IMG/VR virus record: IMGVR_UViG_3300035670_000144
Location: 1 to 64,000 of that record
Origin: a virus
Reading direction: 5' to 3' (one strand)
Length of the DNA: 64,000 bases
Under the pieces are notes generated by a model. It saw only the letters and a list, made by a program, of their open reading frames with translations. It was not told where the DNA came from and did not search any database. The position numbers were made by a program, and so were the translations under genes. How positions within the stretch are numbered: position 1 is the stretch's first letter; each line of letters begins with the position of its first letter. This document shows, piece by piece, positions 1-64,000 of this stretch.

Positions 1-126
1 AACAGCAGTATTATATTGTCCTGTCGTATTATTCTCTAAAGCATCAGCACCAACGGCAATATTGGTGCTGGAATAACCAGCACCATCATAATCAAGAACG
101 ACATTTCCTTGGATTTTTAAAGCCAT
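1..126 (-). CDS. Tail fibre-like protein, partial (N-terminus)
   Basis: The first 42 codons are in the window and the rest runs off the left edge. The start is the ATG at 124-126, preceded by AGGAGA. The visible peptide ends in a NNTTGQYNTAV-type stretch, a repeat style common in phage fibre and trimeric adhesin head regions. It is the most distal gene seen in the leftward tail operon. Fibre assignment is an inference from this short piece. Confidence 0.6.
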   Translation of the reverse strand, partial: MALKIQGNVVLDYDGAGYSSTNIAVGADALENNTTGQYNTAV

Positions 127-138
127 TTGTACTTACCC

Positions 139-822
139 TTATCTCCTAAGTAATTTAATCCATTGATAGAAGTTTCCAACCCATCTCTTGGAACCAGAGT
201 GACCACAATTAACAAGTGGATCAATAAACACACGTTCTCCAATACTCTTTACTTTGTCACAGAAAACAATATCCTCTGACATCAATTGACCATCAACAAC
301 CTTGACTTCAAATACATTCTTAGTTGGTTGTTCTTTATGAGGTTCTTTATATTCTTCAGATGCTTCATACACTTTCTTCAAAACATCTTTACGAATCCTC
401 ATCATTCCAGTACCAACACCATCAACAGATACCAGACCATTATCTTCAACAATAAAATCACCAAGTAATTTTACGTTATACTGTTCAATATCTGATTTCT
501 TTGGAACTGGTGCACCAACAACACCAACATCATGATTTAACATACGAAAGAAATCCTGTGGATTCCAATCCTGATCTGTGTCAATGAAAAACAAATCATC
601 AACGTCCAAATCAACTGCCATTTTGACAATATCATTTCTTGCTCTTTGAACCAGAGCATCAAATGACATATAAATTGGAATTACATTGATTCCATTTGCC
701 AGACCAATCTTGCATGTTTCGGCAAGTGCTGCAACGTGCCATACATCCACTTTACCATCATAACATGGTGAAGCAAGCATAACAGTTCTCATTTTCTGAG
801 TTTCTTGTTCAGTTTTTTCCAT
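139..822 (-). CDS. Putative GT-A type glycosyltransferase
   Basis: About 227 aa. An alpha/beta N-terminus is followed by FFIDTDQDWNP near residues 80-90, a DxD-type metal and nucleotide-sugar site of GT-A glycosyltransferases; such proteins occur among fibre genes of large myoviruses. It could modify virion proteins or cell-surface sugar. An ATG at 826-828 is also open, but the one at 820-822 is better spaced from AAGGTG. The substrate cannot be read from sequence. Confidence 0.6.
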   Translation of the reverse strand: MEKTEQETQKMRTVMLASPCYDGKVDVWHVAALAETCKIGLANGINVIPIYMSFDALVQRARNDIVKMAVDLDVDDLFFIDTDQDWNPQDFFRMLNHDVGVVGAPVPKKSDIEQYNVKLLGDFIVEDNGLVSVDGVGTGMMRIRKDVLKKVYEASEEYKEPHKEQPTKNVFEVKVVDGQLMSEDIVFCDKVKSIGERVFIDPLVNCGHSGSKRWVGNFYQWIKLLRR

Positions 823-836
823 AATCATTCACCTTT

Positions 837-1154
837 TTATTGTAGATCATTAATTGAGAAGTTTGATACTCTTTCTTCTGTTGGTGGAGTATTGTGAGCA
901 TCATAATGGGCATCAAAGATTGTGTCCATATTAGATGGCATGAAACCAATCAATTCTGCTTTTGTGAAATCAGAAGTTGTTTTGTTGAGATATTCAACGT
1001 CTTCTGTGTGTGGATATGCACGAGACCATGTTTTACCATCAGCATTTGTATGAGAATATATAACTTCAATTTCCCATTGTTTGACAACATTATCTGCTGT
1101 ACGTACTGTTGGTTGGGCTTTCTTTAGTGTTTTAGTTGTAGAATATTTAGCCAT
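837..1154 (-). CDS. Hypothetical protein in fibre cluster
   Basis: 105 aa, polar, with a TKAELIGFMPSNMDTIFDAHYDAHN segment around residues 62-87. No domain recognised. It has a strong GGAGG site and a TATAAATA late-promoter box about 43 bases upstream, so it is probably a late gene. Position between fibre genes and the glycosyltransferase suggests a tail or virion role, without direct support. Confidence 0.6.
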   Translation of the reverse strand: MAKYSTTKTLKKAQPTVRTADNVVKQWEIEVIYSHTNADGKTWSRAYPHTEDVEYLNKTTSDFTKAELIGFMPSNMDTIFDAHYDAHNTPPTEERVSNFSINDLQ

Positions 1155-1188
1155 TTTCGACCTCCTGTGGATTACTAGGCTGTTTGGG

Positions 1189-1764
1189 TTACTTATTATT
1201 TATATCATCAATTTGCTGCTGTAGGTCTTTTACTGCTGCAATCAAGAATGCTATTATTTCTATATAGTTGACTGTTTTAGTGCCATCAGATTTTGAATGG
1301 ACGATTGTTGGAAGGATTTGTTCGACTTCTTGTGCGATTAACCCATATGATTTTTGTCCATTATTCTTCCAAGTAAATTCTTTAGGTTCTAATTGATTAA
1401 TAGTATTTCTAACATATGGTATGAATAAATCATTGACATTTTCTTTTAATGTTATATCTGATACGTTATCAAAATGGATTGCAAATATCGTATTTGAAGA
1501 ATTTATATTTCCATTGACATCAAGAGGATATGATGCAGAAGATTTATTTATTCCAACATTGCCAGAAGGAAAATATAAACTGCCTACAAAAGAAACTCCA
1601 GAAGTGTTTGGCAGTGCTGAGTTAGCGGTACTAAATGCTGCATTTGTTCCATTATATACAGTACTGGTTAAAATATCATTTTGAGATAAATTTACAATAA
1701 TTTGATTAGTTCTTGTTCTCCAAGTATCAAATGTATCAGTCAAGTTAACATTTGCTAATGCCAT
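1189..1764 (-). CDS. Short tail fibre with C-terminal S74 chaperone domain
   Basis: 191 aa. An N-terminal coil (NAAFSTANSALPNTSG) leads to a stalk and a C-terminal intramolecular chaperone of the peptidase S74 family. The domain begins near residue 100 with SDITLKENV, where the family cleaves itself before the Ser, and includes GLIAQEVEQILP and a C-terminal helix. These domains trimerise fibres and are then released. The start is directly adjacent to the upstream gene's stop. The C-terminal half is nearly the same as in the next gene, which indicates duplication. Confidence 0.8.
   Translation of the reverse strand: MALANVNLTDTFDTWRTRTNQIIVNLSQNDILTSTVYNGTNAAFSTANSALPNTSGVSFVGSLYFPSGNVGINKSSASYPLDVNGNINSSNTIFAIHFDNVSDITLKENVNDLFIPYVRNTINQLEPKEFTWKNNGQKSYGLIAQEVEQILPTIVHSKSDGTKTVNYIEIIAFLIAAVKDLQQQIDDINNK
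1197..1204 (-). promoter_or_regulatory. Late promoter box TATAAATA
   Basis: Minus strand, about 43 bases upstream of the 105-aa gene, inside the 3' end of the first S74 fibre gene. Confidence 0.55.
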
Positions 1765-2535
1765 TTAAGAGGATTCCTTTGATTTATTATTTATTGTATT
1801 TATAACATCAATTTCTTGACGCAAACTTTTTACTTCTGCAATTAGAAATGCTATTATTTCTATATAGTTAACTGTTTTAGTTCCATCCGACTTGGTGTGA
1901 ACTATTGTTGGAAGGATTTGTTCGACTTCTTGTGCGATTAACCCATATGATTTTTGTCCATTATTCTTCCAAGTGAATGATACTGGATTCAGTTGATTTA
2001 AAGTTTTGGTTATATTGTCTAGAGGTAGTACATTATCCTTCAGAGATATATCCGATACGTTATCAAAATGAACTGCAAATACCGTATTTGATGAGTTTAT
2101 ATTTCCATTAACATCAAGTGGATATGATGCAGAATTGTTTCCTATAGCAATATTGCCTGTTGGAAAGAATAAATCACCAGAGAAAGAGACTCCAGAAGTA
2201 TTAGGAAGTGCAGAATTTGCTTTATCATATGCAGGAGCAATATTTGCACTTATTGTTATCGTATCATTAATATCATCAGCAGAAATATAAATATTATTTC
2301 CAGAAATCAAAGTCAATATTGCTTCAGATGTTCCAGCAACGACCAATGTTCCATTAGCATTTACAGTACCAAATGCATTTCCACCAGTAGTATTAAAAGG
2401 AAGAATTGTGCCATTAGCATTTTTATAAAACAATTTACCATCAGCATAGTTGATTGCCAACTCGCCATTTGCCAGTATAGTTGGTTCTGCTGATGGAGTA
2501 GATGATTTCTTTAGTGAAATTACTGTGTTAGACAT
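1765..2535 (-). CDS. Tail fibre with C-terminal S74 chaperone domain (paralogue)
   Basis: 256 aa. The N-terminal segment (SLKKSSTPSAEPTILANGELAINYADGK near residues 7-34) resembles attachment regions of cyanophage-type fibres. A beta-rich middle and an S74 chaperone (SDISLKDNV, GLIAQEVEQ) follow. It shares a 71-nt identical stretch (1904-1974 against 1304-1374) with the downstream paralogue. The start overlaps the upstream gene's stop as TAATG. The two proteins may form alternative or stacked fibre tips. Confidence 0.8.
   Translation of the reverse strand: MSNTVISLKKSSTPSAEPTILANGELAINYADGKLFYKNANGTILPFNTTGGNAFGTVNANGTLVVAGTSEAILTLISGNNIYISADDINDTITISANIAPAYDKANSALPNTSGVSFSGDLFFPTGNIAIGNNSASYPLDVNGNINSSNTVFAVHFDNVSDISLKDNVLPLDNITKTLNQLNPVSFTWKNNGQKSYGLIAQEVEQILPTIVHTKSDGTKTVNYIEIIAFLIAEVKSLRQEIDVINTINNKSKESS
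1797..1804 (-). promoter_or_regulatory. Late promoter box TATAAATA
   Basis: Minus strand, about 33 bases upstream of the 191-aa fibre gene. Confidence 0.55.
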
Positions 2536-2972
2536 TAAAAGTCATTTACCGTTTCTAATGGTGTTTCTAGAACTTCTTCTTTAATTTCTTTTTTCTTCTT
2601 TGGTTTTCCGGTAGTGATTTCTATAATCTGATTCTGTAATTTTTGAATTTCTTCATCCTTGGAAGAAATCTTCAGTTTCATTTGCCCCATTTGATTCATT
2701 AGAGTGTCCATATGAGACAGTTTATTTTTCATAGCATTATAAGAATCTTCCATAATTTTAGCATCATCTAAAGTTTTTTTACTGTTTTCGTTGATGCTTT
2801 TTTGATTCTCAAGTTCTGCTTGAATTTCTAAGATTTTTTGTTCTCTGTCAGCGACCAAATCAGAAGCAACTTTTAACTGTGCTTGTGATTGAATATATTT
2901 AATATTCAGTTCATTAATAGTCGCCACACAAGTATCGATGTAAGCATTTACATATCTATTAGCATCACTCAT
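2535..2972 (-). CDS. Coiled-coil protein in fibre cluster
   Basis: 145 aa with heptad-like helices over residues 20-118 (REQKILEIQAELENQ, DEEIQKLQNQIIE) and a Lys-rich then acidic tail (KPKKKKEIKEEV). It sits between two fibre genes, with TAATG overlap downstream. It could be a fibre assembly chaperone (an analogue of T4 gp57A or gp38) or a fibre-associated structural protein. No homologue recognised. Confidence 0.6.
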   Translation of the reverse strand: MSDANRYVNAYIDTCVATINELNIKYIQSQAQLKVASDLVADREQKILEIQAELENQKSINENSKKTLDDAKIMEDSYNAMKNKLSHMDTLMNQMGQMKLKISSKDEEIQKLQNQIIEITTGKPKKKKEIKEEVLETPLETVNDF

Positions 2973-2984
2973 AATATTTCTCCG

Positions 2985-4571
2985 TTAAAAATTTCCCCCG
3001 TCGAGCATTCCGAACTGTGGAATACCGGAAGCACCTGCTTGTAAAACTTGTCCTTCAGTACCAGCAGAAGTTATGTTAATTGGTCCAGAAGTATTACCAT
3101 ATAAAATTCCATTTTGTGTGAATGAACTTCTGCCCGTTCCACCATATGTAACCTGAACGATATCAGCATTCCAAGTACCAGATACTATTGTTCCAAGTCC
3201 TGTAATACCAGAATAATCTCCTGTCACTCTACCAGATGGAATGGTTCCGACTGTTAAGAATGAAGCATTACCGGCATTTACATTCGCAGTGTTTGCTTTA
3301 TCGTAAGCTGTGTTGGCTGTTAATTGAGCGGCATTTGCTGAATCATATGCAGAGTTGGAATTTAAGAATGCACCATTGGCTGCATTATAAGCAACATTTG
3401 CAGTTAATAGACCAGCATTAGCAGCAGCAAATGAAACATTAGAATTTAAGAATGCAGCATTAGCAGCATTGAATCCAACATTAGAATTTAAGAATGCAGC
3501 ATTAGCAGCATCAAATGAAACATTAGAATTTAAGAATGCAGCATTACCAGCAGCAAATGCAGCATTTGCTGCATCATATGATGATCTGATCCACACTGTT
3601 GTATTTGTACCAGATAGAATTAGATTTGTTGTTCTAATGTCTGCATTCAACACTGCAAGAGTAAAGTTATTTCCATTTGGATCAATGTGATTATTGATTG
3701 GTTCTTCATTATATTCTTGGAAGATATAATATTCTTTGGTAGAATGATCTCTATAAACACCAGTGTGAACATTTTGTCCTGTGGAATTGACATAGTTGGC
3801 AATAAAACCAATATCAACTATGTCGGAAACATAGTTATTACCAGCAAGATAGATTAGTGGATCAGATACTCTTAGTGTTTCAGAGTCTACAACATATGTG
3901 TTACCAGAAATTACAAGATCACCAACGATAGAAACGTCACCAGTTACTGTACCACCTGATGTTGAAAGTCGTGTATTAGAATCATCGAATGCCGAATTTG
4001 CTGTAATATATGCAGAATTAGCAGCATTGAATCCTACATTAGAGTTTAGAAAAGCAGCATTAGCAGCATCATATGCAGTATTTGCTGTCAATTGTCCGGC
4101 ATTAGCTGAATTATATGCAGAGTTGGAATTTAGAAAAGCTGCATTCGCAGCATTGAATCCAACATTAGAATTTAAGAATGCAGCATTAGCAGCAGCAAAT
4201 GAAACATTAGAATTTAAGAATGCGGCATTAGCAGCATTGAATCCAACATTAGAATTTAAGAATGCAGCATTCGCAGCATTGAATCCAACATTAGAATTTA
4301 AGAATGCAGCATTAGCAGCATCAAAGATTAGATTTGATGAAGTGAATCCAGTGTTTGCAGTCAAAAATGCTGCATTTGCAACATTGAAAATTGTGTTTGA
4401 TAAATCTACATAAAACTTACCACCAATTGCTATGACACCAGAGCCATCAGATGTTCCTATGAATAATTTTTCTGAGAGATATGAATATGCTGGTTCAGCA
4501 GCAGTTAATGTGCCAGACGTAGGAACAGTAGTGGTGCTTGATCTTTTGATCTGAATTATTGTATTTGCCAT
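2985..4571 (-). CDS. Repeat-rich tail fibre protein
   Basis: 528 aa. The N-terminus (IIQIKRSSTTTVPTSGTL, then AEPAYSYLSEKLFIG) is typical of fibres of T4-like environmental phages. Two arrays of a 14-residue repeat (AANAAFLNSNVGFN type), about residues 65-185 and 340-430, flank a beta domain with VSIVGDLVISGNTY. The C-terminus has Gly-rich fibre repeats (VSGTWNADIVQVTYGGTG). The repeats probably form a trimeric shaft. DNA repeats of 42 bp make the gene prone to length change. Confidence 0.8.
   Translation of the reverse strand: MANTIIQIKRSSTTTVPTSGTLTAAEPAYSYLSEKLFIGTSDGSGVIAIGGKFYVDLSNTIFNVANAAFLTANTGFTSSNLIFDAANAAFLNSNVGFNAANAAFLNSNVGFNAANAAFLNSNVSFAAANAAFLNSNVGFNAANAAFLNSNSAYNSANAGQLTANTAYDAANAAFLNSNVGFNAANSAYITANSAFDDSNTRLSTSGGTVTGDVSIVGDLVISGNTYVVDSETLRVSDPLIYLAGNNYVSDIVDIGFIANYVNSTGQNVHTGVYRDHSTKEYYIFQEYNEEPINNHIDPNGNNFTLAVLNADIRTTNLILSGTNTTVWIRSSYDAANAAFAAGNAAFLNSNVSFDAANAAFLNSNVGFNAANAAFLNSNVSFAAANAGLLTANVAYNAANGAFLNSNSAYDSANAAQLTANTAYDKANTANVNAGNASFLTVGTIPSGRVTGDYSGITGLGTIVSGTWNADIVQVTYGGTGRSSFTQNGILYGNTSGPINITSAGTEGQVLQAGASGIPQFGMLDGGNF
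3421..3560 (-). repeat. 42-bp in-frame repeats, array 1
   Basis: Near-identical 42-bp units encode the 14-residue fibre repeat. This shorter array lies in the 3' half of the fibre gene. Confidence 0.8.
4015..4335 (-). repeat. 42-bp in-frame repeats, array 2
   Basis: Longer array of the 42-bp unit, several copies differing by only one to three bases. All units keep the reading frame. Confidence 0.8.
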
Positions 4572-4572
4572 T

Positions 4573-4800
4573 TCAGAAAGTTCCTCCGTTTACGATTGGC
4601 AATTCTTTGATCACATATTTTCCTGTTGCTGAATCATAAACCAAGGTGTCATTATTATCTGGTGATGATGCATCAACATCTATCAAACCCGATAATTTAT
4701 TTCCTGAAGAAATTCCTATAGATCGTATAATCGATCTTTGTTGATTGTTTATAGAAACTCTATTTTTTGGTGTTGAAGTTACTGTTACTTTTGTGCCCAT
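4573..4800 (-). CDS. Small structural-type protein
   Basis: 75 aa, rich in Ser, Thr and Asn. It contains LSGLIDVDASSPDNNDTLVYDSATGKYVIK, a pattern found in phage fibre attachment segments. Its stop is next to the fibre gene's start, so it is translated in the same operon. It may join the fibre to the baseplate; this is inference from context. Confidence 0.6.
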   Translation of the reverse strand: MGTKVTVTSTPKNRVSINNQQRSIIRSIGISSGNKLSGLIDVDASSPDNNDTLVYDSATGKYVIKELPIVNGGTF

Positions 4801-4838
4801 TTTACTTTGTGACCGATTTTAAATTGCTTTTAGATTTC

Positions 4839-5177
4839 TCATCTCGTGCAAGAAGGAGAAATTGTTATGATACCTTCAAGTATTCTACTTACAGAATTTG
4901 CATCATCAGTAGATTTCACATCAAACACATATCTTCCGGGTTTTATATTAGCAGTATTTGAAGCTGACATAGACATAGTAACTTCTCCATTAGCAGCATT
5001 TGTTATAGTGCATACTATATTTGCTGTGATGTTTGCTGAATAATATGATCGTCTTACTTGACTTTCGAAAGAATATCCTGAAATATTCACAGCAGCATTC
5101 GTAACATCATCTGTAATGTTGATGACATTATTAAATGTTGTTCCTTGATCTACTACCAATTCTACGTATGCTGCCAT
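4839..5177 (-). CDS. Beta-sandwich virion protein candidate
   Basis: 112 aa. It starts YVELVVDQGTTFNNVINITDD and ends with KPGRYVFDVKSTDDANSVSRILEGIITISPS, a pattern of alternating strands like small Ig-like fibre or baseplate adaptor domains in cyanophage-type myoviruses. It lies between the large structural gene and the fibre genes. Exact role unknown. Confidence 0.6.
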   Translation of the reverse strand: MAAYVELVVDQGTTFNNVINITDDVTNAAVNISGYSFESQVRRSYYSANITANIVCTITNAANGEVTMSMSASNTANIKPGRYVFDVKSTDDANSVSRILEGIITISPSCTR

Positions 5178-5381
5178 TTATCTTGATAGACCTTTTAATA
5201 ATTGTTTGATTTCTTCCATATCAGATTTCAAAGATGAAAGATCATTTTCAAGTTTTATCAATTTCATATCTTTCATCTTCGATTTTTTATATGATATCAA
5301 AGCGTCCTTATCTTTATTTATCAATATTCCATCAGTTACTTTATATATACCTTTAACGTCCGTTTTCATTCCTGACATCAT
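5178..5381 (-). CDS. Small coiled-coil hypothetical protein
   Basis: About 67 aa. The C-terminal half (ENDLSSLKSDMEEIKQLLKGL) is a predicted coiled coil. Two ATG codons (5379-5381 and 5376-5378) follow a GAGG site; the second is slightly better spaced. It sits five bases after the stop of the 2013-aa gene and is probably a late structural accessory. Confidence 0.55.
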   Translation of the reverse strand: MMSGMKTDVKGIYKVTDGILINKDKDALISYKKSKMKDMKLIKLENDLSSLKSDMEEIKQLLKGLSR

Positions 5382-5386
5382 ACACC

Positions 5387-8300
5387 TCACAATTGTAGTG
5401 CAATAGCACGTAAATCTGTCACTCTAGGGATTCTAGATGCATCATCTGATCCAAGACCAATTTTTATTGCATAATGTTTGAATCTAGTGAATTTCTGTCC
5501 GCTATCTGAAACATACTCAACTATTCCAGGATCACCAACGCTATCTAATCCAGTCATAACAGATATTGGGAATTTGAATCCATATTCTATAAAATTATTT
5601 TTATTAGACAGTGATGAATATACATCACTTTTATTTATGTAGTCTAATTTGATCCAAGGCCTATCAGAGAATGCGGTGTCGTCTTCTCCATTAAGGATTT
5701 TTACCCAGACATATATTTCGGTTCCGGGTGGTCTATATGCCGTTAAAATAACATTTAAATCCTCAGCATCTTGGTCGGTAGCCAACGTAATTTGTTTACT
5801 CAAGTATGTATTTATTAGATTGCCGCCTCTAGATAAATCTTCGTTTGTGATATCATTATTTAGAAGATAATCTACAAATATTGTATGTGTTCTATTTAAG
5901 TCCAAAACAGGGGACACATATTCACTACTGGTTCTCATTGTAGTTCTAATTTGATTAGACTGTAAACCTCCAAAATCATTAATTTCATCTGTTCTAGAAT
6001 AGAGTGCTCTTTCGGAATCGAAACCATAATCGTTTCTATCTGAAATATACATGAAATCACCTACAACAGAAGTGTTAGATATAGATTTCATTTCAAATGA
6101 GACAACACATGGAGAAAAGTTCAAATACTGTGGTTCAAATTTAACAGTAGAATACCTTTGTCTATCTATAGATTCTACATTGAATTGTTGTCCAGAATAT
6201 AGTCCTCTAATAGTATCGTTTGCTAATATAATTCCATTTGAATCTTTTAATCTAATTCTGTAATCTGGATTATTATCATCAAATTTATAAAGAGTTGCAA
6301 AAGTATTCGCGATTGATACTACATTAGCGGTTACTCCCTTAGATACTAAATTTGATCCATAATATGCAGTGACTGTCTCTCCTATTTCAAATCCACTATT
6401 GGACATTATATAGAGTGGTGATGATGCTGTTAATACTATAGAGTTGGCGGTTGAATTTGCTCCTACCAATACATCTCCATCTTCAATTATGCCACCAACT
6501 GGAGGATTTTGAAGAGTTAGTCTGTCGTTACCCAAAACGGGTTCGCCAATATACGTTAATGGCGAAGATAGATTATTTGCTTTAATAAATTCTATTGGTT
6601 TATTGCCGATGGTAACAACACCGTTAATATTTTTCACGAAACTTGCTCTATAAAATTTTACTTTTAGATCAATACCATCAACTATATCCCAATTTAAATT
6701 ATTATTTGTGGTATATAGAGTTCCTGTTAGTGGTCTAGATACATATCTAGACCCAGTTAGTAAATCTATATTTCTTGGTGTTGTAGAAGGTGATCCCAGT
6801 GCCTGTGCATTTATATCTGCGACGTATGTTCTATAGCCAGGATTGATTCCAGCGGTGTGTATGATAAAAGCATACTGATGTCCGTTTTTCAGAAATATTG
6901 GACATGGGAATTTCACATTAAATGGGACAGAACTATCATCGCTGGTAACAATGTCGCTTGATTCATACCATACTTCACTATATGGAATTGTATTTCTAGT
7001 TATTGATCCACCGGAGTCCATTTCTCTAATTTCAAACCAAACCCCCAATTCTGGATGTTTTGACGAAAAGAATGTATCAACACTTGTTATAAATATGCCT
7101 TCTTCTCCTTCGGGTGCATTTATATAAAATGAATACCCTAAACAAGAATATTCTCTTCTACCGTATGTCCCTCTAACCCTGGTGCCATACCTATCTTCTG
7201 GCAATAATGGTGGATATATTGTTGTTATTCTAGTAGATTGTATTAGTCCTTGTCTTGTTGTATTTATACCAGAAGCGTAGAAATTGTTGACTGCAACCGA
7301 TGTTGGATTGTCTGCATTAGTTCTGCTGTCAGTGACTATTACTTGTTTATTACCAACAGTGAATTTTTTCACATCTGTATTAGGAATCCTTAGTGCAGCA
7401 TATATTTTACCATCATCATCAGATATTAAAGACGATCCTTCTGATTGTGAAGGTCTTATAGAAGGTGCAGTTGAATTTAAGTCTGCGAAAAATTCAGATT
7501 CGTCTAGTGGGGTGACGAAATCTGACATATTTTCGCCGTCAAAAAATACATAATGTCTTGTTCTTGGTAGAAGTCCAATGGCATTTATTAATATTTTTTG
7601 TGGTCTGATATATGTAACGGCAGATACGTCTGTTACAAAATTTCCTAATGCATTTTCTTCTATAGCAGAAGTCGAAGACCCAGAAATTCCAGATCTAACT
7701 TCTGTATAATCCTCAACAATGTCTACACTTATATTTGGACCCGAATACCAAGATACATTTTTAACTGCATCTGGTCCAGCAATTAATTTTGCTTCAAAGA
7801 ACGCAAACTCTTGGGCAGAAACTACTGTACCTTCGGCTCCCCAATAGTTATTATAATAATTGCGATTTCTTCCTGTTGTGTCGCCGCCTGCACCTGCTGC
7901 ATATATTGTATATGTTCTATTAGGATCATATCTCCTTATAACAACGCCAGTTTCTTTATTGACTAGAGAATATCCGGTCACTGATCTCGTCCATGATCTA
8001 TTATCTCTAGTCGTTCCGATATTTGTTACATATGTATTGATTGTATTTGGTGGTATTATTGTAGTGTCTACCCAAACATCCGTTGGTGGATTTAAATTTA
8101 AAGTTCCACTATAATTGAATATTGAAGTTTCTATGTTTCTATCTGTTGTTGCATATGGTTGATTTAGAAATTCAACTTCATCATAATCTAATGTTATAAC
8201 GCCAATTTCAGTATTTGAAAAAATATAACTGTTATTGGATACTATATTATAATATAGAGATTCTTCATTGAATATTGGAGTTACACTTCTTTCTTGTTTA

Positions 8301-11300
8301 TCTACCGAAATTTTGTAATCTGGATTTCTAGTATCGCCCAAACTGTGATCGCTGAACGAGTCTACGAAAATTCCATTTTTAAATCTATTTAAGCCATTCT
8401 CATCTAATATTTGCATATCTAATGCATCTTTTTCAAGAGCATTTAAACTCGCATAATATTCAAGATTATCAACCCTCTCTCGAATTGTTCCAATATCCTT
8501 CATGGTATATCTTCTATTCAAGGTTTTTTGTTGAGAGCATGATATGTCAAGCCTTCCTATGGTTTGTGCATATTCTGGCGAAAGTGAAGGATATGGTGCA
8601 ATAGTCAATACTGCCAATGTCATCGTTTCATCAATTGGTGACGGTGCCACTGGATTTGATGATGGGGTTCCATTTTTAATGGAATAAATATTATTTTTAT
8701 TCACATAAACTATATCTTTTCTTGCATTATAGTATGAGAAATCGAAAATGATTTGAGAGGAATCTGCTGGTAGTCTGAATCCTACACCATCATTTTTGAA
8801 TGTTCTTATATCTGATGGATTTTCTGTTGCTCCCGCAATTGTCGTAGAATCCGATGCAGTATTAGTTTTTATTGGTCTAAAATCTAAGTGATTTCTTAGA
8901 TCATATATTACACCTGTAGTTGGTGATTTGAATATTGGAATTTGCTCTGTTCTTATTTCTGATGATGATGTATTATCATCATTTATTGGATATGAATCAA
9001 TTGAAAAATATCCTTTGCCGCTAGTAAAATCGTGGTCAAAATAATCCAATTTTACTAATAAATATTCTGAACTCGACAATGTAATTTTATCGGGATTTAT
9101 TTTGGCATGGTCTACATAATATTCATAATTGCCGTCAAGCAGAGAGAAGAATTTTGTTACATCAGTGCCTTCTGTGCCAGTAGTAAATGTTGAATTGTGC
9201 TTTCTAATTTCTTTTATTCTGAATATGTCAGATATGCCGAGATTGAAAGGTCCGGTTGTTCCTGCACTAGAACAATTAATAACCACATATCTATCGCTTT
9301 TCAAAGTTTTAGTTGCTTCTTTTGCAGAATTTCTTGATGCATTATATGTTAGAGATAATGATGCTGTATTAGAAAATGTTTCTTTCAGATCAAAATTTAA
9401 TTGTGTTGTTGACGCAGATGTAACGGTTCTCTCAACACCTGTTACACCTTTAGTGGTAAGATCAACAAAATCACCAATTTCATATTTTTTCACAAATGCA
9501 TAATTTGTTACTGTTGATGATAGCGTAGGATATACATTAATTTCTGTTCCGCTTGTAATAGCAGTGATAGTATAAATTCCAATATCAGTATTTGTGAAAG
9601 CAATTTTATCGCCAACATTAAAGTTGTTGAATGATGTAGCAACACCTAACAATCCATTGGGTGATGTATTGGAGACTACTCCAGAGGTTGATACTTCTGT
9701 TGGCGAAATGAATGTTAATAGAAACTCTTTCTTTTCAGTGTCGCTAAGGCTTCCTACTGTATATGGAAAAACTTCTCCACCAGAAATGGTTGCCGCAAAT
9801 GTTCCTGTGCTTGTTATTGTGGAGTCGGTTTTTCTAAAAGTGAATGTTGTGTCTGGATTGCTAGAATCATCTCGTATAGTTCTGGTTGCATCCGATCCTG
9901 TATAATATAAGAATTTGCCGATAGAAGTATCTTCTAATGTAGCAAGATTCGAATTGTTAAGTACAACATCAGCACTGAAAATTACGGAACCGCTGTTAGA
10001 ATATAAACTTTTAACATTAGATGAAATAGTGTTACTGCCATTCATCTCAATATCAAAAAGATATACTTTTATTTGAGAATTTGATGTTCCAAGTGTTCCA
10101 CTATCATAGTATGCAGAAGATAGTTTTGCTGTCCCTACTATGTTACCTGTTTGTGAGCCTGTGGACCATTTCCGACCAGATATTCTATTTTGTGCTGTAT
10201 CATATAGATATATGTCTATAACTTTATCATGAATAAGCGGACCAACAGCCTCATCACAAAGAAGATAATTTCCAAGTCTTGTTGATACGATCTGCGAATT
10301 GATATTTGAGAATGTATTCGACTTATCTATGGTTAGAAAAGTTGGTGCAATTGCACCAATTTCATATCCTCTCACATAACCTGTTCCTGGTTCAACCACA
10401 ACTGTTAATTTTTCACTGTCTCCACCATTTGTCAAAGAAAGGTATCCAAAATTATTACCAGTGTCTAAGTTTTCTCTAATTTTTACACTAAGTCCATATG
10501 AATAATAATCACCAGATTCATCATAAGTTCTTTTTGCTAATTCATCCAAAATGGCAGAGTATTGTGTTCTCTGATTTCTTTCTTGCACAACACCATCTTT
10601 AACAGAAATCAATTTTATATATTCTGATGAATCGATTTGTTCACTTACGTCATATCTTACCAATCTTGCACTAATTTTAAATCTATTTGCTCCTGGTGCA
10701 GAATAATTTGATGACTCTAATGCTGGATCAAGTAGAGATATGTCTTCGTTGCTACTAATAATACTCTCAGATAATACGAATCCTACCTGACAATTTGCAT
10801 TTTGACTATATCTATCTGCTATGATTGATTGGGATTGGAAAGATATAAAATGTTCTTTGGCAAATACTACACCTTCATTGATTCTAAAGATAGAACCAAA
10901 TCCCGATGAGTTTGCCGATGCCGTATAAATCGAAGGTAGTGTGTTTGATAACAATACTTCATCATCGATGAATGTTGATAGATTTGCTGTTGGGTTTCCA
11001 TTTAGCCAACCAATATATAATGTTTTTGTATTTTGAGATGTTCCATCACCATCCAAGGCATCAATAACTCTAGCACTTATGTTTGAAGTGGCTCCTGTCA
11101 ATACTGTGTTGACGTAACTGAATACATTTACTGTTCCGTTTGAAGAGTCTGTATTTTTTATTTTAATATATGGGATTCTCGATAATGTAAATTTTCCTCT
11201 ATTTTCATCACTATCTAATACTAATGTACCTTCTTTGAAAATATGTCTACCAAATCTATTAATCTGTTTTTGAAGAATAGTTTGAGATTGTGTCAATTCT

Positions 11301-11428
11301 CGTGCCTGAACAGCATATCCTGGACGATATAAAATTCTATAAAATTCTTTTGTATCGTCATAATCATCATAATATGGCGATACATTAAAATTTGTTGTCA
11401 ATGTTGAATTTGCTGTTGTGTCGGCCAT
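5387..11428 (-). CDS. Large DUF4815-like baseplate/fibre structural protein
   Basis: 2013 aa, the largest gene in the window. The N-terminus contains NVSPYYDDYDDTKEFYRILYRPGYAVQARELTQ (residues 15-47) and IFKEGTLVL, signatures of a structural family widespread in T4-like cyanophages. A later segment, GTLNLNPPTDVWVDT near residue 1090, is also typical. The rest is mostly beta-rich. It follows gp8 in the operon, where T4 has genes 9-12, so it probably forms the peripheral baseplate or the proximal fibre attachment. The function assignment is by family and position. Confidence 0.8.
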   Translation of the reverse strand: MADTTANSTLTTNFNVSPYYDDYDDTKEFYRILYRPGYAVQARELTQSQTILQKQINRFGRHIFKEGTLVLDSDENRGKFTLSRIPYIKIKNTDSSNGTVNVFSYVNTVLTGATSNISARVIDALDGDGTSQNTKTLYIGWLNGNPTANLSTFIDDEVLLSNTLPSIYTASANSSGFGSIFRINEGVVFAKEHFISFQSQSIIADRYSQNANCQVGFVLSESIISSNEDISLLDPALESSNYSAPGANRFKISARLVRYDVSEQIDSSEYIKLISVKDGVVQERNQRTQYSAILDELAKRTYDESGDYYSYGLSVKIRENLDTGNNFGYLSLTNGGDSEKLTVVVEPGTGYVRGYEIGAIAPTFLTIDKSNTFSNINSQIVSTRLGNYLLCDEAVGPLIHDKVIDIYLYDTAQNRISGRKWSTGSQTGNIVGTAKLSSAYYDSGTLGTSNSQIKVYLFDIEMNGSNTISSNVKSLYSNSGSVIFSADVVLNNSNLATLEDTSIGKFLYYTGSDATRTIRDDSSNPDTTFTFRKTDSTITSTGTFAATISGGEVFPYTVGSLSDTEKKEFLLTFISPTEVSTSGVVSNTSPNGLLGVATSFNNFNVGDKIAFTNTDIGIYTITAITSGTEINVYPTLSSTVTNYAFVKKYEIGDFVDLTTKGVTGVERTVTSASTTQLNFDLKETFSNTASLSLTYNASRNSAKEATKTLKSDRYVVINCSSAGTTGPFNLGISDIFRIKEIRKHNSTFTTGTEGTDVTKFFSLLDGNYEYYVDHAKINPDKITLSSSEYLLVKLDYFDHDFTSGKGYFSIDSYPINDDNTSSSEIRTEQIPIFKSPTTGVIYDLRNHLDFRPIKTNTASDSTTIAGATENPSDIRTFKNDGVGFRLPADSSQIIFDFSYYNARKDIVYVNKNNIYSIKNGTPSSNPVAPSPIDETMTLAVLTIAPYPSLSPEYAQTIGRLDISCSQQKTLNRRYTMKDIGTIRERVDNLEYYASLNALEKDALDMQILDENGLNRFKNGIFVDSFSDHSLGDTRNPDYKISVDKQERSVTPIFNEESLYYNIVSNNSYIFSNTEIGVITLDYDEVEFLNQPYATTDRNIETSIFNYSGTLNLNPPTDVWVDTTIIPPNTINTYVTNIGTTRDNRSWTRSVTGYSLVNKETGVVIRRYDPNRTYTIYAAGAGGDTTGRNRNYYNNYWGAEGTVVSAQEFAFFEAKLIAGPDAVKNVSWYSGPNISVDIVEDYTEVRSGISGSSTSAIEENALGNFVTDVSAVTYIRPQKILINAIGLLPRTRHYVFFDGENMSDFVTPLDESEFFADLNSTAPSIRPSQSEGSSLISDDDGKIYAALRIPNTDVKKFTVGNKQVIVTDSRTNADNPTSVAVNNFYASGINTTRQGLIQSTRITTIYPPLLPEDRYGTRVRGTYGRREYSCLGYSFYINAPEGEEGIFITSVDTFFSSKHPELGVWFEIREMDSGGSITRNTIPYSEVWYESSDIVTSDDSSVPFNVKFPCPIFLKNGHQYAFIIHTAGINPGYRTYVADINAQALGSPSTTPRNIDLLTGSRYVSRPLTGTLYTTNNNLNWDIVDGIDLKVKFYRASFVKNINGVVTIGNKPIEFIKANNLSSPLTYIGEPVLGNDRLTLQNPPVGGIIEDGDVLVGANSTANSIVLTASSPLYIMSNSGFEIGETVTAYYGSNLVSKGVTANVVSIANTFATLYKFDDNNPDYRIRLKDSNGIILANDTIRGLYSGQQFNVESIDRQRYSTVKFEPQYLNFSPCVVSFEMKSISNTSVVGDFMYISDRNDYGFDSERALYSRTDEINDFGGLQSNQIRTTMRTSSEYVSPVLDLNRTHTIFVDYLLNNDITNEDLSRGGNLINTYLSKQITLATDQDAEDLNVILTAYRPPGTEIYVWVKILNGEDDTAFSDRPWIKLDYINKSDVYSSLSNKNNFIEYGFKFPISVMTGLDSVGDPGIVEYVSDSGQKFTRFKHYAIKIGLGSDDASRIPRVTDLRAIALQL

Positions 11429-11477
11429 TTACCCTTTTCCTTTTAAAACATTATTATATTTGAATGTTATATCCACT

Positions 11478-12803
11478 TTAAAATTTTACGACGATTTTAA
11501 TATCTTCTATTTGATCTAATGATCTTTGTATTGGTTCAATATTATCAACATATAAAATTTTTCCTGAATATTTTTTCAGATCTCCATAATCTATACTTGA
11601 TACCACTCTAGATGCAAAACTTTCTAAACCAATAAGAGATTGTGATGCTCTAGGTGAGCCTATTGTATTTATTAAATATAAATTATTATTGGCTTCGTCC
11701 CAAGTAACAACTCTGCCACTAAAAATTGAATTTGACAAACTCACACCCTGATATACTTTTTCATCTTTTTTATAATTACCCGTACCAGACAATGTTAACA
11801 TCATACATTGATTTACAAGCCTATATGTTGCAATGTTAGATGTTGCATATGTATATGGGTCTTTTATGATAGAAATCTGTCTAAAATCATTATCAGCGAT
11901 TATCTGCCCATCTTCATCATATCTTATTTGTGTATTTATCATAATGTTTTTTCCACCCAATTCATATAATGGGTCGGAACCGTGACCACCAATTGGACTA
12001 ATTATTGCTCTTGCAGATGCCCCAGAACCATATATATCTTCGATAGAAACAGTAGCATACGTGTAACCTGTTCCAGAGTCTGTAATTACTATAGTATCTA
12101 CAGTCTCTGATATTGAATTTATAGTTGCCTCTGCGGTTGCACCTGTTCCGTCGCCAGATATAGTTATCGTTATACTGCTTGCATTACTATATCCTGACCC
12201 TGCATTTGTTAATTCTATAAAATCTATGGAGCCCGGTGTTGCATATGATTGAACCTGCCATTGTAATGAGCCATCATCAATTGTTAAAGTTTTAACCGGA
12301 ATGTAATTTTCTGTAGTATATCTAATCTGTTCAGAGTCCGATATTGTATACATATATTTCCAAATATATCCGTCCGAAGTATATGAGGATATTTGTGGAT
12401 TTACTGATGTTGGTTCAACAGTTGATATTGACCCGTTTGCATTTGATATGCATTTGTATACAGAAAAATCTTCATTCATAACATAGAACTGTGTTGATCC
12501 GTCAAATAGATTTGTATTTATATGATCATATGCAGTATATGTGTTACCGGAAACCCAATTATATCTTGGGATCACATGAAATAAATCTCCACCGAATAGC
12601 CTTTTGGCTCCGATCATGTTGTCCCATATTTCATACCGTGTTGCAATTGAAGAATTTGCTACTGTAGGGGAATCATTAGCGTCCCAAGAATCTGTCTTAC
12701 CGTATGTTATGTAAAGAACAGTATTTGGAGATGGCTCTGTTATAGATTCCTTAAACTGCTCCGCATTATTAATTCTCAAATCTATAAATGCTGTTGATGA
12801 CAT
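11478..12803 (-). CDS. 8: Baseplate wedge protein gp8
   Basis: 441 aa. The N-terminus (VLYITYGKTDSWDANDSP, then YEIWDNMIGAKRL and VIPRYNWVSGNTYTAYDH) matches the gp8 family of T4-like phages. Two internal repeats of the form GSGYxxAxIxIxGDGTGA near residues 195-265 are shared with gp6 and other structural proteins here. gp8 bridges the wedge core to peripheral baseplate proteins. Gene order gp6, gp7-position, gp8 agrees with T4. A good ribosome site precedes the ATG. Confidence 0.85.
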   Translation of the reverse strand: MSSTAFIDLRINNAEQFKESITEPSPNTVLYITYGKTDSWDANDSPTVANSSIATRYEIWDNMIGAKRLFGGDLFHVIPRYNWVSGNTYTAYDHINTNLFDGSTQFYVMNEDFSVYKCISNANGSISTVEPTSVNPQISSYTSDGYIWKYMYTISDSEQIRYTTENYIPVKTLTIDDGSLQWQVQSYATPGSIDFIELTNAGSGYSNASSITITISGDGTGATAEATINSISETVDTIVITDSGTGYTYATVSIEDIYGSGASARAIISPIGGHGSDPLYELGGKNIMINTQIRYDEDGQIIADNDFRQISIIKDPYTYATSNIATYRLVNQCMMLTLSGTGNYKKDEKVYQGVSLSNSIFSGRVVTWDEANNNLYLINTIGSPRASQSLIGLESFASRVVSSIDYGDLKKYSGKILYVDNIEPIQRSLDQIEDIKIVVKF

Positions 12804-12820
12804 ATTTTATATCCTAATCC

Positions 12821-15211
12821 TTATGTTACATCTGATGATACATATGTGGAGTCTGAAGTAGTATCCGTGTCATCAGATGTGTATTCTTTATATGCAAATG
12901 TTACAGGAGCATATACTTGCCCACTTGTGTCATTAGAATATGTTATGTTTGATGTGAATGTTGCAGAACCTTCTGATATTGATATTAATGGTTCGTATGT
13001 ATAACTAATTCCAGGTTCTAAAATTTCAACACCAACAATAGATCCGTTTGTATTTATAGTATATCTAGCATTAGCACCCTTTCCATCACCGGCAATTATT
13101 AAAAATCCGTTTGAACTATATCCTGAACCACCATCAAGTATTGTTATATTAGATAGTTTACTTTTCATTTTTACGGTAAAATAATTTAATCCGGCGTCTT
13201 CTACATAATATATTCCATTCTTCACGTTATCATATCCACCAGATATAAATTCTAGTGTCACATTCATCGTAGGTTCAATGTTATGAGACGACGAAAATAC
13301 ATTTATTGTATTTCCAGTCTTATTATAATTTGTTAATTGTGTTTTGTAATTTATAATATTTGTCGGCTCGCATCCACACACCATATTTGATGTTATATCA
13401 TCAACTATTATGTATTGACCAAATAATTTTGTTCCTACAGGATGCGTTAAACCTTTTAAAACATTTCTATATTTGGATATTGGTATTTTTGATCTTATTA
13501 CATATGAGAATATTTGATAATAATCTCTATCTTCCAAGAAATTGTATGAACTTATGTGCCCATCATCATTCAAATATCTTCCTGGATATGAATATACGCC
13601 TTCAACTATAGTTGCAACCGCATTCGCTGTCCCATCACCATATCCTGTGAGATCGAGTGTTGGTGGTGTTGAATATCCTATTCCTCTGTCCAGAATAACA
13701 ATTCTTTCAATTGCACCAATCGTTGATGAAACTGTTAATAACTCTGCTCCCGAACCCAGAGTAGAAGTGACAGTTATATTTGCGCCATTTCCTGTTCCAG
13801 AAACTACATTTACTTCGGGTAGATAATTAATATCAAAACCAGAGCCCCCTATTATATGACCAGAAACTTGTTCAAATTCAACTTCTGTTATAGTCCCGAA
13901 ACCATCAACATTTTTAACATTTCCTGATGCACCGGTCCCGTATCCACCAATTACGTTTATAAATTCTATTTTATCTCCAATTTGATAATTCAATCCGCCA
14001 TCATTAATGTCCATTCTACCAAGAATGCCTAATGCTTGTATTGCGGTATTTGGAATGACATCTATATCTGGTGGTGATATATAGTTTGATCCTGAAGATG
14101 ATATTAATATAGATACTATTGGGCCTGTATTTGAATATTGCCAGAAATCAAACGCATCCTCTAATGTAGTATTAATATCTGATGAATTTAAATTACTATA
14201 TATTGTATTATTTAATGGTGTATTCTGTTCTAGTGATATCGTGTCGGATACAATGTTATATGAATTTGGATGTATTGTGCCATTAGTTGATACAATATTT
14301 ACATATCCATTAGTCCCCGATCCTCCACCACCCGAAGCTAGGATATAATCGCCCACTCTATATCCGGCTCCTCCATATAATACTCCAATAGATGCGACAT
14401 TACCAGTGGATACTTGTGCTACAGTAGCACAAGCACCAGTTCCAGTATTGCTTACTATCAAGACATGATCGCCAATTTTATAACCTGTTCCGCCAGATAT
14501 TATAGTAATTGTATTTAAAATACCACTGTATATATTTGCAGATAATGTATTTAGTGATTGGACATCATTAAATACTGTGAAAATAGATTCTCCATTTTCA
14601 AATTGCCCATCTACATTAGAAATAATAAGTTCATCTATTCTAATTCCTCTTTCATAGAACCGATCTACCTTTTCAACAAGTGCTAATGTACCAGAAGTAT
14701 TGCCTCTTATCTGTGTGCCAATAAACTTGTCTAGTGCAGATAATGATGTATTAGACGAACCGCCCAATTTTGTGTCTATAATTCTCACAGACTTTTGAAT
14801 ATACCACTTACCGTCCGATGCACGAAGAATGTCTTTTTTAGGATAATAGAAAGAAATGTCAGATGTATTATATATTATGTTGAACAGAAATTTTACAGAT
14901 TTTTCAGTGCCTTTTGCTCTATAGAAATCTTTAATATGTTTGACTAACAGCTTTTTATCTGCTACTATGTCATCTGGCAAAAGTATCATGAATGTTGAAT
15001 ATAGTTTTTCAGCAAACTCATCTTCAGTTAAATCAATATCTTGAAAATTCTGAATATTTTTTATTCTATTTAACACTTTATCATTTTGTTCAAGATATTC
15101 GTAATATTTTTCTAAAAATAATACGAAATTTGCATGATCGTTTCTTACAAAAAATGGTAATTGTGAATTTATCAGATTAGATATTCTGTTATTTGAAATC
15201 GTGTTTGCCAT
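12821..15211 (-). CDS. Baseplate wedge-type structural protein (gp7 position)
   Basis: 796 aa. The N-terminal 150 residues (ISNLINSQLPFFVRNDHANFVLFLEKYYEYLEQ, LLVKHIKDFYRAKGTEKSVKFLFNIIYN, PKKDILRASDGKWY) match a structural family of cyanophage-type myoviruses. The remainder carries many GxGYxxGD and SGTGNGA beta repeats. It lies exactly between gp6 and gp8, where T4 has gp7, and its start overlaps the gp6 stop (TAATG). Calling it the gp7 equivalent is positional inference. Confidence 0.7.
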   Translation of the reverse strand: MANTISNNRISNLINSQLPFFVRNDHANFVLFLEKYYEYLEQNDKVLNRIKNIQNFQDIDLTEDEFAEKLYSTFMILLPDDIVADKKLLVKHIKDFYRAKGTEKSVKFLFNIIYNTSDISFYYPKKDILRASDGKWYIQKSVRIIDTKLGGSSNTSLSALDKFIGTQIRGNTSGTLALVEKVDRFYERGIRIDELIISNVDGQFENGESIFTVFNDVQSLNTLSANIYSGILNTITIISGGTGYKIGDHVLIVSNTGTGACATVAQVSTGNVASIGVLYGGAGYRVGDYILASGGGGSGTNGYVNIVSTNGTIHPNSYNIVSDTISLEQNTPLNNTIYSNLNSSDINTTLEDAFDFWQYSNTGPIVSILISSSGSNYISPPDIDVIPNTAIQALGILGRMDINDGGLNYQIGDKIEFINVIGGYGTGASGNVKNVDGFGTITEVEFEQVSGHIIGGSGFDINYLPEVNVVSGTGNGANITVTSTLGSGAELLTVSSTIGAIERIVILDRGIGYSTPPTLDLTGYGDGTANAVATIVEGVYSYPGRYLNDDGHISSYNFLEDRDYYQIFSYVIRSKIPISKYRNVLKGLTHPVGTKLFGQYIIVDDITSNMVCGCEPTNIINYKTQLTNYNKTGNTINVFSSSHNIEPTMNVTLEFISGGYDNVKNGIYYVEDAGLNYFTVKMKSKLSNITILDGGSGYSSNGFLIIAGDGKGANARYTINTNGSIVGVEILEPGISYTYEPLISISEGSATFTSNITYSNDTSGQVYAPVTFAYKEYTSDDTDTTSDSTYVSSDVT

Positions 15212-17289
15212 TATTCTGCAATCATCCTAATCTGAACACTTCTGGCGTCCGAATCATCTATTGATACGATTCTATTTCTAAGAGGATATATATGAGTACC
15301 TTTCAATTCTGCCGATAATGTTAAATAATTATCATCATAGAAAGAATTGTTTTCGACTGATATTATTCTAATAGCATCAATATAAACTTTTCCAATATTA
15401 TGTTCAATATAACCAGCGTTGTTATTGAGAATTACCTTTTCCCCATTTTCTTTGTAATAATATGATCTTAAAACCATCTTATTGTTTTGTAGTTTTATAT
15501 TTGCTGAAGCACCAGAACCGTCTCCACCACTTAATGCAATTGTAGCATAATTATAATTTTTTCCAGGATTATCAATAATAATAGCAACAACTCTACCTGA
15601 TAATATCTTTGCTGTTGCCGATGCACCAGAACCGTCTCCGCTTATTGTAACAGTCGGTGCTATACTGTAGTTTTGCCCTGCTGAAACCACTTCTATATAA
15701 TCTATTCCGGTTGATATTTCTGGTGATTGTTCAAAATATATATCTCTCTCAACAAAAGCAGAATCATATGTTTTTATCGATGGATATGATGACAACATAT
15801 CTCCAATCTCATTAGAATGCTCAAGTCTAACACCAAAATTTATATTATATGTTTTTGTGTTTACTGTATCTATCAATATTCTTTTCTGTGCAAATACTTC
15901 AATATCACATCCAGTTATAGATTTTTCACAATTCTCTATATAATTCTCTAATTTAGTTTTTCTAAATATTGATGAAAAATTAGACAATTCGTTTGTAGCA
16001 TAATCTGATATCGCCGCTTTAACCAATTGTAATATTTCACCTTCAGTTCTAGTTGTTAATTTTGAATTATATGTAACATCTCCTTTAACCAGAAGATAAA
16101 GATATTCTGGATCGAGTATTTCTGGTGTTACAGTCAAGACATTTCTTTTCTGTATAAGTTCTTCTTTAATTTTTTCTTTTTCAAGATTAGTTAAGAAGTA
16201 GTTACCTTTGGGTTTCAATGAAATGAATACTTTACCATATATGACAGGATCATTATCTTCACCGCCCCAAACTGCAACAGAATCTATATTATTATAATCT
16301 TTGGTGATCAAAGTCTCATAATCATTTTGAGTTACTGCACGATTTTGTGTGGAGTAAAAATATGGGGCTCTATACCTGATTTGTTCAATAGATTCCTTTT
16401 CAATGCCTCCATATGAAGATGCTGTTGATTGAATGCTTACATTATTTCTATATCCTGCAACATTTGATGTTGGCACAAATCTGCTAATATTATTAGCAAT
16501 TTCTCCGACATTATCTAGATATGTTAATATAACAACACTACCATCTTTGGGCTTTTTTCCGATTACATCATCTCCAAAATATACAGTATATGTTGAACTT
16601 TCATTTTCCTCTATGAAATAAACAAAAGAGTTTCCAGTCAATTCTGTTATATCTTCTGCTTGCGTATACGTTATGGTATCAGTATTGGTCGTAGATTCTT
16701 GGACATTAACTAGAATACTCTCTATGTCAACATTAGATGATGGAATTTCAAACCTTCTTGATTCATTCATAGAATCCATTAGATATTGTATAGTTATAAC
16801 CTCACCCTGTTTAATATTGACATTTGCAAAACTAAATGACCCACCTTCTTTATACGCGGTGTTAGAATATAAAGCAACGAATGGGTAATTAATTCCGTTT
16901 ATATCTGTTCCTAGAAATCTTGTATATTTCTCAATTGTGGCAGATGTTGCATCAGTATCTTCTACACCAGAAACGGGTGTTATTGTGATATTCAGTTTAC
17001 TCAATGCTCCTTGCTTACTGCCTGGAACATAATTCATGAGTTTAGCGTGTGATAAAATTGAATTTCTTAATTGTGCCGAATCAAGGAACATTTCGTTCCC
17101 TACCATATTAAGATAGTATGCCATATAATGTGTGTTATACGCAAGAATATCAAGCAACACAGACATACCAGAACCCTCAAAATCAAAATCTTGAAATTCT
17201 GATTGACTTCTTAGATATGTTTTTAAGTTTTCTTTGATAGAATCAAAATCAATTTCCGTAACTCTTAGTGCAGCTTTTTCTGTAGCCAT
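15211..17289 (-). CDS. 6: Baseplate wedge protein gp6
   Basis: 692 aa. The start (VTEIDFDSIKENLKTYLRSQSEFQDFDFEGSGMSVLLDILAYNTHYMAYYLNM) is diagnostic of gp6 in T4-like phages, related to the baseplate J family. The central part contains RAPYFYSTQNRAVTQNDYETLI. The C-terminal 150 residues add two GxxYxxAPTVTISGDGSGA repeats. gp6 dimers form the inner ring that opens during sheath contraction. The stop abuts the gp7-position start and the gp25 stop abuts this start. Confidence 0.9.
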   Translation of the reverse strand: MATEKAALRVTEIDFDSIKENLKTYLRSQSEFQDFDFEGSGMSVLLDILAYNTHYMAYYLNMVGNEMFLDSAQLRNSILSHAKLMNYVPGSKQGALSKLNITITPVSGVEDTDATSATIEKYTRFLGTDINGINYPFVALYSNTAYKEGGSFSFANVNIKQGEVITIQYLMDSMNESRRFEIPSSNVDIESILVNVQESTTNTDTITYTQAEDITELTGNSFVYFIEENESSTYTVYFGDDVIGKKPKDGSVVILTYLDNVGEIANNISRFVPTSNVAGYRNNVSIQSTASSYGGIEKESIEQIRYRAPYFYSTQNRAVTQNDYETLITKDYNNIDSVAVWGGEDNDPVIYGKVFISLKPKGNYFLTNLEKEKIKEELIQKRNVLTVTPEILDPEYLYLLVKGDVTYNSKLTTRTEGEILQLVKAAISDYATNELSNFSSIFRKTKLENYIENCEKSITGCDIEVFAQKRILIDTVNTKTYNINFGVRLEHSNEIGDMLSSYPSIKTYDSAFVERDIYFEQSPEISTGIDYIEVVSAGQNYSIAPTVTISGDGSGASATAKILSGRVVAIIIDNPGKNYNYATIALSGGDGSGASANIKLQNNKMVLRSYYYKENGEKVILNNNAGYIEHNIGKVYIDAIRIISVENNSFYDDNYLTLSAELKGTHIYPLRNRIVSIDDSDARSVQIRMIAE

Positions 17290-17712
17290 TTATCTCAATC
17301 TTTCTAGGAATAGATTTATTGTTGCAGGTTCCCCACGATTTACAATTATGAAAGTTATTCTTACGTTATATCCATTTAAATCAGGATCGACCGATACTTC
17401 AATTCCACTATCATTCATTTCAGTATCTGGAAGTCTTACTCTTGGCTCAAAGTTTGTAATAACTTCGGCAATAGCATCTTTTAGAAATGTCGCAGTAAAT
17501 ATATTTATATTATCAAAAAGAATCTTCTGGGCGTTAGAGCCTATATAAGACCTGAATGGACGATCATAAAAATTGGTTAGTATTAGATTTCTAACAGATC
17601 GTTTGATCGCATCAACGCCAGTTTTCTTTACTACATCGCCCGTTGTAGGGTGTGCAATAAAGTCTAGGTCCAAGTCTGAATAGTCTGGTCTTCTTACTAT
17701 GTTTTGTGCCAT
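17290..17712 (-). CDS. 25: Baseplate wedge protein gp25
   Basis: 140 aa. The protein contains DLDLDFIAHPTTGDVVKKTGVDAIKRSVRNLILTNFYDRPF and the conserved pattern around residues 30-60 typical of GPW/gp25. It nucleates sheath polymerisation with gp6 and gp53. It is adjacent to gene 6, as in many T4-like genomes. Confidence 0.9.
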   Translation of the reverse strand: MAQNIVRRPDYSDLDLDFIAHPTTGDVVKKTGVDAIKRSVRNLILTNFYDRPFRSYIGSNAQKILFDNINIFTATFLKDAIAEVITNFEPRVRLPDTEMNDSGIEVSVDPDLNGYNVRITFIIVNRGEPATINLFLERLR

Positions 17713-17719
17713 ATATTAT

Positions 17720-18547
17720 TTATAGAACTCCCCTAGTGCCTAAATCTGTTGGATATAATGGGTTTGGTTTTTCTGCTATTTCTTTTGGTGATCTAATAGG
17801 TGCTGCTTTTTGATCTTGTGGTTTCACACCCGGACCCGAATTGATATAAACTTTTCCACCACCAGCATCTATGCGAATATCTCCACCCTCTGTTGATATA
17901 GATATTGTTGATTTTGCTCCAATTGCTACATCCGATTGCTCTGCTTTTATTCCAACTTGTGCACCACCAATAGATGCTAAACCTCCAGATGGACTTTTTG
18001 CTTGAAGGGTCGCATTTGCTCCTTGAATGTTGATAGGCCCTTCTGATGAAGTCATATCTACAGGAGAACCACCTGCACCAAATATTTGAAATCCTTCTCC
18101 AGAAATTATATTTGTCTTTCCTGCAACCATACTGTTTTTATTTGATCCAACAACTTCATTATATGAATCATGAGTTGATGTGTTCATTTGTTTTGCTGTA
18201 ACATCAAAATTGCCTTCCGCCCTGAATGTAGCATCTACTTCAGAACGAATATCAAATGTTCCAGATGTATTAATTCTATACTCACCTCTAATATCGTTAT
18301 AGAATCCATTAAACACAGTCATCTTGGCCGATCCGTCTGGATTATAAATCCAACCTGTGCCACTTCTATGTTGCATGGAAATATATTCATGGTCTTTAAC
18401 ATCATTCATAATAAAAGTATGACCAGACCTAGTGATCATCATATCCTGAAAACCATACTTATTGGCATTAGGATTTTGCCTTGGATCACCGGGCTCTTTA
18501 TATTGCGATGTTTTTCTTGGCTCGTTTTCATTTATTTTAGTTGGCAT
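17720..18547 (-). CDS. gp5-like spike needle protein (C-terminal half)
   Basis: 275 aa. The N-terminus has SGHTFIMND and a VgrG-like ISMQHRSGTGWIYNPDGS, then repeats (FDIRSEVDATFRAEGNFDVTAKQMNTST) typical of the triple-stranded beta needle of gp5/VgrG proteins. The C-terminus (IDAGGGKVYINSGPG) ends the needle. No lysozyme domain is present. With the next gene, which carries the OB-fold portion, it appears to form a gp5 spike divided into two polypeptides. Confidence 0.75.
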   Translation of the reverse strand: MPTKINENEPRKTSQYKEPGDPRQNPNANKYGFQDMMITRSGHTFIMNDVKDHEYISMQHRSGTGWIYNPDGSAKMTVFNGFYNDIRGEYRINTSGTFDIRSEVDATFRAEGNFDVTAKQMNTSTHDSYNEVVGSNKNSMVAGKTNIISGEGFQIFGAGGSPVDMTSSEGPINIQGANATLQAKSPSGGLASIGGAQVGIKAEQSDVAIGAKSTISISTEGGDIRIDAGGGKVYINSGPGVKPQDQKAAPIRSPKEIAEKPNPLYPTDLGTRGVL

Positions 18548-18561
18548 AATTCATAACTCCT

Positions 18562-19821
18562 TTAAGCACCGGCAAAATTGGAAGAAGTCCATAAAACAGA
18601 GGATAATGGTTGCTTTGAATCTCTGTTGTTATCGGCATGTTGACTATTAGTTTTTCTTGTTGGACTCATTCCTGCTCTATTTGCGGCTTCTCTCAATGCG
18701 GCTTGGGCCTGTGGTGCAACTCTATTAATCATATCGAATATCTGTGAAGAATCTTTACCAAAAATGTTATCCCCAACACCAGCGGGGAATGATGCAGCAG
18801 ATGTCATAGAATTTAGCATAGAATTTTTAGATGTTGCAACGGTATTACTTACGTTTTCAGTCACATTTCCTGTCGCTGTTATTATTTGTTGAATGTTTCC
18901 AAATGCAGTTTCAATTTCTATCACAATATTATCTAATTTATCCAGTCCATATAAACTTTCATCTGAAATTAGTCTGTTGAATGCAGCCATAATATCTGCG
19001 ACCGATGTTACTTGCGATAATAGTGCAACAGCATTTTCAATGAAGACTTCCTCATTCACTCTCCTGTCAGAAAGATATGATATAGTATCCTGTTCCTCTT
19101 TCAAATCATCAATTAATGCTAATAATATTGCCCAAATTTCAGGTGGAATAGAATCCTGAATTTTTTTCTTATTTTCATCACTTAAGTTTTTGAGAGATTT
19201 ACCAAGATTTAAATTCGATCCTGGTAGAGAACCAAATGATGATGGATTTAATATACCGGCGAATTGTGCCAGTGCAGTTGGAATTTGGCCTATAGATGGT
19301 AATTTTCTTCCAGCGGTTTCTGCATATTCACCATTTGTAATTTTATTTCGTCTGTTTGAATGTTTATATACTTTACCTTCATCATTTTGCTGAGTCTTTA
19401 ATCCTCTAGCATCAACATATCCTTTAACTTCACTGATAATTTTTGACGGCCAATTTATTGCAGTCTCTCCTGGGGGGAACCACGACCATCCAGATAAATT
19501 TCCTGGCATACCTTCTTTGTCGTGAAGAATATCTGTCATTGGACCTAATATGATACAATCATTTCTACCTGTAGTTTTCAATGCAAGCACCAACTGCCCA
19601 TTATCAAAAGGTCTCATATTCTGGCCGTGTTTTGTGCCAACAGAGGTGCTTAATGCAATATGTTGTGGATCAACGCCTTGCCCATGTTCTGGAAATGCTA
19701 TCTGCATATTTCCAGATTGAGTTGGGTCTTGTATTCCTGTAGGACTGTCTTCTGTTCCATTGCCAACAACACGACCAATACTGAAAACTTGTGTAAAATC
19801 TTTTGGGCCACCTAACGACAT
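18562..19821 (-). CDS. gp5-like spike protein, OB-fold N-terminal part
   Basis: 419 aa from the ATG at 19819-19821 (AGGAGT upstream; TAATG overlap with the hub gene); a longer frame is open but lacks a better site. Residues about 15-110 (FSIGRVVGNGTED, GNMQIAFPEHGQGVDPQHIAL, FDNGQLVLALKTTGRNDCIILG) look like the gp5 OB fold. A long helical region follows (about 210-360). T4 gp5 has a lysozyme domain after the OB fold; none is visible here, and wall hydrolysis modules sit in the 1242-aa protein instead. Confidence 0.65.
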   Translation of the reverse strand: MSLGGPKDFTQVFSIGRVVGNGTEDSPTGIQDPTQSGNMQIAFPEHGQGVDPQHIALSTSVGTKHGQNMRPFDNGQLVLALKTTGRNDCIILGPMTDILHDKEGMPGNLSGWSWFPPGETAINWPSKIISEVKGYVDARGLKTQQNDEGKVYKHSNRRNKITNGEYAETAGRKLPSIGQIPTALAQFAGILNPSSFGSLPGSNLNLGKSLKNLSDENKKKIQDSIPPEIWAILLALIDDLKEEQDTISYLSDRRVNEEVFIENAVALLSQVTSVADIMAAFNRLISDESLYGLDKLDNIVIEIETAFGNIQQIITATGNVTENVSNTVATSKNSMLNSMTSAASFPAGVGDNIFGKDSSQIFDMINRVAPQAQAALREAANRAGMSPTRKTNSQHADNNRDSKQPLSSVLWTSSNFAGA

Positions 19822-21071
19822 TAAACCACTCCTTCTCCAATACTTCTGCTTACACAATCGACTGTAGTTGTGCCATATCCACCATATTTAATATTATGTG
19901 TCATGCTAACAATTAAATAATCCCCTGTTCCATAATTTGGAATAAGATTGCCGTTGTCTGCTGCCATCTTATTCCATAGTTCTAATCTAATCATTTTTCC
20001 TGCGTGTAAATCCGGATTCCAAGGTACAGTCATTCTCAATGCTATTCTATTTTGATCAATAAGAGACATTCTTGCTTGTCTTAGTTGTGCATATTTAGCG
20101 GACTGGTCCTCACATGCATTTTGTTGTGATGCGGAACCCACATTAGACAATACAGATTTTAGAACACCTGCACCAGCACCACATCCTATAGTTTGATTGC
20201 CCAACAGGCTTATCATACCTTTTAATGGGTTGAGTGCTATGACCGATATATTTTGATTCACTCCATTCAACAAATCTGTAAGAAGATCGAAGTCACATGG
20301 AAATGAATGTGTCGTAATGCCAAATGGATATGCATAGCCTGCTGATGATCCGGTTTCTTGAAAATTGAAGGCTTTACCGCCAAATAGATTTGATTGTGAT
20401 GTTAAATATTTTAGAGACCTGAAATGATGAGTCCCATCACCATCATCAATCTTATATGTCATATAATGGACGAATGAAGGATCATTCCCATCTAATGCAG
20501 CATTTGCTTGTTGAGTGACAACCTGAAATGGATGAATATTTTCTGCAATATAATCTCTTGCTGGCATAGAACTTTGAACATCAAGATTTTTAGCACCAGC
20601 ACATGAACTTAACACTTCACTGACTACACTGGATGGTGTAGTACATTTCCAAGATTTACTCACAAGTGTTGCTGCATCATCTAATAGTGTTTGATGACAA
20701 GCATGGATTGTGAAGTCTTCTGTATTATTATTATAGAGATGTCTTCTATCCAACCTATATACTGGTTGGCTTATTACCATTCTATGAGATATTCCAAAAT
20801 CTTTTAGAGATTCTTTTTCTAATTCAATTAAAATTGCTGCACCTTTTAGGGCATCCAGATTCTTAGGACTTTTACTTCTTACTCCTAGATGGTGTAATGC
20901 ACTATGAAATCTTACTGCTGTTTGTAATCCTGGTGTTAACAAACTTTCACCCAAAATTATTTCCATAGGTGTCAATTGTTCCATCACTGTAGTTAAATCA
21001 CCAGAGCCCGTAAATCCTATGTTTATAGAAACTAAAGACTTATCATTATAATTCAGGTCTTTGTCGGCCAT
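19821..21071 (-). CDS. Baseplate hub protein, gp27-like
   Basis: 416 aa. It has the size and beta-rich character of the central hub and lies next to the OB-fold spike protein, its expected partner. Motifs include LTPMEIILGESLLTPGLQTAVRFHSAL and a C-terminal GKMIRLELWNKM...GDYLIVSMTHNIKYGGY, similar to hub domains that build the tube-like ring above the spike. It overlaps gene 53 by one base. Assignment rests on context and fold resemblance more than clear sequence identity. Confidence 0.65.
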   Translation of the reverse strand: MADKDLNYNDKSLVSINIGFTGSGDLTTVMEQLTPMEIILGESLLTPGLQTAVRFHSALHHLGVRSKSPKNLDALKGAAILIELEKESLKDFGISHRMVISQPVYRLDRRHLYNNNTEDFTIHACHQTLLDDAATLVSKSWKCTTPSSVVSEVLSSCAGAKNLDVQSSMPARDYIAENIHPFQVVTQQANAALDGNDPSFVHYMTYKIDDGDGTHHFRSLKYLTSQSNLFGGKAFNFQETGSSAGYAYPFGITTHSFPCDFDLLTDLLNGVNQNISVIALNPLKGMISLLGNQTIGCGAGAGVLKSVLSNVGSASQQNACEDQSAKYAQLRQARMSLIDQNRIALRMTVPWNPDLHAGKMIRLELWNKMAADNGNLIPNYGTGDYLIVSMTHNIKYGGYGTTTVDCVSRSIGEGVV

Positions 21072-21772
21072 TATCTAAATCCTCTAATATAAGGAATATT
21101 TCTGGTATTTTGTGTCAAATTATCCAGTTCTCTCACTATCTGCTGATAATATTCGGGTTTGATAATTTTGATGCTTCTTTTAGCCTCATTTAATTCTGCT
21201 TCATAATCGTAATTTGTTATTCTATCTCGATATGTAACCTCAATAACAGTCCCTGTTCCAATTTCAATATTATTTGTTGCATCAACATCTTGAACATCTG
21301 CTAAATTTCCATAATGATCGTATGGAACTGATATAGACATCTCCGATGCAACATTAGATGAATTTACAACATATCTAAATTCCGATATGACACCACTTTT
21401 CGATTCTTCTCGTTTTATAACCTTTTCATAATGATGGTAGGTAGTTTTAGCATTTTCAACCGATCCATATTTGTTGATTATATATTTTTGAAAAGCGTTA
21501 TATCCTAAAGGCCAATCGTATTGAGGATCGACTATATCATTAGCCATCAATATGACCCAATGTGCTTCAGAATTTCCATATACCTTCTCGGCAAGAATTT
21601 CTGGTGTATCTCCTTCCATGATAAGATGTTCATAGTATGAAGAAATGTTATTCAATACTTCTCTTAGAACTCTAACTCTAAAGAAAATATTGGTTACTGT
21701 TTGATAGTTTGTTAATCTTTTACCTTGAATGTTATATGGTATTCTAGGAAAAGTATCAAAAAAATTGCTCAT
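21071..21772 (-). CDS. 53: Baseplate wedge protein gp53
   Basis: 233 aa from the ATG at 21770-21772 (AAGGG site upstream). It begins MSNFFDTFPRIPYNI and contains DTPEILAEKVYGNSEAHWVILMANDIVDPQYDWPLGYNAFQKYI, the LysM-like region conserved in gp53. gp53 clamps the gp6-gp7-gp25 wedge core. It lies directly downstream of the gp48 gene in the leftward operon. Confidence 0.88.
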   Translation of the reverse strand: MSNFFDTFPRIPYNIQGKRLTNYQTVTNIFFRVRVLREVLNNISSYYEHLIMEGDTPEILAEKVYGNSEAHWVILMANDIVDPQYDWPLGYNAFQKYIINKYGSVENAKTTYHHYEKVIKREESKSGVISEFRYVVNSSNVASEMSISVPYDHYGNLADVQDVDATNNIEIGTGTVIEVTYRDRITNYDYEAELNEAKRSIKIIKPEYYQQIVRELDNLTQNTRNIPYIRGFR

Positions 21773-21773
21773 A

Positions 21774-22760
21774 TTAGAACCCTTGTAGAACTCTTTGTTT
21801 ATGAATTGGCTCAAGTTCACGGAATCCCATACTCAATCTTACAGCAACTGGATGACCGTTTCTAAATGTTGAATATGTACCCGTTGGTGCATAGTCTACT
21901 TCAATTCTTTCAAGTACACAGGTATTAACTCTTAAGATGTTCATATTCTCAACACCCTTATTAAAGAATGTTATATCAAATTCTGCTGGTGGAATCCAAG
22001 TCAAACCTGCCGTAATATCACTATATTCTGGTGCTGCGTGAAATCTTAATGTTTTTACTATTGCTTTTAGGTTAATAGACTCTTGCTCATTTCTTGGAGC
22101 CATAAGAACTTCAAATGTAAATGCTCTTACAGTAGTGTTGGAGAATAGAATTTCTACCATAGGATTGATGGGTGCTTGTGCTAATTGCGATACTACACCC
22201 AAAGCCTGTTGACCAGGACCACTTATAGCCGTTGCGGCTGCTCTTAATGCAGTTCCAATCACACCACCAAAAACTTTACCGGCAGTTGCTAGATAAGGAG
22301 ATACTGCAACACCAAGTTTTCCTCCAAGTGCAGTCAATGATATTTCTTCATATACGTTTTGCGTATGATAGATCAGTGGAGATGGCATATGTAAAGCAAT
22401 GGATTCGGCGATTCTTCTTGTTGCTCTTGGAATAGAAATTCCGGGCCTGCTACCATCACCAGAACCAGTAGCAAAAATTTCATTACTCGGCCCGCCTGGA
22501 CCATATCTAAGAATATCGACCTTTGATCTTTCGTTTGCACCTAGTACGGAAAATTGGTTTGTATATCTCCCTGCTGCTGCACGACTTCCAAATCTAGTTG
22601 GAACATTGATATTGATAATCATATAATGCCCAAGATCACTCATTCCAAGATCATTTGGAAATACTAAATACTTAAAATCATATCTAGACTGTGCTAAGTC
22701 TGGAGTATAGTTATCTGATATCTGGGAGTTATTTTGCGTTGATGGTATATTTACTGCCAT
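21774..22760 (-). CDS. 48: Baseplate tail-tube cap gp48
   Basis: 328 aa. The C-terminal part (VRAFTFEVLMAPRNEQESINLKAIVKTLRFHAAPE, then FDITFFNKGVENMNILRVNTCVLERIEVDYAPTGTYSTFRNGHPVAVRLSMGFRE) is characteristic of the gp48/gp54 tube-initiator proteins. A Gly/Ala hydrophobic segment lies near residues 160-195. It is the first gene of the large leftward operon, 27 bases downstream of a TATAAATA box, with GAGG before the ATG. Confidence 0.85.
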   Translation of the reverse strand: MAVNIPSTQNNSQISDNYTPDLAQSRYDFKYLVFPNDLGMSDLGHYMIININVPTRFGSRAAAGRYTNQFSVLGANERSKVDILRYGPGGPSNEIFATGSGDGSRPGISIPRATRRIAESIALHMPSPLIYHTQNVYEEISLTALGGKLGVAVSPYLATAGKVFGGVIGTALRAAATAISGPGQQALGVVSQLAQAPINPMVEILFSNTTVRAFTFEVLMAPRNEQESINLKAIVKTLRFHAAPEYSDITAGLTWIPPAEFDITFFNKGVENMNILRVNTCVLERIEVDYAPTGTYSTFRNGHPVAVRLSMGFRELEPIHKQRVLQGF

Positions 22761-22786
22761 TTAATCCTCTTACTATAGGGCAAATA

Positions 22787-22794
22787 TATTTATA
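22787..22794 (-). promoter_or_regulatory. T4-type late promoter for the tail operon
   Basis: TATAAATA on the minus strand, about 27 bases upstream of the gp48 start. It would drive the leftward operon to the left edge of the window. Confidence 0.75.
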
Positions 22795-23234
22795 TGACAG
22801 CATACAAAGGAAAATTCAATCCCAAGAATCCGAGTAAATATAAAGGTGATGTTGATAATATCATATGGAGAAGCACTTGGGAATTGAGAGTTATGAAAGA
22901 ATTGGATGAAAACCCTAATGTGTTGGAATGGTCATCTGAAGAAGTTATCATTCCTTATGTGTCACCAGAAGACGGAAGATATCATAGATATTTTCCAGAT
23001 TTTCTTGTCAAGGTCAGAACAAGAAATGGTGAAATTGAAACGCAATTGTTGGAAGTGAAACCATATCACCAGACACAAGAGCCTAAAGTGCAGAAAAGAA
23101 AGACCAAGAAATATATTACAGAAGTTGTAACTTGGGGTAAGAATAAAGAGAAATGGAAGGCTGCTAGAGAATATTGTGCTGATAGAGGCTGGAAATTTAA
23201 ACTTATCACAGAAAAAGAGTTGGGAATAAAATAA
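22794..23234 (+). CDS. 4: Head completion protein gp4
   Basis: 146 aa. YKGKFNPKNPSKYKGDVDNIIWRSTWELRVMKELDENPNVLEWSSEEVIIPYVSP followed by HRYFPDFLVKV is diagnostic of T4 gp4 (also called gp50/4), a nuclease-fold protein needed to finish DNA-filled heads. PDF and EVKP residues (near 62 and 82) resemble a PD-(D/E)xK active site. No clear ribosome site precedes the ATG, unlike its neighbours. First gene of the rightward operon. Confidence 0.9.
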   Translation: MTAYKGKFNPKNPSKYKGDVDNIIWRSTWELRVMKELDENPNVLEWSSEEVIIPYVSPEDGRYHRYFPDFLVKVRTRNGEIETQLLEVKPYHQTQEPKVQKRKTKKYITEVVTWGKNKEKWKAAREYCADRGWKFKLITEKELGIK

Positions 23235-23241
23235 ATAAAAG

Positions 23242-23742
23242 ATGGCAAAATATAAACCAAAAGAAATCAAAGACTGGTTCATAGGTAAGGCAAGAACTGC
23301 CGCTGGATATAGAAAAAAGATTATTGGCAATTCCATGAGAAGCCGTAGCGATCCAGCTATCGGCAAAATGTTTTTCTTCTATTATGATCCAAAACATAAA
23401 GAAACACTACCTATGTATGATAAATTCCCTATGGTGTTTCCTATTCAAGAATATAATGATGGTTTTCTGGGACTGAATCTACATTATCTTTCTGTAGATG
23501 AGAGGCGTGCTATCATAGGTAAATTGTCTGAGTTTGCTAACAATAAAAGATTTGACGCAACAACCAGACTAAGATTGTCGTATGATCTATTACAGAGTTC
23601 CAAGAGATTATCAACTCTTGCAAGGCCATGTATTAAGAGATATTTATTCAGTCATGTTAGAAGTATGTTTATTGAAATAACTGCTGATGAATGGGATAAG
23701 GTCATAGAATTGCCAGTAGAAATGTTTGTATATAACCGATAA
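23242..23742 (+). CDS. Conserved T4-like structural or assembly protein
   Basis: 166 aa. GKMFFFYYDPKHKETLPMYDKFPMVFPIQEYNDGFLGLNLHYLSVDERR and the C-terminal SHVRSMFIEITADEWDKVIELPVEMF match a protein found next to head and tail completion genes in cyanophage-type myoviruses. Its exact role is not known to me; a head or tail joining function is suggested by location between gp4 and the tube-initiator gene. Confidence 0.75.
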   Translation: MAKYKPKEIKDWFIGKARTAAGYRKKIIGNSMRSRSDPAIGKMFFFYYDPKHKETLPMYDKFPMVFPIQEYNDGFLGLNLHYLSVDERRAIIGKLSEFANNKRFDATTRLRLSYDLLQSSKRLSTLARPCIKRYLFSHVRSMFIEITADEWDKVIELPVEMFVYNR

Positions 23743-23754
23743 GGAGTTAATCAG

Positions 23755-24405
23755 TTGTCAATTATAGTATTACAAAATGCACCTAGAAATTTAGACCTTA
23801 TGTCTTTTAAAAGTGTGTTGGATTCTTATGGTGGTCTTGCGAAAACTTGTAGATTTGTTGTTAGAATAAATCCAATAGGAATTTTTTTGCAACAGTTAAA
23901 TTCCAACTCTATAACTAGAGATTTAATATATCTGACAGAAATTGCTGAAATGCCCGGAAAAGGATTTATGAACGTCGATGTTAGATATTATGGACCCAAT
24001 CAAAAACTTCCATTTCAAAGCACATATGAAGATGCCAACATGACATTCTTGTGTAGACAAGGTGCACGAGAAAGACAATTTTTTGATGATTGGATGTATG
24101 TCATTAATCCCACCAACCATTTTGATTTCACATACAGAGATGAGTATAGAAGTGATATTGATATTTTTCAGTACGATGACATTGGAGATGATAGAGGGAA
24201 TCCAATTCCACAGTATAAGTTGACATTGAAAAATGCATATCCCTTGATGTTAAATCCTCAGCCTATGACATGGGCAGATCAATTGTTTCAAAGAGTAATT
24301 GTTAACTTTACATATACACATTGGGTTCGTGATGATTTCGTGCAACCATCACAATCAGATTTGGTTATTGGTAGACCAAATGACAGATTACCAATTAGTA
24401 GATAA
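23755..24405 (+). CDS. Tail-tube-fold protein, gp54-like initiator
   Basis: 216 aa. ITRDLIYLTEIAEMPGKGFMNVDVRYYGPNQKLPFQSTYEDANMTFLCR, then RQFFDDWMYVINPTNHFDFTYRDEY and NAYPLMLNPQPMTWADQLFQRVIVNFTYTHW, is the phage tail-tube fold. In this context it is most likely gp54, which with gp48 starts tube polymerisation; a second gp19-type tube protein is the alternative. It uses TTG as start codon with a strong AAGGAG at 23741-23746. Confidence 0.75.
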   Translation: MSIIVLQNAPRNLDLMSFKSVLDSYGGLAKTCRFVVRINPIGIFLQQLNSNSITRDLIYLTEIAEMPGKGFMNVDVRYYGPNQKLPFQSTYEDANMTFLCRQGARERQFFDDWMYVINPTNHFDFTYRDEYRSDIDIFQYDDIGDDRGNPIPQYKLTLKNAYPLMLNPQPMTWADQLFQRVIVNFTYTHWVRDDFVQPSQSDLVIGRPNDRLPISR

Positions 24406-24421
24406 TATGGAGATATAGAGA

Positions 24422-25141
24422 ATGCTTCCTAAAATTGACTTGCCTATTTATGAAATAAAATTGCCTTCGTCTGGAAAACCAGTGAAGATTAGACCGTTTG
24501 TCGTTCGTGAAGAAAAACTACTTCTCATTGCTTTAGAATCAGGAGATGAAAGAGAGATTATTGAAACCACTAAGCAGATTGTGAATAATTGTTTGGTCGA
24601 TAAAGTTGATATTGATAAGCTGCCGTTCTTTGATGTTGATTATATCTTTATTGCTCTTAGAGCCAAAGCAGTTGGCGATACTATTGATGTCAAATATACT
24701 TGCTATAATGAAGTAGATGGAACATCATGTGATAGTACCTTTCCTGCTAAAATTGATGTAATGAACTATACTTTACTCAAAGATGAAAACATCAAAGATA
24801 AAATTCAACTAACTGGAACACTGTCTGTCAAGATGAGGTATCCATCATATACTGTGATGAGATTACTAGATTCTGATATGTCAAACTTTGATAAGAAGAT
24901 TAATATTATTGCAGAATGTGTTGATATTGTAGCAGATAAGGAAAAAGTTTATACACGAAAAGATTACACGAATGATGAACTTATAGATTTTATTGAGAAT
25001 CTTCCACAACAGCAGTATAAAAGACTAGAAGAATTTGTTGATAATTTTCCATCTTTTGTCATTACATCCAAAGCTACTTGCCCAAAATGTAAGTATGAGC
25101 ACACTTTAGATTACAGAGACTTTACCGATTTTTTCGTCTAA
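24422..25141 (+). CDS. 26: Baseplate hub protein gp26
   Basis: 239 aa. LPIYEIKLPSSGKPVKIRPFVVREEKLLLIALESGD is the start of the T4 gp26/baseplate hub family, followed by the conserved helical core. Two Cys pairs (in the CYNEVDGTSC region and the C-terminal CPKC) suggest bound zinc. The stop overlaps the next start (TAATG). Confidence 0.88.
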   Translation: MLPKIDLPIYEIKLPSSGKPVKIRPFVVREEKLLLIALESGDEREIIETTKQIVNNCLVDKVDIDKLPFFDVDYIFIALRAKAVGDTIDVKYTCYNEVDGTSCDSTFPAKIDVMNYTLLKDENIKDKIQLTGTLSVKMRYPSYTVMRLLDSDMSNFDKKINIIAECVDIVADKEKVYTRKDYTNDELIDFIENLPQQQYKRLEEFVDNFPSFVITSKATCPKCKYEHTLDYRDFTDFFV

Positions 25142-25347
25142 TGCTTGGTTACGATACACTGATGAATCATTTTAAGACAAACTTTTCATTGATGCAACAT
25201 CACAAATATAATTTAAGTGATATTGAAAATATGATGCCCTGGGAAAAGTTTGTTTATGTGGATATGTTGAGACAACATATTAAACATCAGGAAGATTTGG
25301 CTCGTGATCAAGCAGCAGCAATGAAAGCACAACAAAGAACGAGATAA
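25141..25347 (+). CDS. Baseplate hub assembly protein candidate (gp51-like)
   Basis: 68 aa, mainly helical. FSLMQHHKYNLSDIENMMPWEKFVYVDMLRQHIKHQEDLARDQ resembles the short gp51 proteins that follow gene 26 in cyanophage-type genomes. It is translationally coupled to gp26 (TAATG). The family is weakly conserved, so the name is tentative. Confidence 0.6.
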   Translation: MLGYDTLMNHFKTNFSLMQHHKYNLSDIENMMPWEKFVYVDMLRQHIKHQEDLARDQAAAMKAQQRTR

Positions 25348-25350
25348 GAA

Positions 25351-28300
25351 ATGGCAAAAATAGACCCTAGCAAACTTACAGTAGATTTCAAATCTTTGAT
25401 GAGACTTAGCATGTCTGATAGATATGCTATGGCACAAAGTTCTCAAGGTCAGAGTTATCTGGCATCATTAACTCCTACACAATTTGCTATGCTATTTCCA
25501 GATTATTATAGACAAAGATTGCCCGATATGGGAATATCTGGAAGAAGGGGGGCTTCTGCTCCTTCTGGTGCCGGTTCAAGACCTTCTGGCGGAACACCAT
25601 CTAGTGGAGCATCTACATATACCCCACCAACTGCTGCACCTAGTACAACATCACCAACGCCTAAAGCACAACCACAACAAGGAACTGAAGTTAAGCCATC
25701 ATGGCAAAAAAGAATTGAAGAAATATTAAAACGCGATTCTCCGGGTTTTCAAATAAAAGAAGATACTGTCACAAAATCTTCTAGGATAGACCAAAGAGGA
25801 TATGTCAACAAAGAAGATTTATATAAACAAGCAGTTTCTACTTTTAGAAGTTCTCCTCTAAACGGATTTGTTCCTAAAGATGGTGATAGATATGGAATAA
25901 GAAAAGGTACGCCTGAAGAATGGGCAAATCTTGCGATGAGAACTGTTGAAGTGGAATCTAGTTTTCGTGTTACAACCACAAATCCAAAAGATGAAGGTGG
26001 ATCATTTGGGCTATTTCAATGGGGATATCATTATGGAATAAACAAAGACAATTGGAAAGACCCACAAGCACAATTAGATGCGTTTGTTAAATATTCCAAT
26101 CAGTGGGTTATAAATGGTGGTGGTTATATATTACCACCAGCAGATGTTAAAGGCGTTCGTAGATATGATGGACATGGAGGGTTTGGTGCAGCATTTTCTA
26201 CTTTTAGGGATGATAAAGTAAATTCTAAAGCTGCTTGGACAACATCAAAATCTATCGAAACATCCTTAGCTAGTCGTCAACAATCTGCACTAGAAAAATC
26301 ATCAACAGCAACTCCTGGTGATCCTTCAAAAACAGGAACAACTGAGCAAACATCTTTGCGACCAAAAACAATAACCGCCGATCCTAGACAACTTGAACAA
26401 TTGAATAGAGAGCGTAAACATTTTTATAGTGGAAAATTGACTATGGAGGGGGTGGAATATACATTTGGTTCTGGTGGTAGAAAAGCAGGCTCTATGCCAT
26501 ATGGAACATTCGATATAACAGGATTGCATAGAAAAAGTCAATATAAATTTTTTGAAAACAATTCTTTCTACGTCAAAGATATGTTTGATCCAAAAGTCGG
26601 TAGAAATAGAGTTGGTATGCTGATACACAGCCAAACAGATTTAGATAAGTTGTATAGTGCCGGATGTATTGCTATAAGTAGAAAAGAATGGCCTAAATTT
26701 AAGGCACATCTACTGGATTACATGAAAAGAAGTGGTTCTATGTCAATAACTGTAAATCCAGATGGGACAGCATATATTGGACCTAAAGGCAGTGAGCCAA
26801 CAACATCTGTTGCAGATGTTACTAAAGATTTCCCAAAACTACCTCAAGGCGTCGATCCAAAAGAAGCAATGGAATTAGAAAAGAGGATGCCTAAAGATTT
26901 AAATCCTCAAATCGTAAAGTATATGAAAGAGAATATGTCTATTGAAGATAGACGGTCACTTTTAGATAAGCTAGAAAAGAAGCCGGAATTATTAACAGAA
27001 CTTAATGGTCTTGCAGCAAAAACCATAGAAACAAAAAACAGTGAACCTGCTAAAAAACAGGCTGCTAAAATTTTGACGGATGTTGTTAATGAAGATACTA
27101 TGCCAGAATCGCTGTTGGACTTGAGGGTTAAGACATTTGATAGAGGCGATGTGACGCTGAGAGAACTCGGTGTAACTAAATTTTCAGAATTGACAAAGAA
27201 AGGGGGTCAGGCATTTGCAGGTGGTGCAAATGATAGGACCACAACATTGCTTGCAGGAGATATTCAACAACATTTTGGTGAAAATTTTGGAAGAATCACT
27301 GCACAAAATGATTTATGGCATAAGTCTAACCGTGCTCCAGGAACAAGTCATAGAACAGGTAGAAAATTAGACTTCACTTTAAATGATGCTGATTATCGTG
27401 GTGGACATAAAAGACTATCAAAATATCTTGCGGAAAAATATGGAATGGAAGAAGGTAAAGATTTCAAGATAATATCTAGACCACATGGCGACGGCCCACA
27501 TATGGATTTTGAATTGACGCCTTCTGGTGGTAGAAAAGTATCGGCAGTATTAGAGCCTAGGACAGAGAAAGAAACTGAAGTTTCTAGAGAAGCAGCTTTA
27601 CCAGCACAAGAAAAGCCAAATAAAATATTTGTTGCTGGTCTAGAAGATAGGGGTGAAAATTTTAAAGAACAATCTGCTAGAATGGGTGCAGGAACTAAAT
27701 CATTTAGACACAATTCTGATGTAAATGATATTATCAAATACGCAAAAGAAAATCCAGATGCACCAATAACACTATTTAGTGCGGGAAATAAACACCTAAA
27801 GAGATTATTAGATGCAGGTATTGATGCCCGTAGAATAACCATGTCTGAGCCATATAAACCAGACCCTGATACTGTCAGAGATTTTACTGCAAAAGGTGGA
27901 AATTATATATATGGCGATTCATTTTCTACTGGAAAATTTAGAGGCGTTGATGAATTACCAAATGCGAGAGCAAGACCCGGAAAAACACATTTTGATTCTA
28001 TTGTACCATCTGCTATTCCAGTCCAGGAAAAGTCTCCACTAGAAACTGCATCCACACAACCACAGGCAGAAGGTGCTAATAAAATTAAAAAGGTTTTGGA
28101 TGCAGGAAAGGGGTATACTAAAGTTGAGTATGAAGATGGTAGAGTAGAATTGAGAAAAGGGCAATTTGGATGGAGAAATAACAACCCAGGAAATATAATA
28201 GCAGGAAAATTTGCGGAAAGTCAAGGTGCGATTCCAGGCGGTGGAAGATTTGCACTATTCCCAACGCTTGAGGCCGGTAATAAAGCGAGAAGAAATTTAC

Positions 28301-29079
28301 TATTTGAAAGCGATTCTTATAAAGATTTGACAGTATCAGAAGCAATAAGAAAATGGGCACCACCGTCAGAAAATAATTCTGATGATTATGCGAGGAGGTT
28401 TGCTGCTGCCGCAGGTGTTCCACTTAATACTAAAATGAAAGACTTCACGGAAAAACAAAGAAATTTGGCAATGAAGTCTCAAGAAACCATTGAAGGTAAT
28501 GCTCCAGGAACCATAGAAGTTATTAGAGAAGGTGTGTCACCAGCACCAGTACAAGAAGAGCAAAAAATAAATCCAATCCCAGGAACTGCTATTGTAGAGA
28601 AAGAAGATGAGGTTCCAGCAAAATATGCTGGTGGCGAAGTTCAAACAAGAGGTGATACGGCAACAGTAATAAATGATAAAGGGGAGCCTCTAGCTAGAAT
28701 CAATCCTGATAAAGAACAAATATCTCTTACTGGTACAGGAAATATTGATGTTCAACCAACATACAGAACTGATCCAAGGGCACTAGAACAACAGAACGCA
28801 CAAAGACAAGAAGTTGGAAATATTAATATAGATGATAGAATGCAGGAGATGTCTACAAATATTATGAATCAGGTCAGACAAATGATTCCACAAGGAGGCA
28901 ATCCAAATTGGGAATCTATGATGACTTCTATGGCAGCAGCAAGGACTTTATCTGAAAGCCCATCATATACGTTCTCCAATGAATCGTTTAGACGGGCTAT
29001 GGCTGGTGCTAGATTTGAAAAATCTGGTGATTCTGCACTCGGCGGACATTTTGAAGTAGCCAACAGTAATTTGACATAA
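25351..29079 (+). CDS. Multi-domain tail hub protein with several cell-wall hydrolase modules
   Basis: 1242 aa. A helical N-terminus (1-60) and a Ser/Pro-rich linker (65-125) precede these modules. (1) A lysozyme or transglycosylase-like region about 185-290 (MRTVEVESSF, GGSFGLFQWG). (2) An L,D-transpeptidase-like region about 345-470 with H426 and SAGC439. (3) A peptidase M15-like region about 620-735 with H667, D674 and H717-M-D719. (4) An alpha/beta region 755-890 of unknown role. (5) A muramidase-like region from W941-RNNNPGNI to about 1040. It should act on peptidoglycan during entry, replacing the lysozyme missing from the split gp5. Catalysis is inferred from motifs. Confidence 0.8.
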   Translation: MAKIDPSKLTVDFKSLMRLSMSDRYAMAQSSQGQSYLASLTPTQFAMLFPDYYRQRLPDMGISGRRGASAPSGAGSRPSGGTPSSGASTYTPPTAAPSTTSPTPKAQPQQGTEVKPSWQKRIEEILKRDSPGFQIKEDTVTKSSRIDQRGYVNKEDLYKQAVSTFRSSPLNGFVPKDGDRYGIRKGTPEEWANLAMRTVEVESSFRVTTTNPKDEGGSFGLFQWGYHYGINKDNWKDPQAQLDAFVKYSNQWVINGGGYILPPADVKGVRRYDGHGGFGAAFSTFRDDKVNSKAAWTTSKSIETSLASRQQSALEKSSTATPGDPSKTGTTEQTSLRPKTITADPRQLEQLNRERKHFYSGKLTMEGVEYTFGSGGRKAGSMPYGTFDITGLHRKSQYKFFENNSFYVKDMFDPKVGRNRVGMLIHSQTDLDKLYSAGCIAISRKEWPKFKAHLLDYMKRSGSMSITVNPDGTAYIGPKGSEPTTSVADVTKDFPKLPQGVDPKEAMELEKRMPKDLNPQIVKYMKENMSIEDRRSLLDKLEKKPELLTELNGLAAKTIETKNSEPAKKQAAKILTDVVNEDTMPESLLDLRVKTFDRGDVTLRELGVTKFSELTKKGGQAFAGGANDRTTTLLAGDIQQHFGENFGRITAQNDLWHKSNRAPGTSHRTGRKLDFTLNDADYRGGHKRLSKYLAEKYGMEEGKDFKIISRPHGDGPHMDFELTPSGGRKVSAVLEPRTEKETEVSREAALPAQEKPNKIFVAGLEDRGENFKEQSARMGAGTKSFRHNSDVNDIIKYAKENPDAPITLFSAGNKHLKRLLDAGIDARRITMSEPYKPDPDTVRDFTAKGGNYIYGDSFSTGKFRGVDELPNARARPGKTHFDSIVPSAIPVQEKSPLETASTQPQAEGANKIKKVLDAGKGYTKVEYEDGRVELRKGQFGWRNNNPGNIIAGKFAESQGAIPGGGRFALFPTLEAGNKARRNLLFESDSYKDLTVSEAIRKWAPPSENNSDDYARRFAAAAGVPLNTKMKDFTEKQRNLAMKSQETIEGNAPGTIEVIREGVSPAPVQEEQKINPIPGTAIVEKEDEVPAKYAGGEVQTRGDTATVINDKGEPLARINPDKEQISLTGTGNIDVQPTYRTDPRALEQQNAQRQEVGNINIDDRMQEMSTNIMNQVRQMIPQGGNPNWESMMTSMAAARTLSESPSYTFSNESFRRAMAGARFEKSGDSALGGHFEVANSNLT

Positions 29080-29082
29080 AAA

Positions 29083-29102
29083 AAGGGGCATTTCTGCCCC
29101 TT
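29083..29102. terminator. Bidirectional terminator between convergent operons
   Basis: Perfect 8-bp stem AAGGGGCA/TGCCCCTT with a TTTC loop. A-rich sequence on the left and T-rich on the right. It lies in the 28-base gap between the stop of the hub protein and the stop of gp32, so it can serve both. Confidence 0.85.
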
Positions 29103-29107
29103 AATTC

Positions 29108-30040
29108 TTAGTCGTCTGCCAAAGCACGGAATGCTTTTAGATCATCATCGTCATCATCCATATCAAAATCACTTGATACTGATTGACGCTTGGAAGCAGA
29201 AGCAAAAACATCTTCAGTTGGTGCAGAACGAACAACCTTGGGTTCTGACTTCAGTTCCAAAACATTCTCTAGTTTGGCTTTTAGTTCATCATAACTCTTG
29301 AAGTTGCTTGGATCAATAAATTCCTTAAGAGTATATTGCTTGTTCCAAACTGCTTCCATCTTAGAGTCATCATTCGATAATGGTGAAGGGCCATCAAACA
29401 AAGACATATCATAGTTACGATAACCATCCACGTTACGAATACGAAGTTTGAAGTTCGCACCTTTCCAGAAATCAAATGGATTGAAAGCATTTGTTGGATT
29501 ATACTGTGGATGTTCTGGTGAACGACCCTCCTCGTCAAATGGAGGATGCATTGCCTCACTGATCTTGTCAAAAATCTTCTTGCCATAACGGAATAGAAAC
29601 ACCTTACCTTCATTTTCAGGATGCTTGGGATCAGAGATGACATAGATGTTTGAGATGTAAGTTAGACGACGTTTTTGAAGACGTGCTTGCTTACGTTGTG
29701 GAGAACCTTCATCAGAAGAAGCATTCCAAAGAACAGTATTATACTCTGAAACAGGGTCTTTCTGATTTAGTGTTGTCAGTGAGTTTTCAATATACCACTT
29801 TCCTGTTGGGCCTTTGAAACCATGAGTCCAAACACGAACCCAAGGAAGTGAATCTCCGTCTGCATCTGTGGTTGGTAGGAAACGAATTACAGCCATACCA
29901 TTTCCAGACTTATCAACATCTGGTTGCCAGAAACGATTATCACCACCCTTTTCGGATTCTGGTGAATTGATCTTGGCAATTTCCTTGGCTAGACGGTCTA
30001 GTGAACCTGATGATTTTTTGAGTGTAGCAAAGTTTGACAT
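29108..30040 (-). CDS. 32: gp32 single-stranded DNA-binding protein
   Basis: 310 aa. The N-terminal LKKSSGS is the LAST-type cooperativity motif. The core has FLPTTDADGDSLPWVRVWTHGFKGPTGKWYIENSL and FRYGKKIFDKISEAMHP...FDFWKGANFKLRI as in gp32, and the acidic tail (DMDDDDDDLKAFRALADD) is the protein-interaction C-terminus. There is no cysteine in the whole protein, so the zinc site of T4 gp32 (one His, three Cys) cannot form. Upstream are both an early and a late promoter. Confidence 0.93.
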   Translation of the reverse strand: MSNFATLKKSSGSLDRLAKEIAKINSPESEKGGDNRFWQPDVDKSGNGMAVIRFLPTTDADGDSLPWVRVWTHGFKGPTGKWYIENSLTTLNQKDPVSEYNTVLWNASSDEGSPQRKQARLQKRRLTYISNIYVISDPKHPENEGKVFLFRYGKKIFDKISEAMHPPFDEEGRSPEHPQYNPTNAFNPFDFWKGANFKLRIRNVDGYRNYDMSLFDGPSPLSNDDSKMEAVWNKQYTLKEFIDPSNFKSYDELKAKLENVLELKSEPKVVRSAPTEDVFASASKRQSVSSDFDMDDDDDDLKAFRALADD

Positions 30041-30100
30041 CGTATTTTCTCCGTATTGTTTGTATTACAGCTTGTCCACATCATTCATAACAATAAGTGT

Positions 30101-30129
30101 ATTATGACACGAAACTCTCTCCATGTCAA
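30101..30129 (-). promoter_or_regulatory. Sigma-70 type promoter of gene 32
   Basis: TTGACA at 30124-30129 and CATAAT at 30101-30106, 17-bp spacing, about 60 bases upstream of the gp32 ATG. Confidence 0.65.
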
Positions 30130-30413
30130 GAGTATTTATAATCCATTTCAGCAAATTCTGCTTTTTTCTCTTGGAGAGTTTTGCCAAGATGCTTTCGCTT
30201 GTTGCCACAGAGGTGACAAGAACAATTCTTTAGATGTTCTGCGTTTTTGGTAGTCCAATCATCAATAAACTCGTCATAATTTGATTGGACATAATATGAA
30301 TGTGAAAATTTGTTCCGTGCAACCTTTTCTGCTTTATTACGCATCTTCATCTTCTGATGACGACGATCTGCACGTTTCTTATTCTTTGTTGGAAAATCAT
30401 CCATGATATTCAT
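30126..30413 (-). CDS. Small basic protein with Cys motif
   Basis: 95 aa. Basic N-terminus (KNKKRADRRHQKMKMRNKAEKVARNKF) and CSCHLCGNKRKHLG around residues 64-77, a pattern seen in many small phage proteins of unknown function. A second in-frame ATG three codons in may be the real start. It overlaps the end of gene 59. Nucleic-acid binding is plausible from charge only. Confidence 0.65.
   Translation of the reverse strand: MNIMDDFPTKNKKRADRRHQKMKMRNKAEKVARNKFSHSYYVQSNYDEFIDDWTTKNAEHLKNCSCHLCGNKRKHLGKTLQEKKAEFAEMDYKYS
30133..30140 (-). promoter_or_regulatory. Late promoter box upstream of gene 32
   Basis: TATAAATA on the minus strand, just upstream of the early -35 box, inside the 3' end of the preceding small gene. 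Confidence 0.55.
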
Positions 30414-31005
30414 CCATTTTCTGTTTGAGAATTGTCTTCAGTTTAGTCTCATCATAATCTAGGAAGGGTGTAACCTTCTCACACTTGATTCTGATCTTGG
30501 ACCAAATTACATCATCTTCTCCTATAGTGCTGTTGAACTTGTCTGAGAATTTAATGAAACGGTTGAGAACGCCTAGAGTATCTATGCCGATAACTCCATT
30601 CATGTGTAACTGAATGATTTGTGGATATTGGTTTTGTTTGGTTTGAAACAAACATTTTATATTAGATACTGACATGAATGCCTTCTCTAGTTCATTCGTA
30701 AAAGTATATGAGAACGACTGCTTTCTTCTCATATACTTTATATATGTATCATGTCCTTCTTCTTCAAGATAATCTCCGACCCAAGTTTTATCTATCAGGA
30801 TGTTTGATACAAATAGGTCTACAAGTTCTTGGTCTTCATATTTCTTACTCAACTTATCAAAGAAGAATCTATCACGTCTTTTTTCAAAGGCTGTGATAGA
30901 TGCTTTTGTCTTTCCTTGATATTTAAAGAAGTCATATGTGGGTCTACTGAAATGGTTCTTGACTGATAGGTACAGTTTATAAGTATCAAATGGTGATAGT
31001 TTCAC
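30397..31005 (-). CDS. 59: gp59 replicative helicase loader
   Basis: 202 aa. DTYKLYLSVKNHFSRPTYDFFKYQGKTKASITAFEKRRDRFFFDKLSKKY matches the N-terminal half of T4 gp59, with the helical C-terminal half following. gp59 loads the gp41 helicase onto gp32-coated forks. Gene order 59-32 is the same as in T4. Confidence 0.88.
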   Translation of the reverse strand: MKLSPFDTYKLYLSVKNHFSRPTYDFFKYQGKTKASITAFEKRRDRFFFDKLSKKYEDQELVDLFVSNILIDKTWVGDYLEEEGHDTYIKYMRRKQSFSYTFTNELEKAFMSVSNIKCLFQTKQNQYPQIIQLHMNGVIGIDTLGVLNRFIKFSDKFNSTIGEDDVIWSKIRIKCEKVTPFLDYDETKLKTILKQKMDEYHG

Positions 31006-31532
31006 ACAGTATAACCTCGTTTGAGAAACTTTTGTGTTCTATAATCGGCCACCATATCTTTATTGTTGACGATTAGTTTTTTATTTTTGATCGCATGATA
31101 CATTTCTTCGGAGATGTATATCTTATGATCTATCAAAGAATATGACACGCAGCAATGTTTATAGTCAAAGTCTGCAAGCAATTCTTCTCGTGTTCTATAA
31201 TCAGTCAATATGATTTGAATTGGAATTTGATTGTAAGTCATATCAAAATTATAAACTGATCGAATGTTTGGATTATTACGATATTTTGATTGAATCTCAC
31301 ACTTATTAGGATCACCATATTGACGAAGCCAACTTTTAATATCTTGTGGTGGAGCAATTATGTAGATATCAATATCTCTCACTTCTTCACTGTTGAAACG
31401 AGATGGAAAAAATCCACCAGTCAAAACATAATGTTCTGATATCGGATGTATTACTGACATTCTCATCACATCATTGGCTGCTTTTTTCACAAACATAATT
31501 TCGTCGTAAACTTCTTTCTTTTCAAAATACAT
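31002..31532 (-). CDS. Nucleotidyltransferase-like protein
   Basis: 176 aa. LTGGFFPSRFNSEEVRDIDIYI (38-58) has the pol-beta nucleotidyltransferase pattern hGG-x12-D-h-D, with D53 and D55 as metal ligands. The C-terminal HCCVSYSLIDHKIYISEEMYHAIKNKKL resembles phage members of this superfamily. A third acidic ligand is not obvious. It overlaps gene 59 by an ATGA-type junction. Substrate unknown; nucleotide transfer to RNA, protein or small molecule are all possible. Confidence 0.6.
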   Translation of the reverse strand: MYFEKKEVYDEIMFVKKAANDVMRMSVIHPISEHYVLTGGFFPSRFNSEEVRDIDIYIIAPPQDIKSWLRQYGDPNKCEIQSKYRNNPNIRSVYNFDMTYNQIPIQIILTDYRTREELLADFDYKHCCVSYSLIDHKIYISEEMYHAIKNKKLIVNNKDMVADYRTQKFLKRGYTV

Positions 31533-31541
31533 AATATCACC

Positions 31542-31769
31542 TCAAAGGGGAAGTTTAATGGTATTTGATTTTGGTAGGTAGTTAAGTTCTTCAGCTTCTA
31601 CTTTGATCTTACTCTTGAGTAATGGAGATAGAAGTTTTGCTGCTACTTCTACCTCCATATCTCTTTCTTCACAATACATAACCACAGCATCCATATATGA
31701 AACATCTTTCATATAGACGATTTCTTCAATATCAAGAGAGAACTTCAACACTTCATCATTTTTCATCAT
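31542..31769 (-). CDS. 33: gp33 late-transcription co-activator
   Basis: 75 aa. FSLDIEEIVYMKDVSYMDAVVMYCEERDMEVEVAAKLLSPLLKSKIKVEAEELNYL matches gp33-type proteins of T4-like phages, which connect the sliding clamp and the late sigma factor gp55 to RNA polymerase. Its location near genes 59 and 32 is as in T4. The TATAAATA late boxes in the window fit a gp33/gp55 system. Confidence 0.75.
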   Translation of the reverse strand: MMKNDEVLKFSLDIEEIVYMKDVSYMDAVVMYCEERDMEVEVAAKLLSPLLKSKIKVEAEELNYLPKSNTIKLPL

Positions 31770-31780
31770 AACAAGACTCT

Positions 31781-32170
31781 TTAGTTGTAGGGTTGTAGTG
31801 AATGGTCGAAATCGTCTCTATCAACTGTGATGAATGAATGGCTGACAATGTTGAACTCATCAAGTTTCTTGAGGACGATATTTACATCAAAGTTCTTACA
31901 CGAAAACAAATCGAACTCAATAAGTGAGGGAGAAACTTCATCCCATACGTGAATAGATAGATGCGAAAAGTCTAGAATGGCAACCGCAGTGTGTCCTTTG
32001 TTACCTTCCATATCAGAATATACAACAAGTGGACCACCAATAACTTTCATACCAACTAGGTCAATAACTTCGCAACACCAATCCGAAAGAGCAATTGCTT
32101 CTCTTGGTGGATTGTTAACATAAGCACGAACTATAACGTGTTTGTGTTCACGCAGTATGGGTTTTTTCAT
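31781..32170 (-). CDS. speD: S-adenosylmethionine decarboxylase proenzyme (SpeD-like)
   Basis: 129 aa from the ATG at 32168-32170; a TTG 69 bases upstream is also in frame but would run into the tmRNA. HVIVRAYVNNPP is the first strand, and FS69HLSIH74VW with C91 matches the autocleavage Ser, processing His and catalytic Cys spacing of class 1B enzymes. The residue before the Ser is Phe instead of the usual Glu. The product would feed spermidine synthesis. Phage speD is known from cyanophages. The GGAGG site is 16 bases upstream of the ATG, which is long. Confidence 0.78.
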   Translation of the reverse strand: MKKPILREHKHVIVRAYVNNPPREAIALSDWCCEVIDLVGMKVIGGPLVVYSDMEGNKGHTAVAILDFSHLSIHVWDEVSPSLIEFDLFSCKNFDVNIVLKKLDEFNIVSHSFITVDRDDFDHSLQPYN

Positions 32171-32244
32171 GGCATTAAGTTTATCTACCTCCGAATAAAA
32201 AGAAAATGGCAGTTTTGTTTGATCGTGGATAACTGCCAACCACT

Positions 32245-32608
32245 AGTACAATACGGATGTACCCGACTGATATATTCTGTTTCGAGGTCAATCAGTAAAC
32301 CCAATGAGATTAAGCCGCTAGGCGTGTCTCAAATGGAGCATTATCGTTTGCTGCCTTTACGTTGTTTGGACTAATTTTCGGTCGTTCCTTACCGGTATCT
32401 CCACTTTCTCCAATACGTCTGTCGATCCTATTTCGCCCCCATCAAAGATACACTGTCTGCACCATGCATCAGCTCTCTCTTTAATGTTTTAGATATCATA
32501 TTACATCAAGAGTGTTTTGCCTTAAAACTAAACTAATCAGTGTATCTGTGGTGGAGGCGTTGGGTACTGCCCCCAAGTCCAGTCCGTTCTTCAATTGCTT
32601 CAACGATA
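32245..32608 (-). ncRNA. ssrA: Circularly permuted two-piece tmRNA
   Basis: On the minus strand the 3' acceptor piece comes first and ends in CGCCTCC-A-CCA (32559-32549), with a T-arm stem TTGGG/CCCAA. An intervening 108-nt segment (32441-32548) carries a 10-bp stem (32538-32547 with 32446-32455). The coding piece then begins GGGGGCG (32440-32434) and pairs fully (one G-U) with CGCCTCC to form the acceptor stem. GGATCGAC of the tmRNA D-region follows. The tag frame is GCAAAC... with stop TAA inside a TGAGA/TCTCA hairpin, and stem-loops ACTGAT/ATCAGT and GTACA/TGTAC follow. Both outer ends are approximate. Confidence 0.88.
32310..32351 (-). other. tmRNA tag reading frame ANDNAPFETRLAA
   Basis: Resume codon GCA at 32351-32349, 13 codons, stop TAA at 32312-32310. 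The ANDN start and LAA end are the pattern of alphaproteobacterial degradation tags recognised by ClpXP. Confidence 0.85.
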
Positions 32609-32614
32609 CAGTCT

Positions 32615-32622
32615 TATTTATA
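32615..32622 (-). promoter_or_regulatory. Late promoter of the tmRNA gene
   Basis: TATAAATA on the minus strand, just upstream of the acceptor piece. Transcription would start near 32608. Confidence 0.7.
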
Positions 32623-32641
32623 CCACACCCACACCAGGAAG

Positions 32642-32818
32642 TCAAGCCCTTTTTCTCTTTTTGACTCTCTTTTTATATTCAGGAAAACTCATCAGATATT
32701 GAAATTTGCTTGAAATATATTCTTCATACAACTTCTGATTATTTTTATAATGGTGAATGATAGATTTTGTTTTGGCTTTAGATACACTTTTGCTCGTAGT
32801 ATTATCATAGCCACCCAT
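32642..32818 (-). CDS. Small basic hypothetical protein
   Basis: 58 aa from the ATG at 32816-32818, which follows GGTGG and overlaps the end of the phosphatase gene. A longer frame is open upstream. The C-terminus is very basic (EYKKRVKKRKRA). No family recognised. Confidence 0.5.
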   Translation of the reverse strand: MGGYDNTTSKSVSKAKTKSIIHHYKNNQKLYEEYISSKFQYLMSFPEYKKRVKKRKRA

Positions 32819-32819
32819 A

Positions 32820-33269
32820 TCAATATCCACCATCTTTAACTTGAAGACAACGAATGCCTTCCTCTCTCCACATATCAACAACCATTCCACGATCATCTAA
32901 TGCCATATATGGATCATAGCCGTCAAGGCGAATGTTTTTTAGAATCTCACGCTTGACGATATTATCATCCCGATAATCACCTTCTTCACGCATATATACC
33001 CTATCATAAACTCCTTCAAGACCAGCCTTTTCAATCAACCACTGTTCTGTTACTCCACGATATTCATCAGATCGTGCTGTAACAATGAGAATCGTATTAC
33101 CTGCTTCCTTGAGAGTTTTTACCAACCAGATGATATCTTCATATGGAGTATCCATCAATGCTTCTGAATAATATGCAGTCCAATTTTTTGGGCGAACGTA
33201 AAGATAATGTTCCCTGTGGTCGGAATCGGCAATGGTTCCGTCCATATCAACCAGAATCACTTTTGACAT
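32820..33269 (-). CDS. HAD phosphatase related to the T4 Pnk 3'-phosphatase domain
   Basis: 149 aa. VDMDGTIAD (7-15) is HAD motif I, IVTARSDEY motif II, and MREEGDYRDDNIVKREIL with ALDDRGMVVDMWREEGIRCLQV closely parallels the C-terminal phosphatase domain of T4 polynucleotide kinase. The 5'-kinase domain is absent. It should remove 3'-phosphates from nucleic acid ends, perhaps in RNA or DNA repair. It sits between the tmRNA and an exonuclease gene. Confidence 0.82.
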   Translation of the reverse strand: MSKVILVDMDGTIADSDHREHYLYVRPKNWTAYYSEALMDTPYEDIIWLVKTLKEAGNTILIVTARSDEYRGVTEQWLIEKAGLEGVYDRVYMREEGDYRDDNIVKREILKNIRLDGYDPYMALDDRGMVVDMWREEGIRCLQVKDGGY

Positions 33270-33271
33270 GA

Positions 33272-33955
33272 TTAGCCTTTCTTTTGGTCCCTATGATAAG
33301 TTAGGATTTTATCAAAGAGAGTTTCAATGTAGTTCTCTTTACTTTCTATGAAGACTTGTGGCTTTGGTAGATCATCAGCCAGAATTATAATCACGATTTG
33401 GTCTATGACAATTTCTGTCCTTTCCTCATACATCAAAGCATATGCCGTTGCTTGTTCGAAGTAGTCCTGAATGTGTTCTTTTCTTTTCTCTTTCCTCGAT
33501 GTCTTGAAATCAATGATTGAAAGAGTTCCGTCAAATTCAGCTATCACATCAGTTCTTCCAGCAAGCAACATCTTCTCGGAGTAAAGAGATGCTTCTATGT
33601 GGTGAATATTGTCTATTCTATCAACATCTGCTCGAATGTCAAGGAAATTCTGCTTGAGGTCCAGCATAAGATTTTCTGTTAGTGTTTTCACGGGAACATT
33701 TTCAAGATATTTTTCAAGCAGGTTATGAACTTTGGTTCCACGAGAAGATGCTTTAGCAGAAATTTTATTTGCTTCTTCATGTCCGACTCTATCACGCCAT
33801 GCTTGAATTGCTTTCTTTTTGAAATGACCAAGCATGGTGGTGACAGATATTGCGTGAGTTCCGTTTGGTAGTATGTAAGTCCTTTTTCCGTCTTTTTCAA
33901 ATTTGTCTAGTGTCACAAGTTCAGGGAGTCCTGATACATAACGAAATTGTTTCAT
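33272..33955 (-). CDS. PD-(D/E)xK exonuclease, MGME1-like
   Basis: 227 aa. SSRGTKVHNLLEKYL, then IEASLYSEKMLLAGRTDVIAEFDGTLSIIDFKTSRKEK (about 122-158) gives the D and DFK catalytic residues, and DYFEQATAYALMY follows. This is the layout of MGME1/PDDEXK_1 nucleases that trim single-stranded ends, common in T4-like environmental phages. Likely in DNA repair or replication. Its start overlaps the stop of the next upstream gene. Confidence 0.82.
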   Translation of the reverse strand: MKQFRYVSGLPELVTLDKFEKDGKRTYILPNGTHAISVTTMLGHFKKKAIQAWRDRVGHEEANKISAKASSRGTKVHNLLEKYLENVPVKTLTENLMLDLKQNFLDIRADVDRIDNIHHIEASLYSEKMLLAGRTDVIAEFDGTLSIIDFKTSRKEKRKEHIQDYFEQATAYALMYEERTEIVIDQIVIIILADDLPKPQVFIESKENYIETLFDKILTYHRDQKKG

Positions 33956-34560
33956 TTCTTTTTGATCCGTTTCTTAGGTCTTGCTGGTGGGGCCTTGGAA
34001 TCTTCTTCTTTTGGCTTACCAAGAATCATCTTGGTCTTTATCGTGCCACCAATTTTTCTCTTATACTTATTTCCACCAAGAACCTTTGTTTTTTTACCAG
34101 TTAGTTCAGTTGCACTTCTTGGAGAAATAACAGGTGCTTTGATTTTATTTTTGATGATATGCTGCATTGGACCAGAAAATTCTCCCCAAACATTACGAGC
34201 ATCAGCCTGAGTTTTGAAATCCTCTTTCATGATATTGATGAAGTCTTTACTACCTTGTTCTGATTTGTTTGTTCCGGCAGCAACAATCTTACGACCTTTT
34301 GATGGTTTGTAAAGAACCACAGCAGAGATTTTTCCATCACGCCTTACTGCTTTGATGTGTGAATTGGAAATGTCAGAATGAATGACTTTAGATTCTTCGT
34401 CGGAACCAGATTTCTGACCAGCATAACCACCAAGTTTAGAATATGAGTCACGAAGAATATCGTGAATATCCTGCCTGTGAAGCTCACGATATCTTTCATG
34501 GTCTGGATTGAATCCTGGATTGAGGAATTTTTCTTCTAAGAATTGTAAAAAGGTTTCCAT
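33952..34560 (-). CDS. Putative virion-internal protein with capsid-targeting-like leader
   Basis: 202 aa. The start METFLQFLEE resembles the T4 capsid-targeting leader MKTYQEFIAE, cut after (L/I)-x-E by the prohead protease. The rest is basic, with SHIKAVRRDGKISAVVLYKPSKGRKIVAAGTN and a C-terminal tail KAPPARPKKRIKKK, consistent with DNA packing partners. Function unknown; packaging in the head is inference. Confidence 0.6.
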   Translation of the reverse strand: METFLQFLEEKFLNPGFNPDHERYRELHRQDIHDILRDSYSKLGGYAGQKSGSDEESKVIHSDISNSHIKAVRRDGKISAVVLYKPSKGRKIVAAGTNKSEQGSKDFINIMKEDFKTQADARNVWGEFSGPMQHIIKNKIKAPVISPRSATELTGKKTKVLGGNKYKRKIGGTIKTKMILGKPKEEDSKAPPARPKKRIKKK

Positions 34561-34572
34561 TGTTGTTCCTTA

Positions 34573-35652
34573 TCAGGGATTTGTTTTTTGTTGTATGTTA
34601 GCAGCTACTCTTTTAAACCAAGAAGGTGAATCGCCATAGTTTGTGTATGTTGGTTTTCCTTCTCGTCGTCTTGCTCCCGCTCTTTTAGCCCATTCTTCAT
34701 CTTCTCTGCCCATATGATCCGCAAGTCTGGCAGCCTTATATGCTTTTTGCTCACGTTCGCCAAATCCATGATCAACAATAACAAGATGTTCTTCGCCAGT
34801 ATCTGGGTCCGTCGAAACTCCCCAATTTCCAGGTTGCGAATAATCCATTGGAGGTGTGCCAGTTTCAATCTGGTGCTGAAGAAGATTTTTGAAAAGTGGA
34901 TGTGAAGTTATAGCATCCAGCTTTGCTTCATTTGCAGGACCAGTGTCGTGATATGCCCCTCTACTCTTATGCCATTCTCTTTCTAGAGCACGAATCAAAT
35001 GATGAAAAACTATTCCGTCTGGATGACTATCTGTTCTAGATATTTTAGTAAATTCTCTACCAGATTTTATTCTACGAGCATAACCAGCTTCTGTCCATCT
35101 ATGCTCCTTAACATCATGAGCATGTAGTTCTGGGAATATCCCATTTTTATTTCTTGTATATGTCCCATCGGGATTTCTAATATAGATACGCCATTTGTTA
35201 TTTTTTTCATCTCCCGTTACAGGGTCTTTCATTCCGTTTTCGGCTTCATTTTGCATAACACCTAAAGGCGTTTTATTACCTAGGCTCTTATGTGCTTCAT
35301 CAAGAGGTGCAGGTTGTGCAACTTTAAAAACGGTAGGGACTTCAGTTTCTTTTCCATCAAGAATTATGGTGTTGGTTTTATCTGGTTCTGTAATATTTTT
35401 AGTTCTATCTAAAGGTGCATCTGGAGAAGGTCTAGTGACCATTTGTGGCAACAATGCCAATCTTGATGACCCTGATGCAACTTCTCCGAAACCAGGGTTT
35501 TCACCAAGACGCCTTGCAGCATCTCCCATAGCAGTAATCATCGGACCACTAAGTTTGTCATGATTATCCGCCTTTGTAATGGCATGTAGAATATCTGGAT
35601 GAATTTTATGTTCTACTGCAAGTTCTTCTCTTATCTGCTTGAGAGTTTTCAT
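34573..35652 (-). CDS. Kinase-fold protein with capsid-targeting-like leader
   Basis: 359 aa. Leader MKTLKQIREE. The body has features of a small-kinase or aminoglycoside-phosphotransferase fold: GFGEVASGSSRLALL (54-68, loop), TVFK110VA (ATP Lys), QNEAE138 (helix C Glu), D270-YSQPG-N276-WGV (catalytic loop) and VIVD294HGFG (metal Asp). The stop and the phoH stop region are coupled through a short overlap at the start. Together these suggest a phosphotransferase carried in the virion and delivered with DNA. This is a motif-based inference. Confidence 0.6.
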   Translation of the reverse strand: MKTLKQIREELAVEHKIHPDILHAITKADNHDKLSGPMITAMGDAARRLGENPGFGEVASGSSRLALLPQMVTRPSPDAPLDRTKNITEPDKTNTIILDGKETEVPTVFKVAQPAPLDEAHKSLGNKTPLGVMQNEAENGMKDPVTGDEKNNKWRIYIRNPDGTYTRNKNGIFPELHAHDVKEHRWTEAGYARRIKSGREFTKISRTDSHPDGIVFHHLIRALEREWHKSRGAYHDTGPANEAKLDAITSHPLFKNLLQHQIETGTPPMDYSQPGNWGVSTDPDTGEEHLVIVDHGFGEREQKAYKAARLADHMGREDEEWAKRAGARRREGKPTYTNYGDSPSWFKRVAANIQQKTNP

Positions 35653-36362
35653 ATCCCCATCTCTGTTCTGGTGACTATATAATCTTTCACAAGCCCAGAC
35701 CTAACAATATCTGGCTTGTCAAATTCAATATAATCAAATCTGTTCATTTGTTTAGTTATATTTATAAACTTCATGAGTCCAGATTTATCTTTATCGTTAG
35801 ACAAGTCGGTTTGTCTAAAGTCACCACAGAAAACAATCTTGGAATCGTCACCCATACGAGTCATGACAGTATCGAGTTCACCGAATGTCATATTCTGGAG
35901 TTCATCAACAATCACGATTGCGTTTTTGAATGTCACTCCGCGAAGATATGATGTTGTCGTGAATTGAACTAGCCCTTTCATTTTTAGAATATCATATCCA
36001 TCACCACGACCAAACAAATCATCACAGATTTCTTTGTATGGTTCTTCATATACCTTGATCTTCTCTTTGATATTGCCGGGAAGGAAACCCATATCTCTTG
36101 ATGGCACTACCGAACGAATGATAACAACCTTATCACATACAGAACGGCCTTTCAATACTTCTTCTAATGCTAGATAAAGAGAGATGAAAGATTTACCTGT
36201 TCCAGCGAATCCATGAAGTATCAAATTCTGCCCGTCACGATATGAATCAAATGTCTTTTGCTGGTTTGGTGTTAGTGGATAGATTGTTCTAAGTTCAAAG
36301 TGTGTTTTTGCTTGTTGAACTTTGCTTTGTAGTTGTTCTCTCTTTACTTTTCTTTTTGACAT
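35649..36362 (-). CDS. phoH: PhoH-like ATPase
   Basis: 237 aa from the ATG at 36360-36362, which has a strong AAAGGAG; an in-frame TTG further upstream would read through a stable hairpin and is less likely. GFAGTGKS is Walker A, IVIVDELQN Walker B, and FCGDFRQTDL follows. PhoH proteins are ATPases related to RNA helicases and are common in marine phages. Role in the phage is unclear. Confidence 0.88.
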   Translation of the reverse strand: MSKRKVKREQLQSKVQQAKTHFELRTIYPLTPNQQKTFDSYRDGQNLILHGFAGTGKSFISLYLALEEVLKGRSVCDKVVIIRSVVPSRDMGFLPGNIKEKIKVYEEPYKEICDDLFGRGDGYDILKMKGLVQFTTTSYLRGVTFKNAIVIVDELQNMTFGELDTVMTRMGDDSKIVFCGDFRQTDLSNDKDKSGLMKFINITKQMNRFDYIEFDKPDIVRSGLVKDYIVTRTEMGI

Positions 36363-36381
36363 AGTGTCTCCTTTATGTACG

Positions 36382-36413
36382 ACAAAGGGCCTACCTTTCG
36401 GCAAGCCCTTTGT
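36382..36413 (-). promoter_or_regulatory. Strong hairpin in phoH leader
   Basis: 14-bp stem closed by a GAAA tetraloop on the minus strand (ACAAAGGGC outer stem, two G-U pairs near the loop). It lies between the HNH gene and the phoH ribosome site. No U-run follows on the minus strand, so a leader structure or RNA processing site is more likely than a terminator for this strand. Confidence 0.7.
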
Positions 36414-36449
36414 TTTAACTTTGGATTGATAGTTAAATTTGTTACTCAA

Positions 36450-36974
36450 TTAAATTTCCGTTTTATTATGCTTTTGCAGATGCTGGTTTAAATTACCTTT
36501 GCCTCTACACAATTTACCGCAGACATTACATTCATATTTAGGAACTTTGTATTGTGCAATTCTATCCAAATCTTTTTCTTCGTCTGTTTTGATACGACCT
36601 TTATTCCAAGGAATCTGTCCTATGTGACTCGTCCTCATTTTCTCTTTAGATTCCTTTGTAAATTTATAACCAGTTAGTGGATGTCCTTTTGTTTTAAATC
36701 TTTTCTTTTGACTGATACCTATAGTTTTTCTGGTTTCATCACTTATAATTCTATTTTTCATATAGAGTCTTTGTACTTCTTTTATGGCTTCGGCAGAACT
36801 AATTTGACCAGATAGCATTTGCCAAGCAATTTTATCTTGCCAGTGACCTAAGTCCTCCCATAATTGCTTATGTAAAGCAGCATGTTCTTCTACAGTAACA
36901 GTGACGAGATTAGATGGGTCATCCGATCCACCCATATGTTTTGGTATGATATGGTGCTTGTGATAAATAGTCAT
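36450..36974 (-). CDS. HNH homing endonuclease with NUMOD3-like motifs
   Basis: 174 aa from the ATG at 36972-36974 (AGGAG site). IYHKHHIIPKHMGGSDDPSNLVTVTVEEHAALHK is the HNH core. SDETRKTIGISQKK, GYKFTKESKEKMRTSHIGQIPWNKGR are NUMOD3-type DNA-binding repeats. A C-terminal CNVCGKLCRGKGNLNQHLQKH zinc finger completes it. It is a free-standing mobile gene inserted upstream of phoH. Confidence 0.85.
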   Translation of the reverse strand: MTIYHKHHIIPKHMGGSDDPSNLVTVTVEEHAALHKQLWEDLGHWQDKIAWQMLSGQISSAEAIKEVQRLYMKNRIISDETRKTIGISQKKRFKTKGHPLTGYKFTKESKEKMRTSHIGQIPWNKGRIKTDEEKDLDRIAQYKVPKYECNVCGKLCRGKGNLNQHLQKHNKTEI

Positions 36975-37033
36975 GGCTGGTGCTCCTTTCAGCATTAGAG
37001 TGGTTGGATGCTGGTAACATCGCGAACCACAAC

Positions 37034-37041
37034 TATTTATA
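37034..37041 (-). promoter_or_regulatory. Late promoter box upstream of HNH/phoH
   Basis: TATAAATA on the minus strand in the gap upstream of the HNH gene. Confidence 0.6.
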
Positions 37042-37046
37042 ATATA

Positions 37047-37310
37047 TCAAATCTCTTTAGGTATAGTCCATCTCTTATTACCAATTGCTGTAGCACCAGG
37101 AGTCTTTGCTTTTATCTTTCCCAAGACATATTTCTGAAAATCATTTGACGGCTTGGTAATGCCAATGTTGGTGGGATCAGCAATGCTAACTTTTGAATAT
37201 ACTCGTTCCATTGTGGTATTTGTCTTTTCAAACTCTACCATCTCTGAAATAGTCATAGATAGTTCTACGACTTCACCTGTTTCAGTATTTTGATATGTAT
37301 AGTTGGGCAT
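37047..37310 (-). CDS. FmdB-like small phage protein
   Basis: 87 aa. MPNYTYQNTETGEVVELSMTISEMVEFEK resembles the FmdB zinc-ribbon start but has no Cys, and KPSNDFQKYVLGKIKAKTPGATAI is the usual C-terminal part in T4-like phages. Function unknown. A GATAAATA box lies 21 bases upstream. Confidence 0.65.
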   Translation of the reverse strand: MPNYTYQNTETGEVVELSMTISEMVEFEKTNTTMERVYSKVSIADPTNIGITKPSNDFQKYVLGKIKAKTPGATAIGNKRWTIPKEI

Positions 37311-37330
37311 TCAAATTCCTTTCATAATAC

Positions 37331-37338
37331 TATTTATC
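37331..37338 (-). promoter_or_regulatory. Late promoter-like box GATAAATA
   Basis: Minus-strand GATAAATA, 21 bases upstream of the FmdB-like gene. Confidence 0.45.
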
Positions 37339-37894
37339 ATTCTGTCATCCACAACGGTGCTTCACGGTTGGTCCATTTGTGAAGATGTGATTTACCATGC
37401 TTGTAATAATTGCGGTAGTTCACGACAGAATCTTCTGAGATTATATATGAATCATCCATAGCAGGTGGTGGTTGAGTGAAATTTGCGGGAGAGATATTGT
37501 TAGGAACATCTCGAAGAACACTAGCCATCGTTTCACACTTATGTTTCTTGCCGTAACGATAAGTGTATTCATCCAGTAGAGCAATGAAATGGTCATATAG
37601 CCAAACATAATTAGCAGTAGATTGACGACACCAAATAGCAGAAGGATGATTAACATGAGTTGCTGAATATAGAGCACTCTCACGATCATCATCCAATACC
37701 CAACGCTTTACATTTCGGTGCCTAATTGGAAGAGAACCATTAACGACTTTCTTTTCTACAGTCAGTTTGCCGTCAAGCACACGATGAGCAGTTGATAGAA
37801 GTTGGGCACTCTCAAGAATCATTTTAACACAGTGACTATTAACGAGACATTGAGCAGCAATAGTCGGGTTTTTATCTACATAGAAGACGTTCAT
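37337..37894 (-). CDS. Conserved phage protein, unknown function
   Basis: 185 aa. MNVFYVDKNPTIAAQCLVNSHCVKMILESAQLLSTAHRVLDG, then THVNHPSAIWCRQSTANYVWLYDHF and YTYRYGKKHK, is a family common in T4-like and other large phages. Several His and Cys are conserved, suggesting an enzyme or metal binding. No function is established to my knowledge. Confidence 0.72.
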   Translation of the reverse strand: MNVFYVDKNPTIAAQCLVNSHCVKMILESAQLLSTAHRVLDGKLTVEKKVVNGSLPIRHRNVKRWVLDDDRESALYSATHVNHPSAIWCRQSTANYVWLYDHFIALLDEYTYRYGKKHKCETMASVLRDVPNNISPANFTQPPPAMDDSYIISEDSVVNYRNYYKHGKSHLHKWTNREAPLWMTE

Positions 37895-37926
37895 TCTTGT
37901 GTTTCCTTTTCCGAGAATATGCCTTC

Positions 37927-38178
37927 TTATTTTTTACGACCTTTGGTTTGAATGGAGTATCCTTCAGAAACAGAATCGCGGCACTCCGGGTTTTCCTTGG
38001 CTTCTTCATTTTGTTGCCTCAACTTCTTTTCTCTCAATCGACATTCCTTGATAATAGCAGATCGTCTATCATCTGTAAACCATTTCCAGTGTTGAATTTC
38101 ATCAATCATACGAAAGCACCCGGAACAATAATCTGTTCCAGGTGCCACCTTACAAACTTTGATACATGGAGTAATCAT
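37927..38178 (-). CDS. DUF1289-like protein
   Basis: 83 aa. PCIKVCKVAPGTDYCSGCFRMIDEIQHWKWFTDDRRSAII is the proteobacterial DUF1289 pattern with four Cys. Such genes are common in alpha- and gammaproteobacteria, so host origin is plausible. A charged extension (RLREKKLRQQNEEAKE) follows. Its stop region is next to a small-gene start. Role unknown. Confidence 0.78.
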   Translation of the reverse strand: MITPCIKVCKVAPGTDYCSGCFRMIDEIQHWKWFTDDRRSAIIKECRLREKKLRQQNEEAKENPECRDSVSEGYSIQTKGRKK

Positions 38179-38630
38179 CGGAGAAGATCACGAACGTCTT
38201 CAACTGCATCCCAATCAGATTCAACAGCATGAGCCTGCATAACAACTTCCGAAGAATCAGGCACTCCCAAAGAAGTCATATCCATAACGGGAGTATCATC
38301 TTCATCATCTTCTACCGAAGCAGCAACAGAAGCGGTAGCAGCAGTAACAACAGCAGCAACAACCTTCTTCACCTTGTCGGGTTTATCCCACTGATTAAGA
38401 TCAACATCCGAATCCTTGGTCATTGTGTAAGAAACAATCTTACGCCCAACCTTAGTTGCCTCAATTTCAAAGCCAAGTTCCTTTCGCATCGTATTCACAA
38501 ACTTGGTGGCATACTTTGCGGTGAGAGCATCATTGATAGTATCAACATCAAGCGTTGCATTCTTGCGAAACATCTCAGCAATGATCTTGATATGCTTGAT
38601 GCCCTGGCCCTTGAAAGTAGTAGCAGTCAT
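38175..38630 (-). CDS. Hypothetical protein with acidic tail
   Basis: 151 aa from the ATG at 38628-38630 (GGAG spaced eight bases). The N-terminal 80 residues (FKGQGIKHIKIIAEMFRKNATLDVDTINDALTAKYATKFVNTMRKELGFEIE) look like a small winged-helix-type fold, followed by an Ala/Val-rich linker and an acidic C-terminus. First gene of the repeated-promoter region. Confidence 0.6.
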   Translation of the reverse strand: MTATTFKGQGIKHIKIIAEMFRKNATLDVDTINDALTAKYATKFVNTMRKELGFEIEATKVGRKIVSYTMTKDSDVDLNQWDKPDKVKKVVAAVVTAATASVAASVEDDEDDTPVMDMTSLGVPDSSEVVMQAHAVESDWDAVEDVRDLLR

Positions 38631-38664
38631 TTTCATTTCTCCATTTCTCATTGACGATGTAAGG

Positions 38665-38692
38665 ATTATATCACACTTTAGTTCTAGGTCAA
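38665..38692 (-). promoter_or_regulatory. Early promoter E1
   Basis: TTGACC, 16 bp, TATAAT; upstream of the 38175-38630 gene. Confidence 0.75.
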
Positions 38693-38928
38693 GCACTTTC
38701 TTTCATGTATTCGTAACTCCTCCGTTCGTCTGCCAGTTTGAGCAACTGAATAACTTCGTCACTCTTCTTCTTATACTTTTTAGAAGTCATGACATACCGA
38801 ACGGAACCTGCACACCAATTGTGATCAGCATACATGAGAGCCAAACGAACTTTCTTGGGCAAACGATCATAAGCATTCATAGACTGAGCAATGGAATACT
38901 TGGAAGCTTTTCCAGAAGAATTGTTCAT
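38689..38928 (-). CDS. Small hypothetical protein
   Basis: 79 aa from the ATG at 38926-38928 after GGGAG. Basic, with YDRLPKKVRLALMYADHNWCAGSVRYVM, a pattern seen in small proteins of alphaproteobacterial phages. No function known. Confidence 0.6.
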   Translation of the reverse strand: MNNSSGKASKYSIAQSMNAYDRLPKKVRLALMYADHNWCAGSVRYVMTSKKYKKKSDEVIQLLKLADERRSYEYMKESA

Positions 38929-38958
38929 TTGGTGATCTCCCTTCCTCATCATGTAGAC

Positions 38959-38986
38959 ATTATAGCACACTCAGCGAAGATGTCAA
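38959..38986 (-). promoter_or_regulatory. Early promoter E2
   Basis: Perfect TTGACA, 16 bp, TATAAT; spacer TCTTCGCTGAGTGTGC is repeated at other promoters. Confidence 0.85.
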
Positions 38987-38991
38987 GCACT

Positions 38992-39288
38992 TTAATCCCA
39001 CCAAAATTCAATAGTATTAGAATCAACCATACGAATTTCGGAAAACTTTGGTGCCATAAACATCATCGGTGAAATGAGCACTTCCACAACCGAGTATGCA
39101 TTACGAAGATTGCCAATATCGATCTTTAGTGAACCATCCCAACGATCAGAAAGCATATTAGCAGCAAGCACTGTAATTTCTTCTCGGTCATGAAGCTCGA
39201 CAATATGATTTAGGAGTTCAGGATTCCGAAACATACGATACTGCGAAAGGATTTCCCGAACCTGTTCCGTAGCAATAGCAGTAGGCAT
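38992..39288 (-). CDS. Hypothetical protein
   Basis: 98 aa from the ATG at 39286-39288 (GGAG, six-base spacing). It ends in VLISPMMFMAPKFSEIRMVDSNTIEFWWD. No domain recognised. It is the last gene of a three-gene unit started by promoter E3. Confidence 0.55.
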   Translation of the reverse strand: MPTAIATEQVREILSQYRMFRNPELLNHIVELHDREEITVLAANMLSDRWDGSLKIDIGNLRNAYSVVEVLISPMMFMAPKFSEIRMVDSNTIEFWWD

Positions 39289-39299
39289 TTGTTTCTCCA

Positions 39300-39506
39300 T
39301 CAAAGGATTGCGAAAGGTTCATTCTCATCAACCAGAATATGAGTCCTCAAATTCTTATTGTTGAAGACTCGAATCGGGCGGAACAATTCAACTGTATGTT
39401 GAACTGCACCACCATACTTTACACGAGAATCAACAACCTTTCCCATGTAAGGAGTCGAATCCAAATAAACACCACGAATTGTTTGTCCGGTACGATCCCA
39501 ACCCAT
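39300..39506 (-). CDS. Small hypothetical protein
   Basis: 68 aa from the ATG at 39504-39506 after GGAG. Beta-rich sequence (GQTIRGVYLDSTPYMGKVVDSRVKYGGAVQHTVELFRPI), possibly SH3-like. Middle gene of the E3 unit. Confidence 0.55.
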   Translation of the reverse strand: MGWDRTGQTIRGVYLDSTPYMGKVVDSRVKYGGAVQHTVELFRPIRVFNNKNLRTHILVDENEPFAIL

Positions 39507-39517
39507 GATATTCTCCA

Positions 39518-39814
39518 TTAGCCGAAGGAACGAGCACTCTCAACTTCATCGGCAATCTCATCCCAGCATACTGCCCAGAGATCACCTACATGATGAAGAT
39601 AAAACTTCCGACCATCAACTGTCATGCAGGCTTTATCAATTATCGCATACCAAGCATCCCAATACCATTCGTTGTCATGTGGACCATACGCAACACAAAC
39701 AACATCAGGATCACCCACATCAAGACCCCATTGAGTCATATCGAAATCCTCAACGAAGTCCTTGGGAATGTAAATTCCACGAGAGTCTGCCAGAAGAAAT
39801 TCCCGCGTGTTCAT
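39518..39814 (-). CDS. Acidic, Trp-rich small protein
   Basis: 98 aa from the ATG at 39812-39814 (AAAGGAG). DPDVVCVAYGPHDNEWYWDAWYAIIDKA and DLWAVCWDEIADEVE give it a strong acidic and aromatic character. DNA-mimic or inhibitor roles are possible for such early proteins but unsupported. Confidence 0.55.
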   Translation of the reverse strand: MNTREFLLADSRGIYIPKDFVEDFDMTQWGLDVGDPDVVCVAYGPHDNEWYWDAWYAIIDKACMTVDGRKFYLHHVGDLWAVCWDEIADEVESARSFG

Positions 39815-39843
39815 GAACAATCTCCTTTCCTCATCATGTAAAC

Positions 39844-39871
39844 ATTATAGCACACTCAGCGAAGATGTCAA
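39844..39871 (-). promoter_or_regulatory. Early promoter E3
   Basis: TTGACA, 16 bp, TATAAT; the spacer is identical to E2. Confidence 0.85.
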
Positions 39872-40107
39872 GCAGCAAGTTCCTTTGTAATCCTAAACTT
39901 CTCTGCCAGATCATCAAAGTCAACAAGGCTAATATCGACTGAGTGAATAATCAAATCATGAGGGCTGTTCTTTAGAACCGGAAGTTCACTAATAATATCG
40001 TAAACATTTTCACCAGTCATTTCGTCCAGTTCAAGATTGTTAATCACTCCAGCAAACACAACCGAGAAGAGCCACGTTTCACGATTCGTATATCCATTGT
40101 AAGACAT
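39868..40107 (-). CDS. Small NRETW-type phage protein
   Basis: 79 aa. MSYNGYTNRETWLFSVVF matches the start of small acidic proteins found in many phages and plasmids (YxNRETWxVxLW type). It has a good AAAGGA site. No known function. Confidence 0.6.
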   Translation of the reverse strand: MSYNGYTNRETWLFSVVFAGVINNLELDEMTGENVYDIISELPVLKNSPHDLIIHSVDISLVDFDDLAEKFRITKELAA

Positions 40108-40138
40108 TTTGATTTCCTTTGTTGAAGATCAGTCTGCT

Positions 40139-40519
40139 TTAGGCGACGAGCTTATAAGGTTTATTCCACTTGCCGACATTGATATTAACATACCAACCAA
40201 CATCGAAATAGTCAACCTCAATTCGTGAATTGTTGTGGTTTCCAGTATTCAATGCTTTGACTAGTTCCATAAGGAACTCTTTTACATCACCACTATAATG
40301 TTTATCGACATGATGTTCATTCACTTGAATATAATCTGAAACTTCTACATTTGTCGTATCTTTAAGATTTCTAATGAAATCAAGTTTACCGGATGAGATA
40401 TTGCACACGATTGTGGAATGATGGTCTACAGCAAAGGTGGCTTTGACGCCATACTTCTTGAGAATCGGCTTAGCCAAAGCAACAAGTTCAGCCTTTCGTT
40501 CTTGGTTCATATAAGCCAT
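40139..40519 (-). CDS. Hypothetical protein
   Basis: 126 aa from the ATG at 40517-40519 (GGAG upstream). A longer frame would run into the tRNA. VKATFAVDHHSTIVCNISSGKLDF and a C-terminal RIEVDYFDVGWYVNINVGKWNKPY resemble small alpha/beta proteins of early phage regions. No family recognised with confidence. Confidence 0.55.
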   Translation of the reverse strand: MAYMNQERKAELVALAKPILKKYGVKATFAVDHHSTIVCNISSGKLDFIRNLKDTTNVEVSDYIQVNEHHVDKHYSGDVKEFLMELVKALNTGNHNNSRIEVDYFDVGWYVNINVGKWNKPYKLVA

Positions 40520-40537
40520 GCTAAATCTCCAGAAAGT

Positions 40538-40611
40538 TGGCGAAGGTGGTAGGAATTGAACCCACATTTTCGGGTTTGGAAGCCGACGTGTTACCGTTAC
40601 ACTACACCGAC
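40538..40611 (-). tRNA. tRNA-Trp (CCA) candidate with imperfect acceptor stem
   Basis: 74 nt on the minus strand. D-arm GTGT/ACAC with AACGGTA loop, T-arm GTGGG/CCTAC with TTCAATT loop, and an encoded G73-CCA end. In a 7-nt loop TTCCAAA the anticodon is CCA (Trp), and G73 agrees with Trp. A shifted reading would give TCC (Gly). Acceptor pairs 2-71 and 3-70 are mismatched and so is 31-39, so function is uncertain. Confidence 0.65.
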
Positions 40612-40615
40612 AGAA

Positions 40616-40762
40616 TTACCGAATCTTACGGCGGCGAGAAGGTTTGCAGACAGTAACTTTCTTCTCACCAAACTTCTTCATCTCCTTTTCGATCAGAGCA
40701 CGAGTATCAGCCTTGGACACAAGAGACTTATTCAGAACGATAGACTTTTGAATCGCCGTCAT
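40616..40762 (-). CDS. 48-aa basic protein
   Basis: Starts at the ATG 40760-40762 after GGAG, ends just before the tRNA. TAIQKSIVLNKSLVSKADTR then EKEMKKFGEKKVTVCKPSRRRKIR. Its own promoter (E4) and a good ribosome site support it as a gene. Function unknown. Confidence 0.6.
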   Translation of the reverse strand: MTAIQKSIVLNKSLVSKADTRALIEKEMKKFGEKKVTVCKPSRRRKIR

Positions 40763-40791
40763 CAGCCATCTCCATCTCTCATCATGTGAAC

Positions 40792-40819
40792 ATTATAGCA
40801 TACTCATAGAAGATGTCAA
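40792..40819 (-). promoter_or_regulatory. Early promoter E4
   Basis: TTGACA, 16 bp, TATAAT; would also transcribe the tRNA-like gene. Confidence 0.82.
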
Positions 40820-40827
40820 GAGGAAAA

Positions 40828-41043
40828 TTATTTAGTAAAATCAGAAAGTTGAGGCTTTGGGCCAAAGTATTTGCGGTGTTCTTCCCATGCCTCATACAAC
40901 TTTTTATGAGAATCAGAAATTTCCATTATGCGACGAAACATCATATCCTTTTTATTGAAAAAAGACCAATCTTTATAATTACCGATCATATCATACATGA
41001 AATCGTGAGAACGAAGTTCGTCGTTGAATTGCTCCAGAGTCAT
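40828..41043 (-). CDS. Small hypothetical protein
   Basis: 71 aa from the ATG at 41041-41043 (GGAG site). Aromatic and Met-rich (DFMYDMIGNYKDWSFFNKKDMMFRRIM). No family recognised. Confidence 0.55.
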   Translation of the reverse strand: MTLEQFNDELRSHDFMYDMIGNYKDWSFFNKKDMMFRRIMEISDSHKKLYEAWEEHRKYFGPKPQLSDFTK

Positions 41044-41073
41044 ACGTGTTTCTCCATCTCTCATCGTTGAAAC

Positions 41074-41101
41074 AGTATAGCACACTCACAGAAGAAGTCA
41101 A
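41074..41101 (-). promoter_or_regulatory. Early promoter E5
   Basis: TTGACT, 16 bp, TATACT. Confidence 0.7.
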
Positions 41102-41121
41102 CAACAAACTTCGCCTAGAAA

Positions 41122-41433
41122 TCAGAGGTAAGCAGCACCATAGGCACCGAGACCCTTACCCCACGAATAATCGTCGTCAAAGACACTCCCGCGAATATGC
41201 TTGGCAGGAGCTTTCCACGATGCTGCCTTGAAGATATTACCATCGAAATCGAGGAAACAATATACCGACGCAGAACCGTGAGAGTTGTCAACAATCTTAA
41301 TATACTTTCGACCGGGCTTGAACGTCAGAGTAACCTTAGAACCACGATCTTCAGAGCACTTCGCCTCAATGTGATTCAGAATAGCATCGAGAGAAAGCAC
41401 TTCTTCATCTTTGACAAAGTGGATATTGGTCAT
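41122..41433 (-). CDS. Hypothetical protein
   Basis: 103 aa from the ATG at 41431-41433 (AAAGGA site). KVTLTFKPGRKYIKIVDNSHGSASVYCFLDFDGNIFKAASWKAPAKHIRGSVFDDDYSWGKGLGAYGAAYL is a pattern I have seen in small phage proteins of unknown function, with a conserved Gly-rich C-terminus. Confidence 0.65.
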   Translation of the reverse strand: MTNIHFVKDEEVLSLDAILNHIEAKCSEDRGSKVTLTFKPGRKYIKIVDNSHGSASVYCFLDFDGNIFKAASWKAPAKHIRGSVFDDDYSWGKGLGAYGAAYL

Positions 41434-41460
41434 CTGATTTCCTTTCCTCATCATGTGAAT

Positions 41461-41488
41461 ATTATAGCACACTTAGCGAAGATGTCAA
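41461..41488 (-). promoter_or_regulatory. Early promoter E6
   Basis: TTGACA, 16 bp, TATAAT. Confidence 0.83.
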
Positions 41489-41856
41489 GCAATAAATTTC
41501 TGCTTTTTACGAATTGTATACCACTCCCCAGTTTCTTCATTCAGCACACACCAATCTTCAGCCACATTTTTGAAAAGAATAATGTATGTAGGATCGAAAT
41601 ACACATCAAACAGAGCATCATCGATCATAATGGAATACTTCTTGATGCGAGTATAATTATCTTCTGCATCATCACCAAGAAGAATTGAAAGTTCATACCT
41701 ATCTTTTTCAAGATCAGGAGTAACTGGATTGAGGTGTGCGAAGAAACTTTCCTGCCAGTAACCCCAATTCATATTGGGATTCACTTTGTGAAGAAGAATA
41801 TCAGCAATAGAAGATGCTTTCAGCACATTGACGAGATCGTTGATAGTAACTTTCAT
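41485..41856 (-). CDS. Hypothetical protein
   Basis: 123 aa, acidic. KVTINDLVNVLKASSIADILLHKVNPN and a C-terminal YFDPTYIILFKNVAEDWCVLNEETGEWY. Good AGGAG site. No recognised family. Confidence 0.55.
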   Translation of the reverse strand: MKVTINDLVNVLKASSIADILLHKVNPNMNWGYWQESFFAHLNPVTPDLEKDRYELSILLGDDAEDNYTRIKKYSIMIDDALFDVYFDPTYIILFKNVAEDWCVLNEETGEWYTIRKKQKFIA

Positions 41857-41886
41857 TGTGATATTCTCCTAGTTGATTGACAATCT

Positions 41887-42060
41887 TCAGTTACAGAAAT
41901 GCCAACTCAAATTAACGCCAGAAGCATAACCAACCAAATCACCATCCTTGAAAACAGAAAACTCAAAGCCTCGATTTTTACCAAACTCAATTGCTTCTCC
42001 GAGAGAGTCGAAAACATCGTCAGAGTAGTAACCGAAGTTCGCGAAATAAATCTCATACAT
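41887..42060 (-). CDS. Small hypothetical protein
   Basis: 57 aa from the ATG at 42058-42060. YEIYFANFGYYSDDVFDSLGEAIEFGKNRGFEFSVFKDGDLVGYAS resembles short single-domain phage proteins of unknown role. Preceded by a promoter overlapped by an 11-bp palindrome. Confidence 0.6.
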   Translation of the reverse strand: MYEIYFANFGYYSDDVFDSLGEAIEFGKNRGFEFSVFKDGDLVGYASGVNLSWHFCN

Positions 42061-42079
42061 AAGAGCATCCTTTCTCAAG

Positions 42080-42110
42080 AGCATGGGAGTATATTACACA
42101 CTCCCATGCT
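42080..42110. repeat. 11-bp perfect inverted repeat over an early promoter
   Basis: AGCATGGGAGT and ACTCCCATGCT separated by nine bases that contain the -10 box. Candidate operator or hairpin. Confidence 0.75.
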
Positions 42111-42119
42111 AGTTGTCAA
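42091..42119 (-). promoter_or_regulatory. Early promoter E7
   Basis: TTGACA, 17 bp, TAATAT; the -10 lies in the loop of the inverted repeat. Confidence 0.65.
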
Positions 42120-42127
42120 GAGGAAAA

Positions 42128-42760
42128 TTACTGGAACGTACGTTCCATTACCATATCGATTTCCTCAATCACGTCAGACATAATCAGTGCCCTATCGGGC
42201 TCTTCGAAATCAACGCGAACGCAATTGTATTCCCAAACCCAAACCATATCCTTGTGATTCTTGAAAACCTTTCCGTTCTTAATAACTTCGACCATCTCAT
42301 CAGAAGTAGCAACACCAAGTTTGATGGCAGTGCCACGACGATAACCATAGCCGTTAGACTGTTCGAGCATAACAACAACTTTGCCAGTCGTGTTCTTCGG
42401 AACCTTACGGCCCTTCACAACCTTAACTTGGCAGCCTTTCTCAATTCGAGTATTCCGAGAAAGAGCATCATTCAAACGCTTATCAAAAAGCATCTTGATA
42501 AGATACGTCTTGTAAGCAAGTTTCACAGCATCAGTGGCATCAACTTCCGCATGGGAGTTGGAGCACCAATCATAATCGGATACACGAACAATAACAGTCT
42601 TGGGCTGGTTCTTCTCAGAATCCCAGACAATGGCTTCGTCAGCAGAACCCCAAACATCAGACATGATCCGATACGAAACATTCCGAAGAACCTGGAGAAC
42701 GTGACCGACGTATTCAACAGACTTCACAGAACCATCACGATTCAGAAAATGGACTGCCAT
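42128..42760 (-). CDS. Hypothetical protein with KOW/SH3-like segment
   Basis: 210 aa. Helical N-terminal half with DADEAIVWDSEK-like segment, then GCQVKVVKGRKVPKNTTGKVVVMLEQSNGYGYRRGTAIKLGV (about 110-150), which looks like a KOW or SH3-like barrel that binds RNA or protein. Good AGGAA site. Early expression expected. No name can be given. Confidence 0.6.
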   Translation of the reverse strand: MAVHFLNRDGSVKSVEYVGHVLQVLRNVSYRIMSDVWGSADEAIVWDSEKNQPKTVIVRVSDYDWCSNSHAEVDATDAVKLAYKTYLIKMLFDKRLNDALSRNTRIEKGCQVKVVKGRKVPKNTTGKVVVMLEQSNGYGYRRGTAIKLGVATSDEMVEVIKNGKVFKNHKDMVWVWEYNCVRVDFEEPDRALIMSDVIEEIDMVMERTFQ

Positions 42761-42788
42761 GAGGTGTTCCTTTCATCAGCGTGAGAGT

Positions 42789-42816
42789 ATAATAACACAT
42801 CCGTAGAAGAAGTCAA
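42789..42816 (-). promoter_or_regulatory. Early promoter E8
   Basis: TTGACT, 16 bp, TATTAT. Confidence 0.65.
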
Positions 42817-42825
42817 GAGGAAAAA

Positions 42826-43113
42826 TTAGTCATCATACTGTACGTGCTTTTTAATTACCCACCGTTCAACAACCCATCGTCCGTTCTCGTCCTCATCAAC
42901 AATGACGTGAACGGCGGTTTTAAGAACAAGTGCCTTTCGTACTTCTGTACCAGAAGGCCCAACAAAAATCAAGTGGGGAAATTCTACATTTTTTCCACCA
43001 TGAGCCTTGGGCGAAAGAACCATATCAGGATTCTTCGCATATTCAAATACATTATTATCGACAGTAAACCGACCTTGAACCTTGTAACCTTGGTTATACG
43101 GAGCGAAAGCCAT
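42826..43113 (-). CDS. Hypothetical protein
   Basis: 95 aa. VEFPHLIFVGPSGTEVRKALVLKTAVHVIVDEDENGRWVVERWVIKKHVQY is beta-rich. Strong GGGAGG site. No family recognised. Confidence 0.55.
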   Translation of the reverse strand: MAFAPYNQGYKVQGRFTVDNNVFEYAKNPDMVLSPKAHGGKNVEFPHLIFVGPSGTEVRKALVLKTAVHVIVDEDENGRWVVERWVIKKHVQYDD

Positions 43114-43143
43114 AGAAAACCTCCCTGTCTCAATGACAAGTAG

Positions 43144-43172
43144 ATAGTAGCAAATTCACAAACCCTCGTCAA
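43144..43172 (-). promoter_or_regulatory. Early promoter E9
   Basis: TTGACG, 17 bp, TACTAT. Confidence 0.55.
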
Positions 43173-43189
43173 GAGGAAAATTCCCAAGC

Positions 43190-43513
43190 TCAACGCACAT
43201 CGGTATTGAGCTTGGGCTTCAGATCACGAATCAACTGACGTTCAACATCGTGTGCCGCAGTTTTACCACGAACAACTTCGATAATCTCTACCGTGAAAGC
43301 ATCTGGGCCATACTTACGAATGGCTTCACACAGCTTCCACGTCCTGTTTTCTGTCATAGCACGTTGGACGTGTTTCAGCCAACGTCTACGGAGAGATTTG
43401 ACCGGAGAACCATTCTCTACATGAGTCATGCCAATATATACCATTGACTTGATCTGAATCTTGTAGATCAGATGGTTCCGGTCAGAGCGTTTTTTCCGTC
43501 GTTTCGTCATCAT
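43190..43513 (-). CDS. GIY-YIG endonuclease
   Basis: 107 aa. LIYKIQIKSMVYIGMTH is the GIY-YIG core in divergent form, followed by RRRWLKHVQRA (R) and FTVEIIEVVRG...ERQLIRDLKPKLNTD (E), the expected order of catalytic residues. It is short and may be a free-standing homing or repair nuclease. There is no ribosome site, and the -10 of promoter E10 is six bases before the first ATG, so its mRNA may be leaderless. Confidence 0.75.
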   Translation of the reverse strand: MMTKRRKKRSDRNHLIYKIQIKSMVYIGMTHVENGSPVKSLRRRWLKHVQRAMTENRTWKLCEAIRKYGPDAFTVEIIEVVRGKTAAHDVERQLIRDLKPKLNTDVR

Positions 43514-43519
43514 GCAAGC

Positions 43520-43547
43520 ATTATAGCACATCCATCATGCTTGTCAA
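43520..43547 (-). promoter_or_regulatory. Early promoter E10
   Basis: TTGACA, 16 bp, TATAAT; very close to the GIY-YIG start codon. Confidence 0.8.
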
Positions 43548-43596
43548 TCACTTTTTTGCATGACAGATATACTAAAAATGCATAACTAAACGGTTA

Positions 43597-43776
43597 TTAT
43601 TTTGTATTATAGAAATCTTCTAAATCATCATAACTATGCTGAATTTTGTCCCATTCTTTTTTCCAGTTTTTATTCTTTCTTTTCTTTTCTGTACTTTTAG
43701 TTTTTAATGGTTCATCATCGTAATATTCATTATCATAATTATGGTTGATTTTCTTAGATGTATTTCTATGTTTCAT
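43597..43776 (-). CDS. 59-aa basic protein
   Basis: Starts at the ATG 43774-43776, with AAGG upstream. KHRNTSKKINHNYDNEYYDD then KSTEKKRKNKNWKKEWDKIQ: strongly charged. It directly precedes the conserved 141-aa gene's stop side. No known function. Confidence 0.5.
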   Translation of the reverse strand: MKHRNTSKKINHNYDNEYYDDEPLKTKSTEKKRKNKNWKKEWDKIQHSYDDLEDFYNTK

Positions 43777-43800
43777 GAATAAAACCTTTTGTCCTTTCTG

Positions 43801-44226
43801 TTATGCTAGAATATCTGGAAATGCTTCTTTCACAATTCCATAAGTTAAGCCTTTTACGGCATTCTTTTTCTTGCGAATCATATTAGCAAAAACCTCTGCT
43901 TCTTTTGATTCGAGAGATTCGAGTAACTGAATGAGAAGTTGTTCCCTTCGTCTCATAGTTAGATTTGGAGATGCCCTTGGATCATCTTTTACGAATAGAT
44001 ATACCTTCTTCATTTCTTGGTGCAGGTTATTATAACCTAATCCTGGTGGTGCTCCTGATGATTTATATGGTGGCACATCATCAAATACAAACTGTACGTT
44101 GGGATCGAACATACCTTTCAATACACTTTTGAGTGCATATGATTGATTGAACTGTAGAACCAGAACTCGATCTTTTGCAGTTTTTGCGTTTGCCACCTCA
44201 TCAAAGATTTCATAGATGTTTTTCAT
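43801..44226 (-). CDS. Conserved T4-like protein (DUF6433-type)
   Basis: 141 aa. YEIFDEVANAKTAKDRVLVLQFNQSYALKSVLKGMFDPNVQFVFDDVPPYKSSGAPPGLGYNNLHQEMKKVYLF with a C-terminal KNAVKGLTYGIVKEAFPDIL is a family conserved across T4-like cyanophages, often near RNase H. Function unknown. Confidence 0.75.
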   Translation of the reverse strand: MKNIYEIFDEVANAKTAKDRVLVLQFNQSYALKSVLKGMFDPNVQFVFDDVPPYKSSGAPPGLGYNNLHQEMKKVYLFVKDDPRASPNLTMRRREQLLIQLLESLESKEAEVFANMIRKKKNAVKGLTYGIVKEAFPDILA

Positions 44227-44235
44227 TGTTGTTCC

Positions 44236-45078
44236 TCAAAATTCGTCTGCGACTTCGATTAGACTCTTTAGTTTGTTTCGCATGAAGTACTCAACCATAT
44301 TCATACGGCTTGACGGCTTGGATGTTTCATATGCTTCAATGATAGCAGATTTGATACCATCTGGCACATAATCCAAATCAACCAGAACTTGATTCCTCTT
44401 ATATCCACGGATCATAACTTCTGTAGTGCAGAAGTCTTCTGGCGGTGAAGATAACCATTCTGTCAGTTTCTTCTTGGAAATAACCTTCTGCCTTTCACCA
44501 ATCACGAATGTGTTATCCGGCGATAGAAAGTTTGGCACTCCGTCACCACGATCACCCTTGATAATGTGTTCCTTGATAAAGAGTTGTGGATTTTCTGTCT
44601 TGATGAAACGCTTGAGAATTGGACTGTATTGTTGGACGTTATCAAACTTCTGTAGTTGGACGAAATCCTTATCAGAAGATAGAATTAGCACATTCTCTGT
44701 CTTGGAATACTTTGATGCCAATACAGCAATAACATCGTCTGCTTCTGCACCTTCAACTTCGATAACAGGATATGGAAAGAACTGTTTTAGTTCATCACGA
44801 ATCTTGTTGAGGGTTTCGAAGATAAGAGTCCAATCAAATTCTGATGCATCCCTGGCTTTCCTACGATTGGATTTGTAAAATGGAAATACTTCACGCCTCC
44901 AATATTTTTTGGAATCGCAGCAGATTACAAGTTTACCATATTTTGATTTGAATTGTTTAGTGTATGACCGAAGGCTATTGAGAACGATATGGCGAACCAA
45001 ATCTTCTTCAATCTTGGTCTTCGCATTTCCATTGATTTGTTGCATCAGGTTGGAAATTAGAACCTGATTTAAATCCAC
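44236..45078 (-). CDS. rnh: RNase H / 5'-3' exonuclease (T4 Rnh-like)
   Basis: 280 aa as read from GTG. DLVRHIVLNSLRSYTKQFKSKYGKLVICCDSKKYWRREVFPFYKSNRRKAR, VEGAEADDVIAVLASKY and LSSDKDFVQLQKF, KGDRGDGVPNFLS are the FEN1-type active-site blocks of T4 RNase H, which removes lagging-strand primers. The conserved strand before the catalytic Asp (ILVD) lies partly upstream of the GTG; an ATT at 45085-45087 with GGAG eight bases before it is a better start, giving 283 aa. The nearby ATG at 45099-45101 is out of frame. Confidence 0.88.
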   Translation of the reverse strand: MDLNQVLISNLMQQINGNAKTKIEEDLVRHIVLNSLRSYTKQFKSKYGKLVICCDSKKYWRREVFPFYKSNRRKARDASEFDWTLIFETLNKIRDELKQFFPYPVIEVEGAEADDVIAVLASKYSKTENVLILSSDKDFVQLQKFDNVQQYSPILKRFIKTENPQLFIKEHIIKGDRGDGVPNFLSPDNTFVIGERQKVISKKKLTEWLSSPPEDFCTTEVMIRGYKRNQVLVDLDYVPDGIKSAIIEAYETSKPSSRMNMVEYFMRNKLKSLIEVADEF

Positions 45079-45118
45079 GAGTATAATGACACATTCTCCA
45101 TTAGTTATTGTTCACAAC

Positions 45119-45147
45119 AGTATATATGAGTCATTCGTCGGTGTCAA
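45119..45147 (-). promoter_or_regulatory. Sigma-70 type promoter of rnh
   Basis: TTGACA, 17 bp, TATACT upstream of the RNase H gene and inside the 3' end of the preceding gene. Confidence 0.65.
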
Positions 45148-45469
45148 GGTCTTCCAGTGAGTCAAGAGGAATAATATTGACGGATTCATCGATAAACTGA
45201 TGAAATTCGTGCTTCAATTCTAATGAACGATAAATCAATGCTGATAGAATGCCGGTTAGGAACATGAAATCCTTTCCAAAGTCATCCTTCTCAATATCCA
45301 AACCATAGTTAGATAGTTCATGTAGCATGTTTGATGTCATGTCCTGAACCAGAATATCTGCAAAGTTTTGAATGCCCTTCTCCTTCATTTTCTCGACCAT
45401 ATCTTGAGTGAATGAAGGATTGTGGCGAACGATCTTTTCGGTAGGGAAACTTAGAATGTTATCGGTCAT
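45131..45469 (-). CDS. Conserved T4-like hypothetical protein
   Basis: 112 aa. NPSFTQDMVEKMKEKGIQNFADILVQDMTSNMLHELSNYGLDIEKDDFGKDFMFLTGILSALIYRSLELKHEFHQFIDESV: a helical protein of a type found in cyanophage-like genomes. It overlaps the upstream gene by four bases. Function unknown. Confidence 0.65.
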   Translation of the reverse strand: MTDNILSFPTEKIVRHNPSFTQDMVEKMKEKGIQNFADILVQDMTSNMLHELSNYGLDIEKDDFGKDFMFLTGILSALIYRSLELKHEFHQFIDESVNIIPLDSLEDLDTDE

Positions 45470-46542
45470 TTGATGATCCTTAGTAGAACTGTTTCTGTAT
45501 TTATTCTTCCAGAGACTTTTGTAGGTTTGGTAGCAATTCCAGCCATTACTTTGCGAAGTGGAATCTTACCCGAAGAAAGAACTGCTTTGATAACATCTTC
45601 AGGCTTTCGCAGCTTTTTGGTTTCAGATGTCTTTTCATCAAAACCAACAACTGTAGTTCCACTCACATTCAAACCAGTTTCGCCGGAAGCATTCAATACA
45701 GTTAGGTTACGAGTCTTGGTATTGAACACCCATAGTTGAGATGCACCAACAATATCGGCTGGCTTAACCGAAGTTACATTATATGTTTCATCCTTTTCTT
45801 TATACTTGAGTTTAGATACGAGTGCTGTAGCAGGCTTTGCTTTCTTGGCCCGTGTTTTTCTAGGCTTCTTAGGAACAACAACAGTTTGAGTTTCACAAGC
45901 AGAAAGAATAGCCTTCACAAACTCCATATAACGCTTGATCTCAATCTTCTTGAGATGCGAATATGCTTCCTTTAGATCATAAGATTTGCCCTGATGTGCC
46001 TCATATAGTTCATCATACAATGGAGTATAGTGCTCCACTATCTTCTTAGCCATCTGAGGTTTAATTTCTCGGGACTTGAACCAAGAAACAACATCAAAGT
46101 TGGGCTTATATGTCTTACAGAAAACATCGATATGGTGTTCCAGATCAGAGATATATTCCGACAACTTTTGAGCAGTCTTTTCTTGAGTGGAAACTGTAGT
46201 TACAGTAACTTTCTTGGGCTTGAACGAATCGATAAGATCGTTCAGATTGGTAGAAACCTTCTTATGAATATGTTTAGGAAGACTGCCGCCCTTTGAAAGA
46301 ATGCGGCAGTTCCAACCAATATTGCGTAGTTTATTGGCATCAACAGTGGCAACCTTTGATAAGATTGCCTTGTCTGTCTTCTTTGCTTTCAGAAACTCCA
46401 AAACAAACTTCTTGGCGTCTTCTGAATCATGGAAATAGTTAAACCAGTTGTAGGCACGAATAACTTCTAGATCGGTAGATTTGTTGGTGATAGTAGGTTC
46501 ATCACCGTGATATTGGCTATCAATAGATATACCTCTAGCCAT
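45466..46542 (-). CDS. Conserved T4-like hypothetical protein
   Basis: 358 aa. N-terminal helical domain (YNWFNYFHDSEDAKKFVLEFLKA), central Lys-rich linker with KPRKTRAKKAKPATALVSKLKYKEKDETYNVTSVKPADIVGASQLWVFNTKTRNLTVL, and a C-terminal beta domain. Such proteins occur in cyanophages near replication genes. The basic linker suggests nucleic-acid binding; the role is not known. Confidence 0.65.
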   Translation of the reverse strand: MARGISIDSQYHGDEPTITNKSTDLEVIRAYNWFNYFHDSEDAKKFVLEFLKAKKTDKAILSKVATVDANKLRNIGWNCRILSKGGSLPKHIHKKVSTNLNDLIDSFKPKKVTVTTVSTQEKTAQKLSEYISDLEHHIDVFCKTYKPNFDVVSWFKSREIKPQMAKKIVEHYTPLYDELYEAHQGKSYDLKEAYSHLKKIEIKRYMEFVKAILSACETQTVVVPKKPRKTRAKKAKPATALVSKLKYKEKDETYNVTSVKPADIVGASQLWVFNTKTRNLTVLNASGETGLNVSGTTVVGFDEKTSETKKLRKPEDVIKAVLSSGKIPLRKVMAGIATKPTKVSGRINTETVLLRIIK

Positions 46543-46843
46543 TTTTCGTTGCCCTTTCTACAAAGTCTGAGAAGTCATATTCACGGAAGTCCCTGATGAG
46601 ACACAAACCATACTCACAGTATCCCACATCTTCTTCCATTTGTAAAGCAAAATCCCATGCTTCATCCAAAGTTTTGTAAACCTTTGATTTTCCAAAGTGA
46701 TTTACGATTGCATCTACATCTGGAGTCCATGTATGTGATTCTACAATATATTCGGAATAGATGTTATCTATTGCCTGGGCATGAATAATTCTATATTCAG
46801 GCCCATATGTTTGTAGCACATAAATTCCATCATCTGCGGACAT
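46535..46843 (-). CDS. Hypothetical protein
   Basis: 102 aa. DGIYVLQTYGPEYRIIHAQAIDNIYSEY and a C-terminal YCEYGLCLIRDFREYDFSDF resemble small conserved phage proteins. Starts as TAATG with the upstream 30-aa gene and ends overlapping the next. Confidence 0.6.
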   Translation of the reverse strand: MSADDGIYVLQTYGPEYRIIHAQAIDNIYSEYIVESHTWTPDVDAIVNHFGKSKVYKTLDEAWDFALQMEEDVGYCEYGLCLIRDFREYDFSDFVERATKNG

Positions 46844-46935
46844 TATTTTCTCCTATTGTTTCGCATATTCTTGCGTTTTTTAGAACCAACTTTTCTACGA
46901 CCAGAACGTGGCCGATTTTTATGTGGATGGGGCAT
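46843..46935 (-). CDS. 30-aa highly basic peptide
   Basis: MPHPHKNRPRSGRRKVGSKK then RKNMRNNRRK, about half Arg and Lys. Strong AAGGAG and coupling by TAATG to the downstream gene support translation. Probably nucleic-acid binding, by charge only. Confidence 0.55.
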   Translation of the reverse strand: MPHPHKNRPRSGRRKVGSKKRKNMRNNRRK

Positions 46936-46949
46936 ATTATATTCTCCTT

Positions 46950-47216
46950 TTAAACTGCTTCTTCATAACGAATGTATTTCACAGAGTCTAATCTAAATGA
47001 ACGCCAACCTTCGTTATCCAAATCCCATACTGAAAGAACTTTGTCATTTACAGCACGGGTTTTCTTTACTTCGCCTTCTTCAAGAACTTCTTGTTCAGGA
47101 AGATATTTAGAATTGAGAGTGCATCGCAATTCACGCAGAGTGCCGTCCTTCTTCTCAAAAGCAACGGTTGCAATCCATTCTTTGAGATTTGTCTTTAGTT
47201 GTTCACGGTCCGTCAT
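46950..47216 (-). CDS. SH3-like small phage protein (DUF2693-type)
   Basis: 88 aa. EWIATVAFEKKDGTLRELRCTLNSKYLP and VLSVWDLDNEGWRSFRLDSVKYI match a T4-like family of small SH3-fold proteins. Function unknown; the same motif set is conserved among cyanophages. Confidence 0.75.
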   Translation of the reverse strand: MTDREQLKTNLKEWIATVAFEKKDGTLRELRCTLNSKYLPEQEVLEEGEVKKTRAVNDKVLSVWDLDNEGWRSFRLDSVKYIRYEEAV

Positions 47217-47439
47217 GTTCTTCTCCCAAGATTTTGTGATCGTGTAGCAAGTCTACCACATATGATTCTAGAAGTCTAGCTAAAAGCACAGAGCAGACTA
47301 GAACAAAATCCATAGGTTTTCCGTATGCTACATAGTATATAAATGCTACTATTCCTTGAAAGTATATAGTCATGAAACAGACTACTAGTGGTGTTAAATA
47401 CCACCTGACAACATAAGACTTAAATTCTTCATCAGTCAT
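47203..47439 (-). CDS. Small membrane protein
   Basis: 78 aa with two predicted membrane segments (about 14-36, WYLTPLVVCFMTIYFQGIVAFIYY, and 42-58, MDFVLVCSVLLARLLESY). Overlaps its downstream neighbour. Could affect the host membrane or lysis timing; not determined. Confidence 0.6.
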   Translation of the reverse strand: MTDEEFKSYVVRWYLTPLVVCFMTIYFQGIVAFIYYVAYGKPMDFVLVCSVLLARLLESYVVDLLHDHKILGEEHDGP

Positions 47440-47443
47440 TTCA

Positions 47444-47722
47444 TCACCTGAAAAATTTGGTTATACCATCAACAGCATTTGCAACAGAAAGATATGTTTC
47501 TAGTTCCTGATAACCTCCAATCAAAACATCGTTGAAGAAGATTTGAGGCGTAGTTAGTTTGGTTGTTGGTGGAAGAAGTTTTTGTAAGTCTTCTTTACTA
47601 TAATCTGTGCCATACATAAGTTCTGTATATGGCATGTTATTCTTGGTCAAGAGTTCCTTTGCTTTGTCACACCAAATACAATCTGTTTTACTGTAGACTA
47701 CTATCTTTACTTCATCTGTCAT
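47444..47722 (-). CDS. Glutaredoxin
   Basis: 92 aa. VVYSKTDCIWCDKAKELL carries the C-x-x-C active site (Cys 15 and 18), TTPQIFFND the cis-Pro loop and GGYQELETYL the glutathione-binding region. It probably reduces phage ribonucleotide reductase or host disulfides. Overlaps the upstream gene by an ATGA-type junction. Confidence 0.88.
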   Translation of the reverse strand: MTDEVKIVVYSKTDCIWCDKAKELLTKNNMPYTELMYGTDYSKEDLQKLLPPTTKLTTPQIFFNDVLIGGYQELETYLSVANAVDGITKFFR

Positions 47723-48102
47723 AGTTTTCTCCCAAGAGATTTGGCATCTTCTTCATCGGAAATATACATATATGCACCCTTGTTCGTGTATGGTGCAATT
47801 CTACTCTTTTTCCGTTCTGTTTCTTGAATAACTTCTTTCTTCTCTACAGAATCACGCTTCCACTTATAATCATCAATTGTGCTTTTGAATCCATTTGATG
47901 GAATAGTATCTGAAGTTGGTGCAACTTTCCTTGTTGGTGTATCATCAACTTCCAAAACACGCGAAACTCTTTCCCTACTCTTTTGGGCAGAAATTCCCAT
48001 AGATGCTAGAAACTTTCGGTGTTCTTCTTGTGCCCGAAGAAATGATTTGGTTTTGGGCTTTGATTTCTTTTTGGATCGTTGGTTAGTGTAGATAATAGCC
48101 AT
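47719..48102 (-). CDS. Conserved phage protein
   Basis: 127 aa. Basic N-terminus (QRSKKKSKPKTKSFLRAQEEHRKFLASMGI) and VAPTSDTIPSNGFKSTIDDYKWKRDSVEKKEVIQETERKKSRIAPYTNKGAYMYIS, a pattern shared by many tailed phages of alphaproteobacteria and others. Function not established. Confidence 0.65.
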   Translation of the reverse strand: MAIIYTNQRSKKKSKPKTKSFLRAQEEHRKFLASMGISAQKSRERVSRVLEVDDTPTRKVAPTSDTIPSNGFKSTIDDYKWKRDSVEKKEVIQETERKKSRIAPYTNKGAYMYISDEEDAKSLGRKL

Positions 48103-48105
48103 GTT

Positions 48106-48195
48106 TCACCATAGGTTTAAAACCGACATTAGAATAAAAGCCATGATACCGATAACACTCAGGAAAACTATCATGGCTCTTGCAAGTTCGTACAT
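48106..48195 (-). CDS. 29-aa single-membrane-segment peptide
   Basis: MYELARAMIVFLSVIGIMAF then ILMSVLNLW, one hydrophobic helix. GAGAGGA precedes the ATG and the next gene starts three bases after its stop. Likely a small inner-membrane protein. Confidence 0.5.
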   Translation of the reverse strand: MYELARAMIVFLSVIGIMAFILMSVLNLW

Positions 48196-48232
48196 ATCAT
48201 ATCCTCTCTCATCATAAAAGTCAAGCGGTTTT

Positions 48233-49012
48233 TTAGTTAATACCGTCTCGTTCGTCAATCTTTCTAATAGTCCAGAAATCATCTGATAAATCAGTAGTTG
48301 TCATATAATCGTAAGGAAGATAATAGTATCCTTGATCTCCACATTCTGTTCCCCATGAATTATGAATTTCAAATAGTTTAGTTTCATCATCATATCCAGA
48401 ACAAACAACAGCATGTCCGCCATCCATTTTATCATTGGTTCTAGGCATAGGAATTATACCTTTATTTGATTCAGCTTCATCCATTGAAAGGAATACTGAG
48501 AATCCAAATACAAATGGAAATCCTGATGCAAGGCAGGTTTTCAACTCATCTATTCGTGAGTTATCTAATCTGTAATATTCAATAGCCTTATATTTCTTGG
48601 CATTTGAATATGCTTTTTGTGTTGGCCTTTTCTTGAATTTTTTCTCAATGTAAGGCCAATATTTCTCATCACAGAAGCCATCTCTATTGATAGTTTTGAT
48701 GCCGGTTCTAATCTCTGCACCAGCATCTTCGTTGATGGTTTTTTCATACATTCTTTCATTGTAATAGATGAAAAGCCTTGAAGGTCTAAACTCAGGCTTT
48801 TCTTGAGTGAACATTCTGTTATACATGAGTGCAGTTGAAATCGCATGGCCGGTACAAGAACCAATATCACCCTGATCTACAATTGGAGGCATTTTATTTC
48901 TTAGTGATACTTTGGGTGGTAGAAAGTCCGTTAGAGTAAGAGGACGAATTGAACCATATTTCTTGTCTCTAAAATCTGGTTTATCTGGTTTCCAGCCATA
49001 CGATCTTTTCAT
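48233..49012 (-). CDS. Papain-like (C1 family) cysteine protease
   Basis: 259 aa. Q47-GDIGSC53 gives oxyanion Gln and nucleophile Cys, GGH200AV the His and HN218SWG the Asn, all in papain order. No signal peptide or pro-domain is visible. It is last in an overlapping operon (50.6-48.2 kb) with proteins that carry capsid-targeting-like leaders, so a role in virion protein processing or host attack is possible. Such proteases are seen in some large phages. Confidence 0.85.
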   Translation of the reverse strand: MKRSYGWKPDKPDFRDKKYGSIRPLTLTDFLPPKVSLRNKMPPIVDQGDIGSCTGHAISTALMYNRMFTQEKPEFRPSRLFIYYNERMYEKTINEDAGAEIRTGIKTINRDGFCDEKYWPYIEKKFKKRPTQKAYSNAKKYKAIEYYRLDNSRIDELKTCLASGFPFVFGFSVFLSMDEAESNKGIIPMPRTNDKMDGGHAVVCSGYDDETKLFEIHNSWGTECGDQGYYYLPYDYMTTTDLSDDFWTIRKIDERDGIN

Positions 49013-49179
49013 TTTTTACCTTTTGCTTGTTCAAGTGCTCTCAATTTTCTTTTTAGAAATTCTCTTACATCCTGATTGGCTCTCATCATCTGTCTTTTAG
49101 TATTGACGATAGCATTTTCTATTTCTTTGGGATCAGGATTGTCGTTTACCTCACGGATAATCTGCCTTAGCGATTTCAT
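49009..49179 (-). CDS. 56-aa protein with capsid-targeting-like leader
   Basis: Starts MKSLRQIIRE, like the T4 leader MKTYQEFIAE with an I-x-E site. The rest is helical and basic (RQMMRANQDVREFLKRKLRALEQAKGKK). It overlaps both neighbours by ATGA, which supports translation. Confidence 0.6.
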   Translation of the reverse strand: MKSLRQIIREVNDNPDPKEIENAIVNTKRQMMRANQDVREFLKRKLRALEQAKGKK

Positions 49180-49445
49180 TTAGATGGCTTTTTTCTTTTT
49201 GTTCCTTTTGGAACCATTCTGATGATGGGTTTTCCAGGCGGATGCTTTACCATTTTATTAGCTTCGCTACGAGGAATCATTAATTGTCGTTTAGCATTTT
49301 TAATTGGTGGTTTTGCTGCTGGTGGGACCACTTCTAATTTCTGAGCTTCTTCATCTGGACTTACAATGCCCCCTTGCTCAACATCACGTCTCCATGATTC
49401 TTTAAGTTCTCTTGATTCAGCAATAATTTGTTTGAGTGTTTTCAT
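49176..49445 (-). CDS. Basic protein with capsid-targeting-like leader
   Basis: 89 aa from the ATG at 49443-49445 (AAGGA upstream). MKTLKQIIAESRELKESW has the leader and an I-A-E site as in T4 internal proteins. The body is basic, PPAAKPPIKNAKRQLMIPRSEANKMVKHPPGKPIIRMVPKGTKRKKPSK. Candidate internal head protein. Confidence 0.62.
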   Translation of the reverse strand: MKTLKQIIAESRELKESWRRDVEQGGIVSPDEEAQKLEVVPPAAKPPIKNAKRQLMIPRSEANKMVKHPPGKPIIRMVPKGTKRKKPSK

Positions 49446-49461
49446 TTGAGATGTGTCCTTT

Positions 49462-50196
49462 TTAATCTTCTGCTTTTTCGCCACCAATCATTTTTAATGA
49501 ATCGTCTAGTCTTAATAATTCTACTAGGTGTCCTGAACCAGCAAAATATACACCAGACTTTCTATTCAAAAGAAAAGTGTTCCTAGCATCATCAACTTTT
49601 TTAGCAAGTTTACCTGCTTTGTTTGGATATTCTTGCCAATTTTTAGGCCATGATAAACTTTCACCTTTATTTAGAAACATATTAACATTTTCTTTTGTTG
49701 CTGGCAATTCTGACAATTTTATAAAATCTACATCCTTTTCACTACACATGGAGAGAAATTTTTTCAGAGTAGCATCATCAAACTCTCTATCTTTAAGATA
49801 TGCAATTTTTTTCTGTGCCTTCATAATACTATCAAATATACTCATGGAAGGTCTGAGAAGGTTTTCTCTTTGATTATTTACTTTAGTATTAGCAAATAAT
49901 GTGTATAGATATTCTGGCGGATATCCTTTGACAGTCTTTTCAAATTCATGATCCCAAGACCCTTCATACTTAGATTTGTCACTAAATCCAGTTGTTGATG
50001 AAACATCTCCCCCATTACCTTCATACCAATAGCCATATTTACTACCAATTGTTTTAATTTTTTCAATCAACTCATCACTCAATATCAAAGGTTTCATGTG
50101 TTCCTTGCCGACATAAACTTTGTTTCCGTCAAATATCACGCCTCTTGGTGCTTCACTTTGTTTTTGTTCGTAAAGAAATTGTCTGAATGTTTTCAT
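49462..50196 (-). CDS. Protein with capsid-targeting-like leader
   Basis: 244 aa. Leader MKTFRQFLYE. The body has IFDGNKVYVGKEHMKPLILSDELIEKIKTIGSKYGYWYEGNGGDVSSTTGF and a C-terminal VYFAGSGHLVELLRLDDSLKMIGGEKAED. No domain recognised. ATGA overlap with the ParB-like gene. Packaged cargo is the working guess. Confidence 0.6.
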   Translation of the reverse strand: MKTFRQFLYEQKQSEAPRGVIFDGNKVYVGKEHMKPLILSDELIEKIKTIGSKYGYWYEGNGGDVSSTTGFSDKSKYEGSWDHEFEKTVKGYPPEYLYTLFANTKVNNQRENLLRPSMSIFDSIMKAQKKIAYLKDREFDDATLKKFLSMCSEKDVDFIKLSELPATKENVNMFLNKGESLSWPKNWQEYPNKAGKLAKKVDDARNTFLLNRKSGVYFAGSGHLVELLRLDDSLKMIGGEKAED

Positions 50197-50600
50197 ATTT
50201 TAAATTTTTCTAAGTGTTCTCTGGGTATAATTCTTACAGGTATAGTTTCATGACCACCTTCAATCGCTTTACCCAATCTATGAGTGCCATCCAAAACGTG
50301 CAAAGAACCATCCGGTCTATGTGTGGCAATAATCGGATATTTAATATCTGCTTTATCGGTTCTCATTCTTTCATCTTTTTCAGATTCACTACCTTTTCTT
50401 GCTTCTATATTATCTGACATTGATTTAGGATCAAGATGTTGAACTGGATATTTGTCTTTACCATCTTCATCCGTCTGTTCAGCATGAGCAATCAAATCTG
50501 AAACTTTGAATCTATATGATTCAGCATTATCACCTTCACCAAAACTAACACCTGCTGTCGCATCTGTAGATTCTTTTATAAACTGTTTAAATGACATCAT
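50193..50600 (-). CDS. ParB/sulfiredoxin-like protein with capsid-targeting-like leader
   Basis: 135 aa from the ATG at 50598-50600 or the next ATG (AAGGAAGG upstream). Leader MSFKQFIKES. The C-terminal half IKYPIIATHRPDGSLHVLDGTHRLGKAIEGGHETIPVRII has the ParB-like GTHR signature, a fold that can bind and hydrolyse CTP or ATP or act as nuclease. First gene of the leader-protein operon, with a GATAAATA box upstream. Confidence 0.68.
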   Translation of the reverse strand: MMSFKQFIKESTDATAGVSFGEGDNAESYRFKVSDLIAHAEQTDEDGKDKYPVQHLDPKSMSDNIEARKGSESEKDERMRTDKADIKYPIIATHRPDGSLHVLDGTHRLGKAIEGGHETIPVRIIPREHLEKFKI

Positions 50601-50986
50601 TTCAGATGTGCCTTCCTTATTCGTGCAGAAAACCAATTGTTATAGTATTTATCATCCAACAAACTGTCACGAACAATAATCTCTTTGGTTTCAAGGTAAG
50701 TGCACCAACCTTTACTCCTGCATAGATGAAGAATTTCTTTTCTTACTTCATCACCATTCTTCACATCTTCATTCAACTGATCATTTGATCCAGTATATGT
50801 CATCCAATCAGATGAAACACGCATTCTCTTTTTCTTCTTATTTTTCTGATAAGTCTTTGATTTAGTAAATAATTTTTTACCAATATACTGCTTACCATTA
50901 GATAGATTGGTGATAAGATAGACAAATCCTACATTATCACCAATCATATCTTCTGTAAATTCATTTCCTTCATATAACCACATCAT
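50597..50986 (-). CDS. GIY-YIG-type nuclease-like protein
   Basis: 129 aa. GFVYLITNLSNGKQYIGKKLF is the GIY-YIG core, followed by a Lys-rich stretch and SSDWMTYTGSN, then EVRKEILHLCRSKGWCTYLETKEIIVRDSLLDDKYYNNW. This form is common in T4-like phages. It may be a repair or homing nuclease. Overlaps the epimerase stop side and the next gene. Confidence 0.78.
   Translation of the reverse strand: MMWLYEGNEFTEDMIGDNVGFVYLITNLSNGKQYIGKKLFTKSKTYQKNKKKKRMRVSSDWMTYTGSNDQLNEDVKNGDEVRKEILHLCRSKGWCTYLETKEIIVRDSLLDDKYYNNWFSARIRKAHLK
50646..50653 (-). promoter_or_regulatory. Late promoter-like box GATAAATA
   Basis: Minus strand, about 46 bases upstream of the ParB-like gene, inside the end of the GIY-YIG gene. 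Confidence 0.45.
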
Positions 50987-51792
50987 ACAACTTTCAAATA
51001 ATCTTTTATATTATACAATTTTGTCATGTATTGTGAAGGATTGTTTAGGACACTTTTCTCTAAATCGCCGTCTCTCCTGTCACAGAAATTAACTTTGAAA
51101 TCTACATTATTAACTTCTTTGAATAATTTTACCATCTCTATAACAGAATATCCTTCACCATGACCTAGATTCTCTATACTATTAGACGGGTTATTTATTG
51201 CCTTTTCAATAGAATGGCAAATTTCATTCACATGAACATAATCTCTTATAGGAGAACCGTCTTTTGTATTATAATCTGTACCATATAGATTGAAGGTTCC
51301 TGTGTTCTTTGCATTAATTAAATTCCACATTAGACCATCAGGATTAGTTGGTGATTTACAATCGGCACCTATGACATTATAAAATCTGAATATAGTATAG
51401 TTCATACAGTATTGTTTGACAATATCTTCAGCAACTCTTTTGCTTATGGCATATGGACTACTAAGATATTCTGCTGCACCAGTGCTTGCAAGTATGAAAG
51501 ATTTGGACCTTATACACGATAACACATTTTTAGTCCCATCTATATTAGTATCATAATATAGAATTGGATTTATAACACTTTCGTTCACAGAAACTTTTGC
51601 TGCCAAATGTATTACACAATCAAACTCAATATCAATAAATGACGGAGAATATCTAATATCTCTATTATATTGCTCTACAACAGGAATACTTGGCTCACAA
51701 ATATCTAGACCATAAACAGAATATTTCTTATTTAAAAGGTTAGTTAGATGTGAGCCAATATATCCAGAATTACCAGTTATCAATATTTTCAT
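50983..51792 (-). CDS. NAD-dependent sugar-nucleotide epimerase/dehydratase
   Basis: 269 aa. GNSGYIGSHL is the Rossmann GxxGxxG site, HLAAKVSVNES the cofactor loop, ASTGAAEYLSSPYAISK gives the Y-x-x-x-K pair. C-terminal GSPIRDYVHVNEI is typical of UDP-glucose 4-epimerase relatives. Substrate unknown. It may help make a sugar for virion or cell-surface modification, perhaps with the glycosyltransferase at 139-822. Confidence 0.85.
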   Translation of the reverse strand: MKILITGNSGYIGSHLTNLLNKKYSVYGLDICEPSIPVVEQYNRDIRYSPSFIDIEFDCVIHLAAKVSVNESVINPILYYDTNIDGTKNVLSCIRSKSFILASTGAAEYLSSPYAISKRVAEDIVKQYCMNYTIFRFYNVIGADCKSPTNPDGLMWNLINAKNTGTFNLYGTDYNTKDGSPIRDYVHVNEICHSIEKAINNPSNSIENLGHGEGYSVIEMVKLFKEVNNVDFKVNFCDRRDGDLEKSVLNNPSQYMTKLYNIKDYLKVV

Positions 51793-51797
51793 GAAAA

Positions 51798-51962
51798 TTA
51801 ATCTTCAGATTCTTCAATATCTAATTTGTCATCATCATTATAAATTTCTGCGGAGCAGAATGGGCAAAACTTCGGATAACCCGAAGTATTGCTTAGATCA
51901 TATACGAGTCTGTAACCAGACTCGCATTCGTTGCATTGATTGATTTCTATTTCTTTGGGCAT
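51798..51962 (-). CDS. 54-aa zinc-ribbon protein
   Basis: Two Cys pairs, CNEC (10-13) and CPFC (33-36), form a zinc ribbon, followed by an acidic tail. Starts at the ATG 51960-51962. It lies between the epimerase and NrdJ. Function unknown. Confidence 0.6.
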   Translation of the reverse strand: MPKEIEINQCNECESGYRLVYDLSNTSGYPKFCPFCSAEIYNDDDKLDIEESED

Positions 51963-51972
51963 CTATTCTTCC

Positions 51973-53925
51973 TTATACTATTTCGCATCCTCCTGCTGAA
52001 CATGCCAACTCTTGACTACCAATAGTCATATCGCGAGTTTCAAACTTCTCAAGACTAGACCAATCTACAATCTGTGGCATTTTAGCAACTAATGCTTCAT
52101 ATTGTTCAACCGTGCAATCTTGATATGGTGCCTGAGCATAAACATGATCTGAGAATGGTAGGAATGAAACACCAGATAGTGAATCAAAATGTTTCCAGCA
52201 CCATGCACCAACTTCAGGCCATTCATGTTCTTTGACAGAAATGGTAACTGAAGGTTTATGTTCACACCAACTGTTTTGATATGTCAACCATAGTTCAAGT
52301 TGTTCAATAGCAGTCATATCATCTCTATATATTGCTCCTTGTGGAGACTTGATTGGAAATGAAAATACCCATGTATGATCTGGTTTGGTAACATCATCTT
52401 CATATGGGAAACCCATTTCAACCATCATTTGTGCTAGTGGGTCTTTCTTATCTGCTCTTACAGTACGAATATAGTATGGAGAATGTCTTGCGTGAATACC
52501 AGAAGCAGTGTCTGTCAATTGTGAAACTGTTCCAGAAGGTTTTACACAAGTTGTTGCTGCTGATTGTGGAATGCCAATCTTCTCAGCCCATTCCTTGTTT
52601 GTATCAACGGCAACTTGTCTTAGTTGTGCTAGTAGTCTTTCATGTGTGTCACCTTCATCTGCTTGATGTGTTTTCCACCATGTACCATTGGTGAACTCAT
52701 TATCCATGATGCCTGTTAGAGATACACCAAGTAGTCTTTCTTCCTCACAATTTTCTCTCCACTTCTTGGAGATATACTTGAAGTTTGTTAGTGTAGATTG
52801 TAGTGTTCCAAGAATTGTGGCAAGACGAACTTTTTCACGCAAATCCATTTCATTATCAGAAGCACGTACCACGACTTCTGTTAGATTACAGAACTCACGA
52901 TTACGAAGAATGATTTCAGAACAAGGATTTGTACCAAACTCATGGTTAGAATCCCGACGACCAAACTTCTCAGCCTGCTTTTGTGATGCAGTTCTAGAGA
53001 AAATTCCTCGTTCACCAGAGCGTGATTCATATAGTGATAGCCATTCTTTCATAAACACACCAACATCAATCTTTTCTTTGGCAACATATGAATTGTTAGC
53101 CAATGCACGTTGTACGTTATCTTCCCACCATGCACCAGATTTTGCTGTACGCATACGGTCATCAGAAAGATCAGATAGTGAAATAAGTGCAGAACGACGA
53201 ACACCACCGACAACAACAATTTCTGCAATCTTACAAACAATATCATGACATTCTAGTGATGTTAGTTTACGTCCGGCAGCCTTCTTGAAAATAGCAACAC
53301 AGAATTTGAATAGTGCAACAAGTGGATCAGGACCAGATGCACGACCACCAAATGTTTTGAGTGGTGCACCAGCAGGTCTTACTTTTGACACATCCCATTG
53401 TGGAATCTGACCTGAATATAGAAGATGAATAAGTTCTTTTAGTGCCTTGGCCCATCCTAGTTTAGAATCTGCAACTACGATGGTTGTATCCGACAGATGA
53501 AAATCATCAGCAATTACAGGTAGTTGTTCTGTATATTTTTGTTCTACAGAAAAACCTACACCAGTTCCATTCATGAGAATATAAAGAATCTCATCAAATG
53601 AACGTGGAGAATCTACGGCAACATAAGAACAATTATAACCCGCAACATTTTCTCTCTTTAGTGCTTCACCTGCTGTCATAAGACAACGCATAGAAGGCAT
53701 AACTTTGAGTGCAAGAACAGCATCTTCCAATTCTCGTCTTACACTCTTTTTGAGAGTAAAGTTATTATTTTCACGCAGATGTTCTTCAAAGAAATCAAAA
53801 TATCGTGCTACAGTCTCGGGCCATGTTTCACGACGATTCTTTTCTGGTAGCCATCTTGAATAACGTGATAGATGGATATATTGCATGTATGTCGTCATGC
53901 CATAATTGTCTTTATTTACATTCAT
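51973..53925 (-). CDS. nrdJ: Class II (B12-dependent) ribonucleotide reductase
   Basis: 650 aa. RYSRWLPEKNRRETWPETVARYFDFFEEHL, GYNCSYVAVDSPRSFDEILYILMNGTGVGFSVE, NPCSEIILRNREFCNLTEVV (catalytic Cys and Glu) and the C-terminal CSAGGCEIV redox pair match monomeric NrdJ (RTPR type). It makes deoxyribonucleotides without oxygen or a small subunit; with ThyX it supplies DNA precursors. The start overlaps the end of an HNH gene and has GGAG ten bases upstream. Confidence 0.92.
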   Translation of the reverse strand: MNVNKDNYGMTTYMQYIHLSRYSRWLPEKNRRETWPETVARYFDFFEEHLRENNNFTLKKSVRRELEDAVLALKVMPSMRCLMTAGEALKRENVAGYNCSYVAVDSPRSFDEILYILMNGTGVGFSVEQKYTEQLPVIADDFHLSDTTIVVADSKLGWAKALKELIHLLYSGQIPQWDVSKVRPAGAPLKTFGGRASGPDPLVALFKFCVAIFKKAAGRKLTSLECHDIVCKIAEIVVVGGVRRSALISLSDLSDDRMRTAKSGAWWEDNVQRALANNSYVAKEKIDVGVFMKEWLSLYESRSGERGIFSRTASQKQAEKFGRRDSNHEFGTNPCSEIILRNREFCNLTEVVVRASDNEMDLREKVRLATILGTLQSTLTNFKYISKKWRENCEEERLLGVSLTGIMDNEFTNGTWWKTHQADEGDTHERLLAQLRQVAVDTNKEWAEKIGIPQSAATTCVKPSGTVSQLTDTASGIHARHSPYYIRTVRADKKDPLAQMMVEMGFPYEDDVTKPDHTWVFSFPIKSPQGAIYRDDMTAIEQLELWLTYQNSWCEHKPSVTISVKEHEWPEVGAWCWKHFDSLSGVSFLPFSDHVYAQAPYQDCTVEQYEALVAKMPQIVDWSSLEKFETRDMTIGSQELACSAGGCEIV

Positions 53926-54496
53926 CTTTGAAATTCTCCGTAATTGTTTTACATATTTCTAGAAATTTATCGTGTGATAAATCCCATTTGATGGTATTAA
54001 CGTCTTTGTGGACCCATTGAACATTGTTTTCAATATATCCAATTTTACTATCTATTCTATCTAAACTTGCTGTTCCTCGTATTTTACTGTTGCCGAAGTG
54101 TAATTCATAACCAGTATATACACACTTTTTATTCTGTCTTACATATAGTCCATCTAAAAATTCTCTTGTAATGTCAAATGTAATTTTTCTTTTTTCTGCT
54201 GATTTTTTCAATTTCAAAAAATACATAGATGGAATATTTTCTATGTTAGAATCTTTCCAATTGAAACTATTTGAACCGCAGAATCTATCTTTTACACATG
54301 AAGAACAGCCATGCTGCATCTTACCTATTATTTTTGTATAGCTCAAATTTTTTACTGTATTGCAAAATATACACTCGACTTTCCAGTATGGCTGCTTTTG
54401 TCCGCTAGGAAAAAGTCTCATTTCATGAAATCCTAGAACCTTATAACAACCCACGGTTTTTCCTTCATAATCTACATTTTTGTGAATACAATTCAT
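53912..54496 (-). CDS. HNH homing endonuclease between thyX and nrdJ
   Basis: 194 aa. ECIFCNTVKNL and CSSCVKDRFCGSN form a zinc-binding region. ITREFLDGLYVRQNKKCVYTGYEL and TASLDRIDSKIGYIENNVQWVHKDVNTIK are the HNH core in the form common to free-standing homing nucleases. A 16-bp hairpin stands immediately before its GGAGG site. Its last 14 bases overlap nrdJ. Confidence 0.82.
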   Translation of the reverse strand: MNCIHKNVDYEGKTVGCYKVLGFHEMRLFPSGQKQPYWKVECIFCNTVKNLSYTKIIGKMQHGCSSCVKDRFCGSNSFNWKDSNIENIPSMYFLKLKKSAEKRKITFDITREFLDGLYVRQNKKCVYTGYELHFGNSKIRGTASLDRIDSKIGYIENNVQWVHKDVNTIKWDLSHDKFLEICKTITENFKDECK

Positions 54497-54507
54497 AACT
54501 GTTCCTC

Positions 54508-54554
54508 CTAAATATCAAGGGTTCATTTTATATATAGTAACCCTTGATATTTAG
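54508..54554. repeat. 16-bp perfect inverted repeat before the HNH gene
   Basis: CTAAATATCAAGGGTT and AACCCTTGATATTTAG, 15-nt loop. On the minus strand the stem ends directly against AGGAGG of the HNH gene and follows the thyX stop. It may be a terminator for thyX or a translation control hairpin. Confidence 0.85.
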
Positions 54555-54569
54555 TATTCCATAAAGTTT

Positions 54570-55250
54570 TTACAAATTCCAATTTCCATCTTCGTCTGTT
54601 TCAATTTTTCTCAAAAAAGGAAATTCTTTCATCAAAAGATATTTACACTCTTTGGCAATTTCTTGATGTTCTTTTTGTGTCCCATTCTTCTCACGAAGAT
54701 TAATGTAAGTTAACCAAGACCTCAAACTTCCGGCCATATACAATCTACTGTTTGTAATACCTTCTGGTAATACTGCTCTTGCTTGTTCTTTGGCAATACC
54801 ATTATCAATAGCCCACTGATAAGCAAGTCCAGTTTCATGTATGATTTGATCTTGTTTTTGTTTCCATTGACGTTGAAGAATCTCGTCGTCTGTCTCAATG
54901 GAGTTTTGTCGATTTTTCTTGTCTTGAAGACGTGCTTCTCTGACTGTAAATCCTAATTGTGATGCATCAGCATAACGCTGACTAAATTCTTGAAAAGAAA
55001 ATGATCTATGCCTTAGAATCTGCCTGGCAATGTCGCGTGTTGTATTTAGTTCCATGACGATTTGGACCATCTCAAAAATAGACCAATGTTGATTACGAAT
55101 ACAGTATTGTAGAAGTTTTTCGGATGTTTGTGTGTTTGTTTGGTTCTTAGGATTTGATACCCGAGCACAATAGGAAATCAAATCCTCAGCAGTCATAAGT
55201 AAATGTTCGTTGGGAACAGGTTTGGTTACGGCAATCAATTTTACACTCAT
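54570..55250 (-). CDS. thyX: Flavin-dependent thymidylate synthase ThyX
   Basis: 226 aa from the ATG at 55248-55250 (GGAG; ATGA overlap with primase). RHRSFSFQEFSQRY is the RHR-x7-S ThyX motif. It converts dUMP to dTMP using FAD and folate. It fits with NrdJ as a nucleotide-supply set. C-terminal RSWLTYINLREKNGTQKEHQEIA is typical. Confidence 0.92.
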   Translation of the reverse strand: MSVKLIAVTKPVPNEHLLMTAEDLISYCARVSNPKNQTNTQTSEKLLQYCIRNQHWSIFEMVQIVMELNTTRDIARQILRHRSFSFQEFSQRYADASQLGFTVREARLQDKKNRQNSIETDDEILQRQWKQKQDQIIHETGLAYQWAIDNGIAKEQARAVLPEGITNSRLYMAGSLRSWLTYINLREKNGTQKEHQEIAKECKYLLMKEFPFLRKIETDEDGNWNL

Positions 55251-56260
55251 AATTTTCTCCACATTTCAAATTGAAGTTTGGCTTTGAGTCCTTGATATGT
55301 ATTAGAGTCTATAATATGCAGAAGTTCACTACTCGTAATACCAGACATAACCATATCATTTATATCTTTCTCTTGAGTATATGTCGGCCAGATACAAACT
55401 TTATGGTCTGTTTCTATTGACCTGCTAATTTGTTTGACGATGGCAGAATTTCTTGGTTCATTGTCGTGTATAAAAATGTAATCATGATCGCCAAGAATAG
55501 TGGTAATTGTATATAGTGAAGCGTCCATTGTAGCAATACAGTTGGGAATAAACATGCTATCAATTGGACCCTCAACAACATATACAGGCTTGGTTAGATC
55601 AACATGATTAAGACCAAAAATCTTCATGGCATCATCATTACTCTTGATTGTGATATACTTGATCTTTGAATCGGTTACAGTTCTACCTTGAACTCCAAGT
55701 AGATTATTGTCTTGATCGTAGAATGGTAGCACAATCCTCTTATCGTTATCAACTAGTTTCTTGTTATAATTGGGAAAAGTTTCTTTGATGAAAGACTTAT
55801 AGTCATCAGTATAATAAATTTCAGTAAGTCTTTCGGCTGGAACCTTTCTATCTAGAATATACTTCTTACCAAAATGTGAGTCGGGCAACTCTGCAATTGA
55901 GGGAATACTGAAAGATTTCTTCTTATTAAAGACTGGTTTTCCTGCTGCCATAGAGAAATCGGGTTTGGCAACATTACCACCAGATTGATTCTTATAAGTT
56001 TCAAGTTGATATTGAGAAAATAGATGTGGGTCTAACGTCTTGAGAAAATTGCCAAAAGACATAGATGCTCCGCAGTTATGACATAGGTATGAAATGTTGC
56101 TTTTCTTGCGATAGAAATAGCCACGGCACCTATGCTTATTTTTCTTGGAATCTCCGCATAGAGGACAACGGAAGTTCCAGAGATAATCATTCTTCTGAGT
56201 AAATTTTTCTAGTCTGGTTGAGATGAGAGAGATGAATTGTTTATCAGTGTAGACAGACAT
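55247..56260 (-). CDS. 61: DNA primase gp61
   Basis: 337 aa. N-terminal zinc site CPLC (32-35) with CHNC (60-63), IVLPFYDQDNNLLGVQGR, and TOPRIM YVVEGPIDSMFIPN with IFIHDNEPRN match T4 gp61, the primase that pairs with gp41 helicase. The stop overlaps thyX, so DNA synthesis genes are in one unit. Confidence 0.88.
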   Translation of the reverse strand: MSVYTDKQFISLISTRLEKFTQKNDYLWNFRCPLCGDSKKNKHRCRGYFYRKKSNISYLCHNCGASMSFGNFLKTLDPHLFSQYQLETYKNQSGGNVAKPDFSMAAGKPVFNKKKSFSIPSIAELPDSHFGKKYILDRKVPAERLTEIYYTDDYKSFIKETFPNYNKKLVDNDKRIVLPFYDQDNNLLGVQGRTVTDSKIKYITIKSNDDAMKIFGLNHVDLTKPVYVVEGPIDSMFIPNCIATMDASLYTITTILGDHDYIFIHDNEPRNSAIVKQISRSIETDHKVCIWPTYTQEKDINDMVMSGITSSELLHIIDSNTYQGLKAKLQFEMWRKL

Positions 56261-56314
56261 CTGTGGAACTCCTTCAAGTAAAGAGTTCTACTATACACTA
56301 CAATATGTTGTTTG

Positions 56315-56734
56315 TCAATGGAAAATTTTGGCTATATCTATGACTTTAGATAGGATGAATGTTCCAAGAATAGCACCACCAACTACCATATATCTCCACT
56401 TGTTGATGTCTCCCATTTTGGTAGTCAACTCGTTTCTTAGTTCGTGTATTTCACTGAGAATGATGCGTTCGGTACTAGTAATCCTTTCGTGAAGATCAGT
56501 AATATCTTTATTATGCTCTTTACGATGTGCCTCTAAGTTATGTTCAATATCTTTATTGATTTTTTCTTGGTTAGAAAATTTTTGTTCTTGCAAGTAAACG
56601 ATCCTGGAAATATCTGATGCTACGGTCTGCATTTTATTAATGGTTTCATCAAATTTGCCATAAAGTTTTGACAGAAGTTCAACGTCTTTTTTGAGAAGTT
56701 CAATTTCAATTTTTTGATCGTAATCTTCTGCCAT
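56315..56734 (-). CDS. Coiled-coil protein with C-terminal membrane segment
   Basis: 139 aa. Long coiled coil (about 8-105) and a single C-terminal membrane helix WRYMVVGGAILGTFILSKVI. The layout resembles tail-anchored coiled-coil proteins that some T4-like phages have near lysis or structural genes; holin-accessory or membrane-tethering functions are possible. Not assigned. Confidence 0.62.
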   Translation of the reverse strand: MAEDYDQKIEIELLKKDVELLSKLYGKFDETINKMQTVASDISRIVYLQEQKFSNQEKINKDIEHNLEAHRKEHNKDITDLHERITSTERIILSEIHELRNELTTKMGDINKWRYMVVGGAILGTFILSKVIDIAKIFH

Positions 56735-56746
56735 TTTTCTTATTCC

Positions 56747-57616
56747 TTATTTTTTATTTGTCCATAGAGGTTTTTCTGGTAAAGGGTCTCTATGTTCTGG
56801 TGATATAAGTGTCTGTGGTATTTGCCTTTCAGCATAATCTGCCAATGGTCCCGACATATTTCTAGTAGAAACATAACCGCCTTCACCTGCTTCTCTTGAT
56901 ATTCCGGTTTTAGGATCATGAATGTTATATACAATTCCTGGAAATTTTTCAGGATTTGTTCTCATATGTAAAGACATAGCATGAGCACCTTCAGACCTTG
57001 AACTGTTAGTTAATTTGATTTTGCCGTTACTGTTAGCATATACTCCTCCATGATTAAAAATGGCATATTTACCAGACTTACCATTCATTAACATATAATA
57101 AGCATGGGCAACAAACCCCTTTGGTCCTCCCTCTCTACCACGAGTAAATAAGTTTGAATGGAGTTCTTCATCCGGATTGTGTTCAGATTGTAACACGCGA
57201 GATTCTATATGTGCATTAACGTGTCCCGTTTTTCTATCTGTAAATAAAGTAGTTCTTTCTGTTGCTCCAGGAATATCCGGATGTTTCTCATTAAATATAT
57301 GGATTAAATGTTTACCATCTCCAGCATCATGTGTGATATCAGGTTTTCTACCAAAATCAGATATAAAATCATCAAAATGTGTGTCTTCGGGCATTTTATC
57401 GCCTGTACTAATATTATTCCTTCTTTCTTCAAAGATAGCCTTCCTTCTCATAACCACAGAAGTTTGATTATCTTGAATTTCTTTCTGTTTCTTCTTAGAA
57501 ACTCCAGGCTCACCCCAATTAGCAGGTTTATCAGGAGGATTAACACCAACACCAGGAATGGCACCTGATCCAACAGAATTGGCAATTTCTTCTCTTAGTG
57601 TTTTGAATTTCTTCAT
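56747..57616 (-). CDS. Virion-internal protein candidate
   Basis: 289 aa. Leader MKKFKTLREE, then IANSVGSGAIPGVGVNPPD, a segment found right after the leader in many proteins of cyanophage-type T4 relatives. The body has KHPDIPGATERTTLFTDRKTGHVNAHIESR and GPKGFVAHAYYMLMNGKSGKYAIFNHGGVYANSNGK, reminiscent of small alpha/beta enzymes but not identified. It probably follows the capsid-targeting route. Confidence 0.6.
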   Translation of the reverse strand: MKKFKTLREEIANSVGSGAIPGVGVNPPDKPANWGEPGVSKKKQKEIQDNQTSVVMRRKAIFEERRNNISTGDKMPEDTHFDDFISDFGRKPDITHDAGDGKHLIHIFNEKHPDIPGATERTTLFTDRKTGHVNAHIESRVLQSEHNPDEELHSNLFTRGREGGPKGFVAHAYYMLMNGKSGKYAIFNHGGVYANSNGKIKLTNSSRSEGAHAMSLHMRTNPEKFPGIVYNIHDPKTGISREAGEGGYVSTRNMSGPLADYAERQIPQTLISPEHRDPLPEKPLWTNKK

Positions 57617-57690
57617 CTTTCTATCATTTTCCTCTTGACAACCTTGACAAGCACTATATAATGGCTATGTCAGCCCTTCAATGAATACTA

Positions 57691-58077
57691 TTAGATACTT
57701 CTTAGTCTCTTAGCTACTTCTAAGTCTATTCCAATATCACTTGAGTTTATATCACTTCCATTGATTCCATAGATGATCTTAGGAATATAGTTCAAGTATA
57801 ATAAGAATGTCTTGAGTATATGATAATCTTTACTATCAAATCTAAAGAATAACATTCTTACAGTTGCTTCTGTTCCAAAAACATTAGAAAGAACAATGAT
57901 ATGATTAAGTATCAATCGTTCTTTCAAGTCACCAGTTACTTTATATTTTCTAATCAATCTCTTGACATACTTAATTCTTTTTAAGTCTCCTTCAAATTCA
58001 GACATAATACAGTTAGGAGTATTATATGATTTCATTGCATAGATCAAGAAATTATCATCAGTCAGGTTATCAATCAT
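57691..58077 (-). CDS. Conserved myovirus protein
   Basis: 128 aa. DDNFLIYAMKSYNTPNCIMSEFEGDLKRIKYVKRLIRKYKVTGDLKERLILNHIIVLSNVFGTEATVRMLFF is a helical family found across large T4-like phages next to virion genes. Function unknown. Two bases separate it from the next gene. Confidence 0.72.
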   Translation of the reverse strand: MIDNLTDDNFLIYAMKSYNTPNCIMSEFEGDLKRIKYVKRLIRKYKVTGDLKERLILNHIIVLSNVFGTEATVRMLFFRFDSKDYHILKTFLLYLNYIPKIIYGINGSDINSSDIGIDLEVAKRLRSI

Positions 58078-58080
58078 TAA

Positions 58081-58548
58081 TTACTTTAGTCGTTCTTCTT
58101 TCTCATCTTCTACGTCATTTACATCATCTTCCATTTCATCAAGTAATTCATCAAGTTCTTCTTGATTTACAATCTCACAGAACACATCATATCTACCTGT
58201 ACCGTTCATTAGGTATTCAAAATAGATATGATATGGAGTTTCTACTTTTGTTACTACTGTACCATCATTTTTCATACCCATTAATTCACCAAACTGATTC
58301 AGGTCAAATACCTGAACACCATGATTACCCTCAAGATATGGAACTTTAGGAAGATGAAAGTGAAAGTTGGCTAATACCTTTGCTACTCTTTCTAGTCCAA
58401 TGTAGGGAGTAACAAAACTACAGGCTAGAGCATTAGTCAAAAGATTATTGATATTTTCCTTGACAGGATTGTTATCAATACCGATTTCGCCTCTTTCTAC
58501 ATTCTGTGTTAGATCAACTTCTTCTGTAATTCTTCTGAGTTTAATCAT
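58081..58548 (-). CDS. Conserved phage protein with leader-like start and acidic tail
   Basis: 155 aa. Start MIKLRRITEE resembles the short leader with an I-T-E site. Core: LLTNALACSFVTPYIGLERVAKVLANFHFHLPKVPYLEGNHG and YHIYFEYLMNGTGRYDVFCEIV. C-terminus very acidic (EMEDDVNDVEDEKEE). It is paired with the 128-aa gene in related phages. Function unknown. Confidence 0.65.
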   Translation of the reverse strand: MIKLRRITEEVDLTQNVERGEIGIDNNPVKENINNLLTNALACSFVTPYIGLERVAKVLANFHFHLPKVPYLEGNHGVQVFDLNQFGELMGMKNDGTVVTKVETPYHIYFEYLMNGTGRYDVFCEIVNQEELDELLDEMEDDVNDVEDEKEERLK

Positions 58549-58563
58549 GGTGCTATCTTTCTA

Positions 58564-59172
58564 TTATACGCCGGTAAAGTAGACGTTATCCTTTGGATCG
58601 TCTTGAGTGATAGAACCCATAGCAATAAGTGTTTCTGTTTGGATTCTGCCAGCACGACCACCTAGAACAACTGTAAATGTAGGTAGTGTGGTGTAATCAC
58701 CTGAATCTGTATCAATTGTGATATCAGAAGCATTAGACCAACCAGAACCACCATCTACAACAGTAATTGTGTTGATGACATTGAGTTGTGAATTGGTTGA
58801 GTATGATTCAAGTGTATTTTGTGAGTTGGCAATAGTGAATGAAATATTTGCACCAGTGCCTGTGCCATGAACTGAAGCATCTGTTAGAAGAAGGAAACCG
58901 GCAGTATTGACACCTGCACCACCAGAAGCAGATACAGAAACTACTGGACCTGTTCCTACTTTTAGTGAAACCCAACCAGCATGTGTTGGATGTTGTGGTG
59001 TGCCAGCAGAAGTAGTTTCTTCTGTAGCAGAAACACCAGCAACTACGCCATAATACTTGACAGTATTTGCTACTGAATCGTGAATGGTTGAAGTTGATGT
59101 TACGTTATTAGTATTCGCATATAATGGCTTATTATTGCCAGTATCATAATCTTTGTTACCCCATAAGCTCAT
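58564..59172 (-). CDS. Virion structural protein (MSLWGNKD type)
   Basis: 202 aa. MSLWGNKDYDTGNNKPLYANTNN, HPTHAGWVSLKVGTGPV and a GSGWSNASDITI repeat are typical of a small structural protein of cyanophage-like T4 relatives. Beta-rich. A GATAAATA late box is 32 bases upstream and AAGGAG precedes the ATG. Position in the virion not known. Confidence 0.72.
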   Translation of the reverse strand: MSLWGNKDYDTGNNKPLYANTNNVTSTSTIHDSVANTVKYYGVVAGVSATEETTSAGTPQHPTHAGWVSLKVGTGPVVSVSASGGAGVNTAGFLLLTDASVHGTGTGANISFTIANSQNTLESYSTNSQLNVINTITVVDGGSGWSNASDITIDTDSGDYTTLPTFTVVLGGRAGRIQTETLIAMGSITQDDPKDNVYFTGV

Positions 59173-59203
59173 TTCTTGTTACTCCTTGAGTTTTAGTTTT
59201 ATA

Positions 59204-59211
59204 TATTTATC
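59204..59211 (-). promoter_or_regulatory. Late promoter-like box GATAAATA
   Basis: Minus strand, about 32 bases upstream of the structural gene start. Confidence 0.5.
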
Positions 59212-59473
59212 TGCTTTGTCCCACGAGGTCTTCTTTTTCAGGATTGACAGTAATAGTGTCTGCTGATGTATGTGGGACTACTTTTTCTTTCTTTTTAGTA
59301 TCTGTATTAGCATCACCATTCATGTTGCCATCTTCGGCAACAAGACTTCTTTTCATCTTTCTACGATAACGAGGCTTCCTGGGCATTTCGGAACCTCCAC
59401 GCCCAAGAAGTGCTTCATTTACTTTCTCTTTAGCCATCTCTTTGATGAGAGATACAAGTTTTGACGTTTTCAT
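59207..59473 (-). CDS. Small basic protein with leader-like start
   Basis: 88 aa. MKTSKLVSLIKEMAKEKVNEALLGRGGSEMPRKPRYRRKMKRSLVAEDGN. The MKT start and L-I-K-E site are similar to the leader proteins, with a basic central part and polar tail. TAATG coupling to the next upstream gene. Candidate internal protein. Confidence 0.55.
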   Translation of the reverse strand: MKTSKLVSLIKEMAKEKVNEALLGRGGSEMPRKPRYRRKMKRSLVAEDGNMNGDANTDTKKKEKVVPHTSADTITVNPEKEDLVGQSR

Positions 59474-60768
59474 TATGCTCCACCGCCACCAGTAATACCT
59501 GAGAAATCACCTCTTGTTGCTCTTGAAAAAGAGGATGATGATTTTCTTTCTGGTGCTTGTCTAACAGACCTAGTGGTGGATGGTTCACTTGCAAAAGGAC
59601 TGCCGCTTCCTCCATCACCAACTCTGCTCCAGTCAGGTTTTGAATCTTGACTTGATGTTGCTGGTGCTGCTGGTTTTGGTGCAGTTGCTGGTCTTGCTGC
59701 TTGTTTTGCCGCTGGTGTTGCAGGTGACACACCAGTTTCTAAATCTTTACTAGGTTCACCCTGAATAGATGCAGAAGGCATTGGTCTTGGTGTAACATTT
59801 GATGGAACATCTAACATTCCAGGGGTGGATTTTGCTGAATTTGCAGACGCCCCAAGACTGTTTTGTGTTGATGTTGGTGCACTTGGATTATTGGGCCTAA
59901 CACCTAAATTTGGTGTTATTCCCATTTGACCTAAAGATGTCGGTCTTGTAGGTGTTGTTTTTGGATCACCAAATGCACCATAATTTTTAGATGTTGCACC
60001 ATAATTATATGTTGTTGGTGCCTTTGTGGGATTTGATGGATCATTGCCATCTGCTGGCTGAGGTCTAGAGCCTTCTCCATATTTACCTAAAACTCTTGCT
60101 CTAAAACTCTGTCTCCATGTCATATTTTCAGTGTTACCGAATACTTCACTCAAAATTCCTCTTTCTTCTTCACTCAATGTATCATAAGCATATTGTGCTG
60201 CTTGCTCACCATATGTTTCATATACAGAATTTAGTTTCTCAAGGAGATTATTTCTAATTTCTTCATTAAGAGAATCAAATGATTCGTCCATTTTCTTTTT
60301 AGACAAACCGGCTTGACTCAAAGCAATAGCAACTGCTTGTTTCTGTCCTTTTTTAGTTACAGGAACAGTCTTATCTGATTTGCCGATATGCTCTTTACCT
60401 TTTTTCCATTTATGCATAACCTTGGCAACTTTTTCTTTTTGTGCTTCTGTTGCCTTGGCTTCTTCAAGTGTTTTGTCTTTACGAAGTTTAGCAAGATCGG
60501 CCGCCTCAATCTCGTCTTTATCACCTGCTTTTGCAGCCAATTTCTTTTGCTTAGGAGAAAGTTCTTTATCATCATCTTCTTCATACATACATTTCTTGGC
60601 TTCTTCAAGCATAGCGTCATATTTACCATGTAGTTCGTGTGGCAATGCTTTCTTGGAATGGACCCCAAACGCTTCATTTACACTTTTAAGGGCTTCTCTT
60701 TCCTTTTCATTTTGCTCCATAATCTTTTTGACTGCATCCACTAATGGATCTTTTTTGTTGTTGAACAT
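59473..60768 (-). CDS. Virion-associated protein with KVMHKWKKG motif
   Basis: 431 aa. Helical N-terminal half (1-240), including KVMHKWKKGKEHIGKSDKTVPVTKKGQKQAVAIALSQAG (about 117-155), a small module found in many large phage virion proteins. The second half (240-431) is Pro/Ser/Thr/Ala-rich and probably disordered. Start MFNNKKDPLVDAVKKIMEQ is common in T4-like internal or scaffold-like proteins. Late AATAAATA box upstream. Confidence 0.65.
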   Translation of the reverse strand: MFNNKKDPLVDAVKKIMEQNEKEREALKSVNEAFGVHSKKALPHELHGKYDAMLEEAKKCMYEEDDDKELSPKQKKLAAKAGDKDEIEAADLAKLRKDKTLEEAKATEAQKEKVAKVMHKWKKGKEHIGKSDKTVPVTKKGQKQAVAIALSQAGLSKKKMDESFDSLNEEIRNNLLEKLNSVYETYGEQAAQYAYDTLSEEERGILSEVFGNTENMTWRQSFRARVLGKYGEGSRPQPADGNDPSNPTKAPTTYNYGATSKNYGAFGDPKTTPTRPTSLGQMGITPNLGVRPNNPSAPTSTQNSLGASANSAKSTPGMLDVPSNVTPRPMPSASIQGEPSKDLETGVSPATPAAKQAARPATAPKPAAPATSSQDSKPDWSRVGDGGSGSPFASEPSTTRSVRQAPERKSSSSFSRATRGDFSGITGGGGA

Positions 60769-60805
60769 AGATAGATTCCTTTTGATAGAAAAATGTTGCT
60801 GTTTA

Positions 60806-60813
60806 TATTTATT
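60806..60813 (-). promoter_or_regulatory. Late promoter-like box AATAAATA
   Basis: Minus strand, 38 bases upstream of the 431-aa gene. Confidence 0.45.
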
Positions 60814-60865
60814 ATTCTTCGCAATTCCATTTTCTCAAGGACTTATTGATCCTTGAATCCTGGGC

Positions 60866-61276
60866 CTAATTGTTGCGTTCTTTTAAATATTTTATTGCAG
60901 ATTCCAAATTTTTTATATTATCTTTAAAATTGCCAAGCCCTCTATTACAATGATGACACAACATACCTCTGAATTTTCCAGTATCGTGATTGTGATCCAT
61001 TACTAAATTATATACTTTCCCTAAGTGTTTGTTATTTCTTGACCCGGAATTTTCGGTTCCCCCACATATATCACAGTTAATTTGTTTTCTAAGATTTCTA
61101 ACTTCATCATCAGAAAGTTGTCCTCTAAATTTTCCTCTATTAATTTCACTTCTATACGAGGCTCTACATTTTCTACACCAACTATCCAATCCGTCTAATT
61201 TTTTATTGTGTGGTGGAAAATGTATTAAATCTTTTGGTTTTTCTTCTTTACATCTAGTGCAATTTTTAATAGACAT
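60866..61276 (-). CDS. Endonuclease VII-like HNH nuclease
   Basis: 136 aa. CTRCKEEKP and CRKC zinc pair, CDICGGTENSG and LVMDHNHDTGKFRGMLCHHCNRGLGNFKDN are the recombination endonuclease VII/HNH core. Unlike T4 gene 49, it is short and sits between virion genes, so it is probably a free-standing mobile nuclease rather than the packaging resolvase. AAGGA and an AATAAATA box upstream. Confidence 0.85.
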   Translation of the reverse strand: MSIKNCTRCKEEKPKDLIHFPPHNKKLDGLDSWCRKCRASYRSEINRGKFRGQLSDDEVRNLRKQINCDICGGTENSGSRNNKHLGKVYNLVMDHNHDTGKFRGMLCHHCNRGLGNFKDNIKNLESAIKYLKERNN

Positions 61277-61304
61277 GAATACATTCCTTTTTCATTACAA
61301 ATAT

Positions 61305-61312
61305 ATTTATTA
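61305..61312 (-). promoter_or_regulatory. Late promoter-like box AATAAATA
   Basis: Minus strand, about 29 bases upstream of the nuclease start and at the end of the 620-aa gene. Confidence 0.4.
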
Positions 61313-63172
61313 TTCACAGTTCCACTTTCTTAATGCTAGGGCTTTTCTAGTGGGCCTGCCTTTTTCATCTTTCATAGGACCACGAGCACCACCCATCCTC
61401 GCACAAAATGATTTACGTCGTTTCCATGCCTTGGAACCGGGCTTTAATTTAGAAGGTTTGGTTGTTACAGCAGTTTGTAGTTTGGAACCTGGATTTGCTC
61501 GTCTGTATGAGGCAACACCTTTCTTATTAAGTCCACCTTCAGGGTCTTTTCCTTCTTTTCTTTGCCAAGCAGGTGATGCTTCTGATAATTCTCTATCTGT
61601 TCCTTGTTTGGGTACAGTTCCCATTTGAGCGTAGTCTTGTAGTTCTTTTAGGTGCTTTTGGAATGTCTCTCTTGCTTTTTCAGCCAGTGTGCCAAATGGA
61701 TATGAATATCCTGTTCCAAGAGAACTTTGAATGCCTGCACCAAATCCAGAAATACCTGAATAACGATTACCGAACTCTGGTCCAATAGTATCACTTGATG
61801 GTAATGTATATGGAGTGTTATACATATCAAGTGTTGAGCCTAATAGCCCATCTTCAGTGAGTTTCTTTCTCACAATCTTCTTCTTGGGCTTTTCTTCAAA
61901 TAAAGGATTGAATGGAAATGTTTGACCGGGTGTTGCATCAGCATAAATTTTGGTCAATGATGTCTTGCCCCATTCTCTATCAGATGGTGTGTTTTCATTC
62001 AAGAAATCATCAAAACTTTCATTGACTGATTTCCAACCACCACCTTTTGATTTATACCATTTTGCCGCCCAACCATTGGCATATGCAGATGGATATACAT
62101 CAAATTTTTGTTTTGCCATTGATTTGGCTCTTGCCCACAATTCAGGATTTGTTGGCTTGTTTTTTTCCATTAGATATTCTTCTGTCGCAACAAAAACTGG
62201 CTTTCCGCCTTTACCTTTTCTATCTGCCACTGGGTCTTTCCTTCTTTTTCTTCTTGCTGATTTTGCTCTTTCTTCCTTGGACATTGCCCGTGCAGATGCT
62301 AATGGCCTACATTTTGGTTTACCTTCACCGGGTTCACGGGCACATTGACCTTTGATATTACCTTTGGTATCAAACCTGACCCATTTTTCTTTGAACCATT
62401 TACGAAGGTCTTCGTTGATATCTGTTTCTTCTACCATATGTTTGAGTGAGAATTTATCTGGATTGGCACGACCATACCATCTCATAATCTGACCTGCCAT
62501 TGCATTTGCTTCATTTTCAATGTCAGAACCAGTTTCACCTTCTTTGGCAACATCCTTGATTCTACCGTCTTCATCCTGCTTACAATGAACCAACTCATGT
62601 GCTACGGTACGAAAAATATCCATTGGATGGCGGTTTTTAGTCACTACGACAATTGACTTTTCGGATGGAGAATATCCACCAAAACTGGTGAAGTTTTCTT
62701 CTGCGTCTTTATATTTTAATTTTGGAAGGGATTTGATGCCAAGTTTTTCGGAAGCAAATGATACAAATGAATCTAGCATTGGACTAAAGTCTTGGTGATT
62801 GATTTCTTCGTTTAGATTATTATAATCATGTGCTTTCTTGACCAAATCAAGAATTGGCAAATCTACCATAAATGCTCTGGTTGAACCTGTAGTATTGTGG
62901 TCGGCAATCCAACGATGGTGCCCGTCAAGTATGTGTGAATCTCTTGAAATTACTATTGGCGATTTCTTTTCTTTAGTATGCATCATCTGTAGAACTTTCA
63001 TATCATCAAAGTCTGCTTGAGTAGATTTGAGAGATGATGTATCAAAGTCTTTTTCTGTGAAGTCTATACCTTCATCTTTTAACTTTTGAACGAATGCTTT
63101 GGAATCTGCCAATTGTGGCATCAACTGTCTACTTAAAGTCTGTCCTATTGCTGGAATTTCTATCTTTTTCAT
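61310..63172 (-). CDS. Multi-domain ParB-like / zinc-metalloprotease virion protein
   Basis: 620 aa. (1) ParB-like 60-105 (SPIVISRDSHILDGHHRWIA). (2) Metalloprotease-like 125-235 with H192ELVH196 and a downstream E219-N-E221-A. (3) Basic Cys region 255-330 (WVRFDTKGNIKGQCAREPGEGKPKCRPLASARAMSKEER). (4) YPSAYANGWAAKWYKSKGGGW near 360-380. (5) C-terminal ASPAWQRKEGKDPEGGLNKKGVASYRR...RRKSFCARMGG, 532-620. Modules 3-5 are common in virion proteins of large phages. Several (L/I)-x-E sites lie between modules. Likely packaged cargo; protease function is inferred. Confidence 0.72.
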   Translation of the reverse strand: MKKIEIPAIGQTLSRQLMPQLADSKAFVQKLKDEGIDFTEKDFDTSSLKSTQADFDDMKVLQMMHTKEKKSPIVISRDSHILDGHHRWIADHNTTGSTRAFMVDLPILDLVKKAHDYNNLNEEINHQDFSPMLDSFVSFASEKLGIKSLPKLKYKDAEENFTSFGGYSPSEKSIVVVTKNRHPMDIFRTVAHELVHCKQDEDGRIKDVAKEGETGSDIENEANAMAGQIMRWYGRANPDKFSLKHMVEETDINEDLRKWFKEKWVRFDTKGNIKGQCAREPGEGKPKCRPLASARAMSKEERAKSARRKRRKDPVADRKGKGGKPVFVATEEYLMEKNKPTNPELWARAKSMAKQKFDVYPSAYANGWAAKWYKSKGGGWKSVNESFDDFLNENTPSDREWGKTSLTKIYADATPGQTFPFNPLFEEKPKKKIVRKKLTEDGLLGSTLDMYNTPYTLPSSDTIGPEFGNRYSGISGFGAGIQSSLGTGYSYPFGTLAEKARETFQKHLKELQDYAQMGTVPKQGTDRELSEASPAWQRKEGKDPEGGLNKKGVASYRRANPGSKLQTAVTTKPSKLKPGSKAWKRRKSFCARMGGARGPMKDEKGRPTRKALALRKWNCE

Positions 63173-63182
63173 TTTTGTTCTC

Positions 63183-63848
63183 TTATAAGGTTACAGTGAT
63201 ACCATCTTTGTTGTTTGGTCTAATAGTAATATTGTCTATATCATATACACGAAGCACATCTGCTTTCTTGAACTCTGGATTGAACTTGACCTTCCCTTTG
63301 GACTTTACCATCAAATAGATTTCTTGGTTCTCAGCATATTCTTCACTTTCAACCAGAAATCCGTCAAAGGTAAGTAAATTCTGTTTCCTCTCAAATGATC
63401 CAGTACCATTACCAACATATATGTAATCAATAGGTCCGCCCATAGACTGTGTGCCGACAATCAATGTCTTTTTCTCAATTCTACCAATCTTACCATATAC
63501 TATTTCAGGTATATTATCATCTTCTGATAGCCCCATACCAAGAACTTTGGCAACCAAAGCATTTTCAAATTTTCTAGTCAAGTTTGGCGTCATCAAATCA
63601 ATAGCATTCTTACCAATATTCACTGAAGATATTACATCTTCCTGTAGAGAAATTTTGATACTCTTGGCATTATTATCAAGTATTATATCGGTGTATAATT
63701 TAGAAGAACCAAACTGCCTGCCATTGTATTTTCGGGCACGAATGATTCTATCTAAATTCACATCACCAATCTTCACCATTATTACTCTATAGTCTGAAGC
63801 AGATATTGCATTATTTACTTCATCTTTAAATGTCTCTAGTTTATCCAT
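63183..63848 (-). CDS. Conserved phage hypothetical protein
   Basis: 221 aa. LETFKDEVNNAISASDYRVIMVKIGDVNLDRIIRARKYNGRQFGSSKLYTDIIL and beta-rich C-terminus (GPIDYIYVGNGTGSFERKQNLLTFDGFLVESEEYAENQEIYLMVKSKGKV). Found among virion-region genes; no function known. Its start overlaps the upstream gene's end by eight bases. Confidence 0.62.
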   Translation of the reverse strand: MDKLETFKDEVNNAISASDYRVIMVKIGDVNLDRIIRARKYNGRQFGSSKLYTDIILDNNAKSIKISLQEDVISSVNIGKNAIDLMTPNLTRKFENALVAKVLGMGLSEDDNIPEIVYGKIGRIEKKTLIVGTQSMGGPIDYIYVGNGTGSFERKQNLLTFDGFLVESEEYAENQEIYLMVKSKGKVKFNPEFKKADVLRVYDIDNITIRPNNKDGITVTL

Positions 63849-63999
63849 TTTTTATTGAGTTTAGCATCCAACCGTGTTTGGCATGTACTGTTAATCTGTC
63901 TTGAATGAAATTAGAGTATGCAAATGCCTTTTCTTTTTCTGCCATCTCGTATGTTTCTGTCAGAGTAGCGATGACCATATCATTTGATTTTATTAGATT
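63841..63999 (-). CDS. Partial CDS (C-terminus), unknown
   Basis: The last 52 codons before TAA at 63843-63841; the start lies beyond the right edge. The visible part is helical: MVIATLTETYEMAEKEKAFAYSNFIQDRLTVHAKHGWMLNSIKNG. Overlaps the next start, so it belongs to the same operon. No family recognised. Confidence 0.55.
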   Translation of the reverse strand, partial: NLIKSNDMVIATLTETYEMAEKEKAFAYSNFIQDRLTVHAKHGWMLNSIKNG

Positions 64000-64000
64000 A

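Follow-up and report, generated by a model that had tools for sequence, protein, structure and literature searches.

A protein at the tail hub locus of a T4-like phage probably carries exchangeable wall-active modules between conserved end-tags

We propose that a 1242-residue protein encoded at the baseplate hub locus of a T4-like phage is probably a mosaic, virion-carried, multi-enzyme wall-opening protein, in which conserved end-tags flank exchangeable enzyme cassettes. Its open reading frame (25351-29079, plus strand; hereafter X) was verified as genuine. It lies in a 64,000-nucleotide window (positions 1 to 64,000 of IMG/VR record IMGVR_UViG_3300035670_000144), and the phage fragment examined measures 74.5 kb. 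Virion-associated lysins are usually described with one or two domains. X appears to be a variant of this known category, with as many as four or five modules active on the wall; near-identical phages rebuild it by cassette exchange while tags and neighbouring genes stay constant. The initial annotation had read X as one protein of the tail hub locus that unites several peptidoglycan-active modules, and our analysis supports that reading in part, with uneven strength from module to module.

Results

The locus is that of a T4-like, Kyanoviridae-type water phage, with the gene order gp4-gp2-gp19-gp26-gp51-X. X follows a gp26-like baseplate hub gene (24422..25141, plus strand, 239 aa; phrog_150 baseplate hub, E 3e-59; 78 related loci) and a short gp51-like ORF (25141..25347, plus strand, 68 aa), the baseplate hub assembly catalyst, which sits between gp26 and X. 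The checked relatives of class I and class II have an ORF at this position, and so does cyanophage S-RIM44, whose annotation names it gp51; a short gp51 has been described for marine T4-like phages (PMC3037559). By its gp26-gp51-X synteny X is a putative tail hub protein; the earlier designation of X as a hub protein was firmer than that.

The gp5 of this phage differs from that of T4. It is split into an OB-fold protein (18562-19857) and a beta-helix needle (17720-18547), together spanning 17720..19857 on the minus strand, and its match to phrog_430 covers just profile positions 329-468 of 868. As initially annotated, this split gp5 gave no lysozyme match within or between its two parts. In T4, the trimeric gp5 needle has a single lysozyme domain, which serves hub-associated peptidoglycan hydrolysis during tail penetration. 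X resembles the gp27-gp5 hub in its proposed hub-associated hydrolysis of peptidoglycan, but is a separate protein of four or five modules that would assume the lysozyme function of T4 gp5.

The same position bears on whether X belongs to the virion at all. X matches PHROGs named endolysin, and its modules have stand-alone homologues in phages, as would suit a lysis-stage, endolysin-like multi-domain protein that is encoded in the baseplate cluster without being a virion part. We regard this as extremely improbable: the place in the gp26-gp51 tail operon is conserved across many contigs, free endolysins do not have the long conserved end-tags, and X has no hydrophobic signal segment (maximum hydropathy 0.49).

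X divides into two tags, five modules and a helical segment, with Pro/Ser/Thr-rich linkers connecting the modules. Searches of the whole protein against Pfam, NCBIfam and PDB returned nothing significant except for the C-terminal module. H426, C439, H667, D674, H717 and W941-RNNNPGNI are all where the initial annotation had placed them; it had missed the alpha/beta domain, the helical segment, both end-tags and the pattern of retained tags and exchanged middle parts among near-identical relatives. The helical segment (aa 480-575; 26788..27075, plus strand), recognised from AlphaFold2 (AF2) secondary structure, gave no credible family in a Pfam search.

Of the four modules originally named, the C-terminal one is the clearest. 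An HMM built from 79 bacterial and prophage relatives gives module 5 (aa 936-1060; 28156..28530, plus strand) a score of 134 bits, with an E-value of 2e-40 in the test set, and the module retains every invariant residue of that RNNNPGN model, E1048 included. It also matches phrog_873 (1.7e-18) and PDB 9vvp gp29 (8e-8). Judged from these profiles, the case for an RNNNPGN muramidase-like domain is strong. A UvrA_DNA-bind match at aa 993-1044 was dismissed as chance because it overlaps this module.

Module 2 (aa 345-475; 26383..26775, plus strand) is of L,D-transpeptidase (LDT) type, an assignment supported by profiles and predicted fold. Scored with a profile built from 49 true Tlde1/DUF2778 domains it reaches 18.5 bits, against 6.4 for the best decoy among ~1,260 shuffles, and hhalign gives 62-81% compared with at most 1% for controls. 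H426 and C439 align with the catalytic His and Cys of the family in its IH...(S/T)xGC context. We call the module Tlde1-like, a divergent Tlde1/YkuD-type domain rather than a certified member, because the segment alone scores 17.8 bits against PF10908, under the gathering score of 30.1 bits. Structure prediction returned an LDT fold for aa 345-475 (pLDDT 73.5, pTM 0.70) from an alignment that included LDT homologues; in a first model of aa 330-905 built from two sequences, the region had been unreadable (pLDDT about 30-45). The leading PDB matches of the later model are LD-transpeptidases and LD-carboxypeptidases, with Z up to 5.5, and a Z under 8 is not in itself strong evidence; a viral fold library gave no significant match. 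Compared with relative L002, the module shows a dN/dS of 0.063, indicating purifying selection.

LDT-type domains are rare at this locus but not foreign to phages. Only X and L002, both class I, carry the module among 55 non-redundant relatives, and L002 was the sole match in single-protein pattern scans for the LDT, M15-like and alpha/beta segments. A profile search with the LDT module of X found no convincing match in 398 bacterial genomes, and tblastn of the three segments against phages or plasmids yielded nothing useful. Stand-alone Tlde1/DUF2778 proteins, however, occur on at least 240 viral contigs and in at least 58 phage records. The earlier remark that such a module is unexpected in a tail therefore holds for its setting, apparently the unusual point, and not for LDTs in phages as such. 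In the searches made here, this is the first LD-transpeptidase-type domain found in a tail-locus protein.

The module shares GxxPxG, IH, SxGC, the catalytic H and C and the predicted fold with Tlde1/DUF2778 proteins (PF10908; Tlde1a, PMC9638812) and with phage phrog_24118. It departs from them in its sub-cut-off Pfam score, its place in a tail-locus multi-enzyme chain and an HS dipeptide (H426-S427) where the family has HG. By analogy with Tlde1, Csd6, Bd1075 and DpaA, hydrolysis would be its likeliest activity, as an LD-carboxypeptidase or LD-endopeptidase, over net crosslink formation. An LD-carboxypeptidase by itself would leave the wall mesh tight, which counts against the wall-opening reading. 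The LDT fold with its Cys/His pair would also suit genuine transpeptidation or the exchange of D-amino acids, by which the module would reinforce or close the wall once injection is over, or keep out phages that arrive later; Tlde1a itself combines carboxypeptidase with exchange activity and forms some 3-3 crosslinks (PMC9638812). This role is nevertheless very unlikely, since copy number in a tail should be low, the module is partnered with hydrolases only, the active site reads HS and not HG, and X and L002 are the only class I members with the module. The initial annotation had further linked the module to 3-3 crosslinks of Rhizobiales-type walls. This argument found no host evidence, and a search for a Rhizobiales link of the phage found none. 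By gp6 comparison, the closest isolated phages infect Pelagibacter and Methylophilales.

The remaining modules are less certain. Module 1 (aa 144-310; 25780..26280, plus strand; putative catalytic E202) matches PF18013 Phage_lysozyme2 over aa 199-251 at 16.7 bits (E 0.0086), under the 28.2-bit cut-off. It shows E202-SSF...GLFQ and has a 38-43% match, over about 45-50 aa, to the protein that Synechococcus phages encode at the same locus. Its lysozyme-like identity is weak. Module 3 (aa 590-735; 27118..27555, plus strand) is a plausible M15/LAS-like metallopeptidase candidate: the motif S-x-H-x2-G-x3-D...H-x-D (H667, D674, H717) is present, and occurred by chance in 19 of 20,000 shuffles. Hhalign gave 24% to M15_4 and 11% to M15_3 with the metal motif aligned (controls at most 1%), while hmmsearch with M15_3 and M15_4 gave no match; the AF2 helix and strand order would fit the LAS fold, but at a pLDDT of only about 31-75. 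Module 4 (aa 756-885; 27616..28005, plus strand) is an alpha/beta, Rossmann-like domain with AF2 blocks mostly at pLDDT 71-85 and no match in Pfam or PHROG searches. It dominated the fold search of the aa 330-905 model, which filled with unspecific Rossmann-like matches.

The weak profile scores of modules 1 and 3 raise the idea that some of the modules (lysozyme-like, M15-like, alpha/beta) are binding or spacer domains without catalytic activity, leaving RNNNPGN and LDT alone to act. We consider this distinctly unlikely, as H667, D674 and H717 are all unchanged in L002, and dN/dS is 0.25 for the M15-like and 0.27 for the alpha/beta module, consistent with purifying selection as in the C-terminal region (0.07).

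Both ends of X are conserved among class I relatives. The N-terminal tag (aa 1-62; 25351..25536, plus strand) conserves R24 and LTPxQxAxLFPxYYxxxLPD, and its HMM scores class I proteins at 27-106 bits against 6 for the best decoy. No tag was found with this HMM in T4, pelagiphage, cyanophage or class II proteins, limiting it to class I. The C-terminal conserved region and tag (aa 1088-1242; 28612..29076, plus strand), defined by a C-tag HMM and conserved columns (GG1094, P1136, RA1215, HF1233), is 92.5% identical to that of relatives L003 and L004.

Comparison with close relatives exposes the exchange of cassettes. L003 and L004 have 95% identical gp26, yet their X proteins are alike at both ends alone and the middle is replaced. 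DNA similarity breaks off sharply at 25642 and resumes at 28612. Between aa 98 and 1088 the sole DNA match is a linker island at 26297..26356 (plus strand; 79%; STATPGDPSKTG), a brief homology common to module junctions, of which L003 holds a second copy. In L002 the LDT, M15-like and alpha/beta modules are retained, module 1 is a different one and module 5 is absent. Relatives thus swap enzymes and keep tags, and the phages therefore seem to change their wall-breaching tools like interchangeable tips.

A Pfam scan of 43 non-redundant class I proteins matched Phage_lysozyme2 (10), M23 (6), VgrG3-like C, SLT_3 and SLT (3 each), GH24 and Transglycosylas (2 each), and Glucosaminidase, Amidase_2 and M15_4 (1 each). 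The top families are wall hydrolases without exception. Multiple wall modules per protein are the norm in this family and not peculiar to X.

Could X instead be the tape measure, the counterpart of gp29, with wall enzymes embedded in it? Pelagibacter phage HTVC008M has a 687-aa "putative tail tape measure" at the locus after gp26-gp51, some same-locus proteins of marine relatives match tape-measure PHROGs, and the 74.5-kb fragment revealed no further candidate bearing a strong hydrophobic segment. There is precedent in the TM4 tape measure, a virion protein that bears peptidoglycan hydrolase motifs (Tmp, mt3; PMC1796659) and so resembles X as a tail-locus protein with an embedded wall hydrolase. 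This identity is unlikely, however. A ruler should not vary in length, and class I X proteins range from 623 to 1293 aa, with 1111 versus 1242 aa in near-identical phages. X and class I also lack a hydrophobic segment (maximum hydropathy 0.5-1.3, versus mostly 1.6-2.3 for T4 gp29 and class II), and unlike in TM4 Tmp, whole cassettes are swapped between tags. The modelled part of X has little helix beyond one 95-aa stretch, and a profile comparison of marine class II proteins with T4 gp29 was negative. Use of phrog_167 as a tape-measure test was abandoned as unspecific, since it matches all 14 control genomes.

Discussion

X is most likely carried as cargo in the hub or the tail lumen and would open the wall locally. 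Its end-tags may dock it at that site, and tail contraction would release it into the periplasm. There, the Phage_lysozyme2-like module on the N-terminal side and the RNNNPGN module on the C-terminal side would cut glycans, the Tlde1-like LDT-fold and M15-like modules would attack stem peptides, and together they would open a local gap for tube and DNA. Cassette swapping would most likely follow differences in host wall chemistry.

A broader and more doubtful proposal, which we advance only tentatively, is that across an uncultured T4-like clade a polymorphic set of wall-breaching enzymes has come to occupy the tape-measure position that follows gp26-gp51. Cassettes, LDT-type ones included, would be exchanged between fixed docking tags like T6SS effector cargo, wall chemistry rather than receptor choice would be a main axis of diversification, and tail length would be set by another protein or rule.

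Phages with exchanged cassettes form a natural series differing chiefly in wall enzymes, in which a connection between the wall chemistry of the host and phage entry can be tested. The X family likewise supplies modular enzymes for the walls of Gram-negative hosts, an LD-transpeptidase-type domain among them.

Related arrangements are found elsewhere. Synechococcus phages S-RIM44 and Sf-CH11 encode a "tail lysozyme domain-containing" protein (phrog_5453) in the gp26-gp51-X position with a short lysozyme-like match; unlike X, it has a hydrophobic segment and neither the tags of class I nor an LDT module. VgrG3-type and evolved T6SS spike effectors share with X a fixed delivery part and exchangeable wall-enzyme cargo in a contractile machine. 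X differs in belonging to a phage tail, in having several enzymes per chain and in that no immunity gene is expected. Three class I members match the VgrG3-like C family itself (PF21277).

Results

The 1242-aa multi-module protein, hereafter X, is encoded at 25351-29079 (+) of a virus record of 74,525 bases. Genes resembling gp4, gp2, gp19 and gp26 lie 5' of it on the same strand, with a 68-aa gp51-like ORF (25141-25347, +) upstream; short gp51 is already described in marine T4-like phages (PMC3037559). The downstream neighbour, which runs on the other strand, is a putative gp32-like gene (310 aa; likeness by reading sequence alone). The gp26-gp51-X order is common to the relatives checked and to Synechococcus phages.

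X belongs to a mosaic family. In the related loci L003 and L004, gp26 is 95% identical to that of the window phage, yet X is common at the ends only: the DNA ceases to match at 25642 (aa 98) and matches again from 28612 (aa 1088). Between these breakpoints identity returns for just 60 bases, at the linker 26297-26356 (aa 316-336). This linker, STATPGDPSKTG (26297-26356; L003:5756-5794), is a short DNA homology island at module junctions, present in two copies in L003, and may serve as a recombination joint in cassette swapping. Another relative, L002, retains the L,D-transpeptidase (LDT), M15-like and alpha/beta modules, lacks the muramidase-like module, and carries a different module 1 with a weak likeness to the RNNPG type (13.0 bits, not above the top-scoring shuffle).

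Class I is defined by a tag at each conserved end, LTPxQxAxLFPxYYxxxLPD at the N terminus and a second one at the C terminus; neither tag profile matched T4, pelagiphage, cyanophage or other same-locus proteins. An N-tag scan found 85 class I stretches, and some metagenomic loci in these comparisons may be fragments. Across 43 non-redundant class I proteins, the wall-enzyme families matched were Phage_lysozyme2, M23, VgrG3-like C, SLT_3, SLT, GH24, Transglycosylas, Glucosaminidase, Amidase_2 and M15_4, while LDT profile matches among 55 non-redundant members were confined to X and L002. Sequence content therefore indicates that multiple wall enzymes per chain are a family trait, with the LDT module as one of its rare cassettes. 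By eye, L003 (aa 365-850) and L015 (aa 340-840) contain CHAP/NlpC-like (CG.G ... HIQ.W) and amidase-2-like (HISG ... YH ... GHG) modules, stretches for which Pfam makes no call and which look like diverged wall enzymes occupying this slot. L007 (aa 310-560) similarly shows a TIM-barrel glycosidase-like stretch (IHYVGANMD ... YTYGPRSH), possibly a further cargo type. Separately, Pelagibacter phage HTVC008M (L351:3522-3854) and Methylophilales phage Melnitz (L352:5514-5843) have a small additional ORF of ~110 aa that separates gp51 from the X gene and that class I phages lack.

The LDT module (aa 345-475) initially matched Pfam Tlde1_dom at just E 0.15 (E 0.0048 with the segment alone), so we built a profile from 49 genuine PF10908 domains collected in bacterial genomes. 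It matched X at 18.5 bits and the L002 homologue at 16.9 bits, against 6.4 bits for the best of ~1,260 shuffled decoys, and H426 and C439 of X align on its catalytic residues. By hhalign, the module matched the Tlde1 profile at 62-81% (cross-controls ≤1%). An AF2 model with viral homologues in the alignment, which depends on the family assignment, reached pLDDT 73.5 and pTM 0.70; its top PDB fold matches were LD-transpeptidases and LD-carboxypeptidases (YkuD, LdtMt enzymes, Csd6, Pgp2, Bd1075, DpaA; Z up to 5.5). A dN/dS of 0.063 indicates strong purifying selection on the domain.

Two modules of X score under curated cut-offs. The RNNNPGN muramidase-like module is identified with certainty from its sequence (134 bits against a profile of 79 relatives, E1048 99% conserved among them). 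Module 1 has a sub-threshold Phage_lysozyme2 match. The M15-like module, a candidate M15 metallopeptidase, carries a zinc motif found in 19 of 20,000 shuffles; its profile match, which aligns on that motif, is weak (24%; controls up to 1%). Between it and the muramidase sits an alpha/beta domain (aa 756-885) with the highest AF2 confidence within its model, mostly pLDDT 71-85 per block. This domain (27616-28005) matched no profile in family searches; its LFSAGN, SEPYKPD and THFD motifs make it look like a cut-down alpha/beta hydrolase.

Discussion

Locus, tags, cassette exchange, wall-enzyme content and purifying selection are direct observations on X. The tags probably dock it in the hub or the lumen of the tail; once the tail contracts, X would be delivered to the periplasm, there presumably cutting glycan and stem peptides locally. 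The window phage's gp5 is split into an OB-fold and a beta-helix protein (17720-19857), and because no lysozyme domain was detected in either part, X is likely the replacement. The gp5 OB gene of Melnitz is likewise separate.

Many LDT-fold enzymes outside crosslinking, including Csd6, Pgp2, Bd1075 and DpaA, act as LD-carboxypeptidases or -endopeptidases, and for this reason hydrolysis of LD bonds is the favoured prediction for the module; cleavage of 3-3 links is possible. Tlde1a is another LDT-fold enzyme cited as such an example (PMC9638812). The initial annotation had invoked Rhizobiales-type walls, but we found no pointer to Rhizobiales, and by gp6 HTVC008M is among the closest isolates.

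The HTVC008M gene at the X locus is annotated as a putative tail tape measure, which raises the question of whether X is the tape measure of its phage. No other candidate with a strong hydrophobic segment was seen in the 74.5-kb fragment (positions 1-74525), though the remaining tail cluster is present. Class I proteins, however, would be poor rulers, since they lack a hydrophobic segment and range from 623 to 1293 aa. The multi-enzyme X occupies a locus that holds the tape measure in pelagiphages.

Lysins carried in virions have been described before, as have tape measures that contain wall hydrolase motifs, for example in TM4 (PMC1796659); in an open-access library we found no paper describing a tail protein with an LDT-type module. 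As stand-alone proteins, Tlde1/DUF2778 domains are widespread among phages (at least 240 viral contigs, 58 phage records) and fall in phrog_24118, a PHROG without assigned function. These proteins are ~118 aa long, as in L262-L341 and Dickeya phage JA29.

Follow-up and report, generated by a model that had tools for sequence, protein, structure and literature searches.

Bacteria use tmRNA (ssrA) to release stalled ribosomes and to label incomplete proteins for degradation. Tagging RNAs of this type are encoded by phages as well as by bacteria, and a gap between two genes of a viral contig raises the question of whether such a gene lies there, whether it belongs to the phage and what the phage would gain from it. 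An ARAGORN count gave 53 two-piece tmRNAs in 18,146 phage genomes, one carrier being the isolated T4-like phage Melnitz (MZ577097), and the functions proposed are ribosome maintenance or host-protein degradation (PMC9004378). Phage sequences number 79 in the tmRNA database paper (PMC11915505), and the available text of PMC4131195 reports phage ssrA genes together with an inhibitory DS6A-type fragment; the ssrA genes of mycobacteriophages and Bacillus phage G, phage-encoded like the one studied here, are not described as permuted in that text. We analysed the first 64,000 nucleotides (the window) of the 74,525-base record IMGVR_UViG_3300035670_000144, for which an initial annotation had proposed a phage-encoded, circularly permuted two-piece tmRNA at 32245-32622; the remaining 10.5 kb of the record was covered by searches.

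Identity and layout of the locus

Rfam covariance models matched the minus strand at 32622-32208, over the full length of tmRNA_permuted RF04321 (104.7 bits, E = 2.4e-19, cut-off 47) and, at the same locus, with alpha_tmRNA RF01849 (91.1 bits, E = 2e-23, cut-off 50). Both scores stand well above their cut-offs and are thus far beyond chance, and the alpha_tmRNA site is the single one in the entire record. The absence of an alpha_tmRNA match had been named in the initial annotation as grounds for refuting it. Together with T4-like surroundings and covarying helices, these matches bear out the initial proposal and support the identification of this strand as a phage-encoded, alpha-type, circularly permuted two-piece tmRNA gene, whose parts are as follows.

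32615..32645, minus strand: putative composite promoter, with TTGACT, a 17-nt spacer and a TATAAATA box at 32622-32615 (read from the sequence)
32549..32609, minus strand: acceptor piece, with GUAUC 5' helix strand, GGAC, T-arm, CGCCUCC acceptor 3' strand and encoded CCA (RF04321 alignment)
32441..32548, minus strand: intervening segment of 108 nt, predicted to be excised, with a closing stem of 32547-32538 with 32455-32446 (covariation)
32266..32440, minus strand: coding piece, with GGGGGCG acceptor 5' strand, GGATCGAC D-region, putative PK1, tag frame, tag hairpin and 3' pseudoknot (RF04321/RF01849)
32310..32351, minus strand: tag ANDNAPFETRLAA and UAA, with the resume codon GCA at 32351 (translation)
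32208..32265, minus strand: 3' extension, a GUACA/UGUAC hairpin followed by a second pseudoknot-like unit (GUGG/CCAC with GGCAGUU/AACUGCC)

The acceptor (3' TLD) piece is encoded upstream of the coding piece and ends in the encoded CCA at 32549. UUGAU separates the intervening closing stem from the coding piece, whose first bases, GGGGGCG from 32440, form a 7-bp acceptor helix, G3:U70 included, with CGCCTCC of the acceptor piece; the 3' pseudoknot ends at 32266. The elements picked out in the initial annotation (CCA, the 108-nt excisable segment, its 10-bp stem, the 7-bp pairing, the GGATCGAC D-region, the tag frame and a hairpin around the stop) are all present on the minus strand, and the annotation was right nearly base for base, although the gene reaches beyond its span on both sides, to a −35 element at ~32645-32640 and to an extra pseudoknot and probable terminator extending to ~32197.

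ARAGORN, the second search that the initial annotation had suggested besides the alpha_tmRNA model, reported no tmRNA at the locus, and it likewise overlooked roughly half of the close relatives in which every landmark is present. Loci with the landmarks and no ARAGORN tmRNA include L001, L122, L123, L134, L135, L137, L139, L143, L144, L148 and L197, so that ARAGORN-based surveys undercount phage two-piece tmRNAs. A search for the two halves at a fixed gap of 60-90 nt also gave no match, the intervening segment, at 108 nt, being longer than that range.

Beyond the 3' pseudoknot, the 3' extension and a T-rich tract that follows its second pseudoknot-like unit continue to ~32197; the tract is probably a terminator. 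The extension occurs only in some relatives, and among eight aligned copies compensatory changes are seen in L144 and L148b; its core is almost unchanged among phages, partly since the core itself was the search query. Copies lie at window 32265-32208, in L126, L141, L144, L197, L198, L199 and L200, and at L148 5206-5227, L148 having this second copy behind a protein gene besides its own tmRNA. Folding of the extension by itself as a single strand gave no significant result (z = −0.89), an outcome that pseudoknots, if involved, would lead one to expect. A downstream block, GGGTACATCCGTATTGTACTAG..., common to several phages, was considered as a known RNA and found no Rfam support, and at permissive E-values Rfam gave no other credible RNA around the tmRNA gene.

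Conserved structure

Pairing in the structure proposed here was counted across 16 distinct members, comprising the window and 15 viral contigs with the tag or a close form of it. In this alignment 93.3% of cells are paired, double-sided changes occur at 32 of 52 pairs, and the covariation score is 0.460, compared with 0.156 ± 0.013 for shuffled controls and at most 0.108 for slid ones. Helices 1-3, in the acceptor piece, covary, and so does each of the two helices of the 3' pseudoknot; helices 5-10 lie in the coding piece. The tag hairpin covaries too, GAG occurring with TCTC and GAA with TTTC after the stop. PK1 is the least certain part of the model: its helices are paired in 79.6% and 68.9% of cells, figures partly limited by the alignment, and double changes are seen.

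The acceptor helix exists in seven different versions, each complementary at 7/7 positions; it varies freely at four pairs, while G3:U70 is invariant. This pair was present in 149/149 viral and 97/97 bacterial rows, which had been found by demanding seven complementary bases, with U70 itself no criterion. G3:U70 is the alanine identity pair recognized by AlaRS. The closing stem of the intervening segment is 97.5% paired in the 16 relatives, with both-sided changes at all ten pairs, and is fully paired in 14/14 family members; across 87 distinct viral segments 8.53 of 9 pairs are kept, versus 5.96 ± 0.12 when arms are exchanged between sequences.

Phage context

The genes around the tmRNA include the following.

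29108-30040: gp32, a T4-like neighbour gene
30397..31005, minus strand: gp59-like helicase loader (PF08993, E = 6.5e-18)
31002-31532: nucleotidyltransferase-like gene, close to the tmRNA
31542..31769, minus strand: gp33-like late-transcription coactivator (phrog_254, E = 3e-20; 43% identity to Melnitz gp33)
31781..32170, minus strand: S-adenosylmethionine decarboxylase (speD-like), the downstream gene (PF02675, E = 9.5e-9; phrog_3125)
32820..33269, minus strand: polynucleotide kinase 3'-phosphatase domain protein (PNKP-phosphatase), the upstream gene (PF25109, E = 4e-32)
33272..33955, minus strand: PDDEXK exonuclease (phrog_298, E = 1.5e-64; PF12705)
35649-36449: PhoH, a T4-like neighbour gene

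Baseplate and tail genes are also among the T4-like phage genes of the window. The baseplate wedge protein is 40% identical to that of Melnitz, the baseplate being nearest to Melnitz and pelagimyophages, and the B12-dependent ribonucleotide reductase is nearest to that of the SAR116 phage HMO-2011 (63%). The source is likely a T4-like phage of marine type that infects an alphaproteobacterium. A link between the tmRNA and RNA repair is conceivable from the 3'-phosphatase and nucleotidyltransferase-like genes nearby; as a query for relatives, the PNKP-phosphatase gene returned four distant loci only. Elsewhere, the window encodes a papain-family cysteine protease (48233-49012; PF00112, E = 4.6e-12) and a tRNA-Trp (40538-40611), and three more tRNA matches lie outside it at record positions 66936-67014, 69847-69931 and 71469-71539.

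The gene order PhoH, PDDEXK, ssrA, (speD), gp33, gp59 places the tmRNA in the slot that holds the published Melnitz two-piece tmRNA, so it is not the first of its kind and adds to the phage two-piece tmRNAs already described. Melnitz ssrA shares the permuted two-piece form, the T4-like (Kyanoviridae) phage background, the intervening stem, G3:U70, the slot between PhoH/PDDEXK and gp33/gp59 and a promoter of the same layout, TTGACA-17-TATAAATA; it differs in its tag (ANDNYVPVDYALAA), in an intervening segment of 142 nt and in having no adjoining speD. Melnitz has also been described with a glutamine riboswitch, a trait that does not define phage tmRNAs at large; with Rfam, no riboswitch was found anywhere in the window at the gathering threshold, nor near the tmRNA gene at E < 5.

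RF04321 matches six phage records retrieved for comparison. HTVC008M, DSS3_MAL1, RcXuper, RcSimone-Hastad and Cp1R7A-A1 resemble the window in having a permuted tmRNA above the RF04321 cut-off, but they have other tags and lack the TATAAATA box in the upstream slot; the records of the last four, all isolates, do not place them among the T4-like Kyanoviridae, and HTVC008M has an intervening segment of 49 nt as opposed to 108 nt here. The tmRNAs of mycobacteriophages and Bacillus phage G are one-piece, and hence of another gene form and lineage.

SmpB was found neither in the record itself, a 74.5-kb fragment, nor in 15 further phage records with a tmRNA, of which six are named isolates, while bacterial controls were positive; given that the record is a fragment, smpB may lie elsewhere in the phage genome.

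A putative composite promoter

Upstream of the acceptor piece, TTGACT-17-TATAAATA reads both as a putative sigma70 promoter and as a putative T4-type late promoter, and the start predicted from it falls approximately at the 5' helix of the tmRNA. TATAAATA is the late promoter of T4 and KVP40 and agrees with the T4/cyanophage late-promoter consensus; in cyanomyoviruses, middle-mode transcription has been proposed to arise where early and late promoters overlap (PMC2984593), and by analogy such transcription is plausible for the tmRNA of the window. The box occupies the same 24-nt slot upstream of the acceptor piece at 80/119 viral and 0/95 bacterial loci (67/102 and 0/86 without near-identical upstream regions), whereas shuffling leads one to expect it anywhere upstream at about 3 of the 119 viral loci. 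In the same comparison, TTGAC-16/18-TATA was found at 62 viral and 0 bacterial loci. Within the window TATAAATA occurs 14 times versus 6.9 expected, some copies lying directly upstream of structural genes. As regards T4-type late promotion, the motif stands at a conserved position and a gp33 is encoded; gp55 was not identified among the scanned genes. The promoter motif supports a predicted late expression of the tmRNA.

The tag peptide

The tag frame has a GCA resume codon, a degron-like LAA end and a stop; with this ending proteolysis of tagged proteins is expected, not stabilization. ANDNAPFETRLAA is common to at least 14 distinct viral tmRNAs, with codons that differ synonymously. A scan of 84,980 species genomes of bacteria and archaea, in which a GCA resume codon and exact codons were required, gave no match to ANDNAPFE and 25 matches to ANDNAPF, none of them a tmRNA tag. 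Distinct tags number 75 in the viral and 66 in the bacterial set, with none shared; the median length is 13 residues in viral versus 11.5 in bacterial tags, and a ...RLAA ending is commoner in the former (30/108 versus 3/86). Unusually long viral tags, of 29 residues in L064, L076, L099 and L115 (ANDNALSNVTFVDFSAPVTAVNEDFALAA) and 31 in L086 (ANDNVAQPKFMKKRNTFARKVGFTKGMALAA), were also observed.

Viral and bacterial permuted tmRNAs

The viral set consisted of family members, isolates and IMG/VR contigs, most of the contigs having been retrieved through an exact match to the 20-mer GGGGGCGAAATAGGATCGAC; the bacterial set comprised 95-97 tmRNAs, nearly all drawn from across one class sample (263/289 genomes exceeding the RF04321 cut-off) that may represent SAR11 and SAR116 well or poorly. 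Alphaproteobacterial alpha_tmRNA/tmRNA_permuted genes share with the window the two-piece permuted form, the TLD, a putative PK1, the tag layout and alanine identity. The window differs in its 108-nt segment (bacterial median 28 nt), its late-type box, the lack of the bacterial 5' hairpin, a tag not seen in bacteria and its position on a separate branch. Across the sets, the intervening segment has a median length of 93 nt in viral versus 28 nt in bacterial genes (P = 2e-18). An IQ-TREE analysis of 117 rows parts the bacterial from the viral rows by a single branch with support of 100/99, obtained from a short alignment (241 columns) and a bootstrap that had not settled; FastTree recovers the same split over 216 rows with a support of only 64. 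Isolates not picked by the 20-mer fall on the viral side. Any bacterial sequence within the IMG/VR contigs may weaken these contrasts, and would not create them. What appears to be new here, judged from the sequences compared, is a consistent set of viral-bacterial differences in promoter box, intervening length, tags and tree position.

In one Hyphomicrobiales MAG (G011), two weaker permuted tmRNA matches spanning 306 nt (L204 and L205) stand beside a normal one; these extra copies are possibly prophage-borne.

Some viral loci have a mosaic appearance. L122 and L123 (IMGVR 3300043420_002128 and 3300007541_001482) have near-identical flanks and coding pieces but unrelated T-arm, acceptor and intervening segments, which is the apparent mark of a tRNA-like half swapped as a module with complementarity kept. 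In L146 (1670-1922), the ANDNAPFETRLAA tag and a related 3' pseudoknot are joined to a tmRNA body from another part of the tree, which suggests that the tag segment was transferred. Along with the pattern in L148, these cases suggest that parts of tmRNAs may recombine among phages.

Proposed function and alternatives

We consider it probable that the locus encodes an active alpha-type two-piece tmRNA of a T4-like phage which, with host SmpB, would keep ribosomes cycling during infection. From the observed identity of the RNA, its conserved structure and tag, the phage context and the promoter motif, we infer expression, processing, charging, SmpB binding, tagging and a benefit to the phage along the following lines. 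One precursor would start at the composite sigma70/T4-late promoter, the 5' helix, the 7-bp acceptor helix and the 10-bp intervening stem holding its pieces and ends together while host RNase P and 3' processing enzymes cut out the 108-nt segment to leave a CCA-ended acceptor piece and a coding piece. AlaRS would charge this two-piece RNA through G3:U70, and host SmpB would bring it to ribosomes that have stalled on mRNA broken or lacking a stop codon, where the nascent chain would gain A-ANDNAPFETRLAA, its ...LAA serving as a C-terminal degron for ClpXP-type proteases, and the ribosome would be freed. The phage may benefit from ribosome recycling and the disposal of truncated proteins once transcription of the host has been turned off and mRNA undergoes cleavage.

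Such ongoing ribosome rescue is the most likely benefit. Its main rival, unlikely in our judgement, is that the phage tmRNA mainly redirects proteolysis, through a tag tuned to a protease or adaptor other than that of the host ssrA tag, so that tagged fragments of host (or phage) proteins would meet a different fate or their amino acids would be recycled. Tuning of this kind would fit the retention of ANDNAPFETRLAA across diverged tmRNA bodies, even on the different body of L146, and the greater length and commoner ...RLAA endings of viral tags; it would also fit the lack of any tmRNA with ANDNAPFE or ANDNAPF among the 84,980 species genomes and of any overlap between viral and bacterial tags, although that scan required GCA and exact codons, the true host is perhaps unsampled, and tag differences may stem from RNA lineage alone. 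The standard ...LAA ending, moreover, is kept, so that the same ClpXP/ClpAP route is expected.

The evidence also bears on readings in which the gene would do something else or nothing. Acquisition of host ssrA fragments by phages is known and is discussed in PMC9004378, and the locus could be a captured host gene, carried as a passenger or decaying relic without benefit; a relic would have broken helices and tag frames, however, and the strong covariation, with the alanine pair invariant and the tag frame and promoter conserved over many lineages, contradicts this reading, as the grouping of viral apart from bacterial tmRNAs (100/99) is not the pattern of recent captures. We regard it as very improbable, and just as improbable a decoy role, in which the RNA would sequester SmpB or obstruct host trans-translation in the way put forward for the DS6A mycobacteriophage fragment, which has no tag. 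No phage SmpB was found, and a DS6A-like fragment inhibits tmRNA according to the available text of PMC4131195, but the tag frame, stop hairpin and pseudoknots are under selection and would be needless in a decoy, which we reject on covariation and repeated occurrence. That a host ssrA entered the contig through misassembly or contamination with bacterial sequence is the least credible explanation of all: the record is metagenome-derived and 74.5 kb long, yet the same kind of tmRNA adjoins the same speD in the independent contigs L122, L123, L126, L141, L144 and L197, and Melnitz, an isolate, has its tmRNA in the same slot.

Beyond ribosome rescue in a single phage, we offer tentatively, as a possibility held with less than even confidence, that phage permuted tmRNAs did not arise by repeated capture from hosts but form an old lineage belonging to phages, with tags of their own and a built-in T4-late/sigma70 promoter, and that their evolution may have enabled them to take ribosome rescue and protein tagging over from the host and to retune both late in infection. 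The conserved late-type promoter, tags not seen in the bacterial sample and the missing SmpB would make hitherto vague proposals on phage tmRNA testable, as questions of when the RNA is synthesized, whether it takes the place of the host's own tmRNA, and whether its tag is treated in another way.
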